A DNA stretch of 64,000 nt from Streptomyces sp. CMB-StM0423 (GTDB lineage Bacteria; Actinomycetota; Actinomycetes; Streptomycetales; Streptomycetaceae). Of this stretch, positions 1 to 64,000 are shown one piece after another. The position numbers and the translations under genes were made by a program. The notes under the pieces were generated by a model. That model saw only the letters and a program-made list of their open reading frames with translations. It had not been told where the DNA came from and searched no databases. The first letter of the stretch is position 1. Every line of letters starts with the position of its first letter. The DNA lies in assembly GCF_002847285.1 (NCBI RefSeq), contig NZ_CP025407.1, positions 5,521,001 through 5,585,000 on the forward strand, given 5' to 3'.

Positions 1-121
1 GTGCCCCGTCGAAGGCGGCGCGGAAGTCGTCCACGGGCGCGCCCGCGGGCAGGTGACGTTCCGTGACCGCCTGGAGTGAGGTCCCGGGCCCGCAGCCCGG
101 CCCTTCGAGAGATACGCTCAC
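1..121 (-). CDS. Partial CDS, N-terminal 40 residues, unknown
   Basis: A leftward frame opens with GTG at 121-119 and runs off the left edge without a stop. It starts MSVSLEGPGCG and continues TSLQAVTERHLPAGAPVDDF. A purine-rich GGGAGCGAG lies 5-10 bases before the GTG and can serve as ribosome binding site. Third positions are G/C-rich, as in a real Streptomyces gene. I do not recognise the family from 40 residues. It is divergent from the metalloprotease gene, so the gap between them should hold both promoters. Confidence 0.5.
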   Translation of the reverse strand, partial: MSVSLEGPGCGPGTSLQAVTERHLPAGAPVDDFRAAFDGA

Positions 122-456
122 CGCTCGCTCCCGCCCGTGGGGACCGCTCGGCTCCGCCGCTGCAGAGCCACAGCGCTGGAAATGTGCCCGATCATAGGGC
201 TACCGGCTGTGTCGATCCAGTGACGCCGCTACGGCGCGGAAAGCGCTGAGCCGGATGGGGCCGGGAGTGATCGCACATGGCCGCCTCCTGCCGGGCGAAT
301 GACCAGATGTGACTTTGTGTTACCCGCACATGCTCCTGATCTCCCCTCTCGTCCCGCCCCGGAGTCACCCGTGTGGGGCACTGGAACAGGACGGACGGGA
401 ACAAACACGAACAAAGTGGGCTGTGTTCCCTACTCTTCCGAGCCGATGAGGTCGAT
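122..456. other. Divergent intergenic region, nothing certain seen
   Basis: This 335-bp gap separates the leftward partial gene from the rightward metalloprotease gene and must contain their promoters. Its right half (about 380-440) is clearly less GC-rich than its surroundings, with a TACTCT hexamer at about 431-436 that could be a -10 element. I see no convincing operator, RNA gene or small ORF with a ribosome binding site. Confidence 0.4.
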
Positions 457-1914
457 GTGGCCCACCCATCCATACCCCCTGTGGAACAGGACCAGTCGCG
501 CGCGTTGCACCGGGCCGCCGCCGTGGCGACCTCGCTCTCCGCCGTCATGGCCACCTCCCTCATCGCCGACCCGGTCGGCGCCCAGCCGGGACACCCCTGC
601 GCGCTGGAGCGGACCGCCGCCCACCACTCCGAGGGGATCGCCGGCTGGGATCCGGCCTACCCGCGGCCGAAGAAGACCCTCGACGCGGTGATGGTGTATC
701 TCTCCTTCCCCGATTCGGAGCCGCTGACCTCCCCGGACGAGCTGACCGGGGACCATTTCCCGGCCACCGCCGAGTTCTTCGAGCGGGCCTCGTACGGCCA
801 GTTCCGGCTGCAGGTCGACGCGCGCGAGCGGTGGATACGCATGCCGTCGGACTCCCTGTCGTACGGCATCGCCCGTGACTGGGACCCGGCGGCGCGCAGC
901 CGTTTCCTGAACGACGCGGTGTCCGCGGCCGATCGGAAAGTGGACTTCCGTGATTTCGACGTGGTCTATTTTGTCGCCGACCCGGATGCCCCCGGTGTGG
1001 ATTCCGATGCCACCAAGGTGGTCAACTTCGAAACCCCGATGCGCGCCGACGGCACCGACCTGCACCGCATCGTCACCGTCTTCGAGCAGCACCCGCCCGA
1101 CCGCAACGTCCTCGCCCACGAGACCGGCCACGTCTTCGACCTCCCCGACCTCTACCACCGCCCGCTCGACGGCAGGGCCGACTGGGACACCCACGTCGGC
1201 GACTGGGACCTCATGGGCAGCCAGTTCGGGCTGGCGCCCGACCCCTTCGGCTGGCACAAGTGGAAACTCGGCTGGCTGGGAGACGACCAGGTCGGCTGCG
1301 CCGCGAACCCCGGGTCTGACCGCTTCACGCTGCACGCGCTGTCCGCCCCCACGAGCCCGCGGACGCGCCCGCGCGGGGCCACGGAGACGCAAGCGGAGAA
1401 CGGGGCAGGGGAGGTCCGGGGGCGACGGGACGCGGGAGGTGCGGGTGCCGGCGGGGGCGCAGGGGATGCGGGAGGCCCGGGGGACCGGGGCGAGCCGGGC
1501 GAGCACGGCGAGCCGGCCGAGCGCAGGGAGCGGGGCGGGAACGGCAAGGGGACGGCGGTCCTGCGGCGCGACACCAGGCTCGTGGTCGTGCCCACCGGCG
1601 CCACCACCGCCATCGCCGTCGAGGCCCGCGGCCGCTACGCCAACGACCGGCACGCCTGCACCGAGGGCGTCCTCGTCTACCGCGTCCACACCGGCACCGA
1701 CTCCGGCGGCGGCCCCGTCGAGGTCGTCGACGGCCACCCCCGCACCGCCGCCTGCCACGACACCTCCGTCTACCCGCCGCTCGCCGACGCCCCGCTGGGC
1801 GAGGGCGAGAGCCTGGAGCTGAAGCGCGAGGGCGTACGCGTGGAGGTCACCGGGCGTACGGCGGACGGGGGCTGGGGCGTACGGATCGTACGGGGCGCGG
1901 CGAAGCGGGGGTGA
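457..1914 (+). CDS. Secreted M6-like zinc metalloprotease
   Basis: 485 residues from GTG 457, chosen because GAGG (448-451) sits 5 bases upstream; GTG 481 is an alternative. The N-terminus (HRAAAVATSLSAVMA, then ADPVGA) looks like a Sec signal peptide. The zinc motif HETGHVFDLPDLYH lies at about residues 221-234, with two zinc histidines and the catalytic Glu, followed by GDWDLMGSQFG. This is the pattern of M6 (immune inhibitor A-like) domains, so the product is expected to be an extracellular endopeptidase. Residues about 308-365 are a Gly/Glu/Arg-rich low-complexity stretch (GEPGEHGEPAERRERGG) inside the domain. The C-terminal part is probably beta-rich. Substrate unknown. Confidence 0.8.
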   Translation: MAHPSIPPVEQDQSRALHRAAAVATSLSAVMATSLIADPVGAQPGHPCALERTAAHHSEGIAGWDPAYPRPKKTLDAVMVYLSFPDSEPLTSPDELTGDHFPATAEFFERASYGQFRLQVDARERWIRMPSDSLSYGIARDWDPAARSRFLNDAVSAADRKVDFRDFDVVYFVADPDAPGVDSDATKVVNFETPMRADGTDLHRIVTVFEQHPPDRNVLAHETGHVFDLPDLYHRPLDGRADWDTHVGDWDLMGSQFGLAPDPFGWHKWKLGWLGDDQVGCAANPGSDRFTLHALSAPTSPRTRPRGATETQAENGAGEVRGRRDAGGAGAGGGAGDAGGPGDRGEPGEHGEPAERRERGGNGKGTAVLRRDTRLVVVPTGATTAIAVEARGRYANDRHACTEGVLVYRVHTGTDSGGGPVEVVDGHPRTAACHDTSVYPPLADAPLGEGESLELKREGVRVEVTGRTADGGWGVRIVRGAAKRG

Positions 1915-1983
1915 ACCCGGCGGCGCGGGTGCCGGTGCCGCGGATGCCGTGCCGTGCCGTCGCGGGATGTGGCCCGGAACGCG

Positions 1984-2020
1984 GACCGGGCGCCTTCGGA
2001 GATCCGAAAGCGCCCGGGTC
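1984..2020. terminator. Intrinsic-type terminator hairpin between converging genes
   Basis: GGGCGC-C-TTCGGA pairs with TCCGAA-A-GCGCCC (one mismatch), and GACC/GGTC extends the stem. It lies between the rightward protease gene and the leftward tRNA, so it can end transcription from both sides. There is no U-tract, as is usual in Streptomyces. Confidence 0.6.
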
Positions 2021-2037
2021 GACGGTCTTGCGTGCTG

Positions 2038-2111
2038 TACGCCGTCAGGGACTCGAACCCCGGACCCGCTGATTAAGAGTCAGCTGCTCTAACCAACTGA
2101 GCTAACGGCGC
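2038..2111 (-). tRNA. tRNA-Lys (CTT)
   Basis: Read on the minus strand this is a complete 74-nt cloverleaf: 7-bp acceptor (GCGCCGT with ACGGCGT, first pair G-U), D arm GCTC/GAGC, anticodon arm GCTGA-CTCTTAA-TCAGC with anticodon CTT (reads AAG), variable GGGTC, T arm CGGGG-TTCGAGT-CCCTG. CCA is not encoded. The upstream protein gene runs into its 5' end on the same strand. Confidence 0.95.
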
Positions 2112-2685
2112 CTGTCGACGTGGACGACCTTAGCACCCGGCCCCCGGAGATCGAAAATCGGTATTCGGGAGCGGCCACCGCGGCCCGTACGCACCCCCAC
2201 AGCAACTCCTTCGGGCCCGGCAGCCACGGGAACCGCACCTCCGGCGCGACCAGCCAGCGCGCCGCCCCCGCGCCGGCGCCCTCGTGCCGCCCGTACACCG
2301 GCGGCAGCATGACCGCGTCCCCCGGCCCGTGGCAGAGTGCCGGGGGCAGCCCGGGGCGCCACTCCTCCCAGGACAGCAGGGCGGGCAGCCGGGCGGCGGT
2401 GCCGGGGGCGGCGAAGAGCAGCGTCCGGTCGCGTACGGCCGCGGCGGGGCCGCTGCCCGCGCCCTGCGCCCACAGCAGCTCCAGCACCCGGCGGCCCGGC
2501 AGCGCGGGGAAGCTCACCACGTCGAACGCGCCGCCGCAGGGCAGCACGGCGGGCGCCGCGGGGCGCTGTGACCACAGCGCGTGCACGCTGCGCGGGAAGG
2601 GGCTGGCGGAGGCGAGCCAGTCGGCGCCCGCGGGGGTCACGTCGCTGGCGGGAGTGTCCGATGCGTGACGGTTCATGGAAACCAC
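2089..2685 (-). CDS. Bifunctional DNA primase/polymerase (prim-pol)-like protein, probable C-terminal frameshift
   Basis: 198 residues from GTG 2685 (ATG 2676 is equally possible). Features such as DWLASASPFPRSVHALW, LLFAAPGT and RWLVAPEVRFPWLPGPKELL match the short Streptomyces proteins annotated as bifunctional DNA primase/polymerase N-terminal domain. No catalytic acidic triad is obvious, so enzymatic activity is doubtful. In relatives as I recall them the C-terminus reads like ISIF...GAKVYDVSRRR. Here the matching string PIFDLRGPGAKVVHVDRRR is present in another frame and ends at 2102, whereas this frame continues into the tRNA gene and stops at 2089. I infer a one-base indel near 2165-2180, either real or a sequencing error. 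The gene is co-oriented with tRNA-Lys and overlaps its 5' end. Confidence 0.6.
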   Translation of the reverse strand: MVSMNRHASDTPASDVTPAGADWLASASPFPRSVHALWSQRPAAPAVLPCGGAFDVVSFPALPGRRVLELLWAQGAGSGPAAAVRDRTLLFAAPGTAARLPALLSWEEWRPGLPPALCHGPGDAVMLPPVYGRHEGAGAGAARWLVAPEVRFPWLPGPKELLWGCVRAAVAAPEYRFSISGGRVLRSSTSTGAVSSVG

Positions 2686-2800
2686 ATCTACGCGCGCTGC
2701 CGCACGCCTCCGTACAGATCACCGGAACCGGGGACAGGACGGCGGGGAGGCGAGTATTCTGCGGCGGTTTGCGCGCGTGTGACCTGTCCTCGCGCGCGTG

Positions 2801-3181
2801 CTACGTCTCCGAAGGGGACCCCGTGCCGCCGCCCGCGAGGAGGTCGCGGCCGTACTCGACCATCCGCTTCGCGTAGTCCTCGGTCCAGTCCGCCCGTTCC
2901 GCGATCGCCGCCGGCGTCAGCCGGTCGAACCGCTTGGGGTCGGCGAGCTGCGCCGCCGCCATCGCCTGGTACTCGATGGCCCGGTCGGTCGCCGCCCGGA
3001 AGGCCAGCGTGAGGTCGGTGGCGCGGGCCAGCAGCTCGCCGGGGTCCTCGATCGACTCCAGGCCGAAGAAGTGCTCGGGGTCGGGCTCCGCGAGCGGCGG
3101 CTCGAAGAGCAGCGCGGCGGGCCGGCGCGGGGTGCGCGGCTGCTCCGTCCGGCCTGGCCGAGCCGGGTCCGGCTCCGTCAT
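2801..3181 (-). CDS. Conserved hypothetical protein, 126 aa
   Basis: Starts at ATG 3181 with a strong GGAGG 7 bases upstream; longer upstream frames lack a binding site. The protein is soluble and mostly helical with an N-terminal Pro/Arg-rich segment and a core (PEHFFGLESIEDPGELLARA, then RAIEYQAMAAAQLADPKRF) typical of a small Streptomyces protein of unknown function. No signal peptide or membrane segment. It lies 109 bp downstream of the helicase gene on the same strand and may be co-transcribed with it. I do not recognise a characterised family. Confidence 0.7.
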   Translation of the reverse strand: MTEPDPARPGRTEQPRTPRRPAALLFEPPLAEPDPEHFFGLESIEDPGELLARATDLTLAFRAATDRAIEYQAMAAAQLADPKRFDRLTPAAIAERADWTEDYAKRMVEYGRDLLAGGGTGSPSET

Positions 3182-3290
3182 AGGGGTCCTCCACTTGCCT
3201 CTGTGCCACCGCCCATTGTCCCCCGCCGCGCAACCCCGCCCCTGTACGGCGCCGCGGGACCGCCCGTACGGGCGCGTGCCGGGCCGGCGC

Positions 3291-4838
3291 TCACGCCCGT
3301 ACACGATGGTCCGCCAGGTGCGCCAGCACCGCCTGGTGGGCCTCCCAGCCGTCCGGGAACTTGACCGCCGCGCCGAGCTGCACCGGCTCCGTCGACGGGT
3401 GCTCGTCGAGCAGCTCGGGCACGCCCGCCCGGCAGACGACGACGCACGCGTGCCGGTGCCGCGAGGCGAGCACGCACAGGCGCCCGGTCTCCAGGTGGAA
3501 CGCCGTCGCGTCCGGGCGTCCCGACAGCGGGTGCAGCACCACCGTGACGTCGAACTCCATGCCCTGCAGCCGGTTCGCCGTGTCCACCGTCACCGCGTCC
3601 CCGGCCTCCGCGGGCAGCGTCCGCGCGAGCGCGGCCCGTACCGCCGCGGCCTGGTCCCGGTGCGCCGTGCCCACCGCGATCCGGTCCGCCGTCAGCTCGC
3701 CCTCGCCGCGCTCCGAGGCCGTCGTGCCGCGCCGCTCCAGCAGCCGCCGCACCACCTGCGCCACCGCCGCCACCGCCGCCGGGTCGGTCCGCGGCGTGTG
3801 CGCCGCCGGTAGCTCCAGCAGCCCCCAGCCGCTCGCCGCCGCCTCGTCCAGCACCCGGTCGGCGCCCGACCCGTCCGACCGCTCCGCGAACGCCAGCCGC
3901 CGTTCACCCGGGCCCGTACCGCTCCGGAACGGCGTGAAGGGGTAGAACGCCCGGGACACCAGCGGCCCGGCCGACGCCGGCAGCCGCCAGGACACCGGCA
4001 GCCGGTGCTGCGGCAGCCCCGGATGGTGCGCCAGCAGCGTCGTCACGGCGCTGGCCGCGGGGTCCCAGGCCAGCCCCGACCACTGCTCGGCGCCGACCGC
4101 GCTGAACGGGTCGAGCTGCCCGGGGTCGCCCACGAACAGCGCGCGCTCGAAGAGCCCGGCGACGGAGAGCAGCGCGTCGGAGCGCATCTGGTACGCCTCG
4201 TCCACGATGGCGTGCTCCCAGCGCTCGGCGCCCACGCCCTCCTTCGCCCGGGCCGCGGCGACGTAGGCCCACTTCGCGGCGGTGGAGGCGATGACGCCGA
4301 GCCCGGCGAGATCGGCGAGGCTCGTGGCGGTACGCACCTGCTCGTGGCCGTCGAGCACGGGGTCGTAGGGGCGGGGGTCGCTGCTGTGCAGCCGGCCGAC
4401 GGGCAGGTCGGGCTGCTCCCGGGCGAGGCGGTCGACGAGGTCGTCGACCTGCGCGTTGGTCTGGGCGACGAGGAGGAGCCTGCGGCCGGCGGCGGCCAGC
4501 TCGCGGGCGGCGCGGACGACGAGGGTGGACTTGCCGGCGCCGGGCGGGGAGTCGACGAGGACGCCTCGGGAGTGACCGTCGAGGGTGTCGCGGAGGATGG
4601 CCTCGGTGGCGGTCCTGGCGGCGGTGGCGGGGTCGGCGTCGTGGGGCCGGGGTCCGGCCGGACGCGGGGGGCGCGTGGCCGCGGTGCGGGGCTCGGGGGC
4701 GTGCGCGCGGGGGCGCTGCGCGGCACCGGGCGCCTCCGCGGGGCCCGTCGCTCCGGCCGCCGGGCCGCCCGGTGTTCCCGCCGCGCCCTGCGTGCCGCCC
4801 TCGCGCCCGTACGCGTCCGTCCTCGGCTCCGTCGTCAC
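3291..4838 (-). CDS. SF1B (Dna2/Upf1-like) DNA helicase
   Basis: 515 residues from GTG 4838. The start overlaps the upstream stop as GTGA and has AGGA 8 bases before it, so translation is coupled. Residues 1-75 are Pro/Ala-rich and probably disordered. Helicase motifs are complete: I PPGAGKST (98-105), Ia LLVAQTNAQVDDLV (about 121-134), II IVDEAYQ (211-217), III LFVGDPGQLDPF (about 234-245), IV VSWRLP (282-287), V VDTANRLQGMEFDV (418-431), VI LASRHR (457-462). The motif V/VI wording is that of the Dna2/Upf1/IGHMBP2 branch of superfamily 1. No nuclease or beta-barrel domain is present in this chain; those appear to be supplied by the two upstream partners. A role in DNA end processing, repair or defence is inferred. 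Confidence 0.85.
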   Translation of the reverse strand: MTTEPRTDAYGREGGTQGAAGTPGGPAAGATGPAEAPGAAQRPRAHAPEPRTAATRPPRPAGPRPHDADPATAARTATEAILRDTLDGHSRGVLVDSPPGAGKSTLVVRAARELAAAGRRLLLVAQTNAQVDDLVDRLAREQPDLPVGRLHSSDPRPYDPVLDGHEQVRTATSLADLAGLGVIASTAAKWAYVAAARAKEGVGAERWEHAIVDEAYQMRSDALLSVAGLFERALFVGDPGQLDPFSAVGAEQWSGLAWDPAASAVTTLLAHHPGLPQHRLPVSWRLPASAGPLVSRAFYPFTPFRSGTGPGERRLAFAERSDGSGADRVLDEAAASGWGLLELPAAHTPRTDPAAVAAVAQVVRRLLERRGTTASERGEGELTADRIAVGTAHRDQAAAVRAALARTLPAEAGDAVTVDTANRLQGMEFDVTVVLHPLSGRPDATAFHLETGRLCVLASRHRHACVVVCRAGVPELLDEHPSTEPVQLGAAVKFPDGWEAHQAVLAHLADHRVRA

Positions 4839-6382
4839 AGGAAGTCCTCCGCCGTCACCCGGTCCGGCTCCTCCGCGGCCCGCGCCGCCGGGGTGCCGTG
4901 CGTCCACGGGGTGTCCTCCGGCTCCGGCAGCGCGGGACCGCGGCGGGCCGTGTGCTCGAAGAGCGTCCACACCACCCGGTCGCCCGGCTCCGGCACCGAG
5001 CCCTCCGCGGGGGTGCGCGAGCGGCCCATGCCGTCCTGCAACTGCACGGTGACGCGCCCGTCCCCGTACCCGGCGACCAGCGCGCGCTGCGTGCGTCCGC
5101 CGGGCAGCTCGCGGTAGACCTTGCCGCCGTCCTCCAGGTGCGGTTCGTCGTCCGTGGCGACGGTGACCAACGGCCGGGGCATCGGGCGGCGGCCTTCCGA
5201 GTACGCCATCTCCACCGACTCCGTACGGCACACGAACGCCTGCCCCGCGAGCCGCCGCTCCGCCATCGTCAGCGGGTCGTCCAGCGCCTCCTGGGCGTCC
5301 AGTTCGGCCAGCGCGCGCTCGCGCTGGGCCAGCTTGCGGGCGGCGGTCACGGCGTCGTCGCGGCGCGGCTGCGGGGGCTCGCCGGCGCGCACCCGGTCGC
5401 GGTGGGCGGTGAACGACCACCTGTCGCCGAGCCACCGGCCGGGCACGTGCCTGCCCTCGGGCAGGGCACGCAGCAGGTCGTACGACCGCCAGACCGCGTC
5501 CCACGTGGGCCGCAGCCGGCTCTCCACGAGCCGGGCGACGGTCTCTTCCGCCGCCCGGGTCGCGGCGGGGTCGCCCTCGGTGCGGGCGCGGTCGAAGCGG
5601 GCCATAGCGGGGGCGAGGAGCCTGTTGTCGAACGCGGGGTCGGTGGCGGGTCCCGCCGGGGGCACGAGCAGTTGGCCCTCGGCGTCGCGGCCGGTCTCCG
5701 CGCGCTCCGCGGCCACCGCGCCGTCCGTGATCCAGGCGAGCAGGGCGCCGAGGTGCTGGTCCTCGACGGTGCTCTGGCCGGTGGCCCAGTGCCGGGCGAG
5801 CAGTTCCGTTGCCGACAGCAGCAGCGCGGCGCCGGGCACGCGGGCGCGCTCGCCGTAGTGCGACAGCCAGCGGCCGAGGAGCGGCACGCGCGGGGGCGCG
5901 GGGTGCGGCGTGTCCGGGTCGTCCTCGGCGGTCCTGCGGAAGCGCATGGAGCGGCCGAGGAGGCGCACGTACTCGACGCCCGCGCGGCTGGGTACGAGGA
6001 GCTGCGCGGCGTCGGCACAGGGCTCCTGGGCGGGCTCCGCGGGGCCCCCGGCGGGTGCGGCCCCGCTGTCGCCGGTGGCGCCGCCGGTGTCACCGGGGGC
6101 TTCCGCGAACGACTCGACGTACGGCAGCACTTCCGCCGCCAGTTCCGCCAGGAACGCGAACCGCAGATCGCGGTCGCGCGGCTGCGGTACGGCCAGCAGG
6201 CGCGGCCGGTCGCGGTCGCAGCCGACGAGCGCGCCGAGCGGGGCGGCGGCCTCGCCGGCGGCGGTCATCGGGACGAGGACGAGCGGCCGGTCGGACAGAT
6301 GCCGGTGCCGCACGGTCGCGAGCGGGGTGGCCCGCCCGGCGACCACGGCCTCCGCCCGCGCGAGGGTGACCATGAGACTCAT
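4835..6382 (-). CDS. Unknown partner protein of nuclease-helicase operon, 515 aa
   Basis: Starts at ATG 6382, overlapping the nuclease stop as ATGA, and its stop overlaps the helicase start as GTGA, so it is the coupled middle gene of a trio. The N-terminal 90 residues look like an alpha/beta domain. The middle is largely helical (LLSATELLARHWATGQSTVE; RLVESRLRPTWDAVWRSYDL) and holds a long coiled-coil-like run ARKLAQRERALAELDAQEAL. The last 120 residues are beta-rich (RALVAGYGDGRVTVQLQDG; EPGDRVVWTLFE), resembling the stalk plus 1B beta-barrel that Upf1/Dna2 helicases carry in the same chain. I know of no characterised homologue. My inference is that it bridges or loads the nuclease and helicase. 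Confidence 0.75.
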   Translation of the reverse strand: MSLMVTLARAEAVVAGRATPLATVRHRHLSDRPLVLVPMTAAGEAAAPLGALVGCDRDRPRLLAVPQPRDRDLRFAFLAELAAEVLPYVESFAEAPGDTGGATGDSGAAPAGGPAEPAQEPCADAAQLLVPSRAGVEYVRLLGRSMRFRRTAEDDPDTPHPAPPRVPLLGRWLSHYGERARVPGAALLLSATELLARHWATGQSTVEDQHLGALLAWITDGAVAAERAETGRDAEGQLLVPPAGPATDPAFDNRLLAPAMARFDRARTEGDPAATRAAEETVARLVESRLRPTWDAVWRSYDLLRALPEGRHVPGRWLGDRWSFTAHRDRVRAGEPPQPRRDDAVTAARKLAQRERALAELDAQEALDDPLTMAERRLAGQAFVCRTESVEMAYSEGRRPMPRPLVTVATDDEPHLEDGGKVYRELPGGRTQRALVAGYGDGRVTVQLQDGMGRSRTPAEGSVPEPGDRVVWTLFEHTARRGPALPEPEDTPWTHGTPAARAAEEPDRVTAEDFL

Positions 6383-7704
6383 ACGCGGCTGCCCCCGCCG
6401 CCAGGTTCGGCGGCCGCGCACGCGACGGTGGCCAGCGCCTCCGCACGCAGCACGGCGGCCCGCCGCAACGCCGCCACGGCGGGATCCTCCGGAGACAGAC
6501 CGATGCGGTCCGACTCCGCCTCCGCCGCCTGCGCGGCAGCGGCGGGACCCGTGGCGATCCGCCCCGTATCCGCCCCGCCCGCCTCGCCCGCCCGCGGTGC
6601 CCCGCCCGAGGCCGCCGTCATGACCTCCGCCACCGTGCGCAGGCCGCCGAGGTCGCTGCGTACGCCGCGGCCCAGGGCCGTCACATCGCCCCGCTCGCGG
6701 GCTTGCGCGCGGCAGTGGAAGGCCAGTTCGCAGGCCGCCAGGCACTCCGGGGCGTACGCGGCGGGCACCGACTCCACCGCCGTCACCAGCCGGGGCGGGG
6801 GCTGGCGGACGTCCAGGGTGAGGTCCGCGGGCAGGGTGGCGGCGATCGCTTCGAGGCGGGTGAGCCGGGCCAGTTGGCGGCGGGTGGCGGCCAGTTGCCT
6901 GCGTACGTCGACGGGTTCCGCGACCGGCTGGTTGGAGAAGTCCTTGGGGCACACCAGCAGCACGTTGTGGTGCACCTCGCAGTGCGGCTGCAGCGCCAGC
7001 ACGTACACCGCCGCCTGCCGGGCCGCCGCGCCCACCTTCGCCGGATCCGCGGCCCCGTCAAGGATCGGGAAGGACTTGATCTCGACCACCGTGCAGCGCC
7101 CGTCGGGGCCGACGACCGCCGCGTCCGGCTCCAGGTACACCGGCGCGCCCGCGACCTCCAGGCTGACCATCGGGTGCCGCAGCAGCGTCCAGCCGCCCGC
7201 CGCCACCGCCTCGGCGATGGCCAGCCGGGTGCGCTCCGTACGTCCGCGGGGACCGGGGGCGGCCAGGTCGGGGACGTGCACGGCGGCGGGCTCCGGCGGG
7301 GTCCCGCCGGTCCGCTCGGCGAGGAGGCTCAGCAACTCGGCGCCGTCGTCGGCGGTGATACGGGCCTCGAAGGCGTTGCCGCGGGCGAACGCGAACTGCG
7401 ACTGGCCGAACGGCGCCGGTCTGCCCAGCGCCTCGGCGAGCGCGCCTTTGTCGATCCCGGCGCCGTCCAGCAGCGTCCGGCGGCGGCACCCGGGGTTGGC
7501 CGCAAGCGCGGCGAGCGCCCGCGCGTCCAGCGCGCGCGCCTGGACGTCCGCGCCGCGCAGCGCGTCGAGCCGGCGGCGCAGCGAGGGCCCCGGCGCCGGG
7601 TCGGTCCCGCGCCCGGCGGCGATGGCGGCGGCGTGGGCGGGGGTCAAGTCGCCCGTAGCGGTCGTACGTTCCACGCGCCGCAGTCTGGCACGCCCCACCG
7701 ACAC
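6379..7704 (-). CDS. Fe-S cluster PD-(D/E)XK nuclease (Cas4/AddB/Dna2-like)
   Basis: 441 residues if started at GTG 7704; GTG 7674 is also possible, and neither has a good binding site. RecB-family nuclease motifs are visible: GNAFE (about 110-114), the metal-binding Asp in YLEPDAAVVG (D194) and VEIKSF (E208, K210). One cysteine near the N-terminus (NPGC, C73) and three near the C-terminus (C321-x3-C325-x5-C331) reproduce the split cysteine arrangement of the 4Fe-4S nuclease domains of Cas4, AddB and Dna2. It is the first gene of a three-gene operon with ATGA/GTGA junctions. The expected activity is single-strand DNA end cleavage acting with the helicase. The last 100 residues are Ala-rich with no recognised motif. 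Confidence 0.8.
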   Translation of the reverse strand: MSVGRARLRRVERTTATGDLTPAHAAAIAAGRGTDPAPGPSLRRRLDALRGADVQARALDARALAALAANPGCRRRTLLDGAGIDKGALAEALGRPAPFGQSQFAFARGNAFEARITADDGAELLSLLAERTGGTPPEPAAVHVPDLAAPGPRGRTERTRLAIAEAVAAGGWTLLRHPMVSLEVAGAPVYLEPDAAVVGPDGRCTVVEIKSFPILDGAADPAKVGAAARQAAVYVLALQPHCEVHHNVLLVCPKDFSNQPVAEPVDVRRQLAATRRQLARLTRLEAIAATLPADLTLDVRQPPPRLVTAVESVPAAYAPECLAACELAFHCRAQARERGDVTALGRGVRSDLGGLRTVAEVMTAASGGAPRAGEAGGADTGRIATGPAAAAQAAEAESDRIGLSPEDPAVAALRRAAVLRAEALATVACAAAEPGGGGSRV

Positions 7705-7877
7705 CGGGGGTGCCCACGTGGCGCGTGCGGTGTCGCGGCGGTCCGCCGGGGGGTGGTCCGTCGCGCCTGCGGTGTCGCGTCCGCCGGTGTCAGGCGCGCA
7801 CGCGCCGCATCCGGCGGATCTTCGGGTACGGGCCGGCCCCGGGGCGCGGCACCGTCAGCCGCCGCGCCCGCCGCGCG

Positions 7878-8924
7878 TCAGTACGCGAGTCTCCGGCACA
7901 TCACCTGTGCCGCGCCCCCGCGCTGCTCCACGGGCGCCCGTCTGCCGCCCGACGGCGCCGGCGGGTCGCCCGGGGCCGGGTTCTCGTGGGTGGTGCGCGG
8001 GCTCGGGATGTGCGGCGCTTCCGGGGCCTCTCCCGGGGGGCCGCCGCCCCCGCCCGTGCGGACCTTCTCCGGCGCGCGGTCGTCCGCCGGTACGTCGCTG
8101 CCGTCCGGGTCGTCGGGCCGCGGGCCGCCCGCGGCGACCACGCTGCCGCCCGCGGGCGTGCCGCGGCCGCCGATGTGGGAGGCGAGCCGGTACACCCGGC
8201 GGCGGATGCCGTCCGCGATGCGCAGCGACGGGCGGAGCAGCAGCCAGCCGATGCCCATGACGGCGGCGCCCGCGACCGCGTCGAGGAAGTAGTGGTTGGC
8301 GGTGCCCATGACCACGATGGTGGTGACGAGCGGGTACGCGACGCCCAGCAGCCGGACCGGCGTGTGCGGGGCGTGCCGCCACAGCACCACCGCGCACCAC
8401 AGCGCCCAGCCCACGTGCAGGCTGGGCATCGCCGCGTACTGGTTGGTCAGCCCGCCGAGCCCGCGGGGCGCGCTCGCCTCACCGCCCCACCAGCCGTACG
8501 AGGAGTACTGCGCCATCGTGTCGACGAACCCGTACGCCGGGTCCAGCAGCCGGGGCGGGCAGGTCGGCATGAGGATGAAGCCGACGAGCGCGACGACGGT
8601 GGAGAGCAGCAGCCAGGTGCGGTAGCGCCGGTAGTGCACGCGGTGGCGGAGCCAGACCCACACCAGGACCACGGGCGTGACGACGTAGTGCAGGGACGCG
8701 TAGATGAAGTCGGCGGGGACGCCGAGCACCGCGTGCGCGGTGAACAGTCTGTTGAGCGGGTCCTCGAAGTTGACGTGCAGGGTCTTCTCGATGTCGAGCA
8801 GCGCGAGGCCGTTGTCGACCGCCATGGTCACGTCGCCGCGGGCGAACAGCCGGCCCGCCGAATACGCCATGTACACCACGACGACGAGCAACAGCTCCGT
8901 CCACCAACGCTGCCTCAGTCGCAT
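7878..8924 (-). CDS. PAP2-family membrane phosphatase / inositol-phosphotransferase-like protein
   Basis: 348 residues from ATG 8924 (GGAG about 10 bases upstream). About six transmembrane segments are visible, beginning with TELLLVVVVYMAYSAGRLF. The PAP2 signatures are AAMPSLHVGWA (catalytic His in PSLH) and GTANHYFLDAVAG (second His and Asp), the form found in the PAP2_3 subgroup that includes aureobasidin-resistance/inositol phosphorylceramide-type transferases. The C-terminal 100 residues are Pro/Gly-rich and probably a cytoplasmic tail. A likely role is lipid phosphate hydrolysis or transfer of a phosphoinositol group. Upstream lies a pair of 18-bp inverted-repeat elements (9023-9063). 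Confidence 0.8.
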   Translation of the reverse strand: MRLRQRWWTELLLVVVVYMAYSAGRLFARGDVTMAVDNGLALLDIEKTLHVNFEDPLNRLFTAHAVLGVPADFIYASLHYVVTPVVLVWVWLRHRVHYRRYRTWLLLSTVVALVGFILMPTCPPRLLDPAYGFVDTMAQYSSYGWWGGEASAPRGLGGLTNQYAAMPSLHVGWALWCAVVLWRHAPHTPVRLLGVAYPLVTTIVVMGTANHYFLDAVAGAAVMGIGWLLLRPSLRIADGIRRRVYRLASHIGGRGTPAGGSVVAAGGPRPDDPDGSDVPADDRAPEKVRTGGGGGPPGEAPEAPHIPSPRTTHENPAPGDPPAPSGGRRAPVEQRGGAAQVMCRRLAY

Positions 8925-9022
8925 GGTCCAGGCACTCCGTCTCCGCTTCCCCGCTACGGGCCGCCCCACGTGGCCCACGGACAACCGTACGGTGTACGTC
9001 AGCCCACCGCACGATGTATATC

Positions 9023-9063
9023 CCTCCACCGGTTGGTGGATGCAACCTCCACTGAACGGTGGA
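9023..9063. promoter_or_regulatory. Tandem 18-bp palindromic operator candidates
   Basis: Two copies of CCTCCAC-N5-GGTGGA, at 9023-9040 and 9046-9063, share 14 of 18 positions and their centres are 23 bp apart. Each is an inverted repeat: TCCACC/GGTGGA in the first, CCTCCAC/GTGGAGG in the second. They lie about 100 bp upstream of the PAP2 gene and just downstream of the XRE-TPR regulator gene, both leftward. A dimeric repressor or activator site is the simplest reading; a terminator is less likely because the stems are short. Confidence 0.5.
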
Positions 9064-9115
9064 GGGAGCCAGAAAGACGCGGAATGATCCGGAAAGGTTG
9101 CCCGGGGTTGCCGGA

Positions 9116-10435
9116 TCAGGCGGAAATCAGCCCCAGGTTCGCCAGGAACGCGTCCACCTCGGAGCTGCCTGACCAGCGCCGCAGCCGCTCCGCGGTGGCG
9201 TCGAGCATGGCGCGTACACGCGCGGAACGCACCTCCTCCAGGAGCGCGAGCGCGCTGCCGGCCGCGGCGGCGGCCTCGTCCGGCCGGCCCGCGGCGGCGA
9301 GGTCGGCGGCCAGCTCCGCGGTGAAGAGGGCGGTGTTGCGGGCGAAGTGCGGTTCCTGCAGCAGTACTGCGCGGCGGGCGCACTCGGCGGCGCGGGTGTG
9401 GTCGCCGAGCGCCGCCCAGCACTGGGCCTCCAGGCCGGCCAGTTCGGCTTCGCCGTAGAAGGACATCCACTCCGGGCACTCGTCCGCCGCGCCCCGCGCG
9501 AACAGGTCGCCTGCCGTGGTCAGCGCCTCGCGGGTGGCGGCGGGGTCGCCGAGGAGCGCCCAGCCGCCGGCCTCGCGGGCGGCGAGCAGCGAGCGCAGCC
9601 GGTCGCAGCCGGCCGCGGCGGCGGCGCGGCGGCCGGCCTGGGCTGCGCGTACGGCCTCGTGGGCACGGCCGGTGTCGCGGGCGAGGAACGCGGTGTTGGA
9701 GAAGGCGTGCGCCTCCAGCGCGGGGTCGTCGGCGAGCCGGGCGGTGGCGAGGGCCTCGGCGTAGTGCGAGCGGGCGTCGGCGTAGCGGCCGGAGTCGTGG
9801 GCCAGCCAGCCGACGGAGAGGGCCAGCTCACCGGCCGCGGCGTGCAGCCGCTCGGCGTCGGAGCCGGGGCGCGGGGCGGTCTCGGGGAGCAGGTCGCGGG
9901 CGGTGCGCAGGGTGCAGCAGGCGCGGGCGTAGAGGTCGTCGGCGCCGTGCCGGTCGTCGTGCAGCCGGATGCGGCGTACCGCCTCCGCCGCGGCGGCCAT
10001 GGGGAACTCGGGCGTACGGGTCCGGGCGGGCGGCAGCGCCGGGAAGGGCGGGAGCGGCTGCGGCGGGCCGGCCGCGGAGGCGGCGGGGGAGGGCTCCGCC
10101 GGCCTCTCCGGAGGCGTGGGGCGTACGGACGTGCACGGGGGCGCATCTTTGCTGCCGCGCGCCCTTCGGCCCCGTACCGCCGCCCGCGGCTCGAAGCCCA
10201 GATCGCCCAGCGAGCGGCCCGGGAACATGTGCAGGAACACCCGCTCGTACGCGTAGTTCGGGCACCGGATCTCGCCGGACTCGACGCGGCCCACGTAGCG
10301 CGCGTCACAGGAGACCTGCTCGCCGATCTCCCGCGCGGCCCGCCGCACCGAGGCGGCGAACTCGCCCGGTGACCGGCTGCCGCGCAGCGCGCGGAAGGCG
10401 GCGTTGGGACGCAATCGGTCGGGTGGGGCGGCCAC
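9116..10435 (-). CDS. XRE-type HTH regulator with TPR repeats
   Basis: 439 residues from GTG 10435, with GGGAGGA about 10 bases upstream. The N-terminal 90 residues form a Cro/XRE-like helix-turn-helix (EFAASVRRAAREIGEQVSCD; VGRVESGEIRCPNYAYE). A Pro-rich linker follows, then about 300 residues of tetratricopeptide-like helical repeats (YARACCTLRTARDLL; GRYADARSHYAEAL; AFSNTAFLARDTGRAHEAV). This is the architecture of a large Streptomyces regulator family whose TPR part senses a small molecule or partner protein. It is divergent from a small TTA-containing gene. No ligand can be predicted from sequence. Confidence 0.85.
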   Translation of the reverse strand: MAAPPDRLRPNAAFRALRGSRSPGEFAASVRRAAREIGEQVSCDARYVGRVESGEIRCPNYAYERVFLHMFPGRSLGDLGFEPRAAVRGRRARGSKDAPPCTSVRPTPPERPAEPSPAASAAGPPQPLPPFPALPPARTRTPEFPMAAAAEAVRRIRLHDDRHGADDLYARACCTLRTARDLLPETAPRPGSDAERLHAAAGELALSVGWLAHDSGRYADARSHYAEALATARLADDPALEAHAFSNTAFLARDTGRAHEAVRAAQAGRRAAAAAGCDRLRSLLAAREAGGWALLGDPAATREALTTAGDLFARGAADECPEWMSFYGEAELAGLEAQCWAALGDHTRAAECARRAVLLQEPHFARNTALFTAELAADLAAAGRPDEAAAAAGSALALLEEVRSARVRAMLDATAERLRRWSGSSEVDAFLANLGLISA

Positions 10436-10716
10436 GTCCGCTGTTCCTCCCTGGTGCTGCTCGACAACTACTGTGCCGCGACCGCCGATCGGCAACTGAT
10501 GGGCTCCACGGCCGGCGCCGCACGGCGGCCCGCTCGCACCCGCGGTGCGCGCGCCGCCACGCAGAGTCTGCCGACCCGCGGGACCCTTCGCCGCCGATCC
10601 GCTATAAAACGCCATCCTTTGCGGCGACTTCATGCCGTGCCGTTGACGCGGTCCTGGCGTTGGATGTGCAGAAGACCGGGGGAACCACGACGGGGACTGG
10701 ATGAGGAGGGGTTCCT

Positions 10717-11091
10717 GTGCCGGACACCGGCGGGGAGACCACTGTCGGTACGAGAGCCGCCGCGGACCCGTGTGACCTGGTCACCGTCCCGGCACGACAC
10801 GGCCTCGAAGCGGTCGACATCCTCCGCCTGCGCACGGCCGTCGGGCCCGTGCTGCACGACGGCGGCGTCGACACCCTCGGCTTCCTGGTGCCGTCGGGCA
10901 CGGCGGCGCGCTGGGACCTGCCCGGCAGCGCGTGCACCCCGGCGTTACGCCGCCCGTTCTCGGCGCCGCCGGTGGCGGGGACGTACTGGCTGGTGCCGCC
11001 GGAGGAGGCGGCGCCGGCGACGGACCCGGTGCTGCTGGCGGCGGCGCTGTGCGAGGCGGCCCGCACGATCGAGGCCGCCGACCGCTTCTGA
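10717..11091 (+). CDS. Small TTA-containing protein divergent from XRE-TPR regulator
   Basis: 124 residues from GTG 10717 with a good GGAGGGG site 5 bases upstream. Core sequences are DLVTVPARHGLEAVDILRLR, GVDTLGFLVPSGTAARWDLP and LLAAALCEAARTIEAAD. It is soluble, with mixed alpha/beta prediction and no DNA-binding motif. A TTA leucine codon is present at 10945-10947 (codon 77), so translation should depend on the bldA tRNA. Its position opposite an XRE-TPR regulator suggests a partner or target of that regulator. I do not recognise a characterised homologue. Confidence 0.75.
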   Translation: MPDTGGETTVGTRAAADPCDLVTVPARHGLEAVDILRLRTAVGPVLHDGGVDTLGFLVPSGTAARWDLPGSACTPALRRPFSAPPVAGTYWLVPPEEAAPATDPVLLAAALCEAARTIEAADRF

Positions 11092-11158
11092 GCCGCGGGC
11101 CGCCCGCTCGGCACCCCCGCGGAGCGCGCCCAGGACCCGCGCGGGGGATACTGGGCGC

Positions 11159-12016
11159 GTGGCCAGGCAGAGGTCGCGCGGCGGGCGCAGCCCCGTCGTG
11201 GTGGACGTGGACGGTGGCACCGCCGAACTGCGTCCCGACCCCGACCGCCCGCGCGCCTGGATGCTGCTCCTCGACGGCGCCCCGCAGTCGCACGTCGACC
11301 TCGACGACCCCGCGCACCTGGCGTTCGAGTACCAGCGCCGCCTCGGCCACGCCGCCGACCTCGTCGCCCCCGCCGGCCGCCCCGTGCAGGTCCTGCACCT
11401 CGGCGGCGGCGCGCTGACCCTCCCGCGCTACGTCGCCGCCACCCGCCCCCGCTCCGTCCAGCAGGCCGTCGAGATCGACGGCAGGCTCACCGCGCTGATA
11501 CGCGCCGAACTGCCGCTGCCCGAGCGGGCGCGGATCCGGGTGCGGCACGGGGACGCCCGCGCGGTGCTCGCCAGGGTGCCGGACGACTGGGCGGACCTGA
11601 TCATCGGCGACGTCTTCCACGTCGCGCGCACGCCCGCGCACCTGACCACCACGGAGTTCCTGGGCGACGTACGCCGCGTGCTGCGCCCCGGCGGCGTCTA
11701 CGCCGCCAATCTCGCCGACGGGCCGCCGCTCGCGTATCTGCGGGCGCAGACCGCCACCGCCGCCGCGGTCTTCCCCGAACTGTGCGTCGTCGCCGCCCCC
11801 GCCGTCTGGCGCGGCCGGCGCTTCGGCAACGCCGTGCTCCTCGCCTCCGCCGTCCCGCTGCCGGTCGGCGAGCTGACCCGCAGGGCGGCCACCGACCCGC
11901 AGCCCGGCCGCGTCGAACACGGCCGCGCGCTCCGGGACTTCGCCGCCGGCGCCCGGCCGGTGACCGACGCCACGGCGACCGAGTCGCCGGCGCCGCCGCC
12001 CGGGGTGTTCACGTAG
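11159..12016 (+). CDS. Spermidine synthase-like SAM-dependent methyltransferase fold protein
   Basis: 285 residues from GTG 11159, 67 bp after the preceding gene. It has the spermidine/spermine synthase layout: a short N-terminal beta region (MLLLDGAPQSHVDL), motif I VQVLHLGGGALTLPRY, the acidic loop QAVEIDG, then RIRVRHGDARAVL and DLIIGDVF with the second acidic motif. The aminopropyl-donor Asp of true spermidine synthases lies in GDVF. Many Streptomyces members are annotated fused MFS/spermidine synthase but, as here, lack the membrane part. Whether it makes a polyamine or methylates something else cannot be decided. Confidence 0.8.
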   Translation: MARQRSRGGRSPVVVDVDGGTAELRPDPDRPRAWMLLLDGAPQSHVDLDDPAHLAFEYQRRLGHAADLVAPAGRPVQVLHLGGGALTLPRYVAATRPRSVQQAVEIDGRLTALIRAELPLPERARIRVRHGDARAVLARVPDDWADLIIGDVFHVARTPAHLTTTEFLGDVRRVLRPGGVYAANLADGPPLAYLRAQTATAAAVFPELCVVAAPAVWRGRRFGNAVLLASAVPLPVGELTRRAATDPQPGRVEHGRALRDFAAGARPVTDATATESPAPPPGVFT

Positions 12017-12037
12017 CAGAGGACGGGGCCGGACCCG

Positions 12038-12637
12038 TCAGGTCGCGTACTCGTTCGTCTCCACCCGCGGCGGGCCGTCGTGCCACGTGCAGATCACCGA
12101 CGTCCGCCGGCCGTCCGCGACGAAGTCGACGCGGATCCACGTCGTCTGCTCCCACGTCTGCATCTGCCACCCGGCGTCCGGCGTCGCCGACACCAACTCC
12201 GCCGCGTCCGCGGCCATCTCGAACGTCACCCGCCCGCCGGCCACCGGATACGTCTGCACGTCCCCCGTCGCGCTCGCCGCCGGCAGGTCCTGCTGCCCCG
12301 CGTCCCCCGCGCCGTCCCCCGGGCTTTCCCCCTGGCCCTCTTCCGCCCCGACCGTGCCCTCGGAGCTCTCCGTACGCTTCTCGCGCCCCGGCGGATCCTG
12401 GGAACTCTCCGGCGCCGACGGGGTTTCCGGCTCCGGCGTCGGCGAGGGCGGTGCGGGCCGCTCCGTCGCCGTGCCGACCAAAGGAGGCGGCGACGACGGC
12501 GCCCGGCCCGACAGCGGCACCGTGTGCGGCCGGTCGGACGTGCTGTCCAGCACCAGCCTGACCCCGAACCACGACACGGTCACGGCCGCCAGTGTCGCCA
12601 GGGTCCACGCGAGCGCGTGCACAAGCCTTCGACGCAT
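12038..12637 (-). CDS. Membrane-anchored extracytoplasmic protein with Pro/Ser/Glu-rich linker
   Basis: 199 residues from ATG 12637 (AGGAT 9 bases upstream). After MRRRL there is one hydrophobic segment (VHALAWTLATLAAVTVSWFG) without a lipobox or clear cleavage site, so it is probably a type II anchor. Residues about 40-115 are Pro/Ser/Glu-rich and disordered, and the C-terminal 80 residues form a small beta domain (TYPVAGGRVTFEMAADAAEL; TTWIRVDFVADGRRTSVICT). No family recognised. It is divergent from the two-component genes across 126 bp, so it may be a target or accessory of that system. Confidence 0.75.
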   Translation of the reverse strand: MRRRLVHALAWTLATLAAVTVSWFGVRLVLDSTSDRPHTVPLSGRAPSSPPPLVGTATERPAPPSPTPEPETPSAPESSQDPPGREKRTESSEGTVGAEEGQGESPGDGAGDAGQQDLPAASATGDVQTYPVAGGRVTFEMAADAAELVSATPDAGWQMQTWEQTTWIRVDFVADGRRTSVICTWHDGPPRVETNEYAT

Positions 12638-12763
12638 CAGCCATATCCTGCCGCACCCGCCCCCGCGGTGCCGCACCCCGGCCGGAACCGCTTCCCGCCG
12701 GTTATCCACAGGCGGGCGGAGGCGGGGCGGCGCGAACCGCGCTTTTGGCGTACGTTGCCGGAC

Positions 12764-13468
12764 ATGGCAAGTGTGCTGCTGGTGGAGGACGACCAGTTCG
12801 TGCGCTCCGCGCTGATCAGGCATCTCACGGACGCCGCCCACACCGTGCGCAGCGTGGGCACGGCGCTGGAGGCGCTCCGCGAGGTCGCGCACCACGGGTT
12901 CGACGTCGTGATCCTCGACCTCGGGCTGCCCGACCTCGACGGCGCCGAGGCGCTGAAGATGCTCCGCGGCCTCACCGACGTGCCGGTCATCGTCGCCACC
13001 GCGCGGGACGACGAGTCCGAGATCGTCCGCATCCTCAACGACGGCGCCGACGACTATCTCGTCAAGCCCTTCTCCGTCGAGCATCTGCAGGCCCGCCTCG
13101 GCGCCGTGCTGCGCCGTGCCGGGGGCCGCACCGCCGCCGCCCCGCCGCCGCGGCAACTGCGCGTCGGGGGCCTCGCCATCGACCTGCGGCGGCGCAGCGC
13201 GGAGCTGGACGGCCGCGAGCTGGACCTGACCCGGCGCGAGTTCGACATGCTGGCGTTCCTCGCCGAGCGGCCCGGCGTCGTCGTACCGCGGCGGGAGCTG
13301 CTGTCCGAGGTGTGGCGGCAGTCGTACGGCGACGACCAGACCATCGACGTCCACCTGTCCTGGCTGCGCCGCAAGCTCGGCGAGACCGCCGCGCGGCCCC
13401 GCTATCTGCACACCCTGCGCGGCGTCGGCGTGAAGCTCGACCCGCCGGCCGGGATCCCGCCCGCATGA
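12764..13468 (+). CDS. OmpR/PhoB-family response regulator
   Basis: 234 residues from ATG 12764. The receiver domain (1-115) has VEDD near the start, the phosphoacceptor in VILDLGLPD (D52) and the conserved YLVKPF lysine (K101). The C-terminal winged helix-turn-helix (about 130-230) carries LTRREFDMLAFLAERPGVVV and QTIDVHLSWLRRKLGE. Its stop overlaps the kinase start as ATGA, so the two genes are translationally coupled. The regulated genes are unknown; the divergent membrane protein gene is the nearest candidate. Confidence 0.93.
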   Translation: MASVLLVEDDQFVRSALIRHLTDAAHTVRSVGTALEALREVAHHGFDVVILDLGLPDLDGAEALKMLRGLTDVPVIVATARDDESEIVRILNDGADDYLVKPFSVEHLQARLGAVLRRAGGRTAAAPPPRQLRVGGLAIDLRRRSAELDGRELDLTRREFDMLAFLAERPGVVVPRRELLSEVWRQSYGDDQTIDVHLSWLRRKLGETAARPRYLHTLRGVGVKLDPPAGIPPA

Positions 13469-15096
13469 GGTGGGCGCTGGTCAAGGTGTGCCTGGCGGTC
13501 ACGGTGATGGTGGTGGTCGCCTTCGCCGTGCCGCTCGGGCTGGTCGTCAAGGAGATGGCCCGCGACCGGGCGCTGACCAACGCCGAACGGATCGCCGCCG
13601 GCATCGGCCCGGCGCTGGCGATCACCACCGACGCCGAGCAGTTGGAGCGCGCGGTCGGCAGCACCGAGGCCGGCGCGGGCGGGCGGATCGCGGTGCACGT
13701 GCCGCGCGGCAGCGCGGAGGGTATGTCGGCGGTACGGATCGGGGAGCCGCGCGCCGGCGCGGCCGACGTGGAGCGCGCCTCCGGCGCGGGCACGTCGCTG
13801 CTGGTATCCGTCCCCGGCGGGCACGCGCTGCTGCAGCCCATCGCCGTCGAGGGCGACCGGGTCGCCGTCGTCGAGGTGTTCGTGCCGGCGGCGGAGCTGA
13901 CCGAGGGCGTGGCGCTGGCGTGGCTGGTGCTGGCGGGCGTCGGCCTGGCGCTGATCGCGGGCTCGGTCGCCGTCGCGGACCGGCTCGGCACCCGGATGGT
14001 GCGGCCCGCGCGCCGACTCGCGGGCGCGGCGCACGACCTGGGGGAGGGCAAGCTCGGCGTCCGGGTCGAGGAGTCGGGGCCCTCCGAACTGCGGTCGGCG
14101 GCCGTGGCGTTCAACTCGATGGCCGACCAGGTCGCGCTACTGCTGGCCAACGAGCGCGAGCTGGCCGCCGACCTCTCCCACCGGCTGCGCACCCCGCTGA
14201 CCGTGCTGCGGCTCAATGCCGCCTCCCTGGGCGAGAGCGGCGCCGCCGAGCAGACCCGGCAGGCGGTGGCCCAACTGGAGCGCGAGATCGACCAGATCAT
14301 CGCCACCGTGCGCGAGCAGCGCGGCCGGCCCGCGGGGCAGCAGGCGGCGGCGGTGGCCGGCTGCGACGTCTCGGCGGTGATCAGGGAGCGGATGGAGTTC
14401 TGGTCGGCGCTGGCGGAGGACGAGCGCAGGTCCGCGCGGCTGGCGGGGGTCGACAGACCGGCGCAGGTGCCGGTGGCGCGCGCCGAGTTGGCCGCGGCGA
14501 TCGACGCGCTCATAGGCAACGTCTTCCGGCACACCCCGGAGGGCACGGGCTTCTCCGTCGACGTGCACCACGCGGGCGACGCCGTGATCGTGCTGGCCTC
14601 GGACGCGGGGCCCGGCATCCGCGACCCGGAGGCGGCGCTCGCCCGCGGCCAGGGGCAGGGCGGTCCGGGGTCGACGGGCCTGGGTCTGGACATCGTGCGG
14701 CGGGTCGCGGAGTCGACGGGCGGGGACGTGCGGATCGGACGGTCGGTGCTGGGCGGCGCGGAGATACGGCTCTGGCTGGCGCTGCGCACCGGTCCCGCCG
14801 CGGCGGACGGCGAGCGGCGCCGGCAGCGCCACCGGGTGGTACGGCGGCGGCGCGGCCGGGCGGCGGAGGGCCCGGCGGGCGGCGGCGCGGGGGACGGGGA
14901 CGGGACTGCGGCCCCGGGCGCCGGCAGGGGGACGGGCAAGGGCGGCGGGACCCGTACGGGCAAAGGGGGCGGTGCGGGCAAGGGAGGCGGTGCGGGCAGG
15001 GGTGCCGGTACCGGCAAGGGCGGTGCGGGCGGCGGGGCCGCGGGGGCGGGGCCGGGGGCCGCCGCGGGCGCGGGCGCGGGTGCGCGGCGCGCGTAG
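13465..15096 (+). CDS. HAMP sensor histidine kinase with Gly/Lys-rich C-terminal tail
   Basis: 543 residues from ATG 13465, overlapping the regulator stop. TM1 is at about 5-28 and TM2 at about 148-171, enclosing an extracytoplasmic sensor of about 120 residues; a HAMP region follows. The H box is DLSHRLRTPLTVLRL with the phospho-acceptor H239. The ATPase domain shows NVFRHTPEGT (N box), DAGPGI (G1) and GSTGLGLDIV (G2). The last 102 residues (442-543) are unlike the family: an Arg-rich stretch followed by Gly-rich repeats containing TGKGGG, encoded by degenerate DNA repeats. The tail should be disordered and basic. Stimulus unknown. Confidence 0.9.
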   Translation: MRWALVKVCLAVTVMVVVAFAVPLGLVVKEMARDRALTNAERIAAGIGPALAITTDAEQLERAVGSTEAGAGGRIAVHVPRGSAEGMSAVRIGEPRAGAADVERASGAGTSLLVSVPGGHALLQPIAVEGDRVAVVEVFVPAAELTEGVALAWLVLAGVGLALIAGSVAVADRLGTRMVRPARRLAGAAHDLGEGKLGVRVEESGPSELRSAAVAFNSMADQVALLLANERELAADLSHRLRTPLTVLRLNAASLGESGAAEQTRQAVAQLEREIDQIIATVREQRGRPAGQQAAAVAGCDVSAVIRERMEFWSALAEDERRSARLAGVDRPAQVPVARAELAAAIDALIGNVFRHTPEGTGFSVDVHHAGDAVIVLASDAGPGIRDPEAALARGQGQGGPGSTGLGLDIVRRVAESTGGDVRIGRSVLGGAEIRLWLALRTGPAAADGERRRQRHRVVRRRRGRAAEGPAGGGAGDGDGTAAPGAGRGTGKGGGTRTGKGGGAGKGGGAGRGAGTGKGGAGGGAAGAGPGAAAGAGAGARRA

Positions 15097-15210
15097 CGCG
15101 GGCGGCGGCCCCCGCCCCTGAAAGGCGCCGGCCCGCCGCGCCGGCCGCGGGCCCCCGCCCGTCACGCGGCGGCCTGCGTACGGGCCGCGACGGCCCTCGC
15201 CTCCCCTTGC

Positions 15211-15240
15211 GGCGCCCGCCGGTTGCCGGTCCGGCGGGCG
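15211..15240. terminator. Hairpin terminator between kinase and bglC genes
   Basis: GCGCCCGCCGG pairs perfectly with CCGGCGGGCGC around an 8-base loop. It sits in the 218-bp gap where the rightward kinase gene and the leftward bglC gene converge and can serve both. A CTGCTCTG-type short repeat lies beside it (about 15271-15297). Confidence 0.65.
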
Positions 15241-15314
15241 CCCGTCTCTCCGCCCGGCCTCCGGGCGCAGCTCTGCTCTGCGCTGCTCTGCTCTGCCCCG
15301 GCCGGCCGGGGCCG

Positions 15315-16733
15315 TCAGACGCCGGGCGCCGGCAGCGCCCCCGCGCGGATCACGTCCGCGTACCAGTGGGCGCTGGACTTCGGCGTGCGCTGCTGCGTCG
15401 TGTAGTCCACGTGCACCGCGCCGAACCGCTTGCCGTAGCCGTACGCCCACTCGAAGTTGTCCAGCAGCGACCACAGGAAGTAGCCCCGCACGTCCGCGCC
15501 CTCGGCCATCGCGCGGTGCACGGCGCCGAGGTGCCCGTGCAGGTAAGCGATGCGGTCCGGGTCGTGGACCGAGCCGTCCGGCTCCGGCTTGTCGTCGTAC
15601 GCCGCGCCGTTCTCGGTGATGTACAGCGGGAGGTCCGGCGCGTCGGCGGTGAACCGCAGCAGCAGCTCCGTCAGCCCCGTCGGGTCGACGGTCCAGCCCA
15701 TCGCGGTGCGCTCGCCCGGCGGCTGGTGGAAGGCGATGCGGTCCGCGGCCGGCCAGGGGGACTGCGCGCCGCCGCCGTGGCCGTCGGCGCGCTCGGGCCT
15801 GGCGTCGCCGGAGACGGCGGAGACCACGGTGGGCGTGTAGTAGTTGAGGCCGATCGAGTCCAGCGGCCGGCTGATGAGCGGCAGGTCACCGTCCCGTACG
15901 AAGGACCAGTCCGTCAGCCGCGCGGTGTCGTCCAGCAGATCGGGCGGGTACGCGCCGTCGAGCATCGGACCGGTGAAGACGCGGGTGGCCAGCGCGTCGA
16001 CCTGGCGGGCGGCGTCGCGGTCCGCCTCGGAGTCCGTACGCGGCCGGACGACCGCGGGGTTGAGGCTGACGGAGATCTGGGCGCGGGCCGGCAGCGCGGT
16101 GCGCAGCGCGTCGGTGGCGAGCCCGTGCGCGAGGTTGAGGTGGTGCGCGGCGCGCAGGGCGGCGACCGGGTCGGTGCGGCCGGGGGCGTGCACCCCGGCG
16201 GCGTAGCCGAGGAACGCGCTGCACCAGGGCTCGTTGAGCGTGGTCCACAGCTCCACGCGGTCGCCGAGGGCGTCGCCGACGAGGCGGGCGTAGTCGGCGA
16301 ACCGGTGCGCCGTGTCGCGCTCCGGCCAGCCGCCCGCGGTCTCCAGCTCCTGCGGCAGGTCCCAGTGGTAGAGCGTGAGCACCGGCTTGATGCCGGCCGC
16401 CAGCAGCTCGTCGGCGAGCTGCCGGTAGAAGTCGAGCCCGCGCTGCACGGCGGGCCCGCGCCCGGTGGGCTGGACGCGCGGCCAGGAGACGGAGAAGCGG
16501 TACGCCCCGATGCCGAGCCCGGCCATCAGCTCGACGTCCTCGGTGCGCCGGTGGTAGTGGTCGACGGCGACGTCCCCGGTGTCGCCGCCCGCGGTCTTCC
16601 CCGGGGTGTGCGAGAAGGTGTCCCAGATGGAGGGGGTGCGGCCGTGCTCCCGCGCGGCGCCTTCGATCTGGTACGCGGCCGTGGCCGTGCCCCACAGGAA
16701 GTCCTCGGGGAAGGTGGCGGTGGTGTCGGACAT
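15315..16733 (-). CDS. bglC: GH1 beta-glucosidase (BglC-type)
   Basis: 472 residues from ATG 16733, full length for family GH1. The N-terminal GH1 signature is [14 protein letters not shown]; the acid/base Glu is in TLNEPW (E168) and the nucleophile in YITENGA (E374). [12 protein letters not shown] near the C-terminus forms the sugar-binding Trp/Glu site. There is no signal peptide, so it works in the cytoplasm and splits imported cellobiose to glucose. It follows cebEFG on the same strand but has its own CebR box (16735-16748) one base upstream of the start codon. In characterised streptomycetes the gene in this position is bglC, which also produces the sugar signal that controls CebR. Confidence 0.93.
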
Positions 16734-16734
16734 C

Positions 16735-16748
16735 TGGGAGCGCTCCCA
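16735..16748. promoter_or_regulatory. CebR operator, overlaps bglC ribosome binding site
   Basis: TGGGAGCGCTCCCA, the exact palindromic CebR box described in Streptomyces, ends one base before the bglC ATG. The GGGAG within it is the only purine-rich ribosome binding candidate, so repressor occupancy and translation initiation share the same bases. Confidence 0.92.
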
Positions 16749-16853
16749 ATCTCGGCGGTGACGAACGTCGTGGACAACGGGGCCGGTCGTAGCTCAACGG
16801 CTCCCGGGCGGCGCGCGGGTCGTACCGCCGCGGGGCGAACGGGCCACGGCCGG

Positions 16854-17759
16854 TCAGCCCTTGACCGCGCCGTGCATGATGCCGCCGACGATCTGCTTGC
16901 CGAACAGCAGCAGGAGCAGCAGCAGCGGCAGCGTACCCAGCAAAGCGCCCGCCATGATCACCGACTGGTCGGGGATATAGCCGCGGCCCAGGCTGGTGAG
17001 CGCCACCTGCACGGTCGGGTTCTCCTGGGTGAGCGCGATGATCGGCCAGAAGAACTCGTTCCAGGCCATCACGAACGTCAGCATCCCCAGCACGGCCATC
17101 GCGGGCCTCGCCGCGGGGAAGACCACGTGCCAGATGACCCGCACGCTGCTCGCGCCGTCCACCCGGGCGGCCTCGATCAGTTCGGTGGGCAGCGCCTGGA
17201 TCAGGTACTGCCGCATGAAGAACACCCCGAAGGCGCTCACGATGAACGGCAGGATCACCGACTGCAGTTGGTCGATCCACTCCAGCTTCGCGATCGCCAT
17301 GTACAGCGGCACGACGCTGAGCTGCGGCGGCACCATCATCGTGCCGATCACCAGCAGCATCAGCAGGTTCTTGAAGCGGAACCGCAGCTTGGCGAAGGCG
17401 AAGCCGGCCAGCGTGCCGAAGAGCACGGTGCCCGCGGCGATCGCCCCGGCCACGAGGGTGGTGTTGAAGAGCGCCAGGCCCATGTTCGCGTCGGACCAGG
17501 CGGTCTCCATGTTCGCGAAGAGGTTGCCGCCGAACCACAGCGGCGGCGGTGTCTCCGCCAGCCGCTCGTTGGTGCGGGAGGCCGCGATCGCGGTCCAGAT
17601 CAGCGGGAAGAGCGAGATCGCGGTGAAGAGCAGCAGGACGGCGTACGTCAGCTTGCCCGCCCGCTGCTGGCCGCCTGCCTCCCCGGCCTTCGGTGCGCGC
17701 CGCCGCCGGCGGCGGGCCGGGGCCGCGGTCTCGGGGGCGGTCTCTGTCAGCGTTGCCAT
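16854..17759 (-). CDS. cebG: Cellobiose/cellotriose ABC permease CebG
   Basis: 301 residues from ATG 17759. After a basic, Arg-rich N-terminus there are six predicted transmembrane helices, the first being LTYAVLLLFTAISLFPLIW. The cytoplasmic EAA loop that contacts the ATPase is EAARVDGASSVRVIWHVVFP. This is a MalG-type (CUT1) permease. It lies 10 bp after cebF, and the order cebE-cebF-cebG-bglC with the CebR boxes identifies it as the cellobiose system. No ATPase gene is present; in streptomycetes the shared MsiK ATPase is encoded elsewhere. Confidence 0.92.
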   Translation of the reverse strand: MATLTETAPETAAPARRRRRRAPKAGEAGGQQRAGKLTYAVLLLFTAISLFPLIWTAIAASRTNERLAETPPPLWFGGNLFANMETAWSDANMGLALFNTTLVAGAIAAGTVLFGTLAGFAFAKLRFRFKNLLMLLVIGTMMVPPQLSVVPLYMAIAKLEWIDQLQSVILPFIVSAFGVFFMRQYLIQALPTELIEAARVDGASSVRVIWHVVFPAARPAMAVLGMLTFVMAWNEFFWPIIALTQENPTVQVALTSLGRGYIPDQSVIMAGALLGTLPLLLLLLLFGKQIVGGIMHGAVKG

Positions 17760-17769
17760 GAGCTTCCCT

Positions 17770-18765
17770 TCAGCTCTTCCGCAGCCGGCGCGAGATCAGG
17801 CCGAAGACGATGCCGATCACCACGAGGATCAGGAACATCACCCAGGCGATGGCCGCGGCACGGCCGAGGTGCAGGTTGCGCCAGCCCTGCTCGTAGAGGT
17901 AGAGGCCCAGGGTCTGGAACTGGTGGTCGGGGCCGCCGGACGCGCCCGCGCCCTCCTCGAAGAGCAGCGGCTCGCCGAAGAGCTGGACCGAACCGATCGT
18001 GGAGACGACGACGGTGAAGAGGATCGTGGGCCGCAGGGAGGGGATGGTGACGTAGCGGAACTGCTTCCAGCGGGACGCGCCGTCGAGCGCCGCGGACTCG
18101 TAGAGGTCGTGCGGCACGGCCTGCATGGCGGCCAGGTAGATCAGGGTGTTGTAGCCGGTCCAGCGCCAGATCACGATGGTGGAGATGGCGATCTTCGAGG
18201 TCCAGTCGCCGCTCTTCCAGTCGATCTCGTCCACGCCGAACAGGCCGAAGAACCAGTTGATGAGCCCGTAGTCGCGGCCGTAGAGCATCGCGAACACCAG
18301 CGTCGCCGCCGCCACGCTGGTGGCGTACGGCGCGAGCATCGCCACCCGGAAGAAGGAGGCGGCGCGCATCTTGTAGTTGAGCAGGTGCGCGAGGCCCATC
18401 GCCATGAGCAACTGCGGGACCGTGGAGAGCACCGCGAGGGTGAAGGTGACCCACAGTGAGTTCCAGAAGAAGTGGTCCTCGAACAGCCGGGTGTAGTTGT
18501 GCAGTCCGGCCCACTCCATGTCGGTGGGCGCGGTCAGCTCCACCCGGTGCAGCGAGGCCCACGCGGTGTAGAGCAGCGGGAAGAGGCCGAAGGCGGCGAA
18601 GAAGAGGAAGAACGGCGAGATGAAGGCGTACGGGCTGAGCTTGGCGTCCCACCGGTAGCGGCGGCTGCGCCACTTCTGCCGCCGGTCCTCGGTCGCGGGC
18701 CGTTTCGGGACCGCGCCCCCCTCGGCGGAGGGGGGCGCGTCCACGGCCGTACCAGTCTGGGTCAT
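17770..18765 (-). CDS. cebF: Cellobiose/cellotriose ABC permease CebF
   Basis: 331 residues from ATG 18765. It is a MalF-type CUT1 permease: about six membrane helices starting PYAFISPFFLFFAAFGLFPL, with an EAA-type loop ESAALDGASRWKQFRYVTIP. It pairs with CebG to form the membrane channel. The gene begins 10 bp after cebE ends and ends 10 bp before cebG begins, so all three are one transcript. An N-terminal cytoplasmic extension of about 45 residues (APPSAEGGAVPKRPATEDRR) precedes the first helix. Confidence 0.92.
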   Translation of the reverse strand: MTQTGTAVDAPPSAEGGAVPKRPATEDRRQKWRSRRYRWDAKLSPYAFISPFFLFFAAFGLFPLLYTAWASLHRVELTAPTDMEWAGLHNYTRLFEDHFFWNSLWVTFTLAVLSTVPQLLMAMGLAHLLNYKMRAASFFRVAMLAPYATSVAAATLVFAMLYGRDYGLINWFFGLFGVDEIDWKSGDWTSKIAISTIVIWRWTGYNTLIYLAAMQAVPHDLYESAALDGASRWKQFRYVTIPSLRPTILFTVVVSTIGSVQLFGEPLLFEEGAGASGGPDHQFQTLGLYLYEQGWRNLHLGRAAAIAWVMFLILVVIGIVFGLISRRLRKS

Positions 18766-18775
18766 GGCCGGACTC

Positions 18776-20098
18776 TCACTGGTCCAGGGCGTTGTCCACG
18801 GCCTTGACGGCTTCGTCCCAGGCACCGTCGGGGTCCTGCTTGCCCTGCTCGATCAACTGCAGGCCGTTGCCGATGTTGTCGTCGATGACCTGGTCCTTCG
18901 GGCCGATGGTCTGCACCGGGATCTCTTCGGCGGCGGCCGAGAACAGCTCCCCGATCGGGGCGTCGCCGAAGTACGGGTTGGTGGCGGTCCTGACCGCCTC
19001 CATGTCGTACGCGGGCGGGGCACTGGGGAAGTTGCCGCGCTCGGCGAAGAGCTTGGCCTGCTGCTCGGGCGCGGTCAGCCAGGCCACGAGCTTGGCGGCC
19101 TCCTCCTTGTGCGCGCCGGACTCGGGGACGCCGAGGAACGAGCCGCCCCAGTTGCCGGGCCTGGGCGACTGGGCCACGTCCCACTTGCCCTCGGCCTTGG
19201 TGCCGCCCTTCTCCTGGATGTAGCCGAGCATCCACGCCGGGCAGGAGATGGTGGCGAAGTCGCCGTTGCTCATCGCCTGGTCCCACTGCTTGGTGAACTG
19301 CTCCAGGTTGCCGGTGAGCTTCTCCTCCGCGGCCGTGGAGGCGATGCCCCAGGCGGCCTCGACGTCCGGGCTGTCCTTGTAGATGACCTCGCCGGACTCG
19401 TCGTAGTACTTGCCCTCGCTGGAGGCGATGGCGCCGTCGTACACGGCGTCGGCGGAGTCCACCCAGGCGACGCCCTCGGGGCCGTTCTTCCTGAAGTCCC
19501 GGCCGGCGTCGAGGAACTTCTCCCAGTCGCCTTCCCACAGCTTCGCGACCTCTTCGCGGTCGGTGGGCAGCCCCGCGGCCTCGAAGTGGTCCTTGCGGTA
19601 GCAGACGGCCATGGGGCCGACGTCGGTGCCGAGCCCGATGGTCTTGCCGTCGTCGGCGGTGGCCTGCTGCCACTTCCAGTCCAGGAAGGCGTCCTCGGAG
19701 GCGCCCTCGGCCTTGCCGAGGTCCATGAAGCGGTCGGCCTGGGTGTCGACGACCTCGGCGATATTGGCGACCTCGACGGCCTGGACGTCGGCCAGACCGC
19801 TGTTGCTGGTCAGGTGGTTGAGGAGGGCGGGGTAGTAGTTCTCGTTCCGCTCGATGACGTCCTGCTTGATGGTGATGTCCGGGTTGAGCTTCTCGTACTC
19901 GTCGTAGAGCCCGGCCTCCTCGAAGCCGAAGGTGCCGAAGAGACCCATCGTGATGGTGGTCTTCCCGCTCCCCCCGTTCCCGGAGTCGCTCTTCGAACCG
20001 TCGTCGTCATCGCTCGCGCACGCGCTGAGCAACCCGGTGCCCAGAGCGGCTGCGGCCAAAAGGCCCACGGCCCGTCGGGTCGTGCGGTAACTGCGCAC
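18776..20098 (-). CDS. cebE: Cellobiose/cellotriose-binding lipoprotein CebE
   Basis: 440 residues from GTG 20098, supported by AGGAGG five bases upstream. The N-terminus is a lipoprotein signal (GLLAAAALGTGLLSAC) with the lipid-modified Cys in LSAC, followed by an Asp/Ser/Gly linker. The remainder is a family 1 sugar-binding protein (ITMGLFGTFGFEEAGLYDEY; GNWGGSFLGVPESGAHKEEA). It captures cello-oligosaccharides at the cell surface for CebFG. A CebR box lies 113 bp upstream at 20211-20224, so the cebEFG transcript is expected to be induced by cellobiose. Confidence 0.93.
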   Translation of the reverse strand: MRSYRTTRRAVGLLAAAALGTGLLSACASDDDDGSKSDSGNGGSGKTTITMGLFGTFGFEEAGLYDEYEKLNPDITIKQDVIERNENYYPALLNHLTSNSGLADVQAVEVANIAEVVDTQADRFMDLGKAEGASEDAFLDWKWQQATADDGKTIGLGTDVGPMAVCYRKDHFEAAGLPTDREEVAKLWEGDWEKFLDAGRDFRKNGPEGVAWVDSADAVYDGAIASSEGKYYDESGEVIYKDSPDVEAAWGIASTAAEEKLTGNLEQFTKQWDQAMSNGDFATISCPAWMLGYIQEKGGTKAEGKWDVAQSPRPGNWGGSFLGVPESGAHKEEAAKLVAWLTAPEQQAKLFAERGNFPSAPPAYDMEAVRTATNPYFGDAPIGELFSAAAEEIPVQTIGPKDQVIDDNIGNGLQLIEQGKQDPDGAWDEAVKAVDNALDQ

Positions 20099-20210
20099 TG
20101 CATCCTCCTAGCGCCCTGACGCGTGCCGCTCCTGCCGGAGGTGTACGAGGGGGATCGGGAGTGGCGGCTCGGGCGGGCTTTCGTGCGGGTTCTCTATGGG
20201 TCGAGTAGAG

Positions 20211-20224
20211 TGGGAGCGCTCCCA
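20211..20224. promoter_or_regulatory. CebR operator in the cebE-cebR divergent region
   Basis: TGGGAGCGCTCCCA again, centred between the divergent cebE (113 bp away) and cebR (164 bp away) starts. It should repress cebEFG and possibly cebR itself. The rest of the 289-bp gap shows no second box. Confidence 0.92.
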
Positions 20225-20387
20225 GAAGTGATTGGTTGAAGGGTGGCCTTTCGGCGAGGGGGTGTCAAGGGACCGGACATCTCGACTGGCTCCCGTTACG
20301 CGGCTGTTAGCTTCGGCACGGCCCGCGGACCGGGGCCGGGGGCGAGAATCGGACAGTCAGCAGACAGCCATAACGCGGGAGGGTGGA

Positions 20388-21443
20388 ATGGCGGTCAGGG
20401 ATCGGCGTACGCCGGTGGCGCGCGGCGGGCGCGGTGGGAGACCGACGCTTGAGCAGGTCGCCGCGCGAGCCGGGGTGGGCAGGGGGACTGTGTCCCGGGT
20501 GATCAACGGATCGGACCAGGTCAGCGAGCAGGCGCGGACGGCCGTCGAGCGAGCGGTCGCGGAGCTGGGCTACGTGCCCAACCGCGCGGCGCGGGCGCTC
20601 GCGGCCGGCAGCGCGGACGCGGTCGCGCTGGTGATCCCGGAGCCGGAGACCCGGCTGTTCTCCGAGCCGTACTTCTCGGACATCGTCCGCGGGGTGAGCG
20701 CGGAGCTGGCGGAGACGGACAAGCAGCTCCTGCTGACGCTCATCCGCTCGCCCCGGGAGCGGGAGCGGCTGGCGGCGTATCTGAGCGCCGACCGGGTCGA
20801 CGGCGTGCTGCTGGTCTCCGTGCACGAGGGCGACCCGCTGCCGGAGATGCTGGCGGCCATGGGGCTCCCGGCGGTGCTCAACGGCCGGCGGGCGGCGGGC
20901 GAGGCCGTGCCGTACGTCGACTCCGACAACACCGGCGGCGCGCAGGCGGCCGTGGAACATCTGATCGGCCGCGGGCGCTCGGCGATCGCGACGATCACCG
21001 GCCCCGCCGACATGTACGTCGCGAGCTGCCGGCTGGAGGGCTACCGTCAGGCATTGAAGGCGGCGGGCCGCGAGGAGGACGCGGGGCTGGTCGCCGTCGG
21101 TGACTTCACCGAGGAGGGCGGCCGGCGGGCGATGCAGGAGCTGCTGGAGCGGCGGCCCGCGCTGGACGCGGTCTTCGCCGCCTCCGACGTGATGGCGGCC
21201 GGCGCGCTCCAGGTGCTGCGGGCGGCGGGCCGTACGGTGCCGGACGAGGTGGCGGTCGTCGGCTTCGAGGATTCGCCGGTGGCCCGGCACACCGACCCGC
21301 CGCTCACCAGCGTCCGGCAGCCCACGGAGGAGATGGGGCGGGCGATGGTACGGGTGCTGCTGGACGGGATCGACGCGAAGGACGCCACCGAGGGGCGGCA
21401 CGTGGTGCTGCCGACCGAGCTGGTGGTACGCGCCTCGGGGTGA
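20388..21443 (+). CDS. cebR: LacI-family cellobiose-responsive repressor CebR
   Basis: 351 residues from ATG 20388 with GGGAGGG five bases upstream. The LacI helix-turn-helix is at about 20-70 (TLEQVAARAGVGRGTVSRVI, hinge helix NRAARALAAGS). The ligand-binding domain follows (VALVIPEPETRLFSEPYF; VDSDNTGGAQAAVEHLIGRG; VVGFEDSPVARHTDPPLTS). It binds the 14-bp palindrome found at three places in this window and is released by cellobiose or related sugars. Position opposite cebEFG and the presence of the boxes make the assignment firm. In pathogenic streptomycetes CebR also controls virulence genes; none of those is visible here. Confidence 0.93.
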   Translation: MAVRDRRTPVARGGRGGRPTLEQVAARAGVGRGTVSRVINGSDQVSEQARTAVERAVAELGYVPNRAARALAAGSADAVALVIPEPETRLFSEPYFSDIVRGVSAELAETDKQLLLTLIRSPRERERLAAYLSADRVDGVLLVSVHEGDPLPEMLAAMGLPAVLNGRRAAGEAVPYVDSDNTGGAQAAVEHLIGRGRSAIATITGPADMYVASCRLEGYRQALKAAGREEDAGLVAVGDFTEEGGRRAMQELLERRPALDAVFAASDVMAAGALQVLRAAGRTVPDEVAVVGFEDSPVARHTDPPLTSVRQPTEEMGRAMVRVLLDGIDAKDATEGRHVVLPTELVVRASG

Positions 21444-21480
21444 CCCGGGCGGCCCCGCCGCCGGGGCCGGAACGTGACGC

Positions 21481-21507
21481 GGGGCGGGCCCGGCTCGGGC
21501 CCGCCCC
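21481..21507 (+). terminator. cebR terminator hairpin
   Basis: GGGGCGGGCCCG-GCT-CGGGCCCGCCCC is a perfect 12-bp stem with a 3-base loop, 38 bp after the cebR stop. It isolates the cellulase genes from cebR transcription. Confidence 0.8.
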
Positions 21508-21611
21508 GTCGGCGTGTACAGGCCGGCCTTCCGGCCCGTAGCGCACAACTGCCCTGGCCCCGGGGCGACTTCTGTCGGGAGGGTTGACAGGTGCATAACC
21601 CTTCGGGAGAT

Positions 21612-21625
21612 TGGGAGCGCTCCCA
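21612..21625. promoter_or_regulatory. CebR operator upstream of the GH48 cellulase gene
   Basis: TGGGAGCGCTCCCA, identical to the other two boxes, 182 bp upstream of the GH48 start codon. It places the secreted cellulase under the same repressor as the uptake system. Confidence 0.92.
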
Positions 21626-21806
21626 CACTTCAAGACTTGCACCTCACTCCGCGAGGTGAGGACGGGGGCGAACCACGCCAGGCCCCGTCCCTTCTGCTCA
21701 GCCGGGCCGGGCGCGCACAGGCCCCGTGCGCCCGGCCCGGCTGTCCCTCCACGCCGTCCGCCCGCAAGCCCGCACGCCCGAACACCTTCCAGTTCCAGGA
21801 GGATTC

Positions 21807-24635
21807 GTGCACGCACCCCGCACTCCCGACGAGTCCGCACGGCTGTCCCGAAGATCGTTCACCACCGCCGCCGGCGGCGCGCTCGTCGCCCTCGGCGCCG
21901 GGCAGGCCCTGGCCGGCGCCACCGCCCACGCCGCCCAGGCGCCGGCGGGCGAGCGCACGAAGGCCGTCGCCGCCACCCCGTACACCGACGCCTTCCTCGC
22001 CCAGTACGAGAAGATCAAGGACCCGGCCAACGGCTACTTCAGCCCCGACGGCATCCCCTACCACTGCGTCGAGACCCTGATCGTCGAGGCGCCCGACCAC
22101 GGCCACCAGACCACCTCGGAGGCGTTCAGCTTCTGGATCTGGCTGGAGGCCGCTTACGGCCGGGTCACCGGCGACTGGGGCCCGTTCAACGGCGCCTGGG
22201 AGACCGCCGAGCGCTCCATCATCCCGCCGCACGCCGACCAGGCCAGCAGCGGCTCGTACAACCCGGGCTCGCCCGCCACCTACGCGCCCGAGCACCCCGA
22301 GGTCTCGTCCTACCCCTCCCAGCTCGACCCCGGCGTGCCCGTCGGCCAGGACCCCATAGCCGCCGAACTGGCCTCGGCGTACGGGACGATGGACGTCTAC
22401 GGCATGCACTGGCTGATGGACCTCGACAACGTCTACGGCTACGGCAACACCCCCGGCACCGGCGGCCAGAACGGCCCCGGGCCCGGCGCGTCCTTCATCA
22501 ACAGCTACCAGCGGGGCTCGCAGGAGTCGGTCTGGGAGACGATCCCGCAGCCCACCACCGACCTCTTCGAGTTCGGCGGCCCCAACGGCTACCTCGACCT
22601 CTTCGTCGGGGACGCCTCCTACGCCCGGCAGTGGAAGTACACCAACGCCCCCGACGCCGACGCCCGCGCCGTGCAGGCCGCGTACTGGGCGCTGACCTGG
22701 GCGAGGGCGCAGGGCAACGAGAGCCTGGTGGCGGAGTCCGTCGCGCGGGCCGCGAAGATGGGCGACTACCTGCGCTACGCCATGTTCGACAAGTACTTCA
22801 AGCAGATCGGCGACTGCGACAGCCCCACCGGCTGCCCCGCGGGCACCGGCCGCACCTCGCAGCACTACCTGCTGTCCTGGTACTACGCCTGGGGCGGCTC
22901 CACCGGCAGCGGCGGCGGGTGGGCCTGGCGCATCGGCGACGGCGCCTCCCACCAGGGCTACCAGAACCCCTTCGCGGCCTGGGCGCTGTCCACCGTGCCC
23001 GAGCTGACCCCCAGGTCCCCCACCGCGAAGAGCGACTGGGCCACGTCCCTCACCCGGCAACTGGAGTTCCTGCGCTGGCTGCAGTCCACCGAGGGCGCCC
23101 TCGCCGGCGGCTGCACCAACAGTTGGGAGGGGCAGTACGGCACCCCGCCCGCCGGTACGCCGACCTTCTACGGCATGCCCTACGACTGGCAGCCCGTCTA
23201 CCACGACCCGCCCAGCAACAACTGGTTCGGCTTCCAGGTCTGGGGCATGGAGCGCGTCGCGCAGTACTACCACGCCACGGGGAACGCCGACGCCGGGGCG
23301 ATCCTCGCCAAGTGGGTCGCCTGGGCCTCCGCCGAGACCACCGTCGGCGCCGACGGCAGCTACCGCTTCCCGTCCACCCTGCGGTGGACCGGCGCCCCCG
23401 ACACCTGGAACGCCGCGAACCCGGGCGCCAACGCCGGCCTGCACGTGGACGTCGTGGACTACGCCGACGACGTCGGCGTCGGCGCCGCGCTGGTCATGAC
23501 GCTGGTCTACTACGCCGCCAGGGCCGCGGACGCCGATGCCGCGGCGCTGGCCAAGGCGCTGCTCGACGCGATGGCCGCGCACGCCGACGGCAAGGGCATC
23601 GCCGTCCCCGAGACCCGCCGCGACTACGACCGCTTCGACGACGAGGTGTACGTGCCCGCCGGCTGGTCCGGCACCTCCCCGCACGGCGACCCCATCGCAC
23701 CCGGCGTCACCTTCATCGACCTGCGCTCCTGGTACCGCGAGGACCCGGACTGGCAGAAGGTGCAGACGTACCTCGACGGCGGCGCCGCGCCGGTGTTCAC
23801 GTACCACCGCTTCTGGGCCCAGGCCGCCCTGGCCCTCGCCCTCGCCGCCTACGGCGAACTGCTCGGCGGGGAGACCCCCGGCGGTCCCGGCGACGACACC
23901 GAGCCGCCGACCGTGCCGGGCGGGCTGCGGGTCACCGGCACCACGGCGAGCAGCGTCGCGCTGGCCTGGACCGCCTCGACGGACAACGTGCGGGTGACGG
24001 CGTACGACGTGTACCGCGACGGCACCCCCGTCGGCAGCGCGGCCGCCACGTCCTTCACCGACTCCGGGCTCTCCGCCGCCACCGCGTACTCCTACACGGT
24101 CGCCGCCCGGGACGCGGCGGGCAACGCCTCGCAGCCGTCCGCGGCGGTGACGGCGACGACCGGGTCGGGCACCGGCACCGGGGCGGTGAAGGTCGAGTAC
24201 CGCAACAACGACCAGGCGGCGACCGACAACCAGATCAAGCCCGGCCTCCGGATCGTGAACACCGGCGGCGGCGCGCTGAGCCTGTCGACGCTGACCCTCC
24301 GGTACTGGTTCAGCGGCGAGTCCGGCGCGGCCACGTACAGCACCTGGTGCGACTACGCCCAACTCGGCGCCGCCAACGTCACGCACCGCGTGGTCGCGGC
24401 CGGCGGCGGCAAGGCCGGTGCCACGCACTATCTGGAGGCCGGCTTCACCGCCGGCGCCGGCAGCCTCGCGGCCGGCGCCTCCACCGGCGACATCCAGTTG
24501 CGGCTGAACAAGACCGACTGGTCGGCCTTCGACGAGTCGGACGACTACAGCCGCGCCGCCACCGGCACGTACATCGACGCGCCCCGAGTCGTCGCGTACG
24601 TCGCCGGGTCGCCGGTGTGGGGCACGGAGCCCTGA
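21807..24635 (+). CDS. GH48 cellulase with FN3 and CBM3 modules, Tat-exported
   Basis: 942 residues from GTG 21807 (AGGAGG upstream). A twin-arginine signal is visible (RLSRRSFTTAAGGALVALGA). Residues about 60-690 are a GH48 domain: YTDAFLAQYEKIKDPANGYF, GIPYHCVETLIVEAPDHGHQ (acid Glu in ETLIVEAP) and QTTSEAFSFWIWLEAAYG. A fibronectin type III module follows (PPTVPGGLRVTGTTASSVAL). The C-terminus is CBM3 (VKVEYRNNDQAATDNQIKPG; TGDIQLRLNKTDWSAFDESD). GH48 enzymes release cellobiose processively from reducing chain ends. The GH48 enzymes I know in streptomycetes and Thermobifida carry CBM2, so C-terminal CBM3 is less usual. A CebR box lies upstream; a GH9 gene follows. Confidence 0.95.
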   Translation: MHAPRTPDESARLSRRSFTTAAGGALVALGAGQALAGATAHAAQAPAGERTKAVAATPYTDAFLAQYEKIKDPANGYFSPDGIPYHCVETLIVEAPDHGHQTTSEAFSFWIWLEAAYGRVTGDWGPFNGAWETAERSIIPPHADQASSGSYNPGSPATYAPEHPEVSSYPSQLDPGVPVGQDPIAAELASAYGTMDVYGMHWLMDLDNVYGYGNTPGTGGQNGPGPGASFINSYQRGSQESVWETIPQPTTDLFEFGGPNGYLDLFVGDASYARQWKYTNAPDADARAVQAAYWALTWARAQGNESLVAESVARAAKMGDYLRYAMFDKYFKQIGDCDSPTGCPAGTGRTSQHYLLSWYYAWGGSTGSGGGWAWRIGDGASHQGYQNPFAAWALSTVPELTPRSPTAKSDWATSLTRQLEFLRWLQSTEGALAGGCTNSWEGQYGTPPAGTPTFYGMPYDWQPVYHDPPSNNWFGFQVWGMERVAQYYHATGNADAGAILAKWVAWASAETTVGADGSYRFPSTLRWTGAPDTWNAANPGANAGLHVDVVDYADDVGVGAALVMTLVYYAARAADADAAALAKALLDAMAAHADGKGIAVPETRRDYDRFDDEVYVPAGWSGTSPHGDPIAPGVTFIDLRSWYREDPDWQKVQTYLDGGAAPVFTYHRFWAQAALALALAAYGELLGGETPGGPGDDTEPPTVPGGLRVTGTTASSVALAWTASTDNVRVTAYDVYRDGTPVGSAAATSFTDSGLSAATAYSYTVAARDAAGNASQPSAAVTATTGSGTGTGAVKVEYRNNDQAATDNQIKPGLRIVNTGGGALSLSTLTLRYWFSGESGAATYSTWCDYAQLGAANVTHRVVAAGGGKAGATHYLEAGFTAGAGSLAAGASTGDIQLRLNKTDWSAFDESDDYSRAATGTYIDAPRVVAYVAGSPVWGTEP

Positions 24636-24653
24636 CGCCGGCGCGCGGGCGGT

Positions 24654-24684
24654 GTGTACGGCGCCGGACCTCCGGCCCGTACAC
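24654..24684 (+). terminator. Hairpin after the GH48 gene
   Basis: GTGTACG (24654-24660) pairs with CGTACAC (24678-24684), and GCCGG/CCGGC form an inner stem. It begins 19 bp after the GH48 stop and may partly separate GH48 from GH9 transcription. Similar bases occur downstream of cebR at about 21514-21540. Confidence 0.6.
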
Positions 24685-24793
24685 GCCGGCCGCGGCGCGA
24701 CCGCGGGCCGGACCCGCCCGGGGGGCGCGGCCGTGACGACGAGGGGTGCGGCCGCGCCCCGCTTCCCACCCCCCATCCGAAAGGACGTCTTCC

Positions 24794-27382
24794 GTGAGAC
24801 GGCACATACCCCGTGCCCTCGCCGCCGTGCTGGTCGCCGGAGCGCTCGCCGCGCCCGGCGCCGCCGCGGCCGACGAGGGCCCCGAGCTGATCCTCAACGG
24901 CGGCTTCGACGCCGGCACCGCGCCCTGGTGGTGGACGCCGGGCAACCCCGCCACCGTGGCCGAAGGACGGCTCTGCGCCGACGTGCCCGCCGGGACCGCC
25001 AACCCGTGGGACGCCATCATCGGCCAGAACGACCTGCCGCTCGCCGCCGGTGAAACCTACGCCCTGCGCTATACGGCGACCGCCACCGCACCCGTGACGA
25101 TCCGCACCAACGTGCAGCAGGCCGTGGAGCCCTGGGGCCAGTTCTTCTCCTCCGCGGACCAGGTGACCGACACCGCCAGGACCTTCGAGCACGTCTTCAC
25201 CGCCACCGCCGCGGACGACGCCGCCCAGGTGGCCTTCCAGATCGGCGGCAGCGACGCGGCGTACACCTTCTGCGTCGACGACGTCTCGCTGCGCGGCGGG
25301 GCGGAGCAGCCGCCGTACGACCCGGACACCGGCTCGCCCGTGCGCGTCAACCAGGTCGGCTACCTCACCGGGGGGCCGAAGAACGGCACCTTCGTCACCG
25401 AGGCCGCCCAGCCGCTCGCCTGGACGCTGAACACCGCGGACGGCACCGAGAAGGCGAGCGGCACCACCGTGCCCGCGGGCACCGACCCGACCTCGCTGGA
25501 GAACGTGCACACCTTCGCCTTCGGCGACTTCACCGAGGCGGGAGAGGGCTACACCGTCACGATCGACGGCGAGACCAGCGAGCCGTTCAGCATCGGCGAC
25601 GACATCTACGGCACCCTGCGCACCGACGCGCTCGCGTACTTCTACCACAACCGCAGCGGCATCGAGATCGACGCCGGACTGGTCGGCGAGGAGTACGCCA
25701 GGCCCCCCGGGCACGTGGGCGTCGCGCCCAACCGGGGCGACGACGACGTCCCGTGCCAGCCGGGCGGCTGCGACTACACGCTGGACGCCGCGGGCGGCTG
25801 GTACGACGCCGGCGACCACGGCAAGTACGTCGTCAACGGCGGCATCGCCGCCGCGCAGGTGATGGGCGCGTACGAGCGCACGCTGACCACCGAGGGCGCC
25901 GACGGCGGGCCGCTCGGCGACGGCAAGCTCGCGGTGCCCGAGCGCGGCAACGGCGTGCCCGACGTGCTCGACGAGGCGCGCTGGCAACTGGAGTTCCTGC
26001 TCGCCATGCAGGTGCCCCAGGGCGAGGAGCTGGCCGGCATGGCGCACCACAAGCTGCACGACGCGCAGTGGACCGGCCTGCCGACGCTGCCCCACGAGGA
26101 CCCGCAGCCGCGCGAGCTGCACCCGCCGTCCACCGCCGCGACGCTCAACCTGGCCGCCACCGGCGCGCAGTGCGGGCGGCTGTACGGGGACTTCGACGCG
26201 GACTTCGCCGACCGCTGCCTGGCCGCGGCCCGCACCGCGTACGCCGCCGCCAAGGCGCACCCCGACCGGCTCGCCGACCCGAACGACGGCACCGGCGGCG
26301 GCGCGTACAGCGACGGCGACGTGAGCGACGAGTTCTACTGGGCCGCCGCCGAGCTGTACCTGTCCACCGGCGAGGACGCGTATCTGCAGGACGTGCTCGG
26401 CTCGCCCCTGCACGGCGACGCCGCCGCGGTCTTCCCCGGCGGCGGCATGTCGTGGGGCGCCACCGCCGGGCTCGGCGCGCTGGACCTGGCCACCGTCGAC
26501 AGCGGACTGACGGACGCGCAGCTCGCCGCCGTACGGGGCATGGTCACCGACGCCGCCGACGGCTACGCGGCCGACGCCGCGAACGCCGCCTACGGCGTCC
26601 CGTACGCCCCCGGGGGCGGGCGCTACGTCTGGGGCTCCAACAGCCAGGTGCTCAACAACATGGTCGTCCTGGCCACCGCCCACGGCCTGACCGGCGAAGC
26701 CGGCTACCGCGACGCCGTGCTCACGGGCCTGGACTACCTGCTGGGCCGCAACCCGCTGAACCAGTCGTACGTCACCGGGCACGGCGAGCGCGACTCCGAG
26801 AACCAGCACCACAGGTTCTGGGCGAACCAGCTCGACCCGAGCCTGCCCCATCCGCCCGCGGGCGCGCTGGCCGGCGGTCCGGACTCGCAGTTGGAGGACC
26901 CGGTGGCGCAGCGGGAGCTGGCCGGCTGCCCGCCGGCGATGTGCTACATCGACGACATCGAGTCGTACTCGACCAACGAGGTCACGATCAACTGGAACGC
27001 CCCGCTCGCCTGGATCGCCGGCTACGCCGACGACCTCGGCAGCGGCGGCGGCGAAGGGCCGGGGCCGGGTCCCGGCGAGGAGTGCGCCGCGGCGTACGCC
27101 GTACCGAACCAGTGGCCCGGCGGCTTCACCGGCACCGTGACCATCTCCTGCGACGGCGCCGCCCTCGACGGCTGGACCGCGGAGTGGGACTTCCCCGACG
27201 GCCAGCGCCTCCAGAACGCCTGGAACGCCGTCTGCAGCCAGACCGGCACCACCGTGAGCTGCCGCAACGCGCCGTACAACGGCGCGGTGCCGGACGGCGG
27301 TTCCGTCTCGTTCGGCTTCAACGCCGGCTGGAGCGGCAGCAACGGCACGCCGCGGGAGGTGAAGCTCGGCGGCGGCACCTGA
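24794..27382 (+). CDS. GH9 endoglucanase/processive cellulase with CBM4-like and CBM2 modules
   Basis: 862 residues from GTG 24794. The modules in order are: Sec signal peptide (ALAAVLVAGALAAPGAAAA, residues 8-26); CBM4/9-like beta-sandwich (GPELILNGGFDAGTAPWWW; AYTFCVDDVSLRG); Ig-like N-terminal domain of theme-D GH9 enzymes (VRVNQVGYLTGGPKNGTFVT); GH9 catalytic domain with GGWYDAGDHGKYVVNGG (catalytic base Asp in DAGD), ENQHHRFW and NEVTINWNAPLAW (acid Glu in NEVT); Gly/Pro linker; CBM2 with Trp-rich surface (NQWPGGFTGTVTISCDGAAL). It should cut amorphous cellulose and supply ends for the GH48 enzyme. No CebR box is seen in the 158-bp upstream gap, so it may depend on read-through from the GH48 promoter. 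Confidence 0.94.
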   Translation: MRRHIPRALAAVLVAGALAAPGAAAADEGPELILNGGFDAGTAPWWWTPGNPATVAEGRLCADVPAGTANPWDAIIGQNDLPLAAGETYALRYTATATAPVTIRTNVQQAVEPWGQFFSSADQVTDTARTFEHVFTATAADDAAQVAFQIGGSDAAYTFCVDDVSLRGGAEQPPYDPDTGSPVRVNQVGYLTGGPKNGTFVTEAAQPLAWTLNTADGTEKASGTTVPAGTDPTSLENVHTFAFGDFTEAGEGYTVTIDGETSEPFSIGDDIYGTLRTDALAYFYHNRSGIEIDAGLVGEEYARPPGHVGVAPNRGDDDVPCQPGGCDYTLDAAGGWYDAGDHGKYVVNGGIAAAQVMGAYERTLTTEGADGGPLGDGKLAVPERGNGVPDVLDEARWQLEFLLAMQVPQGEELAGMAHHKLHDAQWTGLPTLPHEDPQPRELHPPSTAATLNLAATGAQCGRLYGDFDADFADRCLAAARTAYAAAKAHPDRLADPNDGTGGGAYSDGDVSDEFYWAAAELYLSTGEDAYLQDVLGSPLHGDAAAVFPGGGMSWGATAGLGALDLATVDSGLTDAQLAAVRGMVTDAADGYAADAANAAYGVPYAPGGGRYVWGSNSQVLNNMVVLATAHGLTGEAGYRDAVLTGLDYLLGRNPLNQSYVTGHGERDSENQHHRFWANQLDPSLPHPPAGALAGGPDSQLEDPVAQRELAGCPPAMCYIDDIESYSTNEVTINWNAPLAWIAGYADDLGSGGGEGPGPGPGEECAAAYAVPNQWPGGFTGTVTISCDGAALDGWTAEWDFPDGQRLQNAWNAVCSQTGTTVSCRNAPYNGAVPDGGSVSFGFNAGWSGSNGTPREVKLGGGT

Positions 27383-27436
27383 GCCGCTGCACCTGAGCTG
27401 CCGGCACCGGGGCGGCTTTCGCGCCTGAACGGCCGT

Positions 27437-27481
27437 CCGCGCGCCGCCGCGGCGGGGTGCTCCCGCCCCGGCGGCGCGCGG
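27437..27481. terminator. GH9 terminator, nested hairpin
   Basis: CCGCGCGCCGCCG pairs perfectly with CGGCGGCGCGCGG (13 bp), enclosing a smaller GGCGGG/CCCGCC stem. It starts 55 bp after the GH9 stop. Confidence 0.8.
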
Positions 27482-27510
27482 ATTAAGTGCTTCCGATGCG
27501 TTCCTCAAGA

Positions 27511-27524
27511 GAGCCTTAAGGCTC
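27511..27524. promoter_or_regulatory. Perfect 14-bp palindrome, function unknown
   Basis: GAGCCTTAAGGCTC is a perfect palindrome in an AT-richer patch between two converging genes. No loop is possible, so it is more like a protein site than a terminator. There is no adjacent gene start. Confidence 0.4.
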
Positions 27525-27739
27525 GTGCCCGGCGCCCGTGTTGCGATTTTTGCCCGAGTCGGGGCCACTAGCGTGCGTAGCGTTCCTCGGGACGGCGCGG
27601 AGGCGGTGGTCTCCAGCCGTGCCGAGCGGTGCGGGCCGTCCCCCCACCGCCTCCCTCCAGCGGGCTCCGCGGCCTCGCCGCGGACCGGCAGCCGTCGGGG
27701 GGAGGCGGGCCCGTGCCTCCCGTCCCGGCCGCGCCGCGG

Positions 27740-29383
27740 TCACTCCCAGGGGACCTGCGCCGAGCGGTAGAAGTCGATGCCCATCGCCTCCCACCGCGGG
27801 CCCTGCGCCACCAGCCGGTCCCGGTAGCCGTCCCAGCCGAGCTTCGCGGCCGGGGACCAGCCCAGCTCGGCTGCGCCCGCGGCGCGCGGGAAGGCCATGA
27901 ACTCGATCTGGTCGTTGGTCGACAGCGTCTCCGACCACATCGGCGCCTCGACGCCGAGGACCGCACTCTCGGGCACGCCGCCGCGCATGTACGTGCCGGG
28001 GTCCCAGTCGTAGGACTGCCGCACCTCGACGTACCCGGCCCAGCTCAGCCCGAGCGGCGTCTGCGCGTGGTACTTCATGTCCAGATACGTCCTGTTGGCC
28101 GGTGACAGCACCAGCGGTGTGCCCGCCTTGGCCGCGTCGATGACCTCCTGCTCGCCGCCGGTCGTGCCCCAGTACTGTGCGACGGCGCCCTCGGCCGGAT
28201 TCGCGGTGATCTGGTGCCAGCCGACGACGGTCTTGCCGTACTTCGCGACGATCTTCTGGGCCCGCTCCATGAAGGCGACGTACTCGTCGTGCGGCGTGGA
28301 GTGGGCCTCGTCGCCGCCGATGTGGAGGTACCTGCCGGGCGTCAGCTCGGCCAGTTCCCGTACGACGTCGTCCACGAAGTCGTACGTGACCTCCTTCGGC
28401 ACGCACAGCGAGCTGAAGCCGACGCTCGTGCCGGTGTAGAGCGGCGGGGCGACGCCGTCGCAGTTCAGCTCGGCGTACGAGGCGAGGGCCGAGTTGGTGT
28501 GGCCCGGCATGTCGACCTCGGGCACGACGGTCATGTGCCGGCTCGCGGCGTACGCGACCAGCTCGCGGTACTGGTCCTTGGTGTAGTAGCCGCCGGGGCC
28601 GCCGCCGACCTGCGTGCTGCCGCCGTACTCGGCCAGGTTCGGCCACGAGTCGATCGCCAGCCGCCAGCCCTGGTCGTCGGTGAGGTGCAGGTGCAGGGTG
28701 TTGTACTTGTAGAGCGCGAGCTGGTCGATGTAGCGCTTGACCTGCTCGACGGTGAAGAAGTGCCGCGCCACGTCGAGCATCGCGCTGCGGTACGCGAACC
28801 GGGGCTCGTCGGTGATCCGCCCGCCGGCCACCAGCCACGGCCCGTCCTGCGCGGTGTCCGCCTCCACCGTCGGCGGCAGCAACTGGCGCAGGGTCTGGAC
28901 GCCGTGGAAGAGCCCGGCGGGGGCGGCGGCGGAGATCAGCACGCCGTCGGCGCCGGAGGTCAGCTCGTAGCCCTCGGTGCCGACGGCCTTCTTCAGCCTG
29001 GCGCTCAGCCGCAGCTCCACCTCGCCGGACTCGCTGCCGACGGGCAGGTCGAAGCCGGTCGAGGGGCGCAGCACGCCGGCCAGGTACTCGCCGGCGTCCC
29101 GGGCGGACGCGGCGGCGGCCGAGCTGCCGGGCGGCACCCGGATGGCGGTGTCGGCGGTGATCTCGTACGGGCTGCCGCCGGGCGCGACGGCGGCGGGGGC
29201 GGGGATGACGGAGTCCAGCGCGGCCGGCGCGGCGGCCTGCCGCGCGCCGCCCGCCGCGGTGCCGGGCGCCGCCGCGCCGCCGGCGCCGACGCCCGCGGCG
29301 ACGGTGAGCAGCAGCGCGACCCCCAGGCGCGCGAGGGAGCGCGGGGGGCGGTGCGGGGGAGTCCTCAGGCGGTGACCTCTCAC
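27740..29383 (-). CDS. GH20 beta-N-acetylhexosaminidase, secreted
   Basis: 547 residues from GTG 29383 (AAGGGA upstream). A signal peptide is present (LARLGVALLLTVAAGVGAGG). An N-terminal GH20b domain (ITADTAIRVPPGSSAAAASA) precedes the TIM barrel. Diagnostic segments are FAYRSAMLDVARHFFTVEQV, LHLHLTDDQGWRLAIDSWP, VVPEVDMPGHTNSALASY and HIGGDEAH with the catalytic Asp-Glu pair. It removes terminal GlcNAc/GalNAc from chitobiose or peptidoglycan fragments outside the cell. A DasR-like operator lies about 75 bp upstream, and a glmS gene is encoded divergently, which fits GlcNAc control. Confidence 0.93.
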   Translation of the reverse strand: MRGHRLRTPPHRPPRSLARLGVALLLTVAAGVGAGGAAAPGTAAGGARQAAAPAALDSVIPAPAAVAPGGSPYEITADTAIRVPPGSSAAAASARDAGEYLAGVLRPSTGFDLPVGSESGEVELRLSARLKKAVGTEGYELTSGADGVLISAAAPAGLFHGVQTLRQLLPPTVEADTAQDGPWLVAGGRITDEPRFAYRSAMLDVARHFFTVEQVKRYIDQLALYKYNTLHLHLTDDQGWRLAIDSWPNLAEYGGSTQVGGGPGGYYTKDQYRELVAYAASRHMTVVPEVDMPGHTNSALASYAELNCDGVAPPLYTGTSVGFSSLCVPKEVTYDFVDDVVRELAELTPGRYLHIGGDEAHSTPHDEYVAFMERAQKIVAKYGKTVVGWHQITANPAEGAVAQYWGTTGGEQEVIDAAKAGTPLVLSPANRTYLDMKYHAQTPLGLSWAGYVEVRQSYDWDPGTYMRGGVPESAVLGVEAPMWSETLSTNDQIEFMAFPRAAGAAELGWSPAAKLGWDGYRDRLVAQGPRWEAMGIDFYRSAQVPWE

Positions 29384-29458
29384 AGTGGTCCCTTCGGGGC
29401 TGCGGATCGTGCGCGTGTCATGGACATTCCCAGAGAACCGCCGGTGTCCGCACCGGTC

Positions 29459-29474
29459 AAGGGTGTAGACCACT
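29459..29474. promoter_or_regulatory. DasR-responsive element (dre) candidate
   Basis: AAGGGTGTAGACCACT matches 13 of 16 positions of the dre consensus AGTGGTCTAGACCACT as I know it, with a perfect right half (TAGACCACT). It lies 76 bp upstream of the hexosaminidase start and 55 bp upstream of the small gene before glmS. DasR is the GntR-family GlcN-6-P-sensing repressor of aminosugar genes in streptomycetes. Confidence 0.75.
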
Positions 29475-29497
29475 CTGGCGAGGGAAAGGAGTGATTC

Positions 29498-29515
29498 CTG
29501 CCCGATTCCGGGCAG
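29498..29515. promoter_or_regulatory. Short hairpin between dre and the small glmS-upstream gene
   Basis: CTGCCCG-ATTC-CGGGCAG is a perfect 7-bp stem with a 4-base loop, 13 bases before the GTG at 29529. In the rightward mRNA it would sit in the leader directly before the start codon and could mask initiation; it could equally be a protein site. Confidence 0.45.
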
Positions 29516-29528
29516 ATTTCTTGCGGAA

Positions 29529-29813
29529 GTGAAGATCATCAAGCAGTATCAACGGGTGCACGACGACCTCATCGACCACCTGATACGCAGCGCGCCGCTC
29601 AGCCGCGGCGAAGCCGCGCGGGTCGTGCAGGACGTCCTGGCCTACTTCGACGAGACGACGCCCGCCTTCGTCCGCCGGCGCCACCGCGAGCTGCAGGCGG
29701 GCGGCCTGGTGAACGACGAGATCTTCGACCGGATCGCCCGCGAGCTGGCGCACCGCGCGGTCACCCCGCCCGAGCTGACCCGGCGCCAACTGCGCCGCCT
29801 CGTCTACGGCTAG
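29529..29813 (+). CDS. Small conserved helical protein preceding glmS
   Basis: 94 residues from GTG 29529; the binding site is weak. The protein is all-helical and charged (VKIIKQYQRVHDDLIDHLIR; EAARVVQDVLAYFDETTPAF; HRELQAGGLVNDEIFDRIAR), with no membrane segment. It ends 39 bp before glmS and is probably co-transcribed with it. I believe relatives occur at the same place in other streptomycetes, but the function is unknown to me. A role linked to aminosugar metabolism is only suggested by context. Confidence 0.7.
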   Translation: MKIIKQYQRVHDDLIDHLIRSAPLSRGEAARVVQDVLAYFDETTPAFVRRRHRELQAGGLVNDEIFDRIARELAHRAVTPPELTRRQLRRLVYG

Positions 29814-29852
29814 CCCTCCACCCCCACCCTCTCCCGACAGGAAGCGAACGAT

Positions 29853-31667
29853 ATGTGCGGAATCGTTGGTTACATCGGCAAGCGCGACGCCGCGCCGCTG
29901 CTGCTCGAAGGGCTCCAGCGGCTGGAGTACCGGGGCTACGACTCCGCCGGCGTGGCCATCGCCGCCCGCTCCGGCGCGCTGAAGACCGTCAAGGCCAAGG
30001 GCCGGGTACGCGACCTGGAGGCCCGGCTGCCGAAGCGCTTCGCCGGCGCCACGGGCATCGCGCACACCCGCTGGGCCACCCACGGCGCCCCCAGCGACAC
30101 CAACGCCCACCCGCACCTGGACGAGGCGGGCAAGGTCGCCGTCGTCCACAACGGGATCATCGACAACGCCGCCGACCTGCGCGCCAAGCTCGCCGCCGAC
30201 GGCGTCGAGCTGACCTCGGAGACCGACACCGAGGTGCTGGCCCACCTCGTCGGCCGCTCCGCCGCCGCCACCCTGGAGGAGGCCGTACGCGAGACGCTGC
30301 GGCTGGTGGAGGGCACGTACGGCATCGCCGTGCTGCACGCCGACCACCCGGACCGCATCGTGGTCGCCCGCAACGGCTCGCCCGTCGTGCTCGGCATCGG
30401 TGAGCGGGAGATGTTCGTCGCCTCGGACGTCGCCGCGCTGGTCTCGCACACCCGCCAGGTCGTCACCCTCGAAGACGGCGAGATGGCCACCATCAAGGCC
30501 GACGACTACCGCACGTACACCACCGAGGGCTCGCGCACGTCGTCCTCGCCGGAGACGGTGGAGTGGTCGCCCGAGTCGTACGACATGGCGGGCCACGACA
30601 CGTACATGCACAAGGAGATCTGCGAGCAGGCCGAAGCCGTCGACCGCGTGCTGCGCGGGCGCATCGAGGACCGGTTCTCCACCGTCCACCTCGGCGGCCT
30701 CAACCTGGACGCGCGCGAGGCGCGCGCGGTGCGGCGGGTGAAGATCCTGGGCTGCGGCACGTCGTACCACGCGGGCATGATCGGCGCGCAGTTGGTCGAG
30801 GAGCTGGCGCGGGTGCCCGCGGACGCCGAGCCGGCCAGCGAGTTCCGCTACCGCAACCCCGTCGTCGACCCCGACACGCTCTACGTCGCCGTCTCCCAGT
30901 CCGGCGAGACGTACGACGTGCTGGCCGCCGTGCAGGAGCTGAAGCGCAAGGGTGCGCGGGTCCTCGGCGTCGTCAACGTCGTCGGCTCCGCCATCGCCCG
31001 GGAGACGGACGGCGGCATCTACGTGCACGCGGGCCCGGAGGTCTGCGTGGTGTCCACCAAGTGCTTCACCAACACCGTCGTCGCCTTCGGCCTGCTCGCG
31101 CTCCACCTCGGCCGCATCCGCGACCTGTCGGTCGCCGACGGCCGCCGCGTCATCGAGGGGCTGCGGCGGCTGCCGGAGCAGATCGCCGAGATGCTGCGCG
31201 GCGAGGACGAGATCCGGGCGCTGGCGAAGGAGTACGCGCACGCCAGGTCGATGATGTTCATCGGCCGGGTCCGCGGGTACCCGGTGGCCAGGGAGGCGGC
31301 GCTGAAGCTCAAGGAGGTCAGCTACATCCACGCCGAGGCGTACCCGGCCTCCGAGCTGAAGCACGGCCCGCTGGCGCTGATCGAGCCGGAGGTGCCGACG
31401 GTGGCGATCGTGCCGGACGACGAGCTGCTGGAGAAGAACCGGGCGGCGCTGGAGGAGATCAAGGCCCGCGAGGGCCGCATCCTCGCGGTCGCGCACCGGC
31501 GGCAGGAGAAGGCGGACCACACGATCGTGGTACCGCGCAACGAGCCGGAGCTGGACCCCATCCTCATGGGCATCCCGCTCCAACTGTTCGCGTACCACAC
31601 GGCGCTGGGGCTGGGCCGGGACATCGACAAGCCGCGGAACCTCGCGAAGTCGGTGACGGTGGAGTAG
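29853..31667 (+). CDS. glmS: Glutamine--fructose-6-phosphate aminotransferase (isomerizing)
   Basis: 604 residues, the normal GlmS length. It starts MCGIVGYIGKRDAAPLLLEG, so Cys2 becomes the N-terminal nucleophile of the glutaminase. The glutaminase domain (to about 240) includes THTRWATHG-type IAHTRWATHGAPSDTNAHP. Two SIS sugar-isomerase domains follow (GCGTSYHAGMIGAQLVEELA; SQSGETYDVL; SYIHAEAYPASELKHGPLAL) and the C-terminus is KPRNLAKSVTVE. It makes glucosamine-6-phosphate for cell-wall precursors. Streptomycetes commonly have two glmS genes; this one, near adpA and a hexosaminidase, is probably the DasR-linked copy. Confidence 0.96.
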   Translation: MCGIVGYIGKRDAAPLLLEGLQRLEYRGYDSAGVAIAARSGALKTVKAKGRVRDLEARLPKRFAGATGIAHTRWATHGAPSDTNAHPHLDEAGKVAVVHNGIIDNAADLRAKLAADGVELTSETDTEVLAHLVGRSAAATLEEAVRETLRLVEGTYGIAVLHADHPDRIVVARNGSPVVLGIGEREMFVASDVAALVSHTRQVVTLEDGEMATIKADDYRTYTTEGSRTSSSPETVEWSPESYDMAGHDTYMHKEICEQAEAVDRVLRGRIEDRFSTVHLGGLNLDAREARAVRRVKILGCGTSYHAGMIGAQLVEELARVPADAEPASEFRYRNPVVDPDTLYVAVSQSGETYDVLAAVQELKRKGARVLGVVNVVGSAIARETDGGIYVHAGPEVCVVSTKCFTNTVVAFGLLALHLGRIRDLSVADGRRVIEGLRRLPEQIAEMLRGEDEIRALAKEYAHARSMMFIGRVRGYPVAREAALKLKEVSYIHAEAYPASELKHGPLALIEPEVPTVAIVPDDELLEKNRAALEEIKAREGRILAVAHRRQEKADHTIVVPRNEPELDPILMGIPLQLFAYHTALGLGRDIDKPRNLAKSVTVE

Positions 31668-31678
31668 GCACGGGCGGT

Positions 31679-31710
31679 GGCGGCGGCCGGCTGCGGTGCC
31701 GGCCGCCGCC
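31679..31710. terminator. Bidirectional terminator between glmS and ThiF genes
   Basis: GGCGGCGGCCGGC-TGCGGT-GCCGGCCGCCGCC is a perfect 13-bp stem with a 6-base loop, 11 bp after glmS and 5 bp beyond the converging ThiF gene. Confidence 0.85.
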
Positions 31711-31715
31711 GTGTC

Positions 31716-32843
31716 TCACCCGGGGCTGCCGCAGGCCGGGCAGTCGGGGCGGCGGGGCAGCCGGACGCTCACCTCGTCGCCGGGCACCATCAGGTTGAAC
31801 CCGAAGCGGACGCCGGGTTCGAGCGGCGGGATGCCGGTCAGCAACGCCAGGGCGCCGTACGCGACGAGCGCGCCGGACAATCCGGCGGTGACCGCGTTGG
31901 CCGGGTTCCACGGCAGGTGCGCGGAGGCGCCCGGCTCGTCCGCCCCGGGGGCGAGGCCGAGGTCGGCCCGCCGGATCGCCTGGTCGTGCAGGCACTCCCA
32001 GCACCCGCCGGTGCCGGGCCGGTGGATGCCCGCCGTGACGAGCGGCCCGCTGTAGCCGCCGTCCACCCACGGCAGCCCGGCGGCCAGGCAGGCCCGGTTC
32101 GCCCAGCGCCGTATCTGCGGCGGCCCGTCGGCGCCCAGCACGAACACGTCGTACGGGGGCGAGGACACGACGAGCGCGGCGAGCTCCGCGGCGGTGGCGA
32201 CGCGGCGTACCTCGCCGGTGACGCGGATGTCGGGGTTGAGGCCGGCGAGCCTGGTCACCGCCGCCTCGGCCTTCCGCCGTCCCACGTCCGCCTCCGCGTA
32301 CAGCAACTGCCGGTTGAGGTTCGACAGTTCCACCCGGTCGTCGTCGACCACGTGCAGGTGGCCGACGCCCGAGGCGGCCAGGTGCCAGGCGGCCGCGCCG
32401 CCCGTACCCCCGACGCCCAGGACGAGTACCCGGGCCTCCTTCAGCCGCAGTTGGGCCTCCCACGCGCTGGCGCGGGCGCCGAGGTCCATCCAGCGGAGCA
32501 GCGGTACGCCCCGGCTGTAGCGCTCGGCCTCGCGCGGCGAGAACTGCGCGGGCAGCGGCGCGGCGGCGTCCTCCAGGAAGCCGGCCGCGGCCAGCCGCTC
32601 CAGCGCCGCGGTGACATCGCCGGGTCCGACCTCCTCGTGCCGGGCGCGCACCGCGGTGACGATGTCCTGCGCGCTGCGGGTGCCGTCGGCGGCTTCGACC
32701 AGCGACCAGACCCAGCCGCGCGGGTCCTCGATCTCGGCGCCGACGCCGTAGATCACGCTGCCGATACGGACGTTTCCCGCCACGGTGCGATAGCCGCGGT
32801 GCTCCGGTTTGACCCGTGGCCGTGCCCACTCTCCCACCGCCAT
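31716..32843 (-). CDS. ThiF/MccB-like adenylyltransferase with N-terminal PqqD-like domain
   Basis: 375 residues from ATG 32843 (GGAG upstream). Residues about 10-110 look like a PqqD-type winged helix, the peptide-recognition (RRE) fold: RVKPEHRGYRTVAGNVRIGS, GWVWSLVEAADGTRSAQDIV. An E1-like domain follows with the nucleotide loop VLVLGVGGTGGAAAWHL, catalytic Arg in ELSNLNRQL, Lys in GRRKAEAAVTRLAGLNPD and a zinc site made of CWEC and CPAC. E1 enzymes of this kind (MccB, PaaA) adenylate the carboxyl end of a small peptide or protein. The gene is divergent from a 23-codon peptide gene and an M14 peptidase gene. It could also be a sulphur-carrier activator, but no ThiS/MoaD-like partner is nearby. 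Confidence 0.85.
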   Translation of the reverse strand: MAVGEWARPRVKPEHRGYRTVAGNVRIGSVIYGVGAEIEDPRGWVWSLVEAADGTRSAQDIVTAVRARHEEVGPGDVTAALERLAAAGFLEDAAAPLPAQFSPREAERYSRGVPLLRWMDLGARASAWEAQLRLKEARVLVLGVGGTGGAAAWHLAASGVGHLHVVDDDRVELSNLNRQLLYAEADVGRRKAEAAVTRLAGLNPDIRVTGEVRRVATAAELAALVVSSPPYDVFVLGADGPPQIRRWANRACLAAGLPWVDGGYSGPLVTAGIHRPGTGGCWECLHDQAIRRADLGLAPGADEPGASAHLPWNPANAVTAGLSGALVAYGALALLTGIPPLEPGVRFGFNLMVPGDEVSVRLPRRPDCPACGSPG

Positions 32844-32954
32844 ACCCCACTCCAGGATGATGCGCCAGGAAACCTTGCACCGACGCGGCCCAATGTGCAC
32901 TACTGAGTGAGTCGTTTCAAGCACACAGAGTTGACCAGGTGGGAGGGAGGCGCG

Positions 32955-33026
32955 ATGCAGGAGATCAGGATCCGTCGTCTCGACAAGAAGGAGACGACCG
33001 GCGACAGCAACCCCAGCGGCGAGTGA
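32955..33026 (+). CDS. Putative 23-aa precursor peptide
   Basis: ATG 32955 has a strong ribosome binding site (GGGAGGGAGG 5 bases upstream). The peptide begins MQEIRIRRLDKKETT and ends GDSNPSGE. It is highly charged: a basic amphipathic N-terminal half that could be a leader recognised by the PqqD-like domain, and a short polar C-terminal half with Asn-Pro and a free Glu end. Its TGA overlaps the GTG start of the M14 peptidase gene (GTGA), so the two are translationally coupled. No homologue is known to me. It could instead be only an upstream coupling ORF, but the ThiF neighbour argues for a substrate. Confidence 0.65.
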   Translation: MQEIRIRRLDKKETTGDSNPSGE

Positions 33027-34378
33027 CGCCGGTCGGCCTCCCCGCGCTGGCGCGGCACCGCTACCCCACCGTGGACGACCTCACCCGGACCGCCCGCGAC
33101 CTGGCGCGGCGCCACCCGTCCCGCTGCCGGCTCCGGCAGGTCGGCGAATCCCGCGCGGGGGAGCCGCTGTGGCTGCTCTCCGTCGGCCACGGATCCCGGA
33201 ACGTCCTGGTGGTCAGTGGCGCGCACCCGAACGAGCCGGCCGGGGGCGCGGCCGTCGCCGACCTGGCCTACCAAGCCGTACGAAACGGGCGCAGCGGGCG
33301 CGTCGGGGCCGGCGCGCGCGACCGCCGGCAGGACCGCGACGCCGCCTGGCACTTCCTGCTCTGCCTGGACCCGGACGGCGCCCGCCACACCGAGCCCTGG
33401 ACCCGCCACCCCGGCACCCTGGAGCGCCAGCTCCGCCACTTCTACCGGCCCGCCGCCGACCAGCAGCCCGAGTGGCTGCCGCCGCCCGGCGGACGGGCCG
33501 CGCCGCTGCCCGAGACCAGGGCGCTGCTGACCGTGCTGGACGAGCTGCGCCCGGCGGTGCAGTTCTCCCTGCACGCCAACGACGTCGGCGGCGCCTGGGC
33601 GCAGCTCACCCACGACCTGCCGGGCGCCCGCGCGGCGCTCGCGGACCCCGCCGCCGGGCTCGCCGTGCCGCTGGCCGCGGCGCCGGTGGACACGCTGCAC
33701 ATGCCCGGCGCGGGGCCGGGCGTCTTCCTCATGGCCGCGGGCGCGGGGCTCGACGCCAACGTCGTGCACCGCGACTGGCTGACCCGTTCGACGTGGTTCC
33801 ACCCGCTGCGGCACGGCACGGTCACCGCCGTCGTCGAGACGCCCGTCTGGGCCGTCGAGGGCGTCGCCGACCTCCGGCCCACCGGGGCGCCCGGCCTGGT
33901 CGTGGGGCGGGCCGTGGGGCATCTGCGGGCGCAGGCCGACCGGTTGGCGGGGCTGCTGGACGAGGCCCGTACCGGACTCGGCGCCGCCCCCGGGCCGTTG
34001 CTGGACGCCGCGGCCTGGCTCACCGAAGCCTGCTTCACCAACGCCGCGCAGTGGTCGGCGCCGCCCTCGCCGGGCAGCCCGCCGCCCGCGGCGACCGCGG
34101 GCGGCGCCCTCGCGCTGCGGATGGCCGCCCAGCGGCTGCCGCTGCGGGCGGCGGCGATGTTCGCCCGCGCGACGGAAGGACATCCCCTCGGCCCGGCGGC
34201 GGAGACGCTGCTCACCCGCTGGCGCCGCAGCTACGCGGCCGACTTCGGGCCCCGCTGGATCCCCGTACGCGACCAGACCGCCCTGCAGACGGAGTTCATC
34301 GCCCGCCTGGCCCGCCTGGTCCTCAACCCCGCCCGCCGCACGAACGGATCCCAGGCGACCCGCCACCGCGACCGCTGA
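33023..34378 (+). CDS. M14-family zinc carboxypeptidase
   Basis: 451 residues from GTG 33023, which overlaps the stop of the 23-codon peptide gene. M14 features: first zinc pair in GAHPNEPAGG (H68, E71), substrate-binding Arg/Asn region in LCLDPDGARHTEPWTRH, third zinc His in VQFSLHANDVGG and the catalytic Glu in TAVVETPVWAVEG. About 130 extra helical residues follow the domain. There is no signal peptide, so it acts inside the cell, unlike digestive M14 enzymes. It may trim the C-terminus of the encoded peptide, remove it from a modified product or confer immunity, as peptidases do in microcin C systems; this is inference. Confidence 0.85.
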   Translation: MTPVGLPALARHRYPTVDDLTRTARDLARRHPSRCRLRQVGESRAGEPLWLLSVGHGSRNVLVVSGAHPNEPAGGAAVADLAYQAVRNGRSGRVGAGARDRRQDRDAAWHFLLCLDPDGARHTEPWTRHPGTLERQLRHFYRPAADQQPEWLPPPGGRAAPLPETRALLTVLDELRPAVQFSLHANDVGGAWAQLTHDLPGARAALADPAAGLAVPLAAAPVDTLHMPGAGPGVFLMAAGAGLDANVVHRDWLTRSTWFHPLRHGTVTAVVETPVWAVEGVADLRPTGAPGLVVGRAVGHLRAQADRLAGLLDEARTGLGAAPGPLLDAAAWLTEACFTNAAQWSAPPSPGSPPPAATAGGALALRMAAQRLPLRAAAMFARATEGHPLGPAAETLLTRWRRSYAADFGPRWIPVRDQTALQTEFIARLARLVLNPARRTNGSQATRHRDR

Positions 34379-34428
34379 CCCCGGTGCGGGCCCCCTCAAC
34401 CCGCGGCCCCTCGGCGGGAGACGAAAGA

Positions 34429-34469
34429 GCGGCCCTCTGCGCGTGCCACCACGTCGCGCAGAGGGCCGC
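34429..34469 (+). terminator. M14 gene terminator, perfect 15-bp stem
   Basis: GCGGCCCTCTGCGCG pairs exactly with CGCGCAGAGGGCCGC around an 11-base loop, 50 bp after the peptidase stop. Confidence 0.85.
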
Positions 34470-34591
34470 CTCCCCTGTGCCGGCGTCGCCCAATACGCCG
34501 GCGGTGCCGCTGCCGTACCGGGGACCGTCACCTCCCGGTCGGCAGCGCGTCGTCGTGTCCCCTATATGCCCCTCACAAATTCACAACCCAC

Positions 34592-34609
34592 ATCTACTCG
34601 CGAGTAGAT
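34592..34609. promoter_or_regulatory. Perfect 18-bp palindrome, operator candidate
   Basis: ATCTACTCGCGAGTAGAT is a perfect 18-bp palindrome in an AT-richer patch between the converging M14 and universal-stress genes. It resembles a TetR-type site. On the plus strand it precedes GGGGAGG and a GTG (34624) that opens an 81-codon frame antisense to the stress-protein gene, so it may control an antisense or small transcript. Confidence 0.5.
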
Positions 34610-34673
34610 TTCTCCGGGGAGGCGTGACCGCGCGCACCACCGGCGCGACCGGCGCAAACGCGCGCGGGGGCGG

Positions 34674-35195
34674 CTACGGAACGACGACGACGGGCCGTTG
34701 CGCCCGCCGGGCGAGGCGGCCCGCGACCGAGCCGAAGATGCGGCCCACGATGCCCTGCGTGGAGCCGACCACGATGGCGTCGGCCTCGTACTCCCGGCCG
34801 ACTTCCTCCAGTTCGTGGCAGATGTCGCCGCCGCGCTCGACGAGGATCCAGGGCACGTCCGACAGGTAGTCGGCGCAGGCGAGTTCCAGCCCGAGGACTT
34901 CGGTGCGGTGGTCGGGGACGTCCACGAAGACGGGCGGCTCGCAGCCGGCCCAGACGGTGGTGGGCAGCCGGTTGGCCACGTGCACGATGATCAGACCGCA
35001 GCCCAGGCGCCGCGCCATCCCGACCGCGTAGGCCAGGGCGCGTTCACTGGACATGGAGCCGTCGAAGCCGCAGACGACGCCGTGCTTGAAGGCGGGATCG
35101 CAGCCTTGGGCGGGCTCGGCCGCCGCCTCCAGGTCCGCCGTGGGATCGGCGACCGGCTTGCGGTCCGCGGGTTCGGGGAATTCGTGACCGGCCAT
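34674..35195 (-). CDS. Universal stress protein (UspA family)
   Basis: 173 residues from ATG 35195. After a 35-residue acidic N-terminal extension comes a single Usp domain: HGVVCGFDGSMSSERALAYA, GLIIVHVANRLPT and the ATP-binding motif VVGSTQGIVGRIFGSVAGRL (G-2x-G-9x-GS type), ending RAQRPVVVVP. It is cytoplasmic and probably binds ATP. The gene is divergent from adpA across a long gap and shows no obvious operon partner. Confidence 0.92.
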   Translation of the reverse strand: MAGHEFPEPADRKPVADPTADLEAAAEPAQGCDPAFKHGVVCGFDGSMSSERALAYAVGMARRLGCGLIIVHVANRLPTTVWAGCEPPVFVDVPDHRTEVLGLELACADYLSDVPWILVERGGDICHELEEVGREYEADAIVVGSTQGIVGRIFGSVAGRLARRAQRPVVVVP

Positions 35196-36073
35196 CGGTG
35201 TCTCGGCGAAGGGAATCCTCGTGGCTGGAGGGACACGGCTTGCTGTGTCCGCGCTTCCTGTGTCCGGGAATCATCTTCCCAATCCCGTACAACAAGGGTA
35301 CGGCGACACTACCTCCCTTGCCCAGGGGCGGGCGGCGGTATGCCAGTGGCCCCGGCGAACGGTTCACAGGAGCATGCCCCAGTGCGGCGTCCCGCGCAAC
35401 GCCGACGGGGCGGCGCTGCGGCCCGGCGATCGGTCCCGGGCGCCGTCGGGGGCGCACGGCGGCGGCGCTCGGGGATCACGCCGCCGCCCTTCGTGCCGCC
35501 CCCCACGCTTCCGTGCGCTGTCGCCGCGCCCCCGGGGTGCGTCGTCGCCGCCGCGAAGGCAAACGTGGCACGTGCGCCGGGGTCGCGCCGCAGGACACGG
35601 CGGGGCCGCGGCGGTCACCGGCGTTTTCGCGGCTGGGCGCAGGCGTACGCCCGTGGTTGAGGGGACAACCTCCTGTGACCCGATCTTTTCGGCCAACTTC
35701 CCTTCTGCACACCGGAGTTGCAAGACTTAAGGCTGGAACGTTCCGGGCTCGGGGGGCTGGGGGCGCAGTCGGGGCGCACGAGCCTTGCACGTCGGAGAAC
35801 GGAGGGGGGTGGCCTTCCCTGTCGCGTGAACCAGTGGAACCGTTCGCGATCGAAAGCTTCACGCCAGGTTTCCTTGTCGACATAGAGGTAGGGCCGAACC
35901 TGGCACGCGTGTCACACAAGACGCGCTCTACCTGTCGTTATAGATGCGGGCTTGAACCTGTCCGGTCCGTCGGACAACACACAGTAGATTTGATCTTGGC
36001 CGAGAGACCGAGATCGTCCCGGGGGTGTAGGTGCAGGACGCGGAGGAAGAGAGAAGCGAGGGGGCTTAGCGTC
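35196..36073. other. Long adpA upstream region
   Basis: An 878-bp stretch between usp and adpA without a credible gene. A frame in phase with adpA stays open from 35198 but has random codon use and AT-richer patches (for example 35830-36000), so I treat it as regulatory DNA and 5' leader. In well-studied species this region carries several adpA promoters and binding sites for A-factor receptor homologues, BldD and AdpA itself. I cannot place these with confidence; AT-rich clusters at about 35690-35740 and 35925-36000 are the likeliest promoter area. Confidence 0.6.
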
Positions 36074-37384
36074 ATGAGCCAGGACTCCACCGGAGCGGGC
36101 GCAACGATCCGGTCCGGCGGGCCACGCACACCCGAGGTGGCGGCAGCCACGGTGCGGGCCGAGGCGGTGCGGGGCGAGGCACCGCGCCCGCCCCGGCGGC
36201 GCCGTGAGGTCGTCGCCGTGCTGTTGTTCAGCGGTGGCCCGGTCTTCGAGAACTCCATCCCCCTCTCCGTCTTCGGAGTCGACCGCCAGGACGCCGGTAC
36301 CCCCCGGTACCGGCTGCTGGTCTGCGCCGGTGAGGACGGCCCGCTGCGTACCACCGGCGGCCTGGAGCTCTCGGCCCCGTACGGGCTGGAAGCGCTGGCC
36401 AGGGCCGGCACGGTCGTCGTGCCCGCGTGGCGCTCCATCACCCAGCCGCCGCCCGCCGCGGCGCTGGACGCGCTGCGCAGGGCGCACGAGGACGGCGCCC
36501 GCATCGTCGGGCTGTGCACCGGCGCCTTCGCGCTCGCCGCGGCCGGGCTGCTCGACGGCCGCCCGGCGACCACGCACTGGATGTACGCGCCGACGCTCGC
36601 CAAGCGCTACCCGTCGGTCCACATGGACCCGCGCGAGCTGTTCGTCGACGACGGCGACATCCTGACCTCGGCGAGCACGGCCGCCGGCATCGACCTCTGC
36701 CTGCACCTGGTGCGCCAGGACCACGGCGCCGAGGCCGCCGCCGCGCTCTCCCGGAGGCTGGTGGTGCCCGCGCGGCGCGGCAGCGGCCAGGAGCGCTACC
36801 TGGACAGGTCTTTACCCGAGGAGATCGGCGGAGACCCGCTGGCGGAGGTCGTGGCCTGGGCGCTGGAGAACCTGCACGAGCAGTTCGACGTGGAGACTCT
36901 GGCGGCCCGCGCGTACATGAGCCGACGCACGTTCGACCGGCGGTTCCGCTCGCTCACCGGCAGCGCACCGCTGCAGTGGCTGATCACCCAGCGGGTGCTT
37001 CAGGCGCAGCGGCTGCTGGAGACGTCGGACTTCTCCGTGGACGAAGTGGCGGGGCGCTGCGGCTTCCGCTCGCCGGTCGCGCTGCGCGGGCACTTCCGCC
37101 GCCAGCTCGGCTCCTCCCCGGCCGCGTACCGGGCCGCCTACCGGGCCCGTAACCCCCAGGCCGTACCGCCGCCGGAACCCCCCACGGTGCCGGCGCCGCG
37201 GCGCCCGCAGCCGCCCGGCGCGGGCGGGCCCGCGGGGGTCTCGGGCGGCGGCGTGGACGGCGCGGAGAAGCCGCAGTCCGACGCGTACGCGCCCGGCCAC
37301 CCCGAGCCGCACCCGCCGCGGCACCGGGGAGCGCTTGCCAGGCGCGCGACCGTGCCGGGACAGCGGGACCGGCACGTAGGGTGA
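36074..37384 (+). CDS. adpA: AdpA, AraC-family developmental master regulator
   Basis: 436 residues from ATG 36074. The N-terminal ThiJ/PfpI/DJ-1-like dimerisation domain (about 45-230) includes VAVLLFSGGPVFENSIPLSV and GLCTGAFALAAAGLLDGRPA. The AraC/XylS DNA-binding domain (about 260-350) includes ENLHEQFDVETLAARAYMSR and SPVALRGHFRRQLGSSPAAY. A TTA leucine codon at 36812-36814 (residue 247) lies between the domains, exactly where adpA genes carry their bldA-dependent TTA. The C-terminal 80 residues are Pro/Gly-rich. AdpA activates hundreds of genes for aerial growth and secondary metabolism. orn follows 5 bp after its stop. Confidence 0.95.
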   Translation: MSQDSTGAGATIRSGGPRTPEVAAATVRAEAVRGEAPRPPRRRREVVAVLLFSGGPVFENSIPLSVFGVDRQDAGTPRYRLLVCAGEDGPLRTTGGLELSAPYGLEALARAGTVVVPAWRSITQPPPAAALDALRRAHEDGARIVGLCTGAFALAAAGLLDGRPATTHWMYAPTLAKRYPSVHMDPRELFVDDGDILTSASTAAGIDLCLHLVRQDHGAEAAAALSRRLVVPARRGSGQERYLDRSLPEEIGGDPLAEVVAWALENLHEQFDVETLAARAYMSRRTFDRRFRSLTGSAPLQWLITQRVLQAQRLLETSDFSVDEVAGRCGFRSPVALRGHFRRQLGSSPAAYRAAYRARNPQAVPPPEPPTVPAPRRPQPPGAGGPAGVSGGGVDGAEKPQSDAYAPGHPEPHPPRHRGALARRATVPGQRDRHVG

Positions 37385-37389
37385 GGGCC

Positions 37390-37998
37390 ATGAACGATCG
37401 GATGGTCTGGATCGACTGCGAGATGACGGGCCTCTCGCTGACCGGCGACGCGCTCGTCGAGGTGGCCGCGCTCGTCACCGACTCGGAGCTCAACGTGCTC
37501 GGTGACGGCGTCGACATCGTCATCCGCCCCCCGGCCGCGGCCCTCGCCTCCATGCCCGACGTCGTACGCGCCATGCACACCGCCTCCGGCCTGCTCGACG
37601 AGCTGGCCGGCGGCACGACGCTGGCGGACGCGGAGCGGCAGGTGCTCGCCTACGTACGCGAGTTCGTCCCCGAGCCCGGCCGCGCCCCGCTCTGCGGCAA
37701 CTCCGTCGGCACCGACCGCGGCTTCCTCAGCCGGGACATGCCGGACCTGGAGGGGTACCTGCACTACCGCATCGTGGACGTCTCGTCCGTCAAGGAGCTG
37801 GCCCGCCGCTGGTACCCGCGGGCCTACTTCAACAGCCCCGAGAAGGCGGGCAACCACCGCGCGCTGGCCGACATCCGGGAGAGCATCGCCGAACTCCGCT
37901 ACTACCGCGAGGCGGTCTTCGTCCCCCCGCCGGGCCCGGATTCGGAGACCGCCAAGGCCCTCGCTGCCCGCCACACACTGGCGGCGGACGGCTCGTAA
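37390..37998 (+). CDS. orn: Oligoribonuclease
   Basis: 202 residues from ATG 37390, 5 bp after adpA, with GAGG just upstream. It is a DEDDh 3'-5' exonuclease: WIDCEMTGLSL (Asp, Glu), NSVGTDRGFL (Asp region), YRIVDVSSVKELARRW and NHRALADIRESI (His, Asp). It degrades 2-5-mer RNAs and linear pGpG from cyclic-di-GMP. Pairing with adpA is conserved in streptomycetes (ornA). Confidence 0.96.
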   Translation: MNDRMVWIDCEMTGLSLTGDALVEVAALVTDSELNVLGDGVDIVIRPPAAALASMPDVVRAMHTASGLLDELAGGTTLADAERQVLAYVREFVPEPGRAPLCGNSVGTDRGFLSRDMPDLEGYLHYRIVDVSSVKELARRWYPRAYFNSPEKAGNHRALADIRESIAELRYYREAVFVPPPGPDSETAKALAARHTLAADGS

Positions 37999-38089
37999 CG
38001 AACCCCCCGCAGCCCGGCGAAAGCCGGAGGCGAGCACCACCGGCGACCCTGTACACTTCTACACGGCCGGTGCGGAAGCATCAGCTCAC

Positions 38090-38163
38090 GGTGGGTGTAG
38101 CTCAGATGGTAGAGCACCTGGTTGTGGTCCAGGTGGCCGCGGGTTCAAGTCCCGTCACTCACC
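38090..38163 (+). tRNA. tRNA-His (GTG)
   Basis: Cloverleaf with acceptor GTGGGTG/CACTCAC, anticodon arm CCTGG-TTGTGGT-CCAGG with anticodon GTG, and T arm GCGGG-TTCAAGT-CCCGT. The base at 38090 is the extra G-1 typical of tRNA-His and faces C73. CCA is not encoded. It lies about 90 bp after orn. Confidence 0.95.
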
Positions 38164-38238
38164 CTCTTCGATCAGGGCCCGTATCGCCTCGGCGGTGCGG
38201 GCCCTGACGCGTTCCGGGGCGCTACGGTGCGTGGCCGT

Positions 38239-38778
38239 TCAGCCGGAGGTGGCGGCGCGGCGGGCGGCGTAGGTGCGGGCCTTGGCGCGGTTGCCGCAGC
38301 CCTGCATCGAGCACCAGCGTTTGCTGCGGTTCTTCGACGTGTCCCAGAACACCTCGTGGCAGGTGTGCTCCGCGCAGCGCTTGAGGCGGGCGGCGTCGCC
38401 GGTGATCGTCAGCGTGCTCCAGGCGAGGGCCAGCTCCGCGACCGCCCGCTCCGCGGGTGTGAGGCCGGGGGCGGGGACCGGGGGGCCGGCGGCGGTGGGG
38501 TGGAGGGGGAAGCGGGTCAGGGCCGCGTCGGCCGCCGCCGTGACGGCGGGTTCTGCGGTGTCGCCCACGTGGGTGCCCAGGTGCTCGCGGATGCCCGCGC
38601 GCAGGGCGACGGCCGCTTCGTGCAGGCCGGGGTCGGGGCTGCCGGTGACCGGCAGGCCGTGCGTCGTCAGCCAGGTGGCCAGCTCGTCCGGGGTGCTCAG
38701 CGTGTCCGTGCCGGCGTAGACGTCCAGGGTGTTGGCGAAGTCGGCCACCAGCTCGGCGGCCCGAGGAGGTGTACGCAT
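38239..38778 (-). CDS. CGNR zinc-finger / ABATE-domain regulator
   Basis: 179 residues from ATG 38778; an in-frame ATG at 38820 would add 14 residues and a TTA codon (codon 3) but would leave only 38 bp to the divergent MFS gene, so the shorter form is preferred. The N-terminal ABATE-like domain (AAELVADFANTLDVYAGTDT) is followed by the CGNR finger: RCAEHTCHEVFWDTSKNRSK, then RWCSMQGCGNRAKARTYAAR. Such proteins are presumed DNA-binding regulators. The divergent MFS exporter gene is its likely target. Confidence 0.85.
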   Translation of the reverse strand: MRTPPRAAELVADFANTLDVYAGTDTLSTPDELATWLTTHGLPVTGSPDPGLHEAAVALRAGIREHLGTHVGDTAEPAVTAAADAALTRFPLHPTAAGPPVPAPGLTPAERAVAELALAWSTLTITGDAARLKRCAEHTCHEVFWDTSKNRSKRWCSMQGCGNRAKARTYAARRAATSG

Positions 38779-38858
38779 GCAGACCACTTTACCGGCTATC
38801 GCGTTTGGTGGTAACTTCATCTCACCGGCAAACGGCTTTGATGGTTAGAGGGGGAGTC

Positions 38859-40115
38859 ATGAGCGCGTCTGCGGTTCTGGAGGGCGATCGGCTACGGGAC
38901 GCCGGGCGGCGCAACACCGCCGTCCTCGTCGGGTTCACCGCCGTGACGAACCTCGCCGACGGCGTCGTGAAGATGGCCCTGCCGCTGCTCGCCGTCCGCG
39001 TCGGCGGCTCTCCCGCGCAGGTCACCGGGGTGGCGCTGGCCATCTCGCTGCCCTGGCTGCTCGTCGCCCTGCACGCGGGCGTGCTCGTCGACCGCGTCGA
39101 CCGGCGCCGGCTGCTGTGGATCGTCAACGTGCTCCGGCTGCTCGCGATGGTGCCGCTGCTCGCCGCCGCCGCGAGCGGCGACCTGTCCATCGCGCTGCTC
39201 GCCGCCGCCGGTGCGGCCATCGGCGTCGCCGACGTCGTCGCCTCCACCGCGGCCACCGCGCTGGTCCCCGCCGCCGTGCCGGCCGCCGGGCGGGACAAGG
39301 CGAACGCGTGGATGGCCGGGGCCGAGACCGTGTTCAGCGAGTTCGCCGGGCCGTTCGTCGGCGGGCTGCTCATCGCACTGGGTGCCGGGTGGGCGCTGGG
39401 TGCGACCTGGGCCGCGTACGCCGCGGCGGCGCTCGTGCTGCTGCTGCTCGTCGGGCGGTTCCGGGCGGGGGCCGTAGCGTACGAGAACGGGGGCGAGGCC
39501 CCCGCCACCACCGTCAACGGGCAGATCGCCGAAGGGCTCCGCTACCTCTGGCAGCACCGCCTGCTGCGCTCCCTCTCCCTCATCCTCACCGTCCTCTCCG
39601 GCACCTGGGGCGCGTGGCTCGCGCTCATCCCGCTGTACGCGACCCGCGACATGGGCCTCACCCCCGGCGAGTACGGCGTGCTGCTCAGCGCGCTCGGCAT
39701 CGGCGGGCTCCTCGGCGCCGTCACCGTGACCTGGCTCAACCGGGTGCTGGGCCGCCGCCGCGTGATGCTCGCCGACCTCTTCGGCACCGCCGCGATGGCC
39801 GCCGTCCCCGCGCTCACCGCCGACGCGCGCGCCGTCGCCGCGGCCGCGTTCCTCGGCGGGCTCGGCGGCACGCTGTGGACGGTCAACAGCCGCACGGTCA
39901 TCCAGCGGGCGGTGCCGGACGCGATGCTCGGCCGGTTCAGCTCGGCGAACCGGATGTTCGCCTGGGGCGCGATGCCGCTGGGCGCCGGGCTGGTCGGGCT
40001 GCTCGCGGAACTCGCCGGGCCGCGGGCGGCGTTCGGGTTCTTCGCGGTGGCCTCGCTGCTGACGGTCCCGTTCTTCCTGCGGGCGGCGGCCCGGGGCGCG
40101 GACGCGCTGCGCTGA
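38859..40115 (+). CDS. MFS transporter, probable drug exporter
   Basis: 418 residues from ATG 38859 with AGGGGGAG directly upstream. Twelve transmembrane helices are predicted (for example LLAVRVGGSPAQVTGVALAI, and LLIALGAGWALGATWAAYAA). The loop motif DRVDRRRLLW between helices 2 and 3 is the MFS motif A region. It resembles the enterobactin-exporter-like (EntS, MFS_3) group of Streptomyces. It is divergent from a CGNR regulator. Substrate unknown; the des cluster lies 2 kb away but no direct link is shown. Confidence 0.88.
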   Translation: MSASAVLEGDRLRDAGRRNTAVLVGFTAVTNLADGVVKMALPLLAVRVGGSPAQVTGVALAISLPWLLVALHAGVLVDRVDRRRLLWIVNVLRLLAMVPLLAAAASGDLSIALLAAAGAAIGVADVVASTAATALVPAAVPAAGRDKANAWMAGAETVFSEFAGPFVGGLLIALGAGWALGATWAAYAAAALVLLLLVGRFRAGAVAYENGGEAPATTVNGQIAEGLRYLWQHRLLRSLSLILTVLSGTWGAWLALIPLYATRDMGLTPGEYGVLLSALGIGGLLGAVTVTWLNRVLGRRRVMLADLFGTAAMAAVPALTADARAVAAAAFLGGLGGTLWTVNSRTVIQRAVPDAMLGRFSSANRMFAWGAMPLGAGLVGLLAELAGPRAAFGFFAVASLLTVPFFLRAAARGADALR

Positions 40116-40143
40116 AGCCTTCTCCAAGATTTTTTCGGCGGGA

Positions 40144-40170
40144 TGTCGAGAACCGGCGCGCGGCTCCGTC
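40144..40170 (+). promoter_or_regulatory. Probable ECF42 promoter of the DGPF-sigma operon
   Basis: TGTCGA (40144-40149), 17 bases, then CGTC (40167-40170). As I recall, ECF42-group sigma factors use a TGTCGA -35 element and a CGTC-like -10 element. It lies 52 bp before the DGPF gene whose partner is an ECF42 factor, so the operon is probably self-activating. Confidence 0.65.
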
Positions 40171-40221
40171 CCCGGGGTGAACGCGGCCCACAATGGGCCG
40201 TACCTCGGCAAGGAGAAGATC

Positions 40222-40629
40222 ATGGCCAAGTACCTGCTGCTCAAGCACTACCGCGGCGCGCCGGCGGCGGTCAACGACGTACCGATGGACCAGTGGGAGC
40301 CGGAGGAGGTCACGGCCCACATCCAGTACATGCGTGACTTCGCCGCCCGGCTGGAGGAGACCGGCGAGTTCGCCGGCGAGCAGGCGCTCGCCCCGGAGGG
40401 CACCTTCGTCCGCTACGACGGCGAGGGCCGGCCCCCGGTCACCGACGGGCCGTTCGCGGAGACCAAGGACCTGATCGCCGGCTGGATGGTGATCGACGTC
40501 GAGACCTACGACCGCGCGCTGGAGCTGGCCGCCGAGCTGTCCGCCGCGCCGGGCGCGGGCGGCAAGCCGATCCACGAGTGGCTGGAGATCCGCCCGGCGT
40601 ACGGCGTGCAGGCCACGGCGACCGAGTGA
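40222..40629 (+). CDS. YCII-related (DGPF) domain protein
   Basis: 135 residues from ATG 40222 (AAGGAG upstream). It begins MAKYLLLKHYRG and contains the hallmark TDGPFAETKDLIAGWMVIDV of DGPF/YCII proteins. These small cytoplasmic proteins are encoded next to ECF42 sigma factors in many actinobacteria; biochemical function is unknown. Its TGA overlaps the GTG of the sigma gene. Confidence 0.93.
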   Translation: MAKYLLLKHYRGAPAAVNDVPMDQWEPEEVTAHIQYMRDFAARLEETGEFAGEQALAPEGTFVRYDGEGRPPVTDGPFAETKDLIAGWMVIDVETYDRALELAAELSAAPGAGGKPIHEWLEIRPAYGVQATATE

Positions 40630-41837
40630 ACGAGTCGCTGCTCCGGGAGCTGGTGCCGGAGGTCATCGGCGTCCTCGTCCGCCGCGGAGCAGACTTCGCG
40701 GCGGCCGAGGACGCCGTACAGGACGCCCTGGTCGAGGCCGTACGCGGCAGGCCGGACGGCGACGAGCCGCGGGACCCCAAGGGGTGGCTGATCACGGTGG
40801 CGTGGCGCAAGTTCCTCGACACCGTACGGGCCGAAAGCTCGCGGCGGCGGCGCGAGGAACGCGTCGAGGCCGAACCCGCGCCGGACGGGGGCGGGGCGGT
40901 GGATGACACCCTCCAGCTCTACTTCCTGTGCGCGCACCCGTCCCTGACGCCGGCCTCGGCCGTCGCGCTGACGCTGCGCGCGGTCGGCGGGCTGACGACG
41001 CGGCAGATCGCGCGGGCGTATCTGGTGCCCGAGGCGACCATGGGGCAGCGGATCAGCAGGGCGAAGCGGACGGTCTCCGGGGTGCGGTTCGAGCAGCCCG
41101 GGGACCTGGCGACGGTACTGCGGGTGCTGTACCTGGTGTTCAACGAGGGCTACTCCGGGGACGTCGACCTGTCGGCGGAGGCGATCCGGCTGACGCGGCA
41201 GTTGGCGGCGAGGACGGGCGCGGCTGTGGCGGCGGGCGGGACCGGGGGAGCGGGTGCCGGGGGCGAGGGTGCCGGGGCCGGTGGTGAGGAGGTCGCGGGG
41301 CTGCTGGCGCTCATGCTGCTCCACCACGCGCGGCGGCCGGCGCGTACCGGCCCCGACGGCAGGCTCGTACCGCTTGCCGAGCAGGACCGCGGGCTGTGGG
41401 ACACCGGGCTGATCGCCGAGGGCATCGGGATCCTCCAGGCGGCGCTGGCGCGGGACCGCCTGGGGGAGTTCCAGGCGCAGGCGGCGATCGCCGCGCTGCA
41501 CGCGGACGCCCCGAGGGCGTGCGAGACGGACTGGGTGCAGATCGTGGAGTGGTACGACGAGCTGGTACGTCTCACGGACAGCCCGGTGGCCAGGCTCAAC
41601 CGGGCGGTGGCGGTGGGCGAGGCGGACGGGGCGCGGGCGGGGCTGGCGGCGCTGGCGGAACTCGATCCGTCGCTGCCGCGGTACGCGGCGGTGGCGGCGT
41701 ACCTGCACGAGCGGGACGGCGACACGGAGACGGCGGCCGGGCTGTACGCGCAGGCGGCCCGCTCGGCGCCGAACATACCGGAGCGGGACCACCTGACGCG
41801 GCAGGCAGCGCGGCTGAACGCGCGGCTGCGGGGGTGA
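40626..41837 (+). CDS. ECF42-group RNA polymerase sigma factor with C-terminal TPR-like domain
   Basis: 403 residues from GTG 40626, coupled to the DGPF gene (GTGA). Sigma region 2 is at about 1-75 (AAAEDAVQDALVEAVRGRPD; GWLITVAWRKFLDTVRAE) and region 4 at about 105-165 (VGGLTTRQIARAYLVPEATM; GQRISRAKRTV). The C-terminal 230 residues are the SnoaL-free, TPR-like extension of ECF42 (LYLVFNEGYSG; LIAEGIGILQAALARDRLGE; YEELVRLTDSPVARLNRAVA-like segment). No anti-sigma gene is present, as usual for this group. A Gly/Ala-rich run (residues about 206-222) interrupts the extension. Confidence 0.92.
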   Translation: MNESLLRELVPEVIGVLVRRGADFAAAEDAVQDALVEAVRGRPDGDEPRDPKGWLITVAWRKFLDTVRAESSRRRREERVEAEPAPDGGGAVDDTLQLYFLCAHPSLTPASAVALTLRAVGGLTTRQIARAYLVPEATMGQRISRAKRTVSGVRFEQPGDLATVLRVLYLVFNEGYSGDVDLSAEAIRLTRQLAARTGAAVAAGGTGGAGAGGEGAGAGGEEVAGLLALMLLHHARRPARTGPDGRLVPLAEQDRGLWDTGLIAEGIGILQAALARDRLGEFQAQAAIAALHADAPRACETDWVQIVEWYDELVRLTDSPVARLNRAVAVGEADGARAGLAALAELDPSLPRYAAVAAYLHERDGDTETAAGLYAQAARSAPNIPERDHLTRQAARLNARLRG

Positions 41838-41886
41838 AGGGGGCGGCGGTACGGGTGGGTTGAGGGGGCGGCCGGGGCGGGGGTTC

Positions 41887-42064
41887 TGTCGGTGGAGCGG
41901 CCTACCCTGGGGTGGGTGTGCGGGGTTCGGGGGGCGGGCTTCGGCGTTCGGGTTCGGGCGCGGTCGGGCGCGTGGCTGCCGGGCCACCGGCGTCGCGTCG
42001 CCAGTGGCCCGGGCTGATGTCGGTGGGGCGACCTACTCTGGGGCGGGTGTGCGGGGGTCGGGGG
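41887..42064. repeat. Imperfect 47-bp direct repeat, 131 bp apart
   Basis: Copies at 41887-41933 and 42018-42064 differ at 5 of 47 positions. Each contains TGTCGGTGG and CCTAC-CTGGGG, so each may carry a promoter-like TACCCT/TACTCT. They lie in the 239-bp gap where the sigma gene and the fused des gene converge. I see no gene in the gap. Confidence 0.65.
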
Positions 42065-42076
42065 TGGTTTCGGTGT

Positions 42077-44407
42077 TCAGCGGGCCGGTGTGCGGGGGCG
42101 GTAGGGGGCCAGGGGGTTGCGCAGGGTGCCCACCAACTGCAGGGCCGCCGACGGGTCCGTCAGGTCGACCATCTGCCGGTTGTCCCGCAACTGCAGCCTG
42201 TTGAGGCACGACAGCGCGAACTCCGGCGCGAACAGGTCGTGCCGCTCGAACCGGTCCGCCAGGTCCGGCACCGCCTCCCGGTAGTCCCGCGCGCACTCCG
42301 CGACCGTCCGCCAGAAGTCCCCCTCGCCCAGCACCCCCGCCTCGTCCAGCAGCGGTGCCAGGAAGCGGAAGAAGCAGTCGAAGACGTCCGTGAAAACGGA
42401 CAGCAGTTGCATGTCGTCCGGGACCTCGGCGCGGATCCGCTCCGCCGCCGGCGGCAGCGGCAGGTCCGGGTCCATGACCACGACCTCCTCCGCGATGTCC
42501 TTGAACAGCGCGCGCACCACGGTCCCCGCCTCGTCCAGGACCAGGATGACGTTCTCGCCGTGCGGCATGAACGCCAGCCCGTACGCGTAGAAGGAGTGCA
42601 GCAGCGGCGTCAGATACGCGTCGAGATACCGCCGCAGCCACACCTCGGGCGCCAGCCCCGAGCCCTCGATCAGCGCCGCCGCCAGCGGCCGGCCGGCGCG
42701 GTCGGTGTGCAGCAGCGCCGCCATCGTCGCCAACCGCTCGCCCCCGGCGAGCCGCGGCACCGGGCTCTCCCGCCACAGCGCGGCGAGCATCTTGCGGTAC
42801 GGCGAGCCGGGCGCGGTGGCGGCCTCGTACGCCTCGTGGCGGTAGCCGACGGCGGCCAGTTCGCGCAGGACCACCAGGCCCGTGCCGCGCAGCACCTCGT
42901 CCTGGTCGACCAGTCCCGCGACCCAGTCGTTGATCGCCGGGGTGGCCTCCATGTACGCGGCCGACAGCCCGCGCATGAAGCCCATGTTGAGTACTGACAG
43001 CGCCGTCTTGACGTAGTGCTTCCGGGGCGCGGAGGTGTTGAAGAAGGTGCGTATCGACTGCTGCGGCTGGTACGTGTCCCCGCTCTCGCCGAGGTACACC
43101 AGCCGGCGCGCGGCGACCTCGCCCGCAAAGGTGACGGAGAGCTTGTGCTCCCACTGCCAGGGGTGCGCGGGCATCAGCAGGTAGTCGTCCGGGTCCAGGC
43201 CCAGGGCCCGCAGCCGGGCCGCGAAGCCGTCCAGCGCCGCGGGCCCCAGCTCCGCGCGCAGCAGCGTGTCGTAGTCGAGGTCGGCGGCGCAGGTGAAGGC
43301 CGCCCGCTCGCGGTGGGCGGCGAGCCAGACCAGGCGGGTGCGGGCGCCGGTCTCGGGGGCGTACGCGCGGTAGTCCGCCGCGCCCAGCCCCAGGCGGCCG
43401 TTGTTGGCGACGAAGCAGGGGTGGCCCTCCGTCATCCCCGCCTCGATCCGCTGGAAGTCCGCGCCCGCCAGGTCCGCGTCCTCGGGCCCGGTGAGCTTGT
43501 ACGCGGTGCTCGCCAGCGTGGACGTGATCTCCTCCAGGTACACCGGCAGCACCTCGGCGCTCAGCCCCAGCGGCTCCCGGAGTTCGGCGAAGAACCGCAG
43601 CGCGTCGGGCGCCGAGCCCTCCGGCGGGTCGCCGGGGGCGTGGCGGGTGACGGTGCGCGGGTCGACGCGCCAGTGGTCCAGGGCGTAGCGCCGGGCCTCG
43701 AAGCGGTATTCGGCGTCCCCCGCCCGTAGGGCGTACGAGCCGACCCCCCGCGGCTCCGGCGTCAGCAGCCGCTCGTGGGCGAACTCCCCGATGGCCTTGG
43801 CCAGCAGCCTGCGGGTGGCCTCCGCCCAGCGGCCGGGGGTGAGGTGCCCGGTGGGGTCCGGGGGCGCGGCCGCCTGCGAGGCGGCGAACTGCTCGCGGGT
43901 GCAGAAGCTCAGCAGCGCCTCCTTGCCCGGCTTCCCCGGGGCGCCCGGCATCCGTACGCGGCGCGCGACGCGGAAGCCCACGGCCTCGTTGAGCGCGTGC
44001 ACCGCGGTGTTGCGCGCGTCGGGTTCGACCACGACCCGGCGCACCGCCGGGTCGGCGAAGAGCCACTCCATCACCGCCGTGATCACCGCCCGGGTGAAGC
44101 CGTGCACGGGGGTGTCGGCGGGCGCGGTGAGGAAGTGCATCCCGACGTCGCCGTCCTCGGCGGCGTAGACGCCGGTCAGCTCGCGGTGTGCCGGGTCGTA
44201 GCGCTCGGCGAGGAAGGCGGGGGTGCCGTCGGCGAGGCCGAGGAAGGCGTCGTGGTGCGGATCGGCGGCGATCCGCGCGTACTCCTTCTCGACCTCCGCC
44301 GGCGTGCACCCCTGCATCAGCCAGAACGCGGCCTTCGGATGGGTGACCCAGGTGTGCAGCAGCGGCGCGTCCAGGACCGGGTCCAGGGGGCGCAGGGTGA
44401 GTTTCAT
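42077..44407 (-). CDS. desCD: Fused DesC-DesD: hydroxycadaverine acyltransferase plus NIS siderophore synthetase
   Basis: 776 residues from ATG 44407 (overlaps desB stop as ATGA). Residues 1-175 are a GNAT/AlcB-type acyltransferase ([52 protein letters not shown]), matching DesC. Residues about 185-776 are an IucA/IucC NIS synthetase ([94 protein letters not shown]), matching DesD. In S. coelicolor these are two genes; here a short Ala/Pro linker joins them with no stop or start between. DesC acylates N-hydroxycadaverine and DesD oligomerises and cyclises it to desferrioxamine E/B. Confidence 0.93.
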
Positions 44408-45771
44408 CGGGCCGGCGCTCCGAACTCCTGGAAGGCGATGGACTTCTCGACCGGGTAGACCTCGCGGCCGGTCATCTCCCGGATGATGCAGGCGTTGCGG
44501 TACGCGGCCATCCCCAGGTCGGGGGCGGCGAAGCCGTGGGTGTGCAGCTCGGCGTTCTGGACGAAGACCTCGCGGCCCGCGTGGTCGACGGTGTAGTTGC
44601 GGGCGACGGCGAAGCGCCCCTGCTCGTCGCGCGCGAGGCGGTCGGCGATGCCGGCGAGGAAGGGCGGTTCGGCGTAGCGGTAGCCGGTGGCCAGCACCAG
44701 GCCCTGGGTGGCCAGCTCGAAGTCCCGGCCCTGCTCCTCCTGGCGCAGCCCCAGGGTGTACGTGCCGTCCGCGTACCCGGCGGAGACGAGGGCGGTGTTG
44801 GTGAGCAGCCGGGTCGGCACCGGACCGCGGCGGGACTTGACGTACAGCAGGTCGAAGATGGCGTCGATCAGCTCGGTGTTGATGCCCTTGTAGAGGCTCT
44901 TCTGCGCGGCGCCGAGACGGTCGCGGACGGGCGCCGGCAGCGCGTGGAAGTAGTCGACGTACTCGGGGGAGGTCATCTCCAGCGTCAGCTTCGTGTACTC
45001 CAGCGGGAAGAACCGCGGCGAGCGGGTCACCCAGGTGAGGTGGTAGCCGTCGGGGCCGAGGTCCTGGAGCAGGTCGTAGTAGATCTCGGCGGCGCTCTGC
45101 CCGCTGCCGACGACCGTGACCGACTCCTTGGCCCGCAGTTGCTCGCGGTGCTCCAGATAGCGGCTGTTGTGGAGGAGGTCGCCGCCGAGGCCGCGGCAGG
45201 GCCCGGGCACGTACGGCGGCGTGCCGGTGCCGAGGACGAGGCGGCGGCCTCGGTACGTGCCGCGCGGGGTGCGGACGGCGTACGTGCCGTCCACCGCGTC
45301 CCGTACGACCGAGGTGACCTCCTCGCCGAAGCGGATGTTCGGGAGTTTGGCGGCGGCCCAGCGGCAGTAGTCGTTGAACTCCTCGCGCAGCGGATAGAAG
45401 CTCTCGCGGATGTAGAAGGAGTACAGCCGCCCGGTCTCCTTCAGGTAGTTCAGGAAGGAGTACGGGGACGTGGGGTCGGCCAGCGTGACGAGGTCCGACA
45501 TGAACGGCGTCTGGAGCGTGCTGCCCTCGATGAACATCCCGGAGTGCCAGTCGAAGTCGGGCTTGCGCTCCAGGAAGACGCCGTCGAGGCCGTCGACCGG
45601 TGCGGTCAGGCAGGCCAGGCCCAGGTTGAACGGGCCGAGGCCGACGGCGACGAAGTCGTGGACGCGCGACTCAGGCGACTCAGCGGGCGGGGACTGCCGG
45701 GGCTGCCGGGACTGCCGGGACTGCTGCTGCGTCGGCGGAGGCGGCGGAGGCGGCGGGGACGTCGGGGACAA
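44404..45771 (-). CDS. desB: Cadaverine N-monooxygenase DesB
   Basis: 455 residues from TTG 45771, the only possible start in this frame after an upstream TAG; GGAG lies 7 bases before it. The first 36 residues are Pro/Gln/Ser-rich ([19 protein letters not shown]) and overlap the desA C-terminus by 92 bp. The rest is a flavin N-monooxygenase: FAD motif [24 protein letters not shown] motif [17 protein letters not shown] and the C-terminal [12 protein letters not shown]. It hydroxylates cadaverine with FAD, NADPH and O2. It is the second gene of the des operon. Confidence 0.92.
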
Positions 45772-47242
45772 GGGATTCTCCGGTGTGGTCGGCGGCGTGC
45801 GCGGCTATGAGGTCGAGGACGGCGGCCAGGTCCTCGGTGGTGGTCTCGGGGTTGAGCAGCGTGAACTTCAGGTGGTGCCGGCCGTCGACCTTGGTGCCGG
45901 CGACCATCGCGGCGCCTGAGGCGGCCAGCCGTTCGCGGGCGCGCAGGTTGGCGGCGTCGGCGAGAGCGGGGTCGGCGCCGGCCGGGCCGTCCGGGACGTA
46001 GCGGAAGACGAGCGTCGACAACTGCGGCCGTACGACGACCTCGAAGCGGGGGTCCGCGTCCAGCAGCCGCCACCCGGCCCCGGCGAGGTCGCAGACCTCG
46101 TCGAAGAGCGCGCCGACGCCGTCGGCGCCCATGACGCGCAGCGTCAGCCACAGCTTGAGCGCGTCGAACCTGCGGGTGGTCTGGAGCGACTTGTCGACCT
46201 GGTTGGGGATCTGCTCGGCGGCCATGCGCTCGGGGTTGAGGTAGTCGGCGTGGTACGTCGCGTGCCGCAGGGTCGCCCGGTCCCGTACCAGCACGGCCGA
46301 GGAACTGACCGGCTGGAAGAAGGACTTGTGGAAGTCGACGGTCACCGAGTCGGCGCGCTCGATGCCGGCGAGCAGGTGCCGGCGGCGGCCCGAGACCAGC
46401 AGTCCGCAGCCGTACGCCGCGTCCACGTGCAGCCACACGCCGTACCCGGCGCACACCTCCGCGAGCTGCGCCGGCGGGTCGACGCTGCCGAAGTCGGTGG
46501 TGCCCGCGGTGGCGACGACGGCCATGGGGACGAGGTCGTCGCGCTGGAGCTGCGCGAGCGCCGCGGCCAGCGCGGCGGGCCGCATCCGGCGCTCCGCGTC
46601 GCACGGCACCTCGACGACGGCCTCCTCCCCGAGGCCGAGCAGCGCGGCGGCCTTGCGGACGCTGAAGTGGCCGTGCGCGGAGGCGAGGACGCGCAGCCGG
46701 GGCAGGATCTCGGCGGTGCGCAGCCCGGCGCCCCGCTGCTTGCGTACGCCGTCGCACGCCTCCTCGCGGGCGAGCAGGAGGGCGTGCAGGTTGGACTGGG
46801 TGCCGCCGGAGGTGAACACGCCGTCCGCGGCCGGGCCGAGGCCGATGCGGGCGGCGGTCCAGTCGATCAGGCGGCGCTCGATGAGGGTGGCGCCGGCGGA
46901 CTGGTCCCAGGTGTCCAGGGAGGAGTTGACGGCGGAGAGCACCGCCTCGCCGAGGACGGCGGGGATGACGACGGGGCAGTTGAGGTGGGCGAGGTAGCGC
47001 GGGTGGTGGAAGTAGACGGCGTCGCGCAGGTAGACCCGGTCCAGCTCGGCCAGCGCGGCGCCGGTGTCGCCGAGGGGGAGGTCGAGGTCGACGGCGTCGA
47101 CGACCGGGGCGAGGGCGGGGGGTGTGATGCCCGTGAACGGGCGGTCTGCATGGGCCAGTCGGGCCGCGATGTGCTCGACGCCTGCGGTGACCGTACGACG
47201 GTAGGCACCGGCGGTGCGGTCGTTGAGCAGGTGGGACCTCAT
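45680..47242 (-). CDS. desA: PLP-dependent lysine decarboxylase DesA
   Basis: 520 residues from ATG 47242 (GAGGAC upstream). It is a group II PLP decarboxylase: [60 protein letters not shown] (PLP Asp) and [20 protein letters not shown] with the Schiff-base Lys in HKSFFQP. It makes cadaverine from lysine, the first step of desferrioxamine synthesis. The last 25 residues are an Ala/Val/Pro run ([14 protein letters not shown]) absent from the DesA I remember and encoded by the repeat overlapping desB. An iron box lies 32 bp upstream. Confidence 0.94.
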
Positions 47243-47273
47243 GGATGGTGTCCTCACGACGGGGGCCAAAAAC

Positions 47274-47292
47274 TTAGGGAAGCCTAACCTAA
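47274..47292. promoter_or_regulatory. Iron box (DmdR1/IdeR site) of desA
   Basis: TTAGGGAAGCCTAACCTAA closely matches the 19-bp actinobacterial iron-box consensus TTAGGTTAGGCTAACCTAA. It is 32 bp upstream of the desA start, so the desA-desB-desCD transcript should be repressed by iron-loaded DmdR1. Confidence 0.92.
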
Positions 47293-47343
47293 GTAATTGG
47301 TCCTAGGCTCCCGCCCCCGTCGTTTCGGCCACGTCCCGCCGGC

Positions 47344-47868
47344 TCATCCGTCCGCAGCCGCGGCATCGTCGGCCCCGGCTGCGCCGTCGTCGGCCGCCGC
47401 CTCGGACTCGTAGCGGAACTGGTCCTCGGAGGCGCCGCGGCGCCAGTAGCCGGTGAAGACGACCGCATCGCGGTCGAACTTCCGCCCCCGTACGAGCTGG
47501 CGGCGCAGCTCCCGCACCAACCCCGCCTCGCCCGCGAGCCAGGCGTACGGCGTGCCCGCGGGCAGGTCCGCGGCGCGCAGCGCGTCGACCACGCCGGCGG
47601 CGGGGCCGGTCAGCCAGGTGATCTCGGCGTCCGCGGCGGTGTGCAGAGCGATCGCGTCGTCGGCGTGCGGCACCCGTATCCACGCCTTCACCGGCAGCCC
47701 GGCGGGCAGCGACTCCAGGATCGCCGCGGCGGCCGGCAGCGCCGTCTCGTCGGCGGCGACGATGACGTGATCCGCGCCCTCGGGCAGCCGGAAGCGCACG
47801 CCGGTGCGGAACGGCTCGGTGGCGCCGGGCGCCGGCTCCGCCGTCTGCGTGGTCGGTTCCGTGGTCAC
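47344..47868 (-). CDS. SIP-domain protein (ferric siderophore reductase-like, FAD domain absent)
   Basis: 174 residues from GTG 47868 (GGTGAG upstream). Only the NAD(P)H-binding SIP half is present: HVIVAADETALPAAAAILES, PVKAWIRVP, TPYAWLAGEAGLVRELRRQL and FTGYWRRGASEDQFRYESEA. Full siderophore-interacting proteins have an FAD-binding beta-barrel before this part, which is missing here. The acidic Ala/Asp C-terminus is low complexity. Its own iron box (47941-47959) and its place before desA link it to iron release from ferrioxamine (DesF-like), but without an FAD domain it may need a partner or serve another role. Confidence 0.85.
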   Translation of the reverse strand: MTTEPTTQTAEPAPGATEPFRTGVRFRLPEGADHVIVAADETALPAAAAILESLPAGLPVKAWIRVPHADDAIALHTAADAEITWLTGPAAGVVDALRAADLPAGTPYAWLAGEAGLVRELRRQLVRGRKFDRDAVVFTGYWRRGASEDQFRYESEAAADDGAAGADDAAAADG

Positions 47869-47940
47869 GTCGGGCTCACCTTCCGGGCAGGTGCGAGGGC
47901 TGCGGCCGCGTCCCGCGCACGGAAGGGCCGGGAACGCAGA

Positions 47941-47959
47941 TTAGGCTAACCTAACCTAA
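47941..47959. promoter_or_regulatory. Iron box upstream of the SIP gene
   Basis: TTAGGCTAACCTAACCTAA, a strong match to the iron-box consensus, 72 bp upstream of the SIP start and 22 bp before the end of the TAXI gene. The TTAGG/CCTAA ends allow two overlapping registers. Confidence 0.92.
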
Positions 47960-47981
47960 CTCCCGTGCCCAGGCGCCGGAA

Positions 47982-48926
47982 TCAGGCCATGAACCCCGCC
48001 TCCCGGTACGCCCGCGCGGCGCCCGGGTGCAGCGGCGCCGGGACGTTCCGCCACGCCGTGGCGGGATTGAACCCCGCCAGCGACGGGTGTACGCCGGGCA
48101 GCCCGCCGAGGGCGCCGAGCAGCAGCCGGGTCAGCGCGTACGCCGTGCCGTCCGCCAGCTCCGCGGAGACCACCAGGACGGTCTCGGCGAAGCACGTCGC
48201 CACGTCCCCGGTGTGCAGGCCCGGATACGTACCGGCAGGGATCGCGCCCGGGGCGCAGCCGTAGCGGCGGGTGAGGTGGGCCCGGAGCCCGGCCGGCAGC
48301 GGGGCGAGTTCGGCGCGCCGGCCGCCGCAGGCCGCGGCGGCGATGCTCGGCGCGGGCAGCGTCGTCGCGCCGAAGACGTAGTCGACCTCGCCCGCGTGCA
48401 GCGCGCGGACCAGTGCGTCGTAGCCGTCGAGGAGCACCCGGCCGCCGCGGGCGCGGACATCGTCGTACGTGGCGCCGTAGTGGGCGACGACGGCTCGGAA
48501 CATCAGCTCGTCCGTGGTGTCGGCGGGCGGTGCGCCGAACCGGCCGGCGCGCGGCCCGGCGATCGCCTCGCCGAGCCCGGCACCGGCGTCCGCGGCGCAC
48601 AGCAGGTTGTACGGCAGCGCCGACCAGCCGGTGCCGAGCACCCGCAGCCCGGCCATGGGGGCGTCGAAGGGCGGGCCGCCGTTGTACGCCGCGGCCACCA
48701 CGACGTCCGTGCTCATGCCCAGGTGGCCCGCGCCGTCCCGGATCCGGATCAGGTTCTCCCGCCCGCCGCCGGCGGCCAGGGTCAGGCGCAGCGCCGGGTC
48801 GCGGCCGTCGAGGAGCCGGATGAGACCGCCGGTCATCTCGTACCAGCCGTCGCCGGGGTTGCCGCCCAGCCAGGTCAACTCCCGGGGCGCCGCGGGCCCG
48901 TGCGTCTGCTCCGTACGGTCGGCCAT
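47982..48926 (-). CDS. TAXI-family (TRAP-type) solute-binding protein without signal peptide
   Basis: 314 residues from ATG 48926. The fold is that of TAXI/NMT1-like binding proteins: LTWLGGNPGDGWYEMTGGLI, GHLGMSTDVVVAAAYNGGPP, ALHAGEVDYVFGATTLPAPS and RAYREAGFMA at the end, typical of TAXI members. Unlike those exported proteins it starts directly with a charged MADRTEQTHG and has no signal peptide or lipobox, and no TRAP permease genes are nearby. It is therefore probably a cytoplasmic ligand sensor or an unconventional binding protein. It is divergent from the ATPase gene across 124 bp. Confidence 0.8.
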   Translation of the reverse strand: MADRTEQTHGPAAPRELTWLGGNPGDGWYEMTGGLIRLLDGRDPALRLTLAAGGGRENLIRIRDGAGHLGMSTDVVVAAAYNGGPPFDAPMAGLRVLGTGWSALPYNLLCAADAGAGLGEAIAGPRAGRFGAPPADTTDELMFRAVVAHYGATYDDVRARGGRVLLDGYDALVRALHAGEVDYVFGATTLPAPSIAAAACGGRRAELAPLPAGLRAHLTRRYGCAPGAIPAGTYPGLHTGDVATCFAETVLVVSAELADGTAYALTRLLLGALGGLPGVHPSLAGFNPATAWRNVPAPLHPGAARAYREAGFMA

Positions 48927-49050
48927 GTGCGTCCGCCTCTCCCGTGAGGTGGTTCACGAACCGGATCAGTCCGACAATAAGCCGTCGGATGAAGGTACGT
49001 TCCCATAATCTGGTGCCCCGTCGACGCGGACGGGAACGAGGAGCTGCCGC

Positions 49051-51207
49051 ATGAGCCAGGGGTGGGAGGGGCGCTCCCGGCGCGACCGGGTCGTGACGGA
49101 GTACGTGGGCGCCGCGCTGCGGCGGCGCTTCCGGCCCGCTTTCCTGCGGCTGACGTACCCCGCGCCCGTCGACGAGCAGCAGCCGGTGACCCTCGTGCTC
49201 GGGCCGCGCGGCAGCGGCAAGAGCACCCTCCTGCGGCACTTACGGACCGCGTGGGACGACGTACCCGCGTCCCTCCAGGACGTTGCCGTGCACCGGCAGC
49301 GCGGCGCCACCTGCTTCGACGTCCTCGCCGAGGTGGTCTTCGACCTGCACGCCCGCAAGCGCGGCTGGCCCCGGCTCACCTTCCCCTCCTTCGGCGTCCA
49401 GGCCGTCGCGATACGCGCCGACGTGCCGCTGGACAGCCGGAAGGCGGCGGCCCGCGCCATGGTCAGCGCCCTCGCGCCGGCCCCGGCGGACAGCGGAGAC
49501 GGCGCGTTCCTCAACCGGCTGGTGGAGGCGGCCGGGATGCTGGGCGTACCGGCGCTGCTGCGGGCGCCCCTGCTGCTCGTACCGGGCGGCAGGCGGGCCC
49601 TCGCGCTCGGGCTCGCGCGGCTGCGCCTGGGCCGGGCGCTGCGCGACTCGCGCCACCGCAGCTACCTGGACTACCTGGTCGACCTGAAGAAGCGGTTCCA
49701 CGACCCGGCCACCCGCCGCGGTGCGGAACAGGACCTCGCCCGCGCGTTCCTGGACGACCTCTGCCGCGCGTACGGGCGCGGGCACGCCGCCCGCGTCCAC
49801 GACACCCGCTGCCTCGTGCTCCTCGACAACGCGGAACACCAGCTCGGCGGCGACCTGCTGGAGCTGCTGCTCGACGCCCGGCAGGACCGGGAGGAGGGCC
49901 CCGGCGCGCAGCCGCGGCGGCCGGGGGCGCCGGAGGAGCCCACCGGACGCACCGACCCGCTCGTCGTCCTCGCCGCCGCGGCCGCGTACCCCAAGGCGCT
50001 GAAGAAGCCGGCGCTCGGCTACAAGCCGCAGCCCGGCCGGTATCCCGGCTGGTGGGACCCCGACGACCCCGCCTTCCGGCCCAAGCGGCTCGCGCCCGGG
50101 CTCTGCGTCGGCCAACTGCGCGACCTGCGGCGCGACGAGGTGGAGGCGCAGGCGCTCGAAGTGCTGCGCGCCGACGGCACGGCGGCGGAGTCCGCCGCAG
50201 AGGGCGACGGCGGCGGTGGCGGTGGCGCCGGCGAACTCCTGCCCGACGCCGGCGTGAAGTGGCTCGGCTGGGCCGCGTACGAGGTGACCCGCGGCCACCC
50301 CCTCGCCACCCGCCACCTCTTCGACGAACTCCTCGCCACCGACGACCGCCAGCCGTGGGAGACCCGCATCCAGCGCGCGCTCGCCCCCGACTCGCCCCTC
50401 GTCACCGCCCTGCTGGAGCGCCTGCTGCCCCGGGACGCACGCGAGACCGGACTGTGGGACGCCCTGCCGCGCTGCGCCGCCGCCACCGACCTCGCCCGCG
50501 CCGTCGCCGCCGGACCGCTCTGGGCGGAGGGCGGGACTGCCCTGCGCAACGCCGTCGGCGCGTTCTCCGGCGATGTCCTGCAGACCATGCACGTACGCAC
50601 CCGCGACAGCGCCGCCGACGGCCCGCTCCAGACCCTCCACCCGCTGCTGCGGCTCCTCCTGCTGCGCCGCCTGGAGGCCACCGGCGGCTGGCGGCACGCG
50701 CACGAGGCCCTGCGGCTGGACGCCGCGGAGCGCGGGCTGCCGGAGATCGAGGCGTACCACCGGCTCGCGCTGGAGGACCTGCACGCCGCCGCCCGCTTCC
50801 TCAACGACCGCTTCGGCGGCGCGGACACCGTCCGCTGGTGCCGCCTCCTCGTCCGGCTGCGCCGCGCGCCCGTACGCGCCCGGATCCACGCGCACGCCCC
50901 GCAGGCCGACTCGCCGCAGCAGCGGTACGAGGGACTGCTCGGCTTCCTCAGCACCGACGAGGTCGAGAGCCGCGAGCGCACCGTGACCCGGCTGCTGGTG
51001 GCGAGCTGGATGGCGCCCGAGCCCGCCGAGTCGCCCGAGACCGACCATGTCGGCGATCCGTACCGCAATCCGCTCGCAGACCCCTACGGCCAGCTCTACG
51101 GCGAGATCAACGCCCGCTTCATGACGCTGGCGTACGGGCCCTTCGGCGGCGGCACCCCCGCGCTGCTCGACCAGGCGCGGCAGTACGAGGAGAAGCCCGG
51201 TGAGTGA
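49051..51207 (+). CDS. Large P-loop (STAND/AAA-like) ATPase with TTA codon
   Basis: 718 residues from ATG 49051 (GAGGAG upstream). Walker A GPRGSGKSTLLRHL lies at about 51-64 and Walker B RCLVLLDNAEHQLGGDLLEL at about 250-270, typical of STAND/NACHT-like signalling ATPases. The rest is helical with an acidic Gly-rich patch (EGDGGGGGGAG) near 390. No membrane segment. A TTA leucine codon at 49240-49242 (codon 64, directly after Walker A) makes translation bldA-dependent. The last 8 bp overlap the next gene, which encodes a membrane-anchored binding protein. Function is unknown; the architecture suggests a ligand-regulated switch. Confidence 0.82.
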   Translation: MSQGWEGRSRRDRVVTEYVGAALRRRFRPAFLRLTYPAPVDEQQPVTLVLGPRGSGKSTLLRHLRTAWDDVPASLQDVAVHRQRGATCFDVLAEVVFDLHARKRGWPRLTFPSFGVQAVAIRADVPLDSRKAAARAMVSALAPAPADSGDGAFLNRLVEAAGMLGVPALLRAPLLLVPGGRRALALGLARLRLGRALRDSRHRSYLDYLVDLKKRFHDPATRRGAEQDLARAFLDDLCRAYGRGHAARVHDTRCLVLLDNAEHQLGGDLLELLLDARQDREEGPGAQPRRPGAPEEPTGRTDPLVVLAAAAAYPKALKKPALGYKPQPGRYPGWWDPDDPAFRPKRLAPGLCVGQLRDLRRDEVEAQALEVLRADGTAAESAAEGDGGGGGGAGELLPDAGVKWLGWAAYEVTRGHPLATRHLFDELLATDDRQPWETRIQRALAPDSPLVTALLERLLPRDARETGLWDALPRCAAATDLARAVAAGPLWAEGGTALRNAVGAFSGDVLQTMHVRTRDSAADGPLQTLHPLLRLLLLRRLEATGGWRHAHEALRLDAAERGLPEIEAYHRLALEDLHAAARFLNDRFGGADTVRWCRLLVRLRRAPVRARIHAHAPQADSPQQRYEGLLGFLSTDEVESRERTVTRLLVASWMAPEPAESPETDHVGDPYRNPLADPYGQLYGEINARFMTLAYGPFGGGTPALLDQARQYEEKPGE

Positions 51208-52723
51208 CAGGCGGCTGGGGCGCGGCGGCACGACGCCCTGGGGAGCGGTGGTGCTCGTGGCCCTCGTCGCGGTCGCCGCGCTGGCCTGGTTCCTGCCGAA
51301 GACGCTGGGCGGCGACGAGAAGTGCGCCGCCGGGGTGGTGCGGCTGGGCGGCGAGTGCGTGGGCATCACCGACGGCGCGTACTCCTTCGACGGGGAACTG
51401 GACGAGGTCACCCGGCGGATCCGCGCGGAGAACGAGCGCGTCGAGGCTTCCGGCGCCGCGTCGGTGAGCATCGCGTACGTCGAGTCCATGACCCACGGCG
51501 CGGACGGCCGCCGCGGCGGCGAACGGGCCGACGACCGCGACCCGGCCGTCGTCCGGCAGGCGCTGGAGGGCGCGTACCTCGCCCAGCGGGCGCACAACCG
51601 GCTCGACGCCGAGGACCCGCGCGCCGACGAGGGCCCCTCGCCCAAGGTGCGGCTGCTGCTCGCGAACACCGGGGAGGGCGGGGCGCACTACGAGCGGGTC
51701 GTACGCGACCTGGAGGGGCTGGCGCGCGGTGACGAGCGTCTGGTCGCCGTCACCGGCCTCGGCCAGAGCGTCGACTCCACCGTCGCGACGGTGGAGCGGC
51801 TGCGCCGCGCCGGGATACCCATGGTCGGCGCGACCGTCGCCGCCGACGAACTCGCCCGCAAGGACCCCGACTTCTTCCGCGTCTCCCAGCCCACCGCGCA
51901 GCAGGCCGCCATCGCCGCCCGCGAGCTGGCCGGGCGGCAGCGCGCGGACCCCGGCTACCGCGTCGACGTCGTCAAGGACGTCAAGGAGGGGGACACGTAC
52001 AACAAGTCGCTGCGCGACGGCTTCGAGAAGGCCGCCGCCGCGCGCGGGGTACGGCTCGCCACCGCCGACGGCTACTCCTTCGAGTCCGGCCGCACCTCGA
52101 CGGCCAGCGCGCTGACGTACATCGCCGACCAGGTCTGCCGCGCCAGGGAGGAGCTGGACGCCGTGTACTTCGCCGCGCGCGGGCGCGCCCTGCGGCAGTT
52201 CGTCCAGGCCCTCGGGGAGCAGCCCGGCTGCACCCTGGCGGTGGTGTCGGGATCCAGCGCACTCGGCCTGTACTTCGACTCGCCCGACCTGCGGCGCTGG
52301 GGCGCCCAGGGGTTGCGCATCCGGTACACGGCCTACGCGCACCCGAAGGCCGGCGACCCCGCCGCCCTCGCGGACTTCGCCGACCGCTACTGCGCCGACT
52401 TCCGCCCCGGCGCCCGGCGCGGCGCCTGCGCGGCGGGCGACGGGCCGCTGCAGAGCGGGCAGGCGATCATGGGGCACGACGCGATGCTGGCGCTGGTCAA
52501 GGCCGTGGAGTTCGCCACGGGGCCGGACGGCGGCGACCCCGTGGACGCGGGCGCGGTACGGCAGATGCTGCTGCAACTCGGCACCACGAAGGAGGTACGG
52601 GGCCTCAGCGGGCCCATCGGCTTCGACGCGTACGGGAACCCGAAGGGCCGGCCGATGGCGTACGTCGAGCTGCAGTGGCGGTCCGGCTTCCGGTACGTGC
52701 ACAAGGCGCGGCTCTGGCCGTGA
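51200..52723 (+). CDS. Membrane-anchored type 1 periplasmic-binding-like protein
   Basis: 507 residues from GTG 51200, overlapping the ATPase gene by 8 bp. The N-terminus is short and basic followed by one helix (GAVVLVALVAVAALAWFLP) with no lipobox, so the protein is tethered with its bulk outside. The exterior part has a Leu/Ile/Val-binding-protein (PBP type 1) fold: VSIAYVESMTHGADG, VRLLLANTGEGGAHYERVVR, VAVTGLGQSVDSTVATVERL, FRVSQPTAQQAAIAARELAG and VVKDVKEGDTYNKSLRDGFE. Six or more Cys suggest disulphides. No ABC permease or ATPase of the transport type is near. Coupling to a STAND-like ATPase suggests a receptor rather than a transporter. Confidence 0.82.
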   Translation: MSDRRLGRGGTTPWGAVVLVALVAVAALAWFLPKTLGGDEKCAAGVVRLGGECVGITDGAYSFDGELDEVTRRIRAENERVEASGAASVSIAYVESMTHGADGRRGGERADDRDPAVVRQALEGAYLAQRAHNRLDAEDPRADEGPSPKVRLLLANTGEGGAHYERVVRDLEGLARGDERLVAVTGLGQSVDSTVATVERLRRAGIPMVGATVAADELARKDPDFFRVSQPTAQQAAIAARELAGRQRADPGYRVDVVKDVKEGDTYNKSLRDGFEKAAAARGVRLATADGYSFESGRTSTASALTYIADQVCRAREELDAVYFAARGRALRQFVQALGEQPGCTLAVVSGSSALGLYFDSPDLRRWGAQGLRIRYTAYAHPKAGDPAALADFADRYCADFRPGARRGACAAGDGPLQSGQAIMGHDAMLALVKAVEFATGPDGGDPVDAGAVRQMLLQLGTTKEVRGLSGPIGFDAYGNPKGRPMAYVELQWRSGFRYVHKARLWP

Positions 52724-52747
52724 GCGCCGGGTGCGCTGCCGACGGTG

Positions 52748-53926
52748 TCAGGCCGTGGGCGGCAGGCCCAGTTCGCGGGCGATCAGCATGCGCTGTACCT
52801 CGCTCGTGCCCTCGCCGATCTCCAGGATCTTGGAGTCCCGCCACATCCGCGCCACCGGGTACTCGTTCATGAACCCGTAACCGCCGTGGATCTGCGTGGC
52901 CTCGCGCGCGTTGTCCACCGCCACCGTCGAGGTGTGCAGCTTCGCCAGCGCCGCGGCCTTCTTGAACGGCTCGCCGTGCACCAGCCGCGACGCCGCGTCC
53001 CGCCAGGAGAGGCGGGCGGTGTGGGCGCGCAGCTCCATGTCGGCCAGCTTGAACTGGATGGCCTGGTTGGCGCCGATGGGCCGGCCGAAGGCGTGGCGCT
53101 GCTCCGCGTACGCCAGCGACTCGTCCACGCAGCCCTGCGCGAGACCGGTGGCGAGCGCGGCGATGGCGATGCGGCCCTCGTCCAGGATGCGCAGGAACTG
53201 GGCGTAGCCGCGGCCGCGTTCGCCCAGCAGGTTCGCGGCCGGGACGCGGACGTCGGAGAAGGACAGCTCGCGGGTGTCGGAGGCGTTCCAGCCGACCTTG
53301 GAGTACGGGGCGGCGACCGTGAAGCCGGGGGTGCCGGACGGCACGATGATCGCCGAGATCTCCGGCTTGCCCGACTCGCTCCTGCCGGTGACCGCCGTGA
53401 CGGTGACCAGTCTTGTGATGTCCGTACCGGAGTTGGTGATGAAGCACTTCGTGCCGTTGATCACCCACTCGCCGGTCGCCTCGTCCAGGCGGGCCGTGGT
53501 CCGCGTACCGCCCGCGTCCGAGCCGCACTCCGGCTCCGTCAGCCCGAACGCGCCCAGCATCTCGCCGGTGCACAGCTTCGGCAGCCAGGTGCGCTTCTGC
53601 TCCTCCGTACCGAAGTGGTAAATGGGCATCGCGCCCAGCGAGCAGGCCGCCTCCAGGGTGATCGCCACCGAGGAGTCGACGCGGGCCAGCTCCTCCAGCA
53701 CGACGCCGAGCGCCAGGTAGTCGCCGCCCATGCCGCCGTACTCCTCCGGGAACGGCAGCCCGAACAGGCCCATGCGGCCCATCTCGCGCACGATGTCGTA
53801 CGGGAACTCGTGCCGCTCGTAGTAGTCGCCGATCTTCGGCGCCACCACGTCGTGCGCGAACTCCTCGATGGTGCGGCGGAGCTGCTCCAGCTCGGGGGAG
53901 AGGCGGTGGTCGAGGCTGGGCGTCAT
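52748..53926 (-). CDS. acd: Acyl-CoA dehydrogenase (isovaleryl-CoA/short-branched type)
   Basis: 392 residues from ATG 53926 (AAGGAG upstream), 5 bp after the HMG-CoA lyase gene. Signatures: LTEPECGSDAGGTRTTARLD (FAD/substrate), INGTKCFITNSGTDITRLVT, GRIAIAALATGLAQGCVDES and QIHGGYGFMNEYPVARMWRD; the catalytic base sits in LEIGEGTSEVQRMLIARELG. It oxidises an acyl-CoA to the enoyl-CoA in mitochondria-type leucine catabolism. Last gene of the four-gene carboxylase operon. Confidence 0.9.
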   Translation of the reverse strand: MTPSLDHRLSPELEQLRRTIEEFAHDVVAPKIGDYYERHEFPYDIVREMGRMGLFGLPFPEEYGGMGGDYLALGVVLEELARVDSSVAITLEAACSLGAMPIYHFGTEEQKRTWLPKLCTGEMLGAFGLTEPECGSDAGGTRTTARLDEATGEWVINGTKCFITNSGTDITRLVTVTAVTGRSESGKPEISAIIVPSGTPGFTVAAPYSKVGWNASDTRELSFSDVRVPAANLLGERGRGYAQFLRILDEGRIAIAALATGLAQGCVDESLAYAEQRHAFGRPIGANQAIQFKLADMELRAHTARLSWRDAASRLVHGEPFKKAAALAKLHTSTVAVDNAREATQIHGGYGFMNEYPVARMWRDSKILEIGEGTSEVQRMLIARELGLPPTA

Positions 53927-53931
53927 CGGGG

Positions 53932-54882
53932 TCACTCCTTGTGGGAGAGGGCGGTCACGGTGCGGGACGGGCTCGGGCGGCCGAGGCGGTCGGCCATCCA
54001 GACGCTGGTGGCGACGAGCGCGTCGAGGTCGACGCCGGTCTCGACGCCGAGCCCCTGCAGCATCCACACGAGGTCTTCGGTGGCGAGGTTGCCGGTCGCG
54101 CTCCTGGCGAACGGGCAGCCGCCGAGACCGCCTGCGGAGGCGTCGACGGTGGTGACGCCGTGCTGCAGCGCGGCGAGGGTGTTGGCCAGGGCCTGGCCGT
54201 ACGTGTCGTGGAAGTGGACGCCGAGGCGGTCGACGGGGATGCCGTCCTCGGCGAGGGCGTCGAGCAGCGCGGTGACGTGGCCGGGGGTGGCGACGCCGAT
54301 GGTGTCGCCGAGGCTCAGCTCGTCGCAGCCCATGCCGGCGAGCGCGCGGGCGGTCCGTACCACCTGGGGGAGGGGGACCTGGCCCTCCCACGGGTCGCCG
54401 AAGCACATCGAGAGATAGCCGCGGACGTGCAGGCCGTCGTTCTTGGCCTGCGCGACGACGGGAGCGAACATCTCAAGCGACTCGTCCACGGTGCGGTTGA
54501 GGTTGCGGCGGGCGAAGGTCTCGGTGGCGCTGGCGAAGACGGCGACGCGGCGGGCACCGAGGGTGGTGGCGCGCTCCAGGCCGCGGATGTTGGGGACGAG
54601 GACGGGGAGGTCGACGGCGCCTTTGGCGGTGAGGCCGGCGAGGCGGGGGTACAGGTCCTCGGCGTCGGCGAGCTGGGGGACCCACTTGGGGTGCACGAAG
54701 CTGGTCGCCTCGACGGTGGTGAGACCGGCGGCGGCGAGGCGGTGCACGAACGCGGCCTTGACGTCGGTGGGGACGGTGGCCTTCTCGTTCTGGAGGCCGT
54801 CGCGGGGGCCGACTTCGTGGATACGGACCCGGGCGGGCAGCCCGGCGGCGGGCACGCGCATGGGGAGGGGCTGGGGTGTCAT
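53932..54882 (-). CDS. Hydroxymethylglutaryl-CoA lyase
   Basis: 316 residues from ATG 54882 (AGGAGG upstream; start overlaps the upstream stop as ATGA). The HMG-CoA lyase signature is present: VRIHEVGPRDGLQNEKATVP, VEATSFVHPKWVPQLADAE, VHFHDTYGQALANTLAAL (metal-binding His pair) and ASAGGLGGCPFARSATGNLA with the catalytic Cys in GGCPFA. It cleaves HMG-CoA to acetoacetate and acetyl-CoA, the last step of leucine breakdown. Confidence 0.93.
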   Translation of the reverse strand: MTPQPLPMRVPAAGLPARVRIHEVGPRDGLQNEKATVPTDVKAAFVHRLAAAGLTTVEATSFVHPKWVPQLADAEDLYPRLAGLTAKGAVDLPVLVPNIRGLERATTLGARRVAVFASATETFARRNLNRTVDESLEMFAPVVAQAKNDGLHVRGYLSMCFGDPWEGQVPLPQVVRTARALAGMGCDELSLGDTIGVATPGHVTALLDALAEDGIPVDRLGVHFHDTYGQALANTLAALQHGVTTVDASAGGLGGCPFARSATGNLATEDLVWMLQGLGVETGVDLDALVATSVWMADRLGRPSPSRTVTALSHKE

Positions 54883-57191
54883 CGCGGATCCTCCTGTCCG
54901 TCGCTCTGTCCGTCGCTCTGTCCGTCGTCCTGTCCGTCGTCCGGTACGACCAGGGCGAGCACCTGGTCCATGGCCACGGTCCCGCCGGCGACGACGTCCA
55001 GCTCGGCGACGGTGCCGGCGTGCGGGGCGGCGATGACGTGCTCCATCTTCATCGCCTCGACGACGAGCAGACTCTGCCCGGCGGCGACCCGGTCGCCCAC
55101 GGCGGCCTTGACGACGGTCACGGTCCCGGGCATGGGCGCGGTGAGCGCGTCGGCCCCGGCGACGAGGGCACCGCCGCGGAGGGCGGCTTCGACGGGGTCG
55201 TGGTCGAGGAGATGCCAGACGTCGCCGTCGCGGCCGAGCCAGATCCCGCCGGGGGAGGCGGCGATGCTGAACCGGTGGGTGACACCGTCGAGTTCGAAGG
55301 TGACGGAGGAGTCGTCGGCGTGCGCGAGGCGGGCGGCGCGAAGGGGGTGTTCCCCGACCCCGCCCCTTCCCGAAACCCGGGGGCTCCGCCCCCGGGACCC
55401 TCCGCGGGGCTCCGCGCCCGCACCCCCGCGGGCCTGCGCCCCTTCGCCCTCGGCTTCGCCGCCCGCCGGGGCGGACACCGACGCTGCGCCCGGTGCCGCG
55501 TCCACCGAGCCACCCGGGATCCCCGGGCTTGCGCCGAAGGCGCGGTCCGGGGTCTGGGGCGTAGCCGCGTGCGGGGTCCGGGGCGTAGCCCCGGTGCAGA
55601 TCTCCGCCGCCGACGTCAGGCCCCGGACCCGTACCTCCACCGGGTCCCGGCCCGCCCCGCGGAACCACCGCGTCGTCCAGGCCGGGGGGCCGCCCGGGCG
55701 CCAGCCCGACGGGTCCGCGAAGGGGTCCGTCCAGCCCGCCGGGCCCGTAGCGCGGCGGGATGCCGACTCCAGGGCCGACTGCGCCAGCAGGGCCGCCGCC
55801 GCGTACGCCTCCGGTGGCACCGGGGCCGCCGCCAGGCTCGCGCCCGTGCGGTCCACCAGGCCCGTGTCCAGGTCGCCCGACGCCACCGCCGGGTGCGCCA
55901 GCAGGCGGCGGAGGAAGCCCGTGTTGGTGTCCAGGCCCAGCACCACCGTCTCCGCCAGCGCCGCCCGCAGCCTCCGCAGCGCCGCGTCCCGGTCAGGGCC
56001 CCACGCGACGACCTTCGCCAGCATCGGGTCGTACGCCGTGCCGACCTCCGTGCCCTCCAGCAGCCCCGAGTCGACCCGCACCCCCGGCCCCGACGGCTCG
56101 CGCAGCAGCCGGACGCGGCCCGCCGAGGGCAGGAAGTCGACCCGCTCGCCGCCCTCCGCCACCCGCGCCGTCTCCGCGTAGATCCGCGCCTCCACCGCGT
56201 GCCCCTTCAGCGGCACATCCGCGGACGTGAAGGTCAGTTGCTCCCCGGCGGCCACCCGGAGCTGCCACTCCACCAGGTCGAGCCCCGTCACCAGCTCCGT
56301 GACCGGATGCTCGACCTGCAGCCGTGTGTTCATCTCCATGAAGTAGTACGCGACCGGGCCCCCGCCGCCGCCCGGCACGATGAACTCCACCGTCCCCGCG
56401 CCCGCATATCCGCACGACCGCGCCGCCTCCACCGCCGCCGCGCCCATCGCCGCCCGCGTCGCCTCGTCCAGCAGCGGCGACGGCGCCTCCTCGACGATCT
56501 TCTGATGCCGGCGCTGCAGCGAGCACTCCCGCTCCGCGAGGTGCACCACGTTCCCGTGGCCGTCCGCCAGCACCTGGATCTCGATGTGCCGCGGCCGGTC
56601 GATCCACCGCTCCACCAGCAGCGTGTCGTCGCCGAACGAGCCCCGCGCCTCGCGCCGCGCTCCCGCGATCTCATCCGCCAGCGCGCCCTCGTCCCGTACG
56701 AGCCGCATGCCCTTGCCGCCGCCGCCCGCCGAGGGCTTCAGCAGCACCGGCATACCGATCTTCCGCGCCGCCGCCGCCAGTTCCGCGTCCGACAGGCCGC
56801 TGCCCGTCGAGCCCGGCACCACCGGCACGCCCGCCGCCCGTACCGTCTCCTTCGCGCGGATCTTGTCGCCCATCAGCTCGATCGCGTCCGCCGGCGGGCC
56901 GACGAAGACCAGCCCCGCCGCCGTGCAGGCCCGCGCGAACTCCGCGTTCTCGGCGAGGAACCCGTACCCCGGGTGCACCGCCTCCGCGCCCGTCTCGCGC
57001 GCCGCGCGCAGCAGTTCGCCGGCCGACAGATAGCTCTCGATCCGCACGGCCGTGTCCGCCTCGCGGACGTGCCGCGCGTCCGCGTCCGCGTCGGTGAAGA
57101 CCGCCGCGGAGCGGATGCCGAGCGCCCGCAGCGTACGGATGACCCGTACCGCGATCTCACCCCGGTTGGCCAGCAGCACCGTCTCGAACAT
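54879..57191 (-). CDS. Acyl-CoA carboxylase alpha subunit (biotin carboxylase + BCCP), probable methylcrotonyl-CoA carboxylase
   Basis: 770 residues from ATG 57191. Biotin carboxylase domain about 1-450: VLLANRGEIAVRVIRTLRAL, KPSAGGGGKGMRLVRDEGAL (ATP loop) and FMEMNTRLQVEHPVTELVTG. The C-terminal biotinyl domain has LLVVEAMKMEHVIAAPHAGT with the biotin Lys in AMKM. Between them, residues about 532-618 (DNA 55340-55596) are an unusual Pro/Gly/Arg insertion (GIPGGSVDAAPGAASVSAPA). The extreme C-terminus has four DGQ repeats. With the beta subunit 14 bp upstream, it carboxylates 3-methylcrotonyl-CoA or a related acyl-CoA. Confidence 0.9.
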   Translation of the reverse strand: MFETVLLANRGEIAVRVIRTLRALGIRSAAVFTDADADARHVREADTAVRIESYLSAGELLRAARETGAEAVHPGYGFLAENAEFARACTAAGLVFVGPPADAIELMGDKIRAKETVRAAGVPVVPGSTGSGLSDAELAAAARKIGMPVLLKPSAGGGGKGMRLVRDEGALADEIAGARREARGSFGDDTLLVERWIDRPRHIEIQVLADGHGNVVHLAERECSLQRRHQKIVEEAPSPLLDEATRAAMGAAAVEAARSCGYAGAGTVEFIVPGGGGGPVAYYFMEMNTRLQVEHPVTELVTGLDLVEWQLRVAAGEQLTFTSADVPLKGHAVEARIYAETARVAEGGERVDFLPSAGRVRLLREPSGPGVRVDSGLLEGTEVGTAYDPMLAKVVAWGPDRDAALRRLRAALAETVVLGLDTNTGFLRRLLAHPAVASGDLDTGLVDRTGASLAAAPVPPEAYAAAALLAQSALESASRRATGPAGWTDPFADPSGWRPGGPPAWTTRWFRGAGRDPVEVRVRGLTSAAEICTGATPRTPHAATPQTPDRAFGASPGIPGGSVDAAPGAASVSAPAGGEAEGEGAQARGGAGAEPRGGSRGRSPRVSGRGGVGEHPLRAARLAHADDSSVTFELDGVTHRFSIAASPGGIWLGRDGDVWHLLDHDPVEAALRGGALVAGADALTAPMPGTVTVVKAAVGDRVAAGQSLLVVEAMKMEHVIAAPHAGTVAELDVVAGGTVAMDQVLALVVPDDGQDDGQSDGQSDGQEDPR
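54894..54941. repeat. Four 12-bp tandem repeats at the 3' end of the alpha-subunit gene
   Basis: CTGTCCGTCGCT, CTGTCCGTCGCT, CTGTCCGTCGTC, CTGTCCGTCGTC in a row. In the leftward coding frame they encode repeated DGQ plus Ser or Asp, forming an acidic disordered C-terminus after the biotinyl domain. Confidence 0.85.
55340..55596. repeat. GC-rich repeat-like insertion inside the carboxylase alpha gene
   Basis: About 257 bp whose DNA resembles Streptomyces interspersed intergenic repeats: ACCCGGGGGCTCCGCCCCCG with CGAAACCCGGG alongside, then GCGGGGCTCCGCGCC, and two copies of GTCCGGGG-type GGGGCGTAGCC near 55556-55592. It stays in frame in the gene. Confidence 0.7.
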
Positions 57192-57205
57192 CGCCACCCT
57201 CCCCC

Positions 57206-58846
57206 TCACATCCGGAAGACGCCGAAGCCCTGCGCGGCGCCGTCCCTGGCGGGCAGCGGCGCGTGGGCGCAGGCGGTCAGCGCGAGCCCGAGCACCCGGC
57301 GGGTGTCGAGCGGGTCGATGACGCCGTCGTCCCAGAGGCGGGCGGTCGCGTAGTAGGCGTTGCCCTGCGTCTCGTACTGCTCCCGGATGGGCGCCTTGAA
57401 CTCCGTCTCCGCCGCCGCCGGCCACTCCTCGCCGCGCGCCTCCAACTGGTCGCGCTTGACGGTCGCGAGGACCGACGCCGCCTGCTCGCCGCCCATGACG
57501 GAGATCTTCGCGTTGGGCCACATCCACAGGAAACGGGGGGAGTAGGCCCGGCCGCACATCGAGTAGTTCCCGGCGCCGTACGAGCCGCCGATGACGACGG
57601 TCAGCTTCGGCACCCGGGTGCAGGCCACGGCGGTCACCATCTTGGCGCCGTGCTTGGCGATGCCGCCGGCCTCGTAGCTGCGGCCGACCATGAACCCCGA
57701 GATGTTCTGCAGGAACAGCAGCGGGATGCCGCGCTGGTCGCACAGCTCGATGAAGTGGGCGCCCTTCTGGGCGGACTCGGAGAACAGGATGCCGTTGTTG
57801 GCGACGATGCCGACGGCGTGGCCGTGGATGCGGGCGAAGCCGGTGACCAGCGTCGTGCCGTACTCGGCCTTGAACTCCTGGAAGCGCGAGCCGTCGACCA
57901 CCCGCGCGATGACCTCGCGCACGTCGTACGGCGTCCGGGAGTCGACCGGCACGACGCCGTAGAGGCCGGCGGGGTCGTGCTTGGGTTCCACCGCGGCGCG
58001 TACGGACCAGGGTGGCGGGCCGGGTTCCGGGAGGGTGTCGACGATGCCGCGGACGATGCGCAGCGCGTGCGGGTCGTCCTCGGCGAGGTGGTCGGTGACG
58101 CCGGAGGTGCGCGCGTGCACCTCGCCGCCGCCCAGCTCCTCGGCGGTGACGACCTCGCCGGTGGCGGCCTTCACCAGGGGCGGGCCGCCGAGGAAGATCG
58201 TGCCCTGGTTGCGGACGATGACCGCCTCGTCGCTCATCGCCGGGACGTACGCGCCGCCCGCGGTGCAGGAGCCGAGGACGGCGGCGATCTGCGGGATGCC
58301 GGCGCCGGACATGCGGGCCTGGTTGTAGAAGATCCGGCCGAAGTGCTCGCGGTCGGGGAAGACCTCGTCCTGCATGGGCAGGAAGGCGCCGCCGGAGTCG
58401 ACGAGGTAGACGCAGGGCAGCCGGTTCTCCAGGGCGATCTCCTGGGCGCGCAGGTGCTTCTTGACCGTCATCGGGTAGTACGTGCCGCCCTTGACGGTGG
58501 CGTCGTTGGCGATGACGACGCAGGCCCGGCCGCTGACCCGGCCGATGCCGGCGATGACGCCGGCGGCGGGCGCGGCGCCGCCGTACATCCCGTCGGCGGC
58601 GAGCGGGGCCAGCTCCAGGAACGGCGAACCGGGGTCGAGCAGGCCGTCGACGCGGTCGCGGGGGAGCAGCTTGCCGCGGGCGGTGTGCCGGGCGCGGGCC
58701 TTCTCGCCGCCGCCGGCGCGGGCGGCGGCGAGCTTGTCGTACAGCTCGGCGGCGAGCGCGCGGTGCGCCGCCTCGTTGGTCCGCCAGGCGGCGCCGGCCG
58801 GGCCTGCGGGGTCCGCGGCGGTCGTCAGCACGGGTGCGTGGTCCAC
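57206..58846 (-). CDS. Acyl-CoA carboxylase beta subunit (carboxyltransferase)
   Basis: 546 residues from GTG 58846 (AAGGG upstream). It has two crotonase-fold halves: [60 protein letters not shown] (acyl-CoA pocket), and [60 protein letters not shown]. The SGGAFLPMQ and [13 protein letters not shown] wording is that of methylcrotonyl-CoA (LiuB/MccB-type) carboxyltransferases rather than propionyl-CoA ones. First gene of the leftward operon. Confidence 0.93.
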
Positions 58847-58870
58847 GGGGGCGCGCCCTTCCCTAGATGA

Positions 58871-58890
58871 GCCCGTACGGCCGTACGGGC
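58871..58890. promoter_or_regulatory. Perfect 20-bp palindrome upstream of the carboxylase operon
   Basis: GCCCGTACGGCCGTACGGGC lies 25 bp upstream of the beta-subunit start, so it is in the leftward leader RNA. It may be a protein site or a leader hairpin. Confidence 0.55.
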
Positions 58891-58899
58891 CGACAAGCA

Positions 58900-58947
58900 G
58901 GTTAGCTGTCGTTAACCCCGTGTGCCCAAGGTTAACGCTCACTAACC
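58900..58947. promoter_or_regulatory. Two TetR operators in the carboxylase/regulator divergent region
   Basis: Sites at 58900-58917 and 58930-58947 each read, on one strand, GTTAG-N4-CGTTAAC (second copy on the opposite strand) with 12 of 16 core bases identical. Centres are 30 bp apart, about three helical turns. They flank the divergent promoters; the right site overlaps the -35 position of the regulator promoter. The adjacent TetR protein is the natural ligand. Confidence 0.75.
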
Positions 58948-58968
58948 GGGCTGTCTACAATGGACCGT

Positions 58969-59562
58969 ATGAGCACCGAGGCCCCCGCCCCCACCAGACG
59001 TGAGCAGATCCTGAAGGAGGCCGCGCGCCTCTTCGCGGACCGCGGCTTCCACGGGGTCGGCGTGGACGAGATAGGCGCGGCGGTCGGCATCAGCGGACCT
59101 GGTCTCTACCGGCACTTCGCGGGCAAGGACGCCATGCTCGCGGAGCTGCTGGTCGGCATCAGCGAGCGGCTGCTGGAGGCCGGCCGCGCGCGGGCGGAGG
59201 TGCGCGGGGCCGGCCCGGACGCGCCGCTGGACGCGCTGATCACCGGGCACATCGACTTCGCGCTCGACGACCGCCCGCTGATCACCCTGCACGACCGCGA
59301 GCTGGACCGGCTGCGGGACGAGGACCGCAAGCTGGTACGCCAGTTGCAGCGGCAGTACGTCGAGCTGTGGGTCGACGTCGTACGGGAGGTCTACCCGACG
59401 CTGACCGAGGGTGCGGCCCGTACCGCGGTGCACGCGGTCTTCGGCCTCCTCAACTCCACCCCCCACCTCGGCGCCCGCGGCACCCTCCCCGACCGCACCG
59501 CCACCGCCGCCCTCCTCCACCGCCTGGCCCGCGGCGCCTTCGCGGCGGCCCCGCAGCCGTAG
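58969..59562 (+). CDS. TetR-family regulator of the acyl-CoA carboxylase operon
   Basis: 197 residues from ATG 58969; an in-frame ATG at 58960 would add 3 residues. TACAAT at 58956-58961 is a good -10, which would start the RNA at about 58968, so the message is probably leaderless. The TetR helix-turn-helix is at about 15-60 (REQILKEAARLFADRGFHGV; AVGISGPGLYRHFAGKDAML). The C-terminal part is the ligand-binding helical domain. It is divergent from the carboxylase beta gene and flanked by two GTTAG/CGTTAAC operators, so it likely represses the operon in the absence of an acyl-CoA ligand. Confidence 0.9.
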   Translation: MSTEAPAPTRREQILKEAARLFADRGFHGVGVDEIGAAVGISGPGLYRHFAGKDAMLAELLVGISERLLEAGRARAEVRGAGPDAPLDALITGHIDFALDDRPLITLHDRELDRLRDEDRKLVRQLQRQYVELWVDVVREVYPTLTEGAARTAVHAVFGLLNSTPHLGARGTLPDRTATAALLHRLARGAFAAAPQP

Positions 59563-59672
59563 CGGTGGCCGGAGCCGTCACCGGTGCAGTGCGTCGGGTT
59601 GTGACGGCCGCCGCAGGGGCGTGGCCTGGACAGCCGTGGTGACCCGCAGGTAACTTCGTCTGCGAGGCGCTG

Positions 59673-59686
59673 AGCAAGCGCTTAGT
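59673..59686. promoter_or_regulatory. Palindromic site upstream of the second acyl-CoA dehydrogenase
   Basis: AGCAAGCGCTTAGT is near-palindromic and resembles TetR-family lipid-catabolism operators of the AnCAAGnnCTTGnT (KstR2) type, one base short of that consensus. It is 25 bp before ATG 59712, a position suited to repression. Confidence 0.5.
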
Positions 59687-59711
59687 CGGCGAGGCCCGGG
59701 AGGCGAGGACC

Positions 59712-60869
59712 ATGCGGCGGACGGTGTTCAACGAGGACCACGAGGCGTTCCGCGAGACGATCCGCGACTTCATCGCCGCCGAGGTCGTGCCGTACTACCA
59801 CGACTGGATGGAGGCCGGCGCCGTCCCCCGCGAGCTGTACAAGAAGCTCGGCGAGCTGGGGGTCTTCGGCATCGAGGTGCCCGAGGAGTACGGCGGGGCC
59901 GGGGAGCACAGCTTCAAGTTCAACGCCGTCATCAGCGAGGAGTGCGCCCGCGCCGGCGTCTCCTTCGGCGGCTCCTCCGTCCACACCGCGCTCTGCCTGC
60001 CGTACCTGCTCAAGTACGGCAGCGAGGAGCAGAAGCGCCGCTGGCTGCCCGCCTTCGTCTCCGGCGACATGATGACCGCCATCGCCATGACCGAGCCCGG
60101 CACGGGCTCCGACCTCGCCGGCATGAAGACCACCGCGAAGCTCTCCGGTGACGGCACGCACTACGTGCTCAACGGCGCCAAGACCTTCATCACCGGCGGC
60201 GTCCAGGCCGACCGCGTCCTCGTCTGCGCCCGCACCGCGCCGCCGGCGCCCGAGGACCGCCGCGGCGGCATCTCCATCCTCGTCGTCGACACCTCCTCCG
60301 CCGGCTACGCGGTCGGGCGCAAGCTCGACAAGCTGGGGCTGAAGTCCTCCGACACCGCGGAGCTGAGCTTCACCGACGTCAAGGTGCCCGTCGGCGACCT
60401 GCTGGGCGAGGAGGGCCAGGCGTTCACGTACCTGACCCACAACCTCCCGCAGGAGCGCCTCGGCATCGCCGTCGGCGCGTACGCCCAGGCCGCCGCGGCC
60501 GTGCGGTTCGCGGTGGAGTACGTCAAGGAGCGCACCGTCTTCGGCCGGACGGTGGCGGAGTTCCAGAACACCAAGTTCGTCCTCGCCGACTGCAAGGCCG
60601 AGGCCGACGCCATGGAGGCGTACGTCGACCGCGCGCTGGAGGCGCACGACGCGGGCGACCTGAGCGTCGCCGACGCCGCCGCCGTCAAGCTCTTCTGCAC
60701 CGAGCGCGCGGCCGTCGTCATCGACAAGTGCCTGCAACTGCACGGCGGCTACGGCTACATGAACGAGTACCCCATCTCCCGCCTCTACGCCGACACCCGC
60801 GTCACCCGCATCTACGGCGGCACCAGCGAGGTCATGCGCTCCATCGTCGCCAAGTCGATGGGCCTGTAG
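59712..60869 (+). CDS. Acyl-CoA dehydrogenase (long-chain type)
   Basis: 385 residues from ATG 59712 (GAGG upstream). Key segments: [80 protein letters not shown] and [20 protein letters not shown]. The base Glu lies in [20 protein letters not shown]. The [11 protein letters not shown] wording is common in long-chain enzymes; the true substrate is uncertain. Followed by a thioesterase gene 27 bp downstream. Confidence 0.9.
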
Positions 60870-60896
60870 GGCCGCGGGCTCTGCGAGACTCGCCCC

Positions 60897-61787
60897 ATGG
60901 ACGACGCCGCACTCACCGCACTGGTCGACCTGCTGGACCTGGAGCAGATCGAGCAGGACATCTACCGCGGCCACTCCCGCGCCGCCGTCGTCCCGCGCGT
61001 CTTCGGCGGGCAGGTCGCCGCGCAGGCGCTGGTCGCCGCAGGCCGCACCGTGCCCGCCGACCGGCCGCCGCACTCGCTGCACGCCTACTTCCTGCGCCCC
61101 GGCGACCCCGGCGCGCCCCTCGTCTACACCGTCGACCGCATCCGCGACGGCCGCTCCTTCACCACCCGCCGCGTGGTCGCCGTCCAGCACGGCCAGCCGA
61201 TCTTCAACCTGTCGGCGTCGTTCCAGCTCCACGAGGAGGGCCTGGAGCACCAGGTGCCCATGCCGCCGGCGCCCGACCCCGAGACGCTGCCCACCGCCGA
61301 GGAGGCGATGCCGCGTTACGCGGTCAACTTCCTCGACCCCGCCCTCGCGCGCCGGCTGCTGGAGGCGCGCGCGGCGGTCGACCTGCGGTACGCCGAGCCG
61401 CCGCCGTGGGGCGGCGAGGCCGGGGTGCCGCGGGAGCCGCGCTCGCAGGTGTGGTTCCGTACGAACGGCAAGCTCGCCGGCGCCATCGACACCCCGCTGC
61501 TGCACGTCTGCCTGATGACGTACGTCTCGGACATGACCCTGCTCGACTCCGTGCTGCTGGCGCACGGCCGCGGCGGCTGGGCCGTCGGCGACGTCGTGGG
61601 CGCGAGCCTGGACCACGCGATGTGGTTCCACCGGCCGTTCCGGGCGGACGAGTGGCTGCTGTACGACCAGGAGTCGCCGACGTCGCAGGGCGGGCGGGGG
61701 CTGAGTACGGGGCGGATCTTCACCCGCGACGGGCGGCTGGCGGCGTCGGTGATCCAGGAGGGCGTGATCCGCGTCCCGCGGACCTGA
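60897..61787 (+). CDS. tesB: Acyl-CoA thioesterase II (TesB-like)
   Basis: 296 residues from ATG 60897. It has the double hot-dog fold of TesB: DIYRGHSRAAVVPRVFGGQV, HSLHAYFLRPGDPGAPLVYT, SFTTRRVVAVQHGQPIFNLS, MTYVSDMTLLDSVLLAHGRG and SLDHAMWFHRPFRADEWLLY. The catalytic Asp/Gln/Thr set is distributed over the VSDMTLLDS and SLDHAMWFH segments. It hydrolyses medium/long acyl-CoA and is probably co-transcribed with the preceding dehydrogenase gene. Confidence 0.93.
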   Translation: MDDAALTALVDLLDLEQIEQDIYRGHSRAAVVPRVFGGQVAAQALVAAGRTVPADRPPHSLHAYFLRPGDPGAPLVYTVDRIRDGRSFTTRRVVAVQHGQPIFNLSASFQLHEEGLEHQVPMPPAPDPETLPTAEEAMPRYAVNFLDPALARRLLEARAAVDLRYAEPPPWGGEAGVPREPRSQVWFRTNGKLAGAIDTPLLHVCLMTYVSDMTLLDSVLLAHGRGGWAVGDVVGASLDHAMWFHRPFRADEWLLYDQESPTSQGGRGLSTGRIFTRDGRLAASVIQEGVIRVPRT

Positions 61788-61818
61788 CGGGCGTACGGCG
61801 CCGTCCGGCCCGGGTGCG

Positions 61819-61903
61819 GTACGGACCGGGTGGGCGTACGGACCGGGTGGGCGTACGGATCGGGTGGGCGTACGGACCGGGTGGGCGTACGGACCGGGCG
61901 CCG
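61819..61903. repeat. 17-bp tandem repeat (VNTR), about 4.8 copies
   Basis: Unit GTACGGACCGGGTGGGC is repeated from 61819 with one C-to-T change in copy three and a degenerate last copy. It sits in the convergent gap between the thioesterase and phosphatase-like genes. Copy number may vary between strains. Confidence 0.9.
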
Positions 61904-61932
61904 CGGCTCTACGTGGGCCCTGCCTGCCCCCG

Positions 61933-62754
61933 CTACGGCAGCTCCAGCCCCGCCGCCTCCAGCAGGTACGCCGTCATCAGCGCGTACGCCCCCGGATCCG
62001 TGACGTGGTCGTCCATCGGCACCGCCACCGCGAGCGTGCCCTCCGCCTCGCCGAGGAACAGCGCCGGGTCGTTGCAGTCCGCGTAGCCCACTGCGTGCAC
62101 GCCGCGCTGCGCCGCGCCGCCCGCCCAGCCGTGGTCGGCGACCACCAGGTCGGGCAGCGGCTCGCCGGCCCGCTCCAGCGCGTCGAGGATCTGCCGCACC
62201 GGCTGCGGCGCGTGCGTGTGCCACAGCGTCGCGCCCCGCTCCAGCACGGCCACGTCGCAGAACTGCTGGACGTTGCCGTACGTCCCGTCGTCGCCCTCGC
62301 CCGTCCGCAGCCCCGGCGGCACGGTGACGATGTCGCAGCCCGCCGCGCGCAGCGCCGCCGCCGTCCTGCTGTGCACCTCCAGCAGCCCGCCGGGGTGGCC
62401 CGTCGCCAGCAGCACCCGCTGCCGGCCCTCGGCGGCCTTGCGCAGCTCGGCCGCCATCCGGTCCAGGCCGTCCACGGTCAGCTCGGGGTCGATCCGGTCC
62501 TGGCCCTGGGTGTGCGCGGGGTCGGCGACGACGCCGACGCGCTCGGCCATGACGGCCAGCACGTCCCGCTCGTCGGTCCAGCGGTCGCCGAGGTCGAGGC
62601 CGAGCCAGAAGCGCAGGTTGCCCTGGCTGAGCTCGCGGTAGTGGCGCAGGTTCCCCTCGCGGGGCGTGGCGACGTCGCCCGCGATCCGGGTGCGTACGAG
62701 GTGGTCGGCGAGGGCGGGGCGGCTGGGTGCGTCAGGCAGGGACATGAGGGCCAT
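61933..62754 (-). CDS. Phosphatase-like conserved protein
   Basis: 273 residues from ATG 62754 (ATG 62745 also possible). Streptomyces relatives at this position are annotated phosphatase. Visible features: an N-terminal [40 protein letters not shown], where GHPG and nearby residues look like a binding loop; [40 protein letters not shown] with a DHGWAGG motif that could hold metal; [20 protein letters not shown]. No known phosphatase motif (HAD, PPM, PPP) is seen, so the label is taken from memory and the enzyme activity is unproven. It is divergent from agmatinase. Confidence 0.7.
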
Positions 62755-62845
62755 GGTGTCATTGTCACCCGGACACATGTGCGGGGGCGCAAGTGTCCAC
62801 TCTGTACAGCGGCCGCCGTGCTGCCCTGCGCTTATCGTCGAAGGC

Positions 62846-63817
62846 ATGAGCAGCACCGGCACCCCTCGCGGCCCCGTCGACTCCTCCCGCGTCCCGCGCT
62901 ACGCGGGCCCCGCCACCTTCGCGCGGCTGCCCCGCCTGGACCAGGTGGCGCGTACGGACGTCGCCGTCGTCGGCGTCCCCTTCGACAGCGGCGTCTCCTA
63001 CCGTCCCGGCGCCCGCTTCGGCGGCAACGCGATCCGCGAGGCGTCCCGGCTGCTGCGGCCGTACAACCCGGCGCAGGACGCCGCGCCCTTCACGCTGGCC
63101 CAGGTCGCGGACGCGGGCGACATCGCCGTCAACCCGTTCGACATCGGCGAGGCGGTGGCCACCGTCGAGGGCGCGGCGGACGAACTGCTCGCCACCGGCG
63201 CCCGGCTGATGACGCTGGGCGGCGACCACACCATCGCGCTGCCGCTGCTGCGGGCCGTCGCCCGCCGGCACGGGCCGGTCGCGCTGCTGCACTTCGACGC
63301 GCACCTGGACACCTGGGACACCTACTTCGGCGCCGCGTACACCCACGGCACGCCGTTCCGGCGCGCGGTGGAGGAGGGCGTGGTCGACACCGCGGCGCTC
63401 TCGCACGTCGGCATCCGCGGGCCGCTCTACGGGCGCAAGGACCTGGACGACGACGAGAAGCTGGGCTTCGGCATCGTCACCTCGGCGGACGTGATGCGCC
63501 GCGGCGTGGACGAGGTCACCGACCAGTTGCGGCAGCGGATCGGGGACCGGCCGCTGTACGTGTCCGTCGACATCGACGTCCTGGACCCGGCGCACGCCCC
63601 GGGCACCGGCACCCCGGAGGCCGGCGGGCTCACTTCGCGCGAGCTGCTGGAGATCCTGCGCGGGCTGGCGGGCTGCCGGCTGGTCTCCGCGGACCTGGTG
63701 GAGGTGGCGCCGGCGTACGACCACGCCGAGATCACGTCGGTGGCGGCGTCCCACACGGCGTACGAGCTGACGACGCTGATGGCGCGGCAGATCGCCGCTG
63801 AGCGGGACGCGGGCTAG
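62846..63817 (+). CDS. speB: Agmatinase (ureohydrolase family)
   Basis: 323 residues from ATG 62846. Arginase/agmatinase metal motifs are complete: [31 protein letters not shown] (Asp-Ala-His-x-Asp) and [40 protein letters not shown] is the N-terminal signature. It hydrolyses agmatine to putrescine and urea, or acts on a related guanidine such as guanidinobutyrate, which sequence alone cannot exclude. It is divergent from the phosphatase-like gene. Confidence 0.9.
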
Positions 63818-63912
63818 AGCACCACGGACCAGGCGCCGCCGCGCCTGATCCTCTGATGCTGTGTGCGCAACCCTGCCGGGTGTGCGTGGGTGCCCTGCGT
63901 GCCGGGAGTCCG

Positions 63913-64000
63913 TCAGAACTCGTCGGCCAGGCGCTCCAGTATCCGCATGCTTCCCGCGTGCGTCTCGGCAGTGGCGCAGAGCCGGTCCATGACCAGCTTG
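63913..64000 (-). CDS. Partial CDS, C-terminal 28 residues
   Basis: A leftward frame enters from the right edge and ends with TGA at 63915-63913: MDRLCATAETHAGSMRILER, then LADEF. Codon use fits a real gene and the helical segment is compatible with many families; no function can be assigned. The 95-bp gap to agmatinase is the convergent terminator area. Confidence 0.5.
   Translation of the reverse strand, partial: KLVMDRLCATAETHAGSMRILERLADEF

Follow-up and report, generated by a model that had tools for sequence, protein, structure and literature searches.

The chemistry of ThiF-like RiPP enzymes is a young field that rests on a handful of systems from Proteobacteria and Firmicutes. GrcB, IndF and EnfB activate a peptide carboxylate, which is then attacked by an internal nucleophile (PMC12250964, PMC12150305). 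The products described so far comprise a thiolactone (GrcB), an indolylamide (IndF), an imide (EnfB), a phosphoramidate (MccB) and the pantocin bicycle (PaaA) (PMC12250964, PMC12150305). A 2025 review of these enzymes does not mention Streptomyces or other actinobacteria. The authors of the IndF work counted 27,400 RRE-ThiF fusions, so that the enzymes of the actinobacterial family presented here are probably contained in that unannotated set. The enzyme class is known, and the actinobacterial family, its precursors and its M14 and PqqD-M50 partners are apparently undescribed. In the open literature searched, we found no description of the peptide motif or of a ThiF protein with M14 or M50 in Streptomyces.

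The locus shares with pantocin A (PaaA/PaaP) an enzyme of the same RRE plus E1-like architecture and a short adjoining precursor. Unlike in pantocin A, we found neither an EEN core nor the 2OG oxygenase PaaB, a PaaC partner or an EamA exporter, and an M14 peptidase is present here, with an M50 protease in relatives. Microcin C (MccB/MccA) resembles the locus in its very short peptide substrate, its E1 adenylation domain and a fold match of the enzyme over the full length. MccA, however, has 7 aa and ends in Asn, whereas the peptide in the window has 23 aa, carries a leader motif and ends in Glu. The IndF, EnfB and GrcB systems of Firmicutes likewise combine a precursor with an RRE-ThiF enzyme, the ind cluster contains a peptidase, and carboxylate adenylation followed by ring closure on an internal nucleophile is known there. 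They differ in their precursor families, in their partners, which are an M16 peptidase or radical SAM enzymes, and in their low-GC hosts, while the actinobacterial family is set apart by its Ser/Cys/Lys position and its M14/M50 peptidases. Since the version in the window consists of three genes, its reaction can be tested with one peptide and two enzymes.

Organization and genomic setting of the locus

The window, i.e., the whole stretch of 64,000 nucleotides that was analysed, belongs to a genome of 8.03 Mb. Open reading frames and Pfam matches confirmed the three genes that a preliminary description had placed here, namely thiF, a 23-codon ORF divergent from it, and an M14 peptidase gene. 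These three alone make up the locus in the window, with the following features:

31716-32843, minus strand: ThiF/E1-like adenylyltransferase, 375 aa (Pfam ThiF, 4e-42; PaaA-like_N, 3e-4; AF2 model)
32559-32843, minus strand: RRE/peptide-clamp-like domain of ThiF, approximately residues 1-95 (profile and structural superposition)
32941-32950, plus strand: ribosome binding site GGGAGGGAGG of the peptide gene (from the sequence; GA-rich in the closest relatives)
32955-33026, plus strand: precursor peptide gene, MQEIRIRRLDKKETTGDSNPSGE (motif conservation, near/far control, dN/dS)
32964-32999, plus strand: leader/recognition motif IRIRRLDKKETT, residues 4-15 (77 unique precursors)
33000-33023, plus strand: putative core GDSNPSGE (tail patterns of relatives)
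33006-33008, plus strand: Ser18, candidate nucleophile (Ser conserved at +3)
within the core, plus strand: Gly22-Glu23, candidate carboxypeptidase site (penultimate Gly conserved in M14-type precursors)
33023-34378, plus strand: M14 zinc carboxypeptidase with C-terminal helices (Pfam Peptidase_M14, 2e-11; AF2 model)

The open frame of thiF covers 31716-32924 on the minus strand, with the conserved start being the ATG at 32843. The TGA of the peptide gene overlaps with the GTG start of the M14 gene (GTGA); at two loci of the family, L063 and L101, the junction reads ATGATG instead.

Streptomyces aculeolatus and S. phytophilus are named near relatives that hold the locus. Most near relatives that lack the locus have glmS directly next to usp, and in more distant holders it sits elsewhere in the genome. 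The locus was inserted between glmS and usp in a lineage-specific manner. Its proximity to adpA therefore carries no weight, and the developmental control suggested in the preliminary description was rejected on these grounds and because the locus contains no TTA codons. Neither an exporter nor a leader protease is encoded at the window locus, no oxygenase gene was identified adjoining it, and no nucleoside-tailoring or MccF-like immunity gene adjoins it either. Of the genes that were identified at the window locus, none encodes a radical SAM enzyme, and YcaO is missing from the neighbour genes scanned and from the conserved neighbour families identified. A search of the host genome for a second ThiF of the family returned only a 35% paralog.

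ThiF is related to PaaA and MccB over its full length

The best matches to the ThiF profile were PaaA (4e-43, covering PaaA residues 7-225) and MccB (1e-42). As the alignment with PaaA starts at residue 7, it includes the RRE. Taken alone, the N-terminal ~95 aa match the Pfam models of the PaaA-like N-terminal domain (3e-4) and PqqD (0.009), both below threshold. The AF2 model of ThiF, with a mean pLDDT of 84.7, superimposes on MccB with a Z score of 29.7 over 336 of 346 residues, starting from MccB residue 1 and including the peptide clamp, and on PaaA with a Z score of 25.7 over 318 residues. The relation to MccB that had been noticed before, including the peptide-clamp domain, is thus real over the full length, and the same applies to PaaA. 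The positions of an active E1 are invariant in the family, i.e., G143-G148 (GxGGxG), R178 (N..RQ), K191 and D239, and the only invariant Cys residues are those of the zinc tetrad.

The E1 fold, together with Gly-Gly or Gly-X tails that resemble processed ubiquitin-like C-termini, would also be in line with a sulfur-carrier or ubiquitin-like system, in which a ThiS/MoaD-like protein is the true E1 partner or the peptide itself acquires a thiocarboxylate at its C-terminus. A sulfur-carrier ThiF/MoeB protein is, however, expected to have a conserved catalytic Cys outside the zinc tetrad, and the family has no conserved Cys beyond the four that bind zinc. At the locus we saw neither a ThiS/MoaD-like ORF nor a gene for a rhodanese or sulfurtransferase, so that the alternative partner considered in the preliminary description did not turn up. 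As an RRE domain and a conserved precursor next to it are moreover hallmarks of RiPPs, we consider this reading very improbable. The E1/ThiF domain is fused to an N-terminal RRE, a conserved short precursor gene is adjacent, and ThiF occurs without YcaO, all of which characterize ThiF-like RiPP loci. The assignment of the locus to the RiPPs is strong.

The short ORF is a conserved precursor gene

Of the 393 genomes searched within the genus, 36 encode a close ThiF (E below 1e-60), which corresponds to about 9% of the sampled Streptomyces. A profile search of 395 genomes of the class gave matches in 13 at a cut-off of E below 1e-70, and 80 named loci were taken from a genome collection; some loci represent one genome present in two collections. 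The family was also found in Streptosporangiaceae, Nocardia, Micromonospora, Glycomyces and others.

Most thiF genes near the window type adjoin a short ORF whose product carries a motif similar to [IL]x[IV]Rx L[DE][KR]xET[TI], in summary form IxIRxLDKxETT. Many Actinobacteria have this motif next to a related thiF gene. In the collected neighbourhoods, the 456 kb within 1.5 kb of a thiF gene contain 100 ORFs with the motif, compared to a single one in the 994 kb farther off. Pairwise comparison of 15 codons in 57 copies gave a dN/dS of ~0.11. Judged from these sequences, the ORF is a real gene under purifying selection. Among 77 unique precursors, the Leu and the first Thr of the motif are kept in all, the Glu in 75, and an Asp or Glu at the LD position in 73. 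At 45 of the 47 M14 loci the motif peptide was recovered by a strict pattern; at the remaining two, the peptide of L112 has diverged, and L096, which lacks thiF, also has one. The 23-codon ORF is kept in every relative found with both enzymes, and its conservation beside them supports the earlier proposal that the peptide is the substrate of ThiF. The peptide is almost certainly a RiPP precursor modified by ThiF. A fixed C-terminal residue had been anticipated along with a conserved N-terminal half; the leader motif (residues 4-15) is indeed conserved, but at the C-terminus it is the penultimate Gly and Ser(+3) that are fixed instead.

Precursors of the family are only about 22-50 aa long and can therefore be missed by gene callers. 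In two plasmid records thiF is annotated, with no feature listed over the motif peptide in a gene table that is incomplete, and a scan with NCBIfam matched no precursor family. Up to three tandem precursor genes with different tails (e.g., SDSGGNGGG, GDSSGGNGG and GPSNSQGA) accompany a single ThiF at L089 and L157, which are from one genome, and at L141. The locus L096 (genome G024, positions 8632-8700) combines an orphan M14 gene with the diverged precursor MTEIKIRALDQRETWDDSGSGL; no thiF of the family was found in this genome, and the locus is either a relic or a peptide-M14 pair that does without ThiF.

Precursor tails conserve a nucleophile position and a penultimate Gly

To compare the tails, positions were counted from the ETT end of the motif, and 55 unique tails were set against 2000 shuffles. 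Ser, Cys or Lys occupies position +3 in 42 of the 55, compared to a shuffled mean of 13.7, and none of the 2000 shuffles reached this number. The Cys type is exemplified by ...KICTITGD from Glycomyces and the Lys type by ...IQNKQIDS. The M14-less set alone has one of these residues at +3 in 24 of 37 tails (9.1 when shuffled). Enrichment was also observed at position -6 from the C-terminus (28/55 versus 13.5), and a minority of tails carry Arg, Asn or Leu at +3. All 34 unique precursors of the M14 type have both Ser(+3) and a penultimate Gly, such that this group always ends in Ser-(spacer)-Gly-X with a variable last residue (A, S, T, E, G or N). The penultimate Gly is present in 2 of 5 M14-less members of the same set of ThiF proteins (Fisher p 0.001, relatedness ignored). 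In the M14-less set, Asn is the commonest residue after the penultimate Gly, and M14-less relatives have -NPSGN and -NSTGN tails that equal -NPSGE and -NSTGS in length. Overall, the tails are rich in Gly, Ser and Asn, and many finish in Gly-Gly or Gly-X. The NWYFI, WWIVI and Glu-Cys cores of the indolylamide, enterofaecin and GRC systems do not occur among them.

Most tails contain Asn, 14 of the 43 unique M14-less precursors end in it, and MccB is the best structural match of ThiF. These observations would suit a microcin C-like pathway, in which M14 trims the peptide back to Asn (GDSN/PSGE, DSGGN/GGS) and ThiF adenylates this Asn to give a stable peptide-nucleotide. Several tails are nevertheless free of Asn (GVSGEGG, QKCGGA, GDSASGAT), for which reason trimming back to Asn was ranked lower, and the depth of trimming would have to differ between precursors. 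MccB needs an Asn at the C-terminus of its substrate, but the window peptide ends in Glu, and 1 of the 34 M14-type precursors has Asn at its end; nucleoside-tailoring, exporter and MccF-like immunity genes are missing beside the window locus. The AMP-linked product proposed in the preliminary description is thus not supported, and such a pathway appears unlikely.

A pantocin-like reaction appears hardly more probable. Here, ThiF would activate the side chain of Asp10, Glu13 or Asp17 for cyclization on the backbone or on Lys or Ser, and the C-terminus would serve as a follower. PaaA is the closest profile match and is covered including its N-terminal domain, the PaaA-like_N Pfam model matches, and the acidic positions of the motif are highly conserved as given above. 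These conserved acids are, however, located inside the apparent recognition motif, the EEN core is absent from every precursor collected, and an Asp or Glu at +2, frequent as it is in the M14 group, is seldom found outside it. Activation of the C-terminus of the peptide by ThiF is the probable alternative.

The M14 protein is a zinc carboxypeptidase linked to one part of the family

Residues H68, E71, H184, E272 and R142 of the M14 protein are invariant. The AF2 model (pLDDT 86.7) matches the fold of carboxypeptidases A/B/O with a Z score of 24.6. With the HxxE...H ligands, the catalytic Glu and this fold, the protein has the features of a zinc carboxypeptidase, in which R142 is plausibly the arginine that binds the carboxylate of the substrate. 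A quick tree was built from 104 ThiF proteins. The 38 rows with M14 all belong to a single set of 43 rows with an SH-aLRT support of 96, and the presence of M14 requires 4 changes on this tree compared to 31 in shuffles. M14 is therefore restricted to part of the ThiF family.

Many relatives that share ThiF, M50 and the precursor have no M14, and paralogous M14 pairs occur without thiF. Both observations would fit a function in immunity or turnover, in which M14 breaks down the finished peptide inside the cell by hydrolysis instead of taking part in its maturation. Against this, the start of the M14 gene overlaps the precursor gene and the penultimate Gly is fixed only where M14 is present, and both features suggest a role in processing. 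An immunity or turnover function seems as unlikely to us as the microcin C-like pathway.

At the Actinacidiphila loci L103, L104 and L105, thiF is flanked by two M14 genes, without M50. Paralogous M14 genes with 42-49% identity form convergent pairs in many Streptomyces, without thiF or peptide (L002-L009, L020-L026).

Most relatives encode an M50-like membrane protease

In most relatives, thiF is followed, often with an overlap, by a gene for a membrane protein of ~400 residues with an HExxH motif. Its match to Pfam M50 is weak (2e-4 at best, below the curated cut-off), as is its match to the NCBIfam daptide protease (1e-5), and one such gene is labelled as site-2 protease family protein by NCBI. 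An N-terminal PqqD-like domain was detected at E values of 0.001 to 0.2, below the cut-off. The N-terminal domains of M50 and ThiF both match PqqD below threshold, and HHalign gave only a weak match between them, with a probability of 4.5%. The window genome does not have the gene, nor do its nearest relatives, Actinacidiphila and a few others. From locus to locus, M50 partly takes the place of M14 and vice versa. The earlier three-gene picture had the genes at this locus right and missed the PqqD-M50 protease of most relatives. The latter resembles the M50 proteases of epipeptide (EpeP), pearlin (TglG) and daptide pathways, but differs from these in its PqqD-like N-terminus and in its location next to ThiF.

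M50 enzymes of pearlin pathways are carboxypeptidases that act on scaffold peptides (PMC10885120). Along these lines, the peptide might be a reusable carrier, onto whose C-terminus, once activated by ThiF, a small molecule or amino acid is attached. M14, or M50 in relatives, would then set the product free and restore the carrier, as the M50 enzyme TglG does in pearlin pathways. The simple Gly/Ser/Asn tails and the partial interchange of M14 and M50 are compatible with this idea. Yet the conserved neighbours that were identified include neither a PEARL-type (LanB-like) enzyme nor a tailoring gene, and the nucleophile at +3 would be left unexplained, which makes a carrier function still less probable than an immunity function of M14.

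Proposed mechanism

Starting from the conserved peptide gene, the enzyme architectures and the Ser(+3) and Gly-X constraint, we infer the following ring chemistry and role of M14, including the order of steps. The leader IRIRRLDKKETT in the N-terminal half would dock on the RRE domain of ThiF, leaving the last eight residues, GDSNPSGE, as the substrate part. M14 may then remove the variable last residue behind Gly22; that Gly-X is tied to the presence of M14 suggests that X is removed before or during activation. ThiF and ATP would adenylate the exposed C-terminal carboxylate, and attack by the side chain of Ser18 with loss of AMP would close a small macrolactone. In relatives, Cys would give a thiolactone and Lys a lactam. 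The conserved Ser/Cys/Lys near the C-terminus and the lack of any other conserved tailoring enzyme argue for such small rings. In most relatives the membrane M50 protein with its PqqD-like domain may subsequently cut off the leader; the lineage of the window, without M50, would use another protease or keep the leader.

The complete scheme of leader docking, M14 trimming, C-terminal adenylation and ring closure on Ser18 in a minimal ThiF-like RiPP locus is tentative, and we put it at slightly below an even chance. Arg, Asn or Leu at +3 in a minority of tails is a misfit with a simple nucleophile rule. The equal length of -NPSGN/-NSTGN and -NPSGE/-NSTGS tails means that the last residue need not be a removable extra, and the conserved Ser and Gly could serve recognition instead. 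That the loci form a large RiPP class of actinobacteria with a single E1-like family that closes C-terminal lactones, thiolactones or lactams depending on the nucleophile (Ser, Cys or Lys) at one fixed position, after a carboxypeptidase has exposed a C-terminal Gly, is a bolder and rather doubtful extension; if true, it would represent a miniature parallel of ubiquitin-like protein activation. The product could be a signal or an antibiotic.

Further branches of the family

Three Thermoplasmata MAG contigs (L161, L166, L167) contain relatives of ThiF with 38-41% identity over the whole length; neither the motif peptide nor M50 was detected on them. A Streptomyces branch of the same ThiF family has Lys-type precursors (IEIRLLDKIETIQNKQIDS; L080-L083, L087, L088, L095, L135, L144, L149), and two Cys-rich precursors take their place at L080. 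Neighbours in this branch are M50 and AfsR/BTAD-type (BTAD/NB-ARC) regulators, in some cases with signal peptidase S26 and oligopeptide ABC genes. In Pseudonocardiaceae (L140, L142, L143, L147, L152, L154), ThiF relatives with 44-49% identity have a different short ORF directly upstream, which reads MIEFxE...TFS... in most of these loci and likely represents another precursor subclass.
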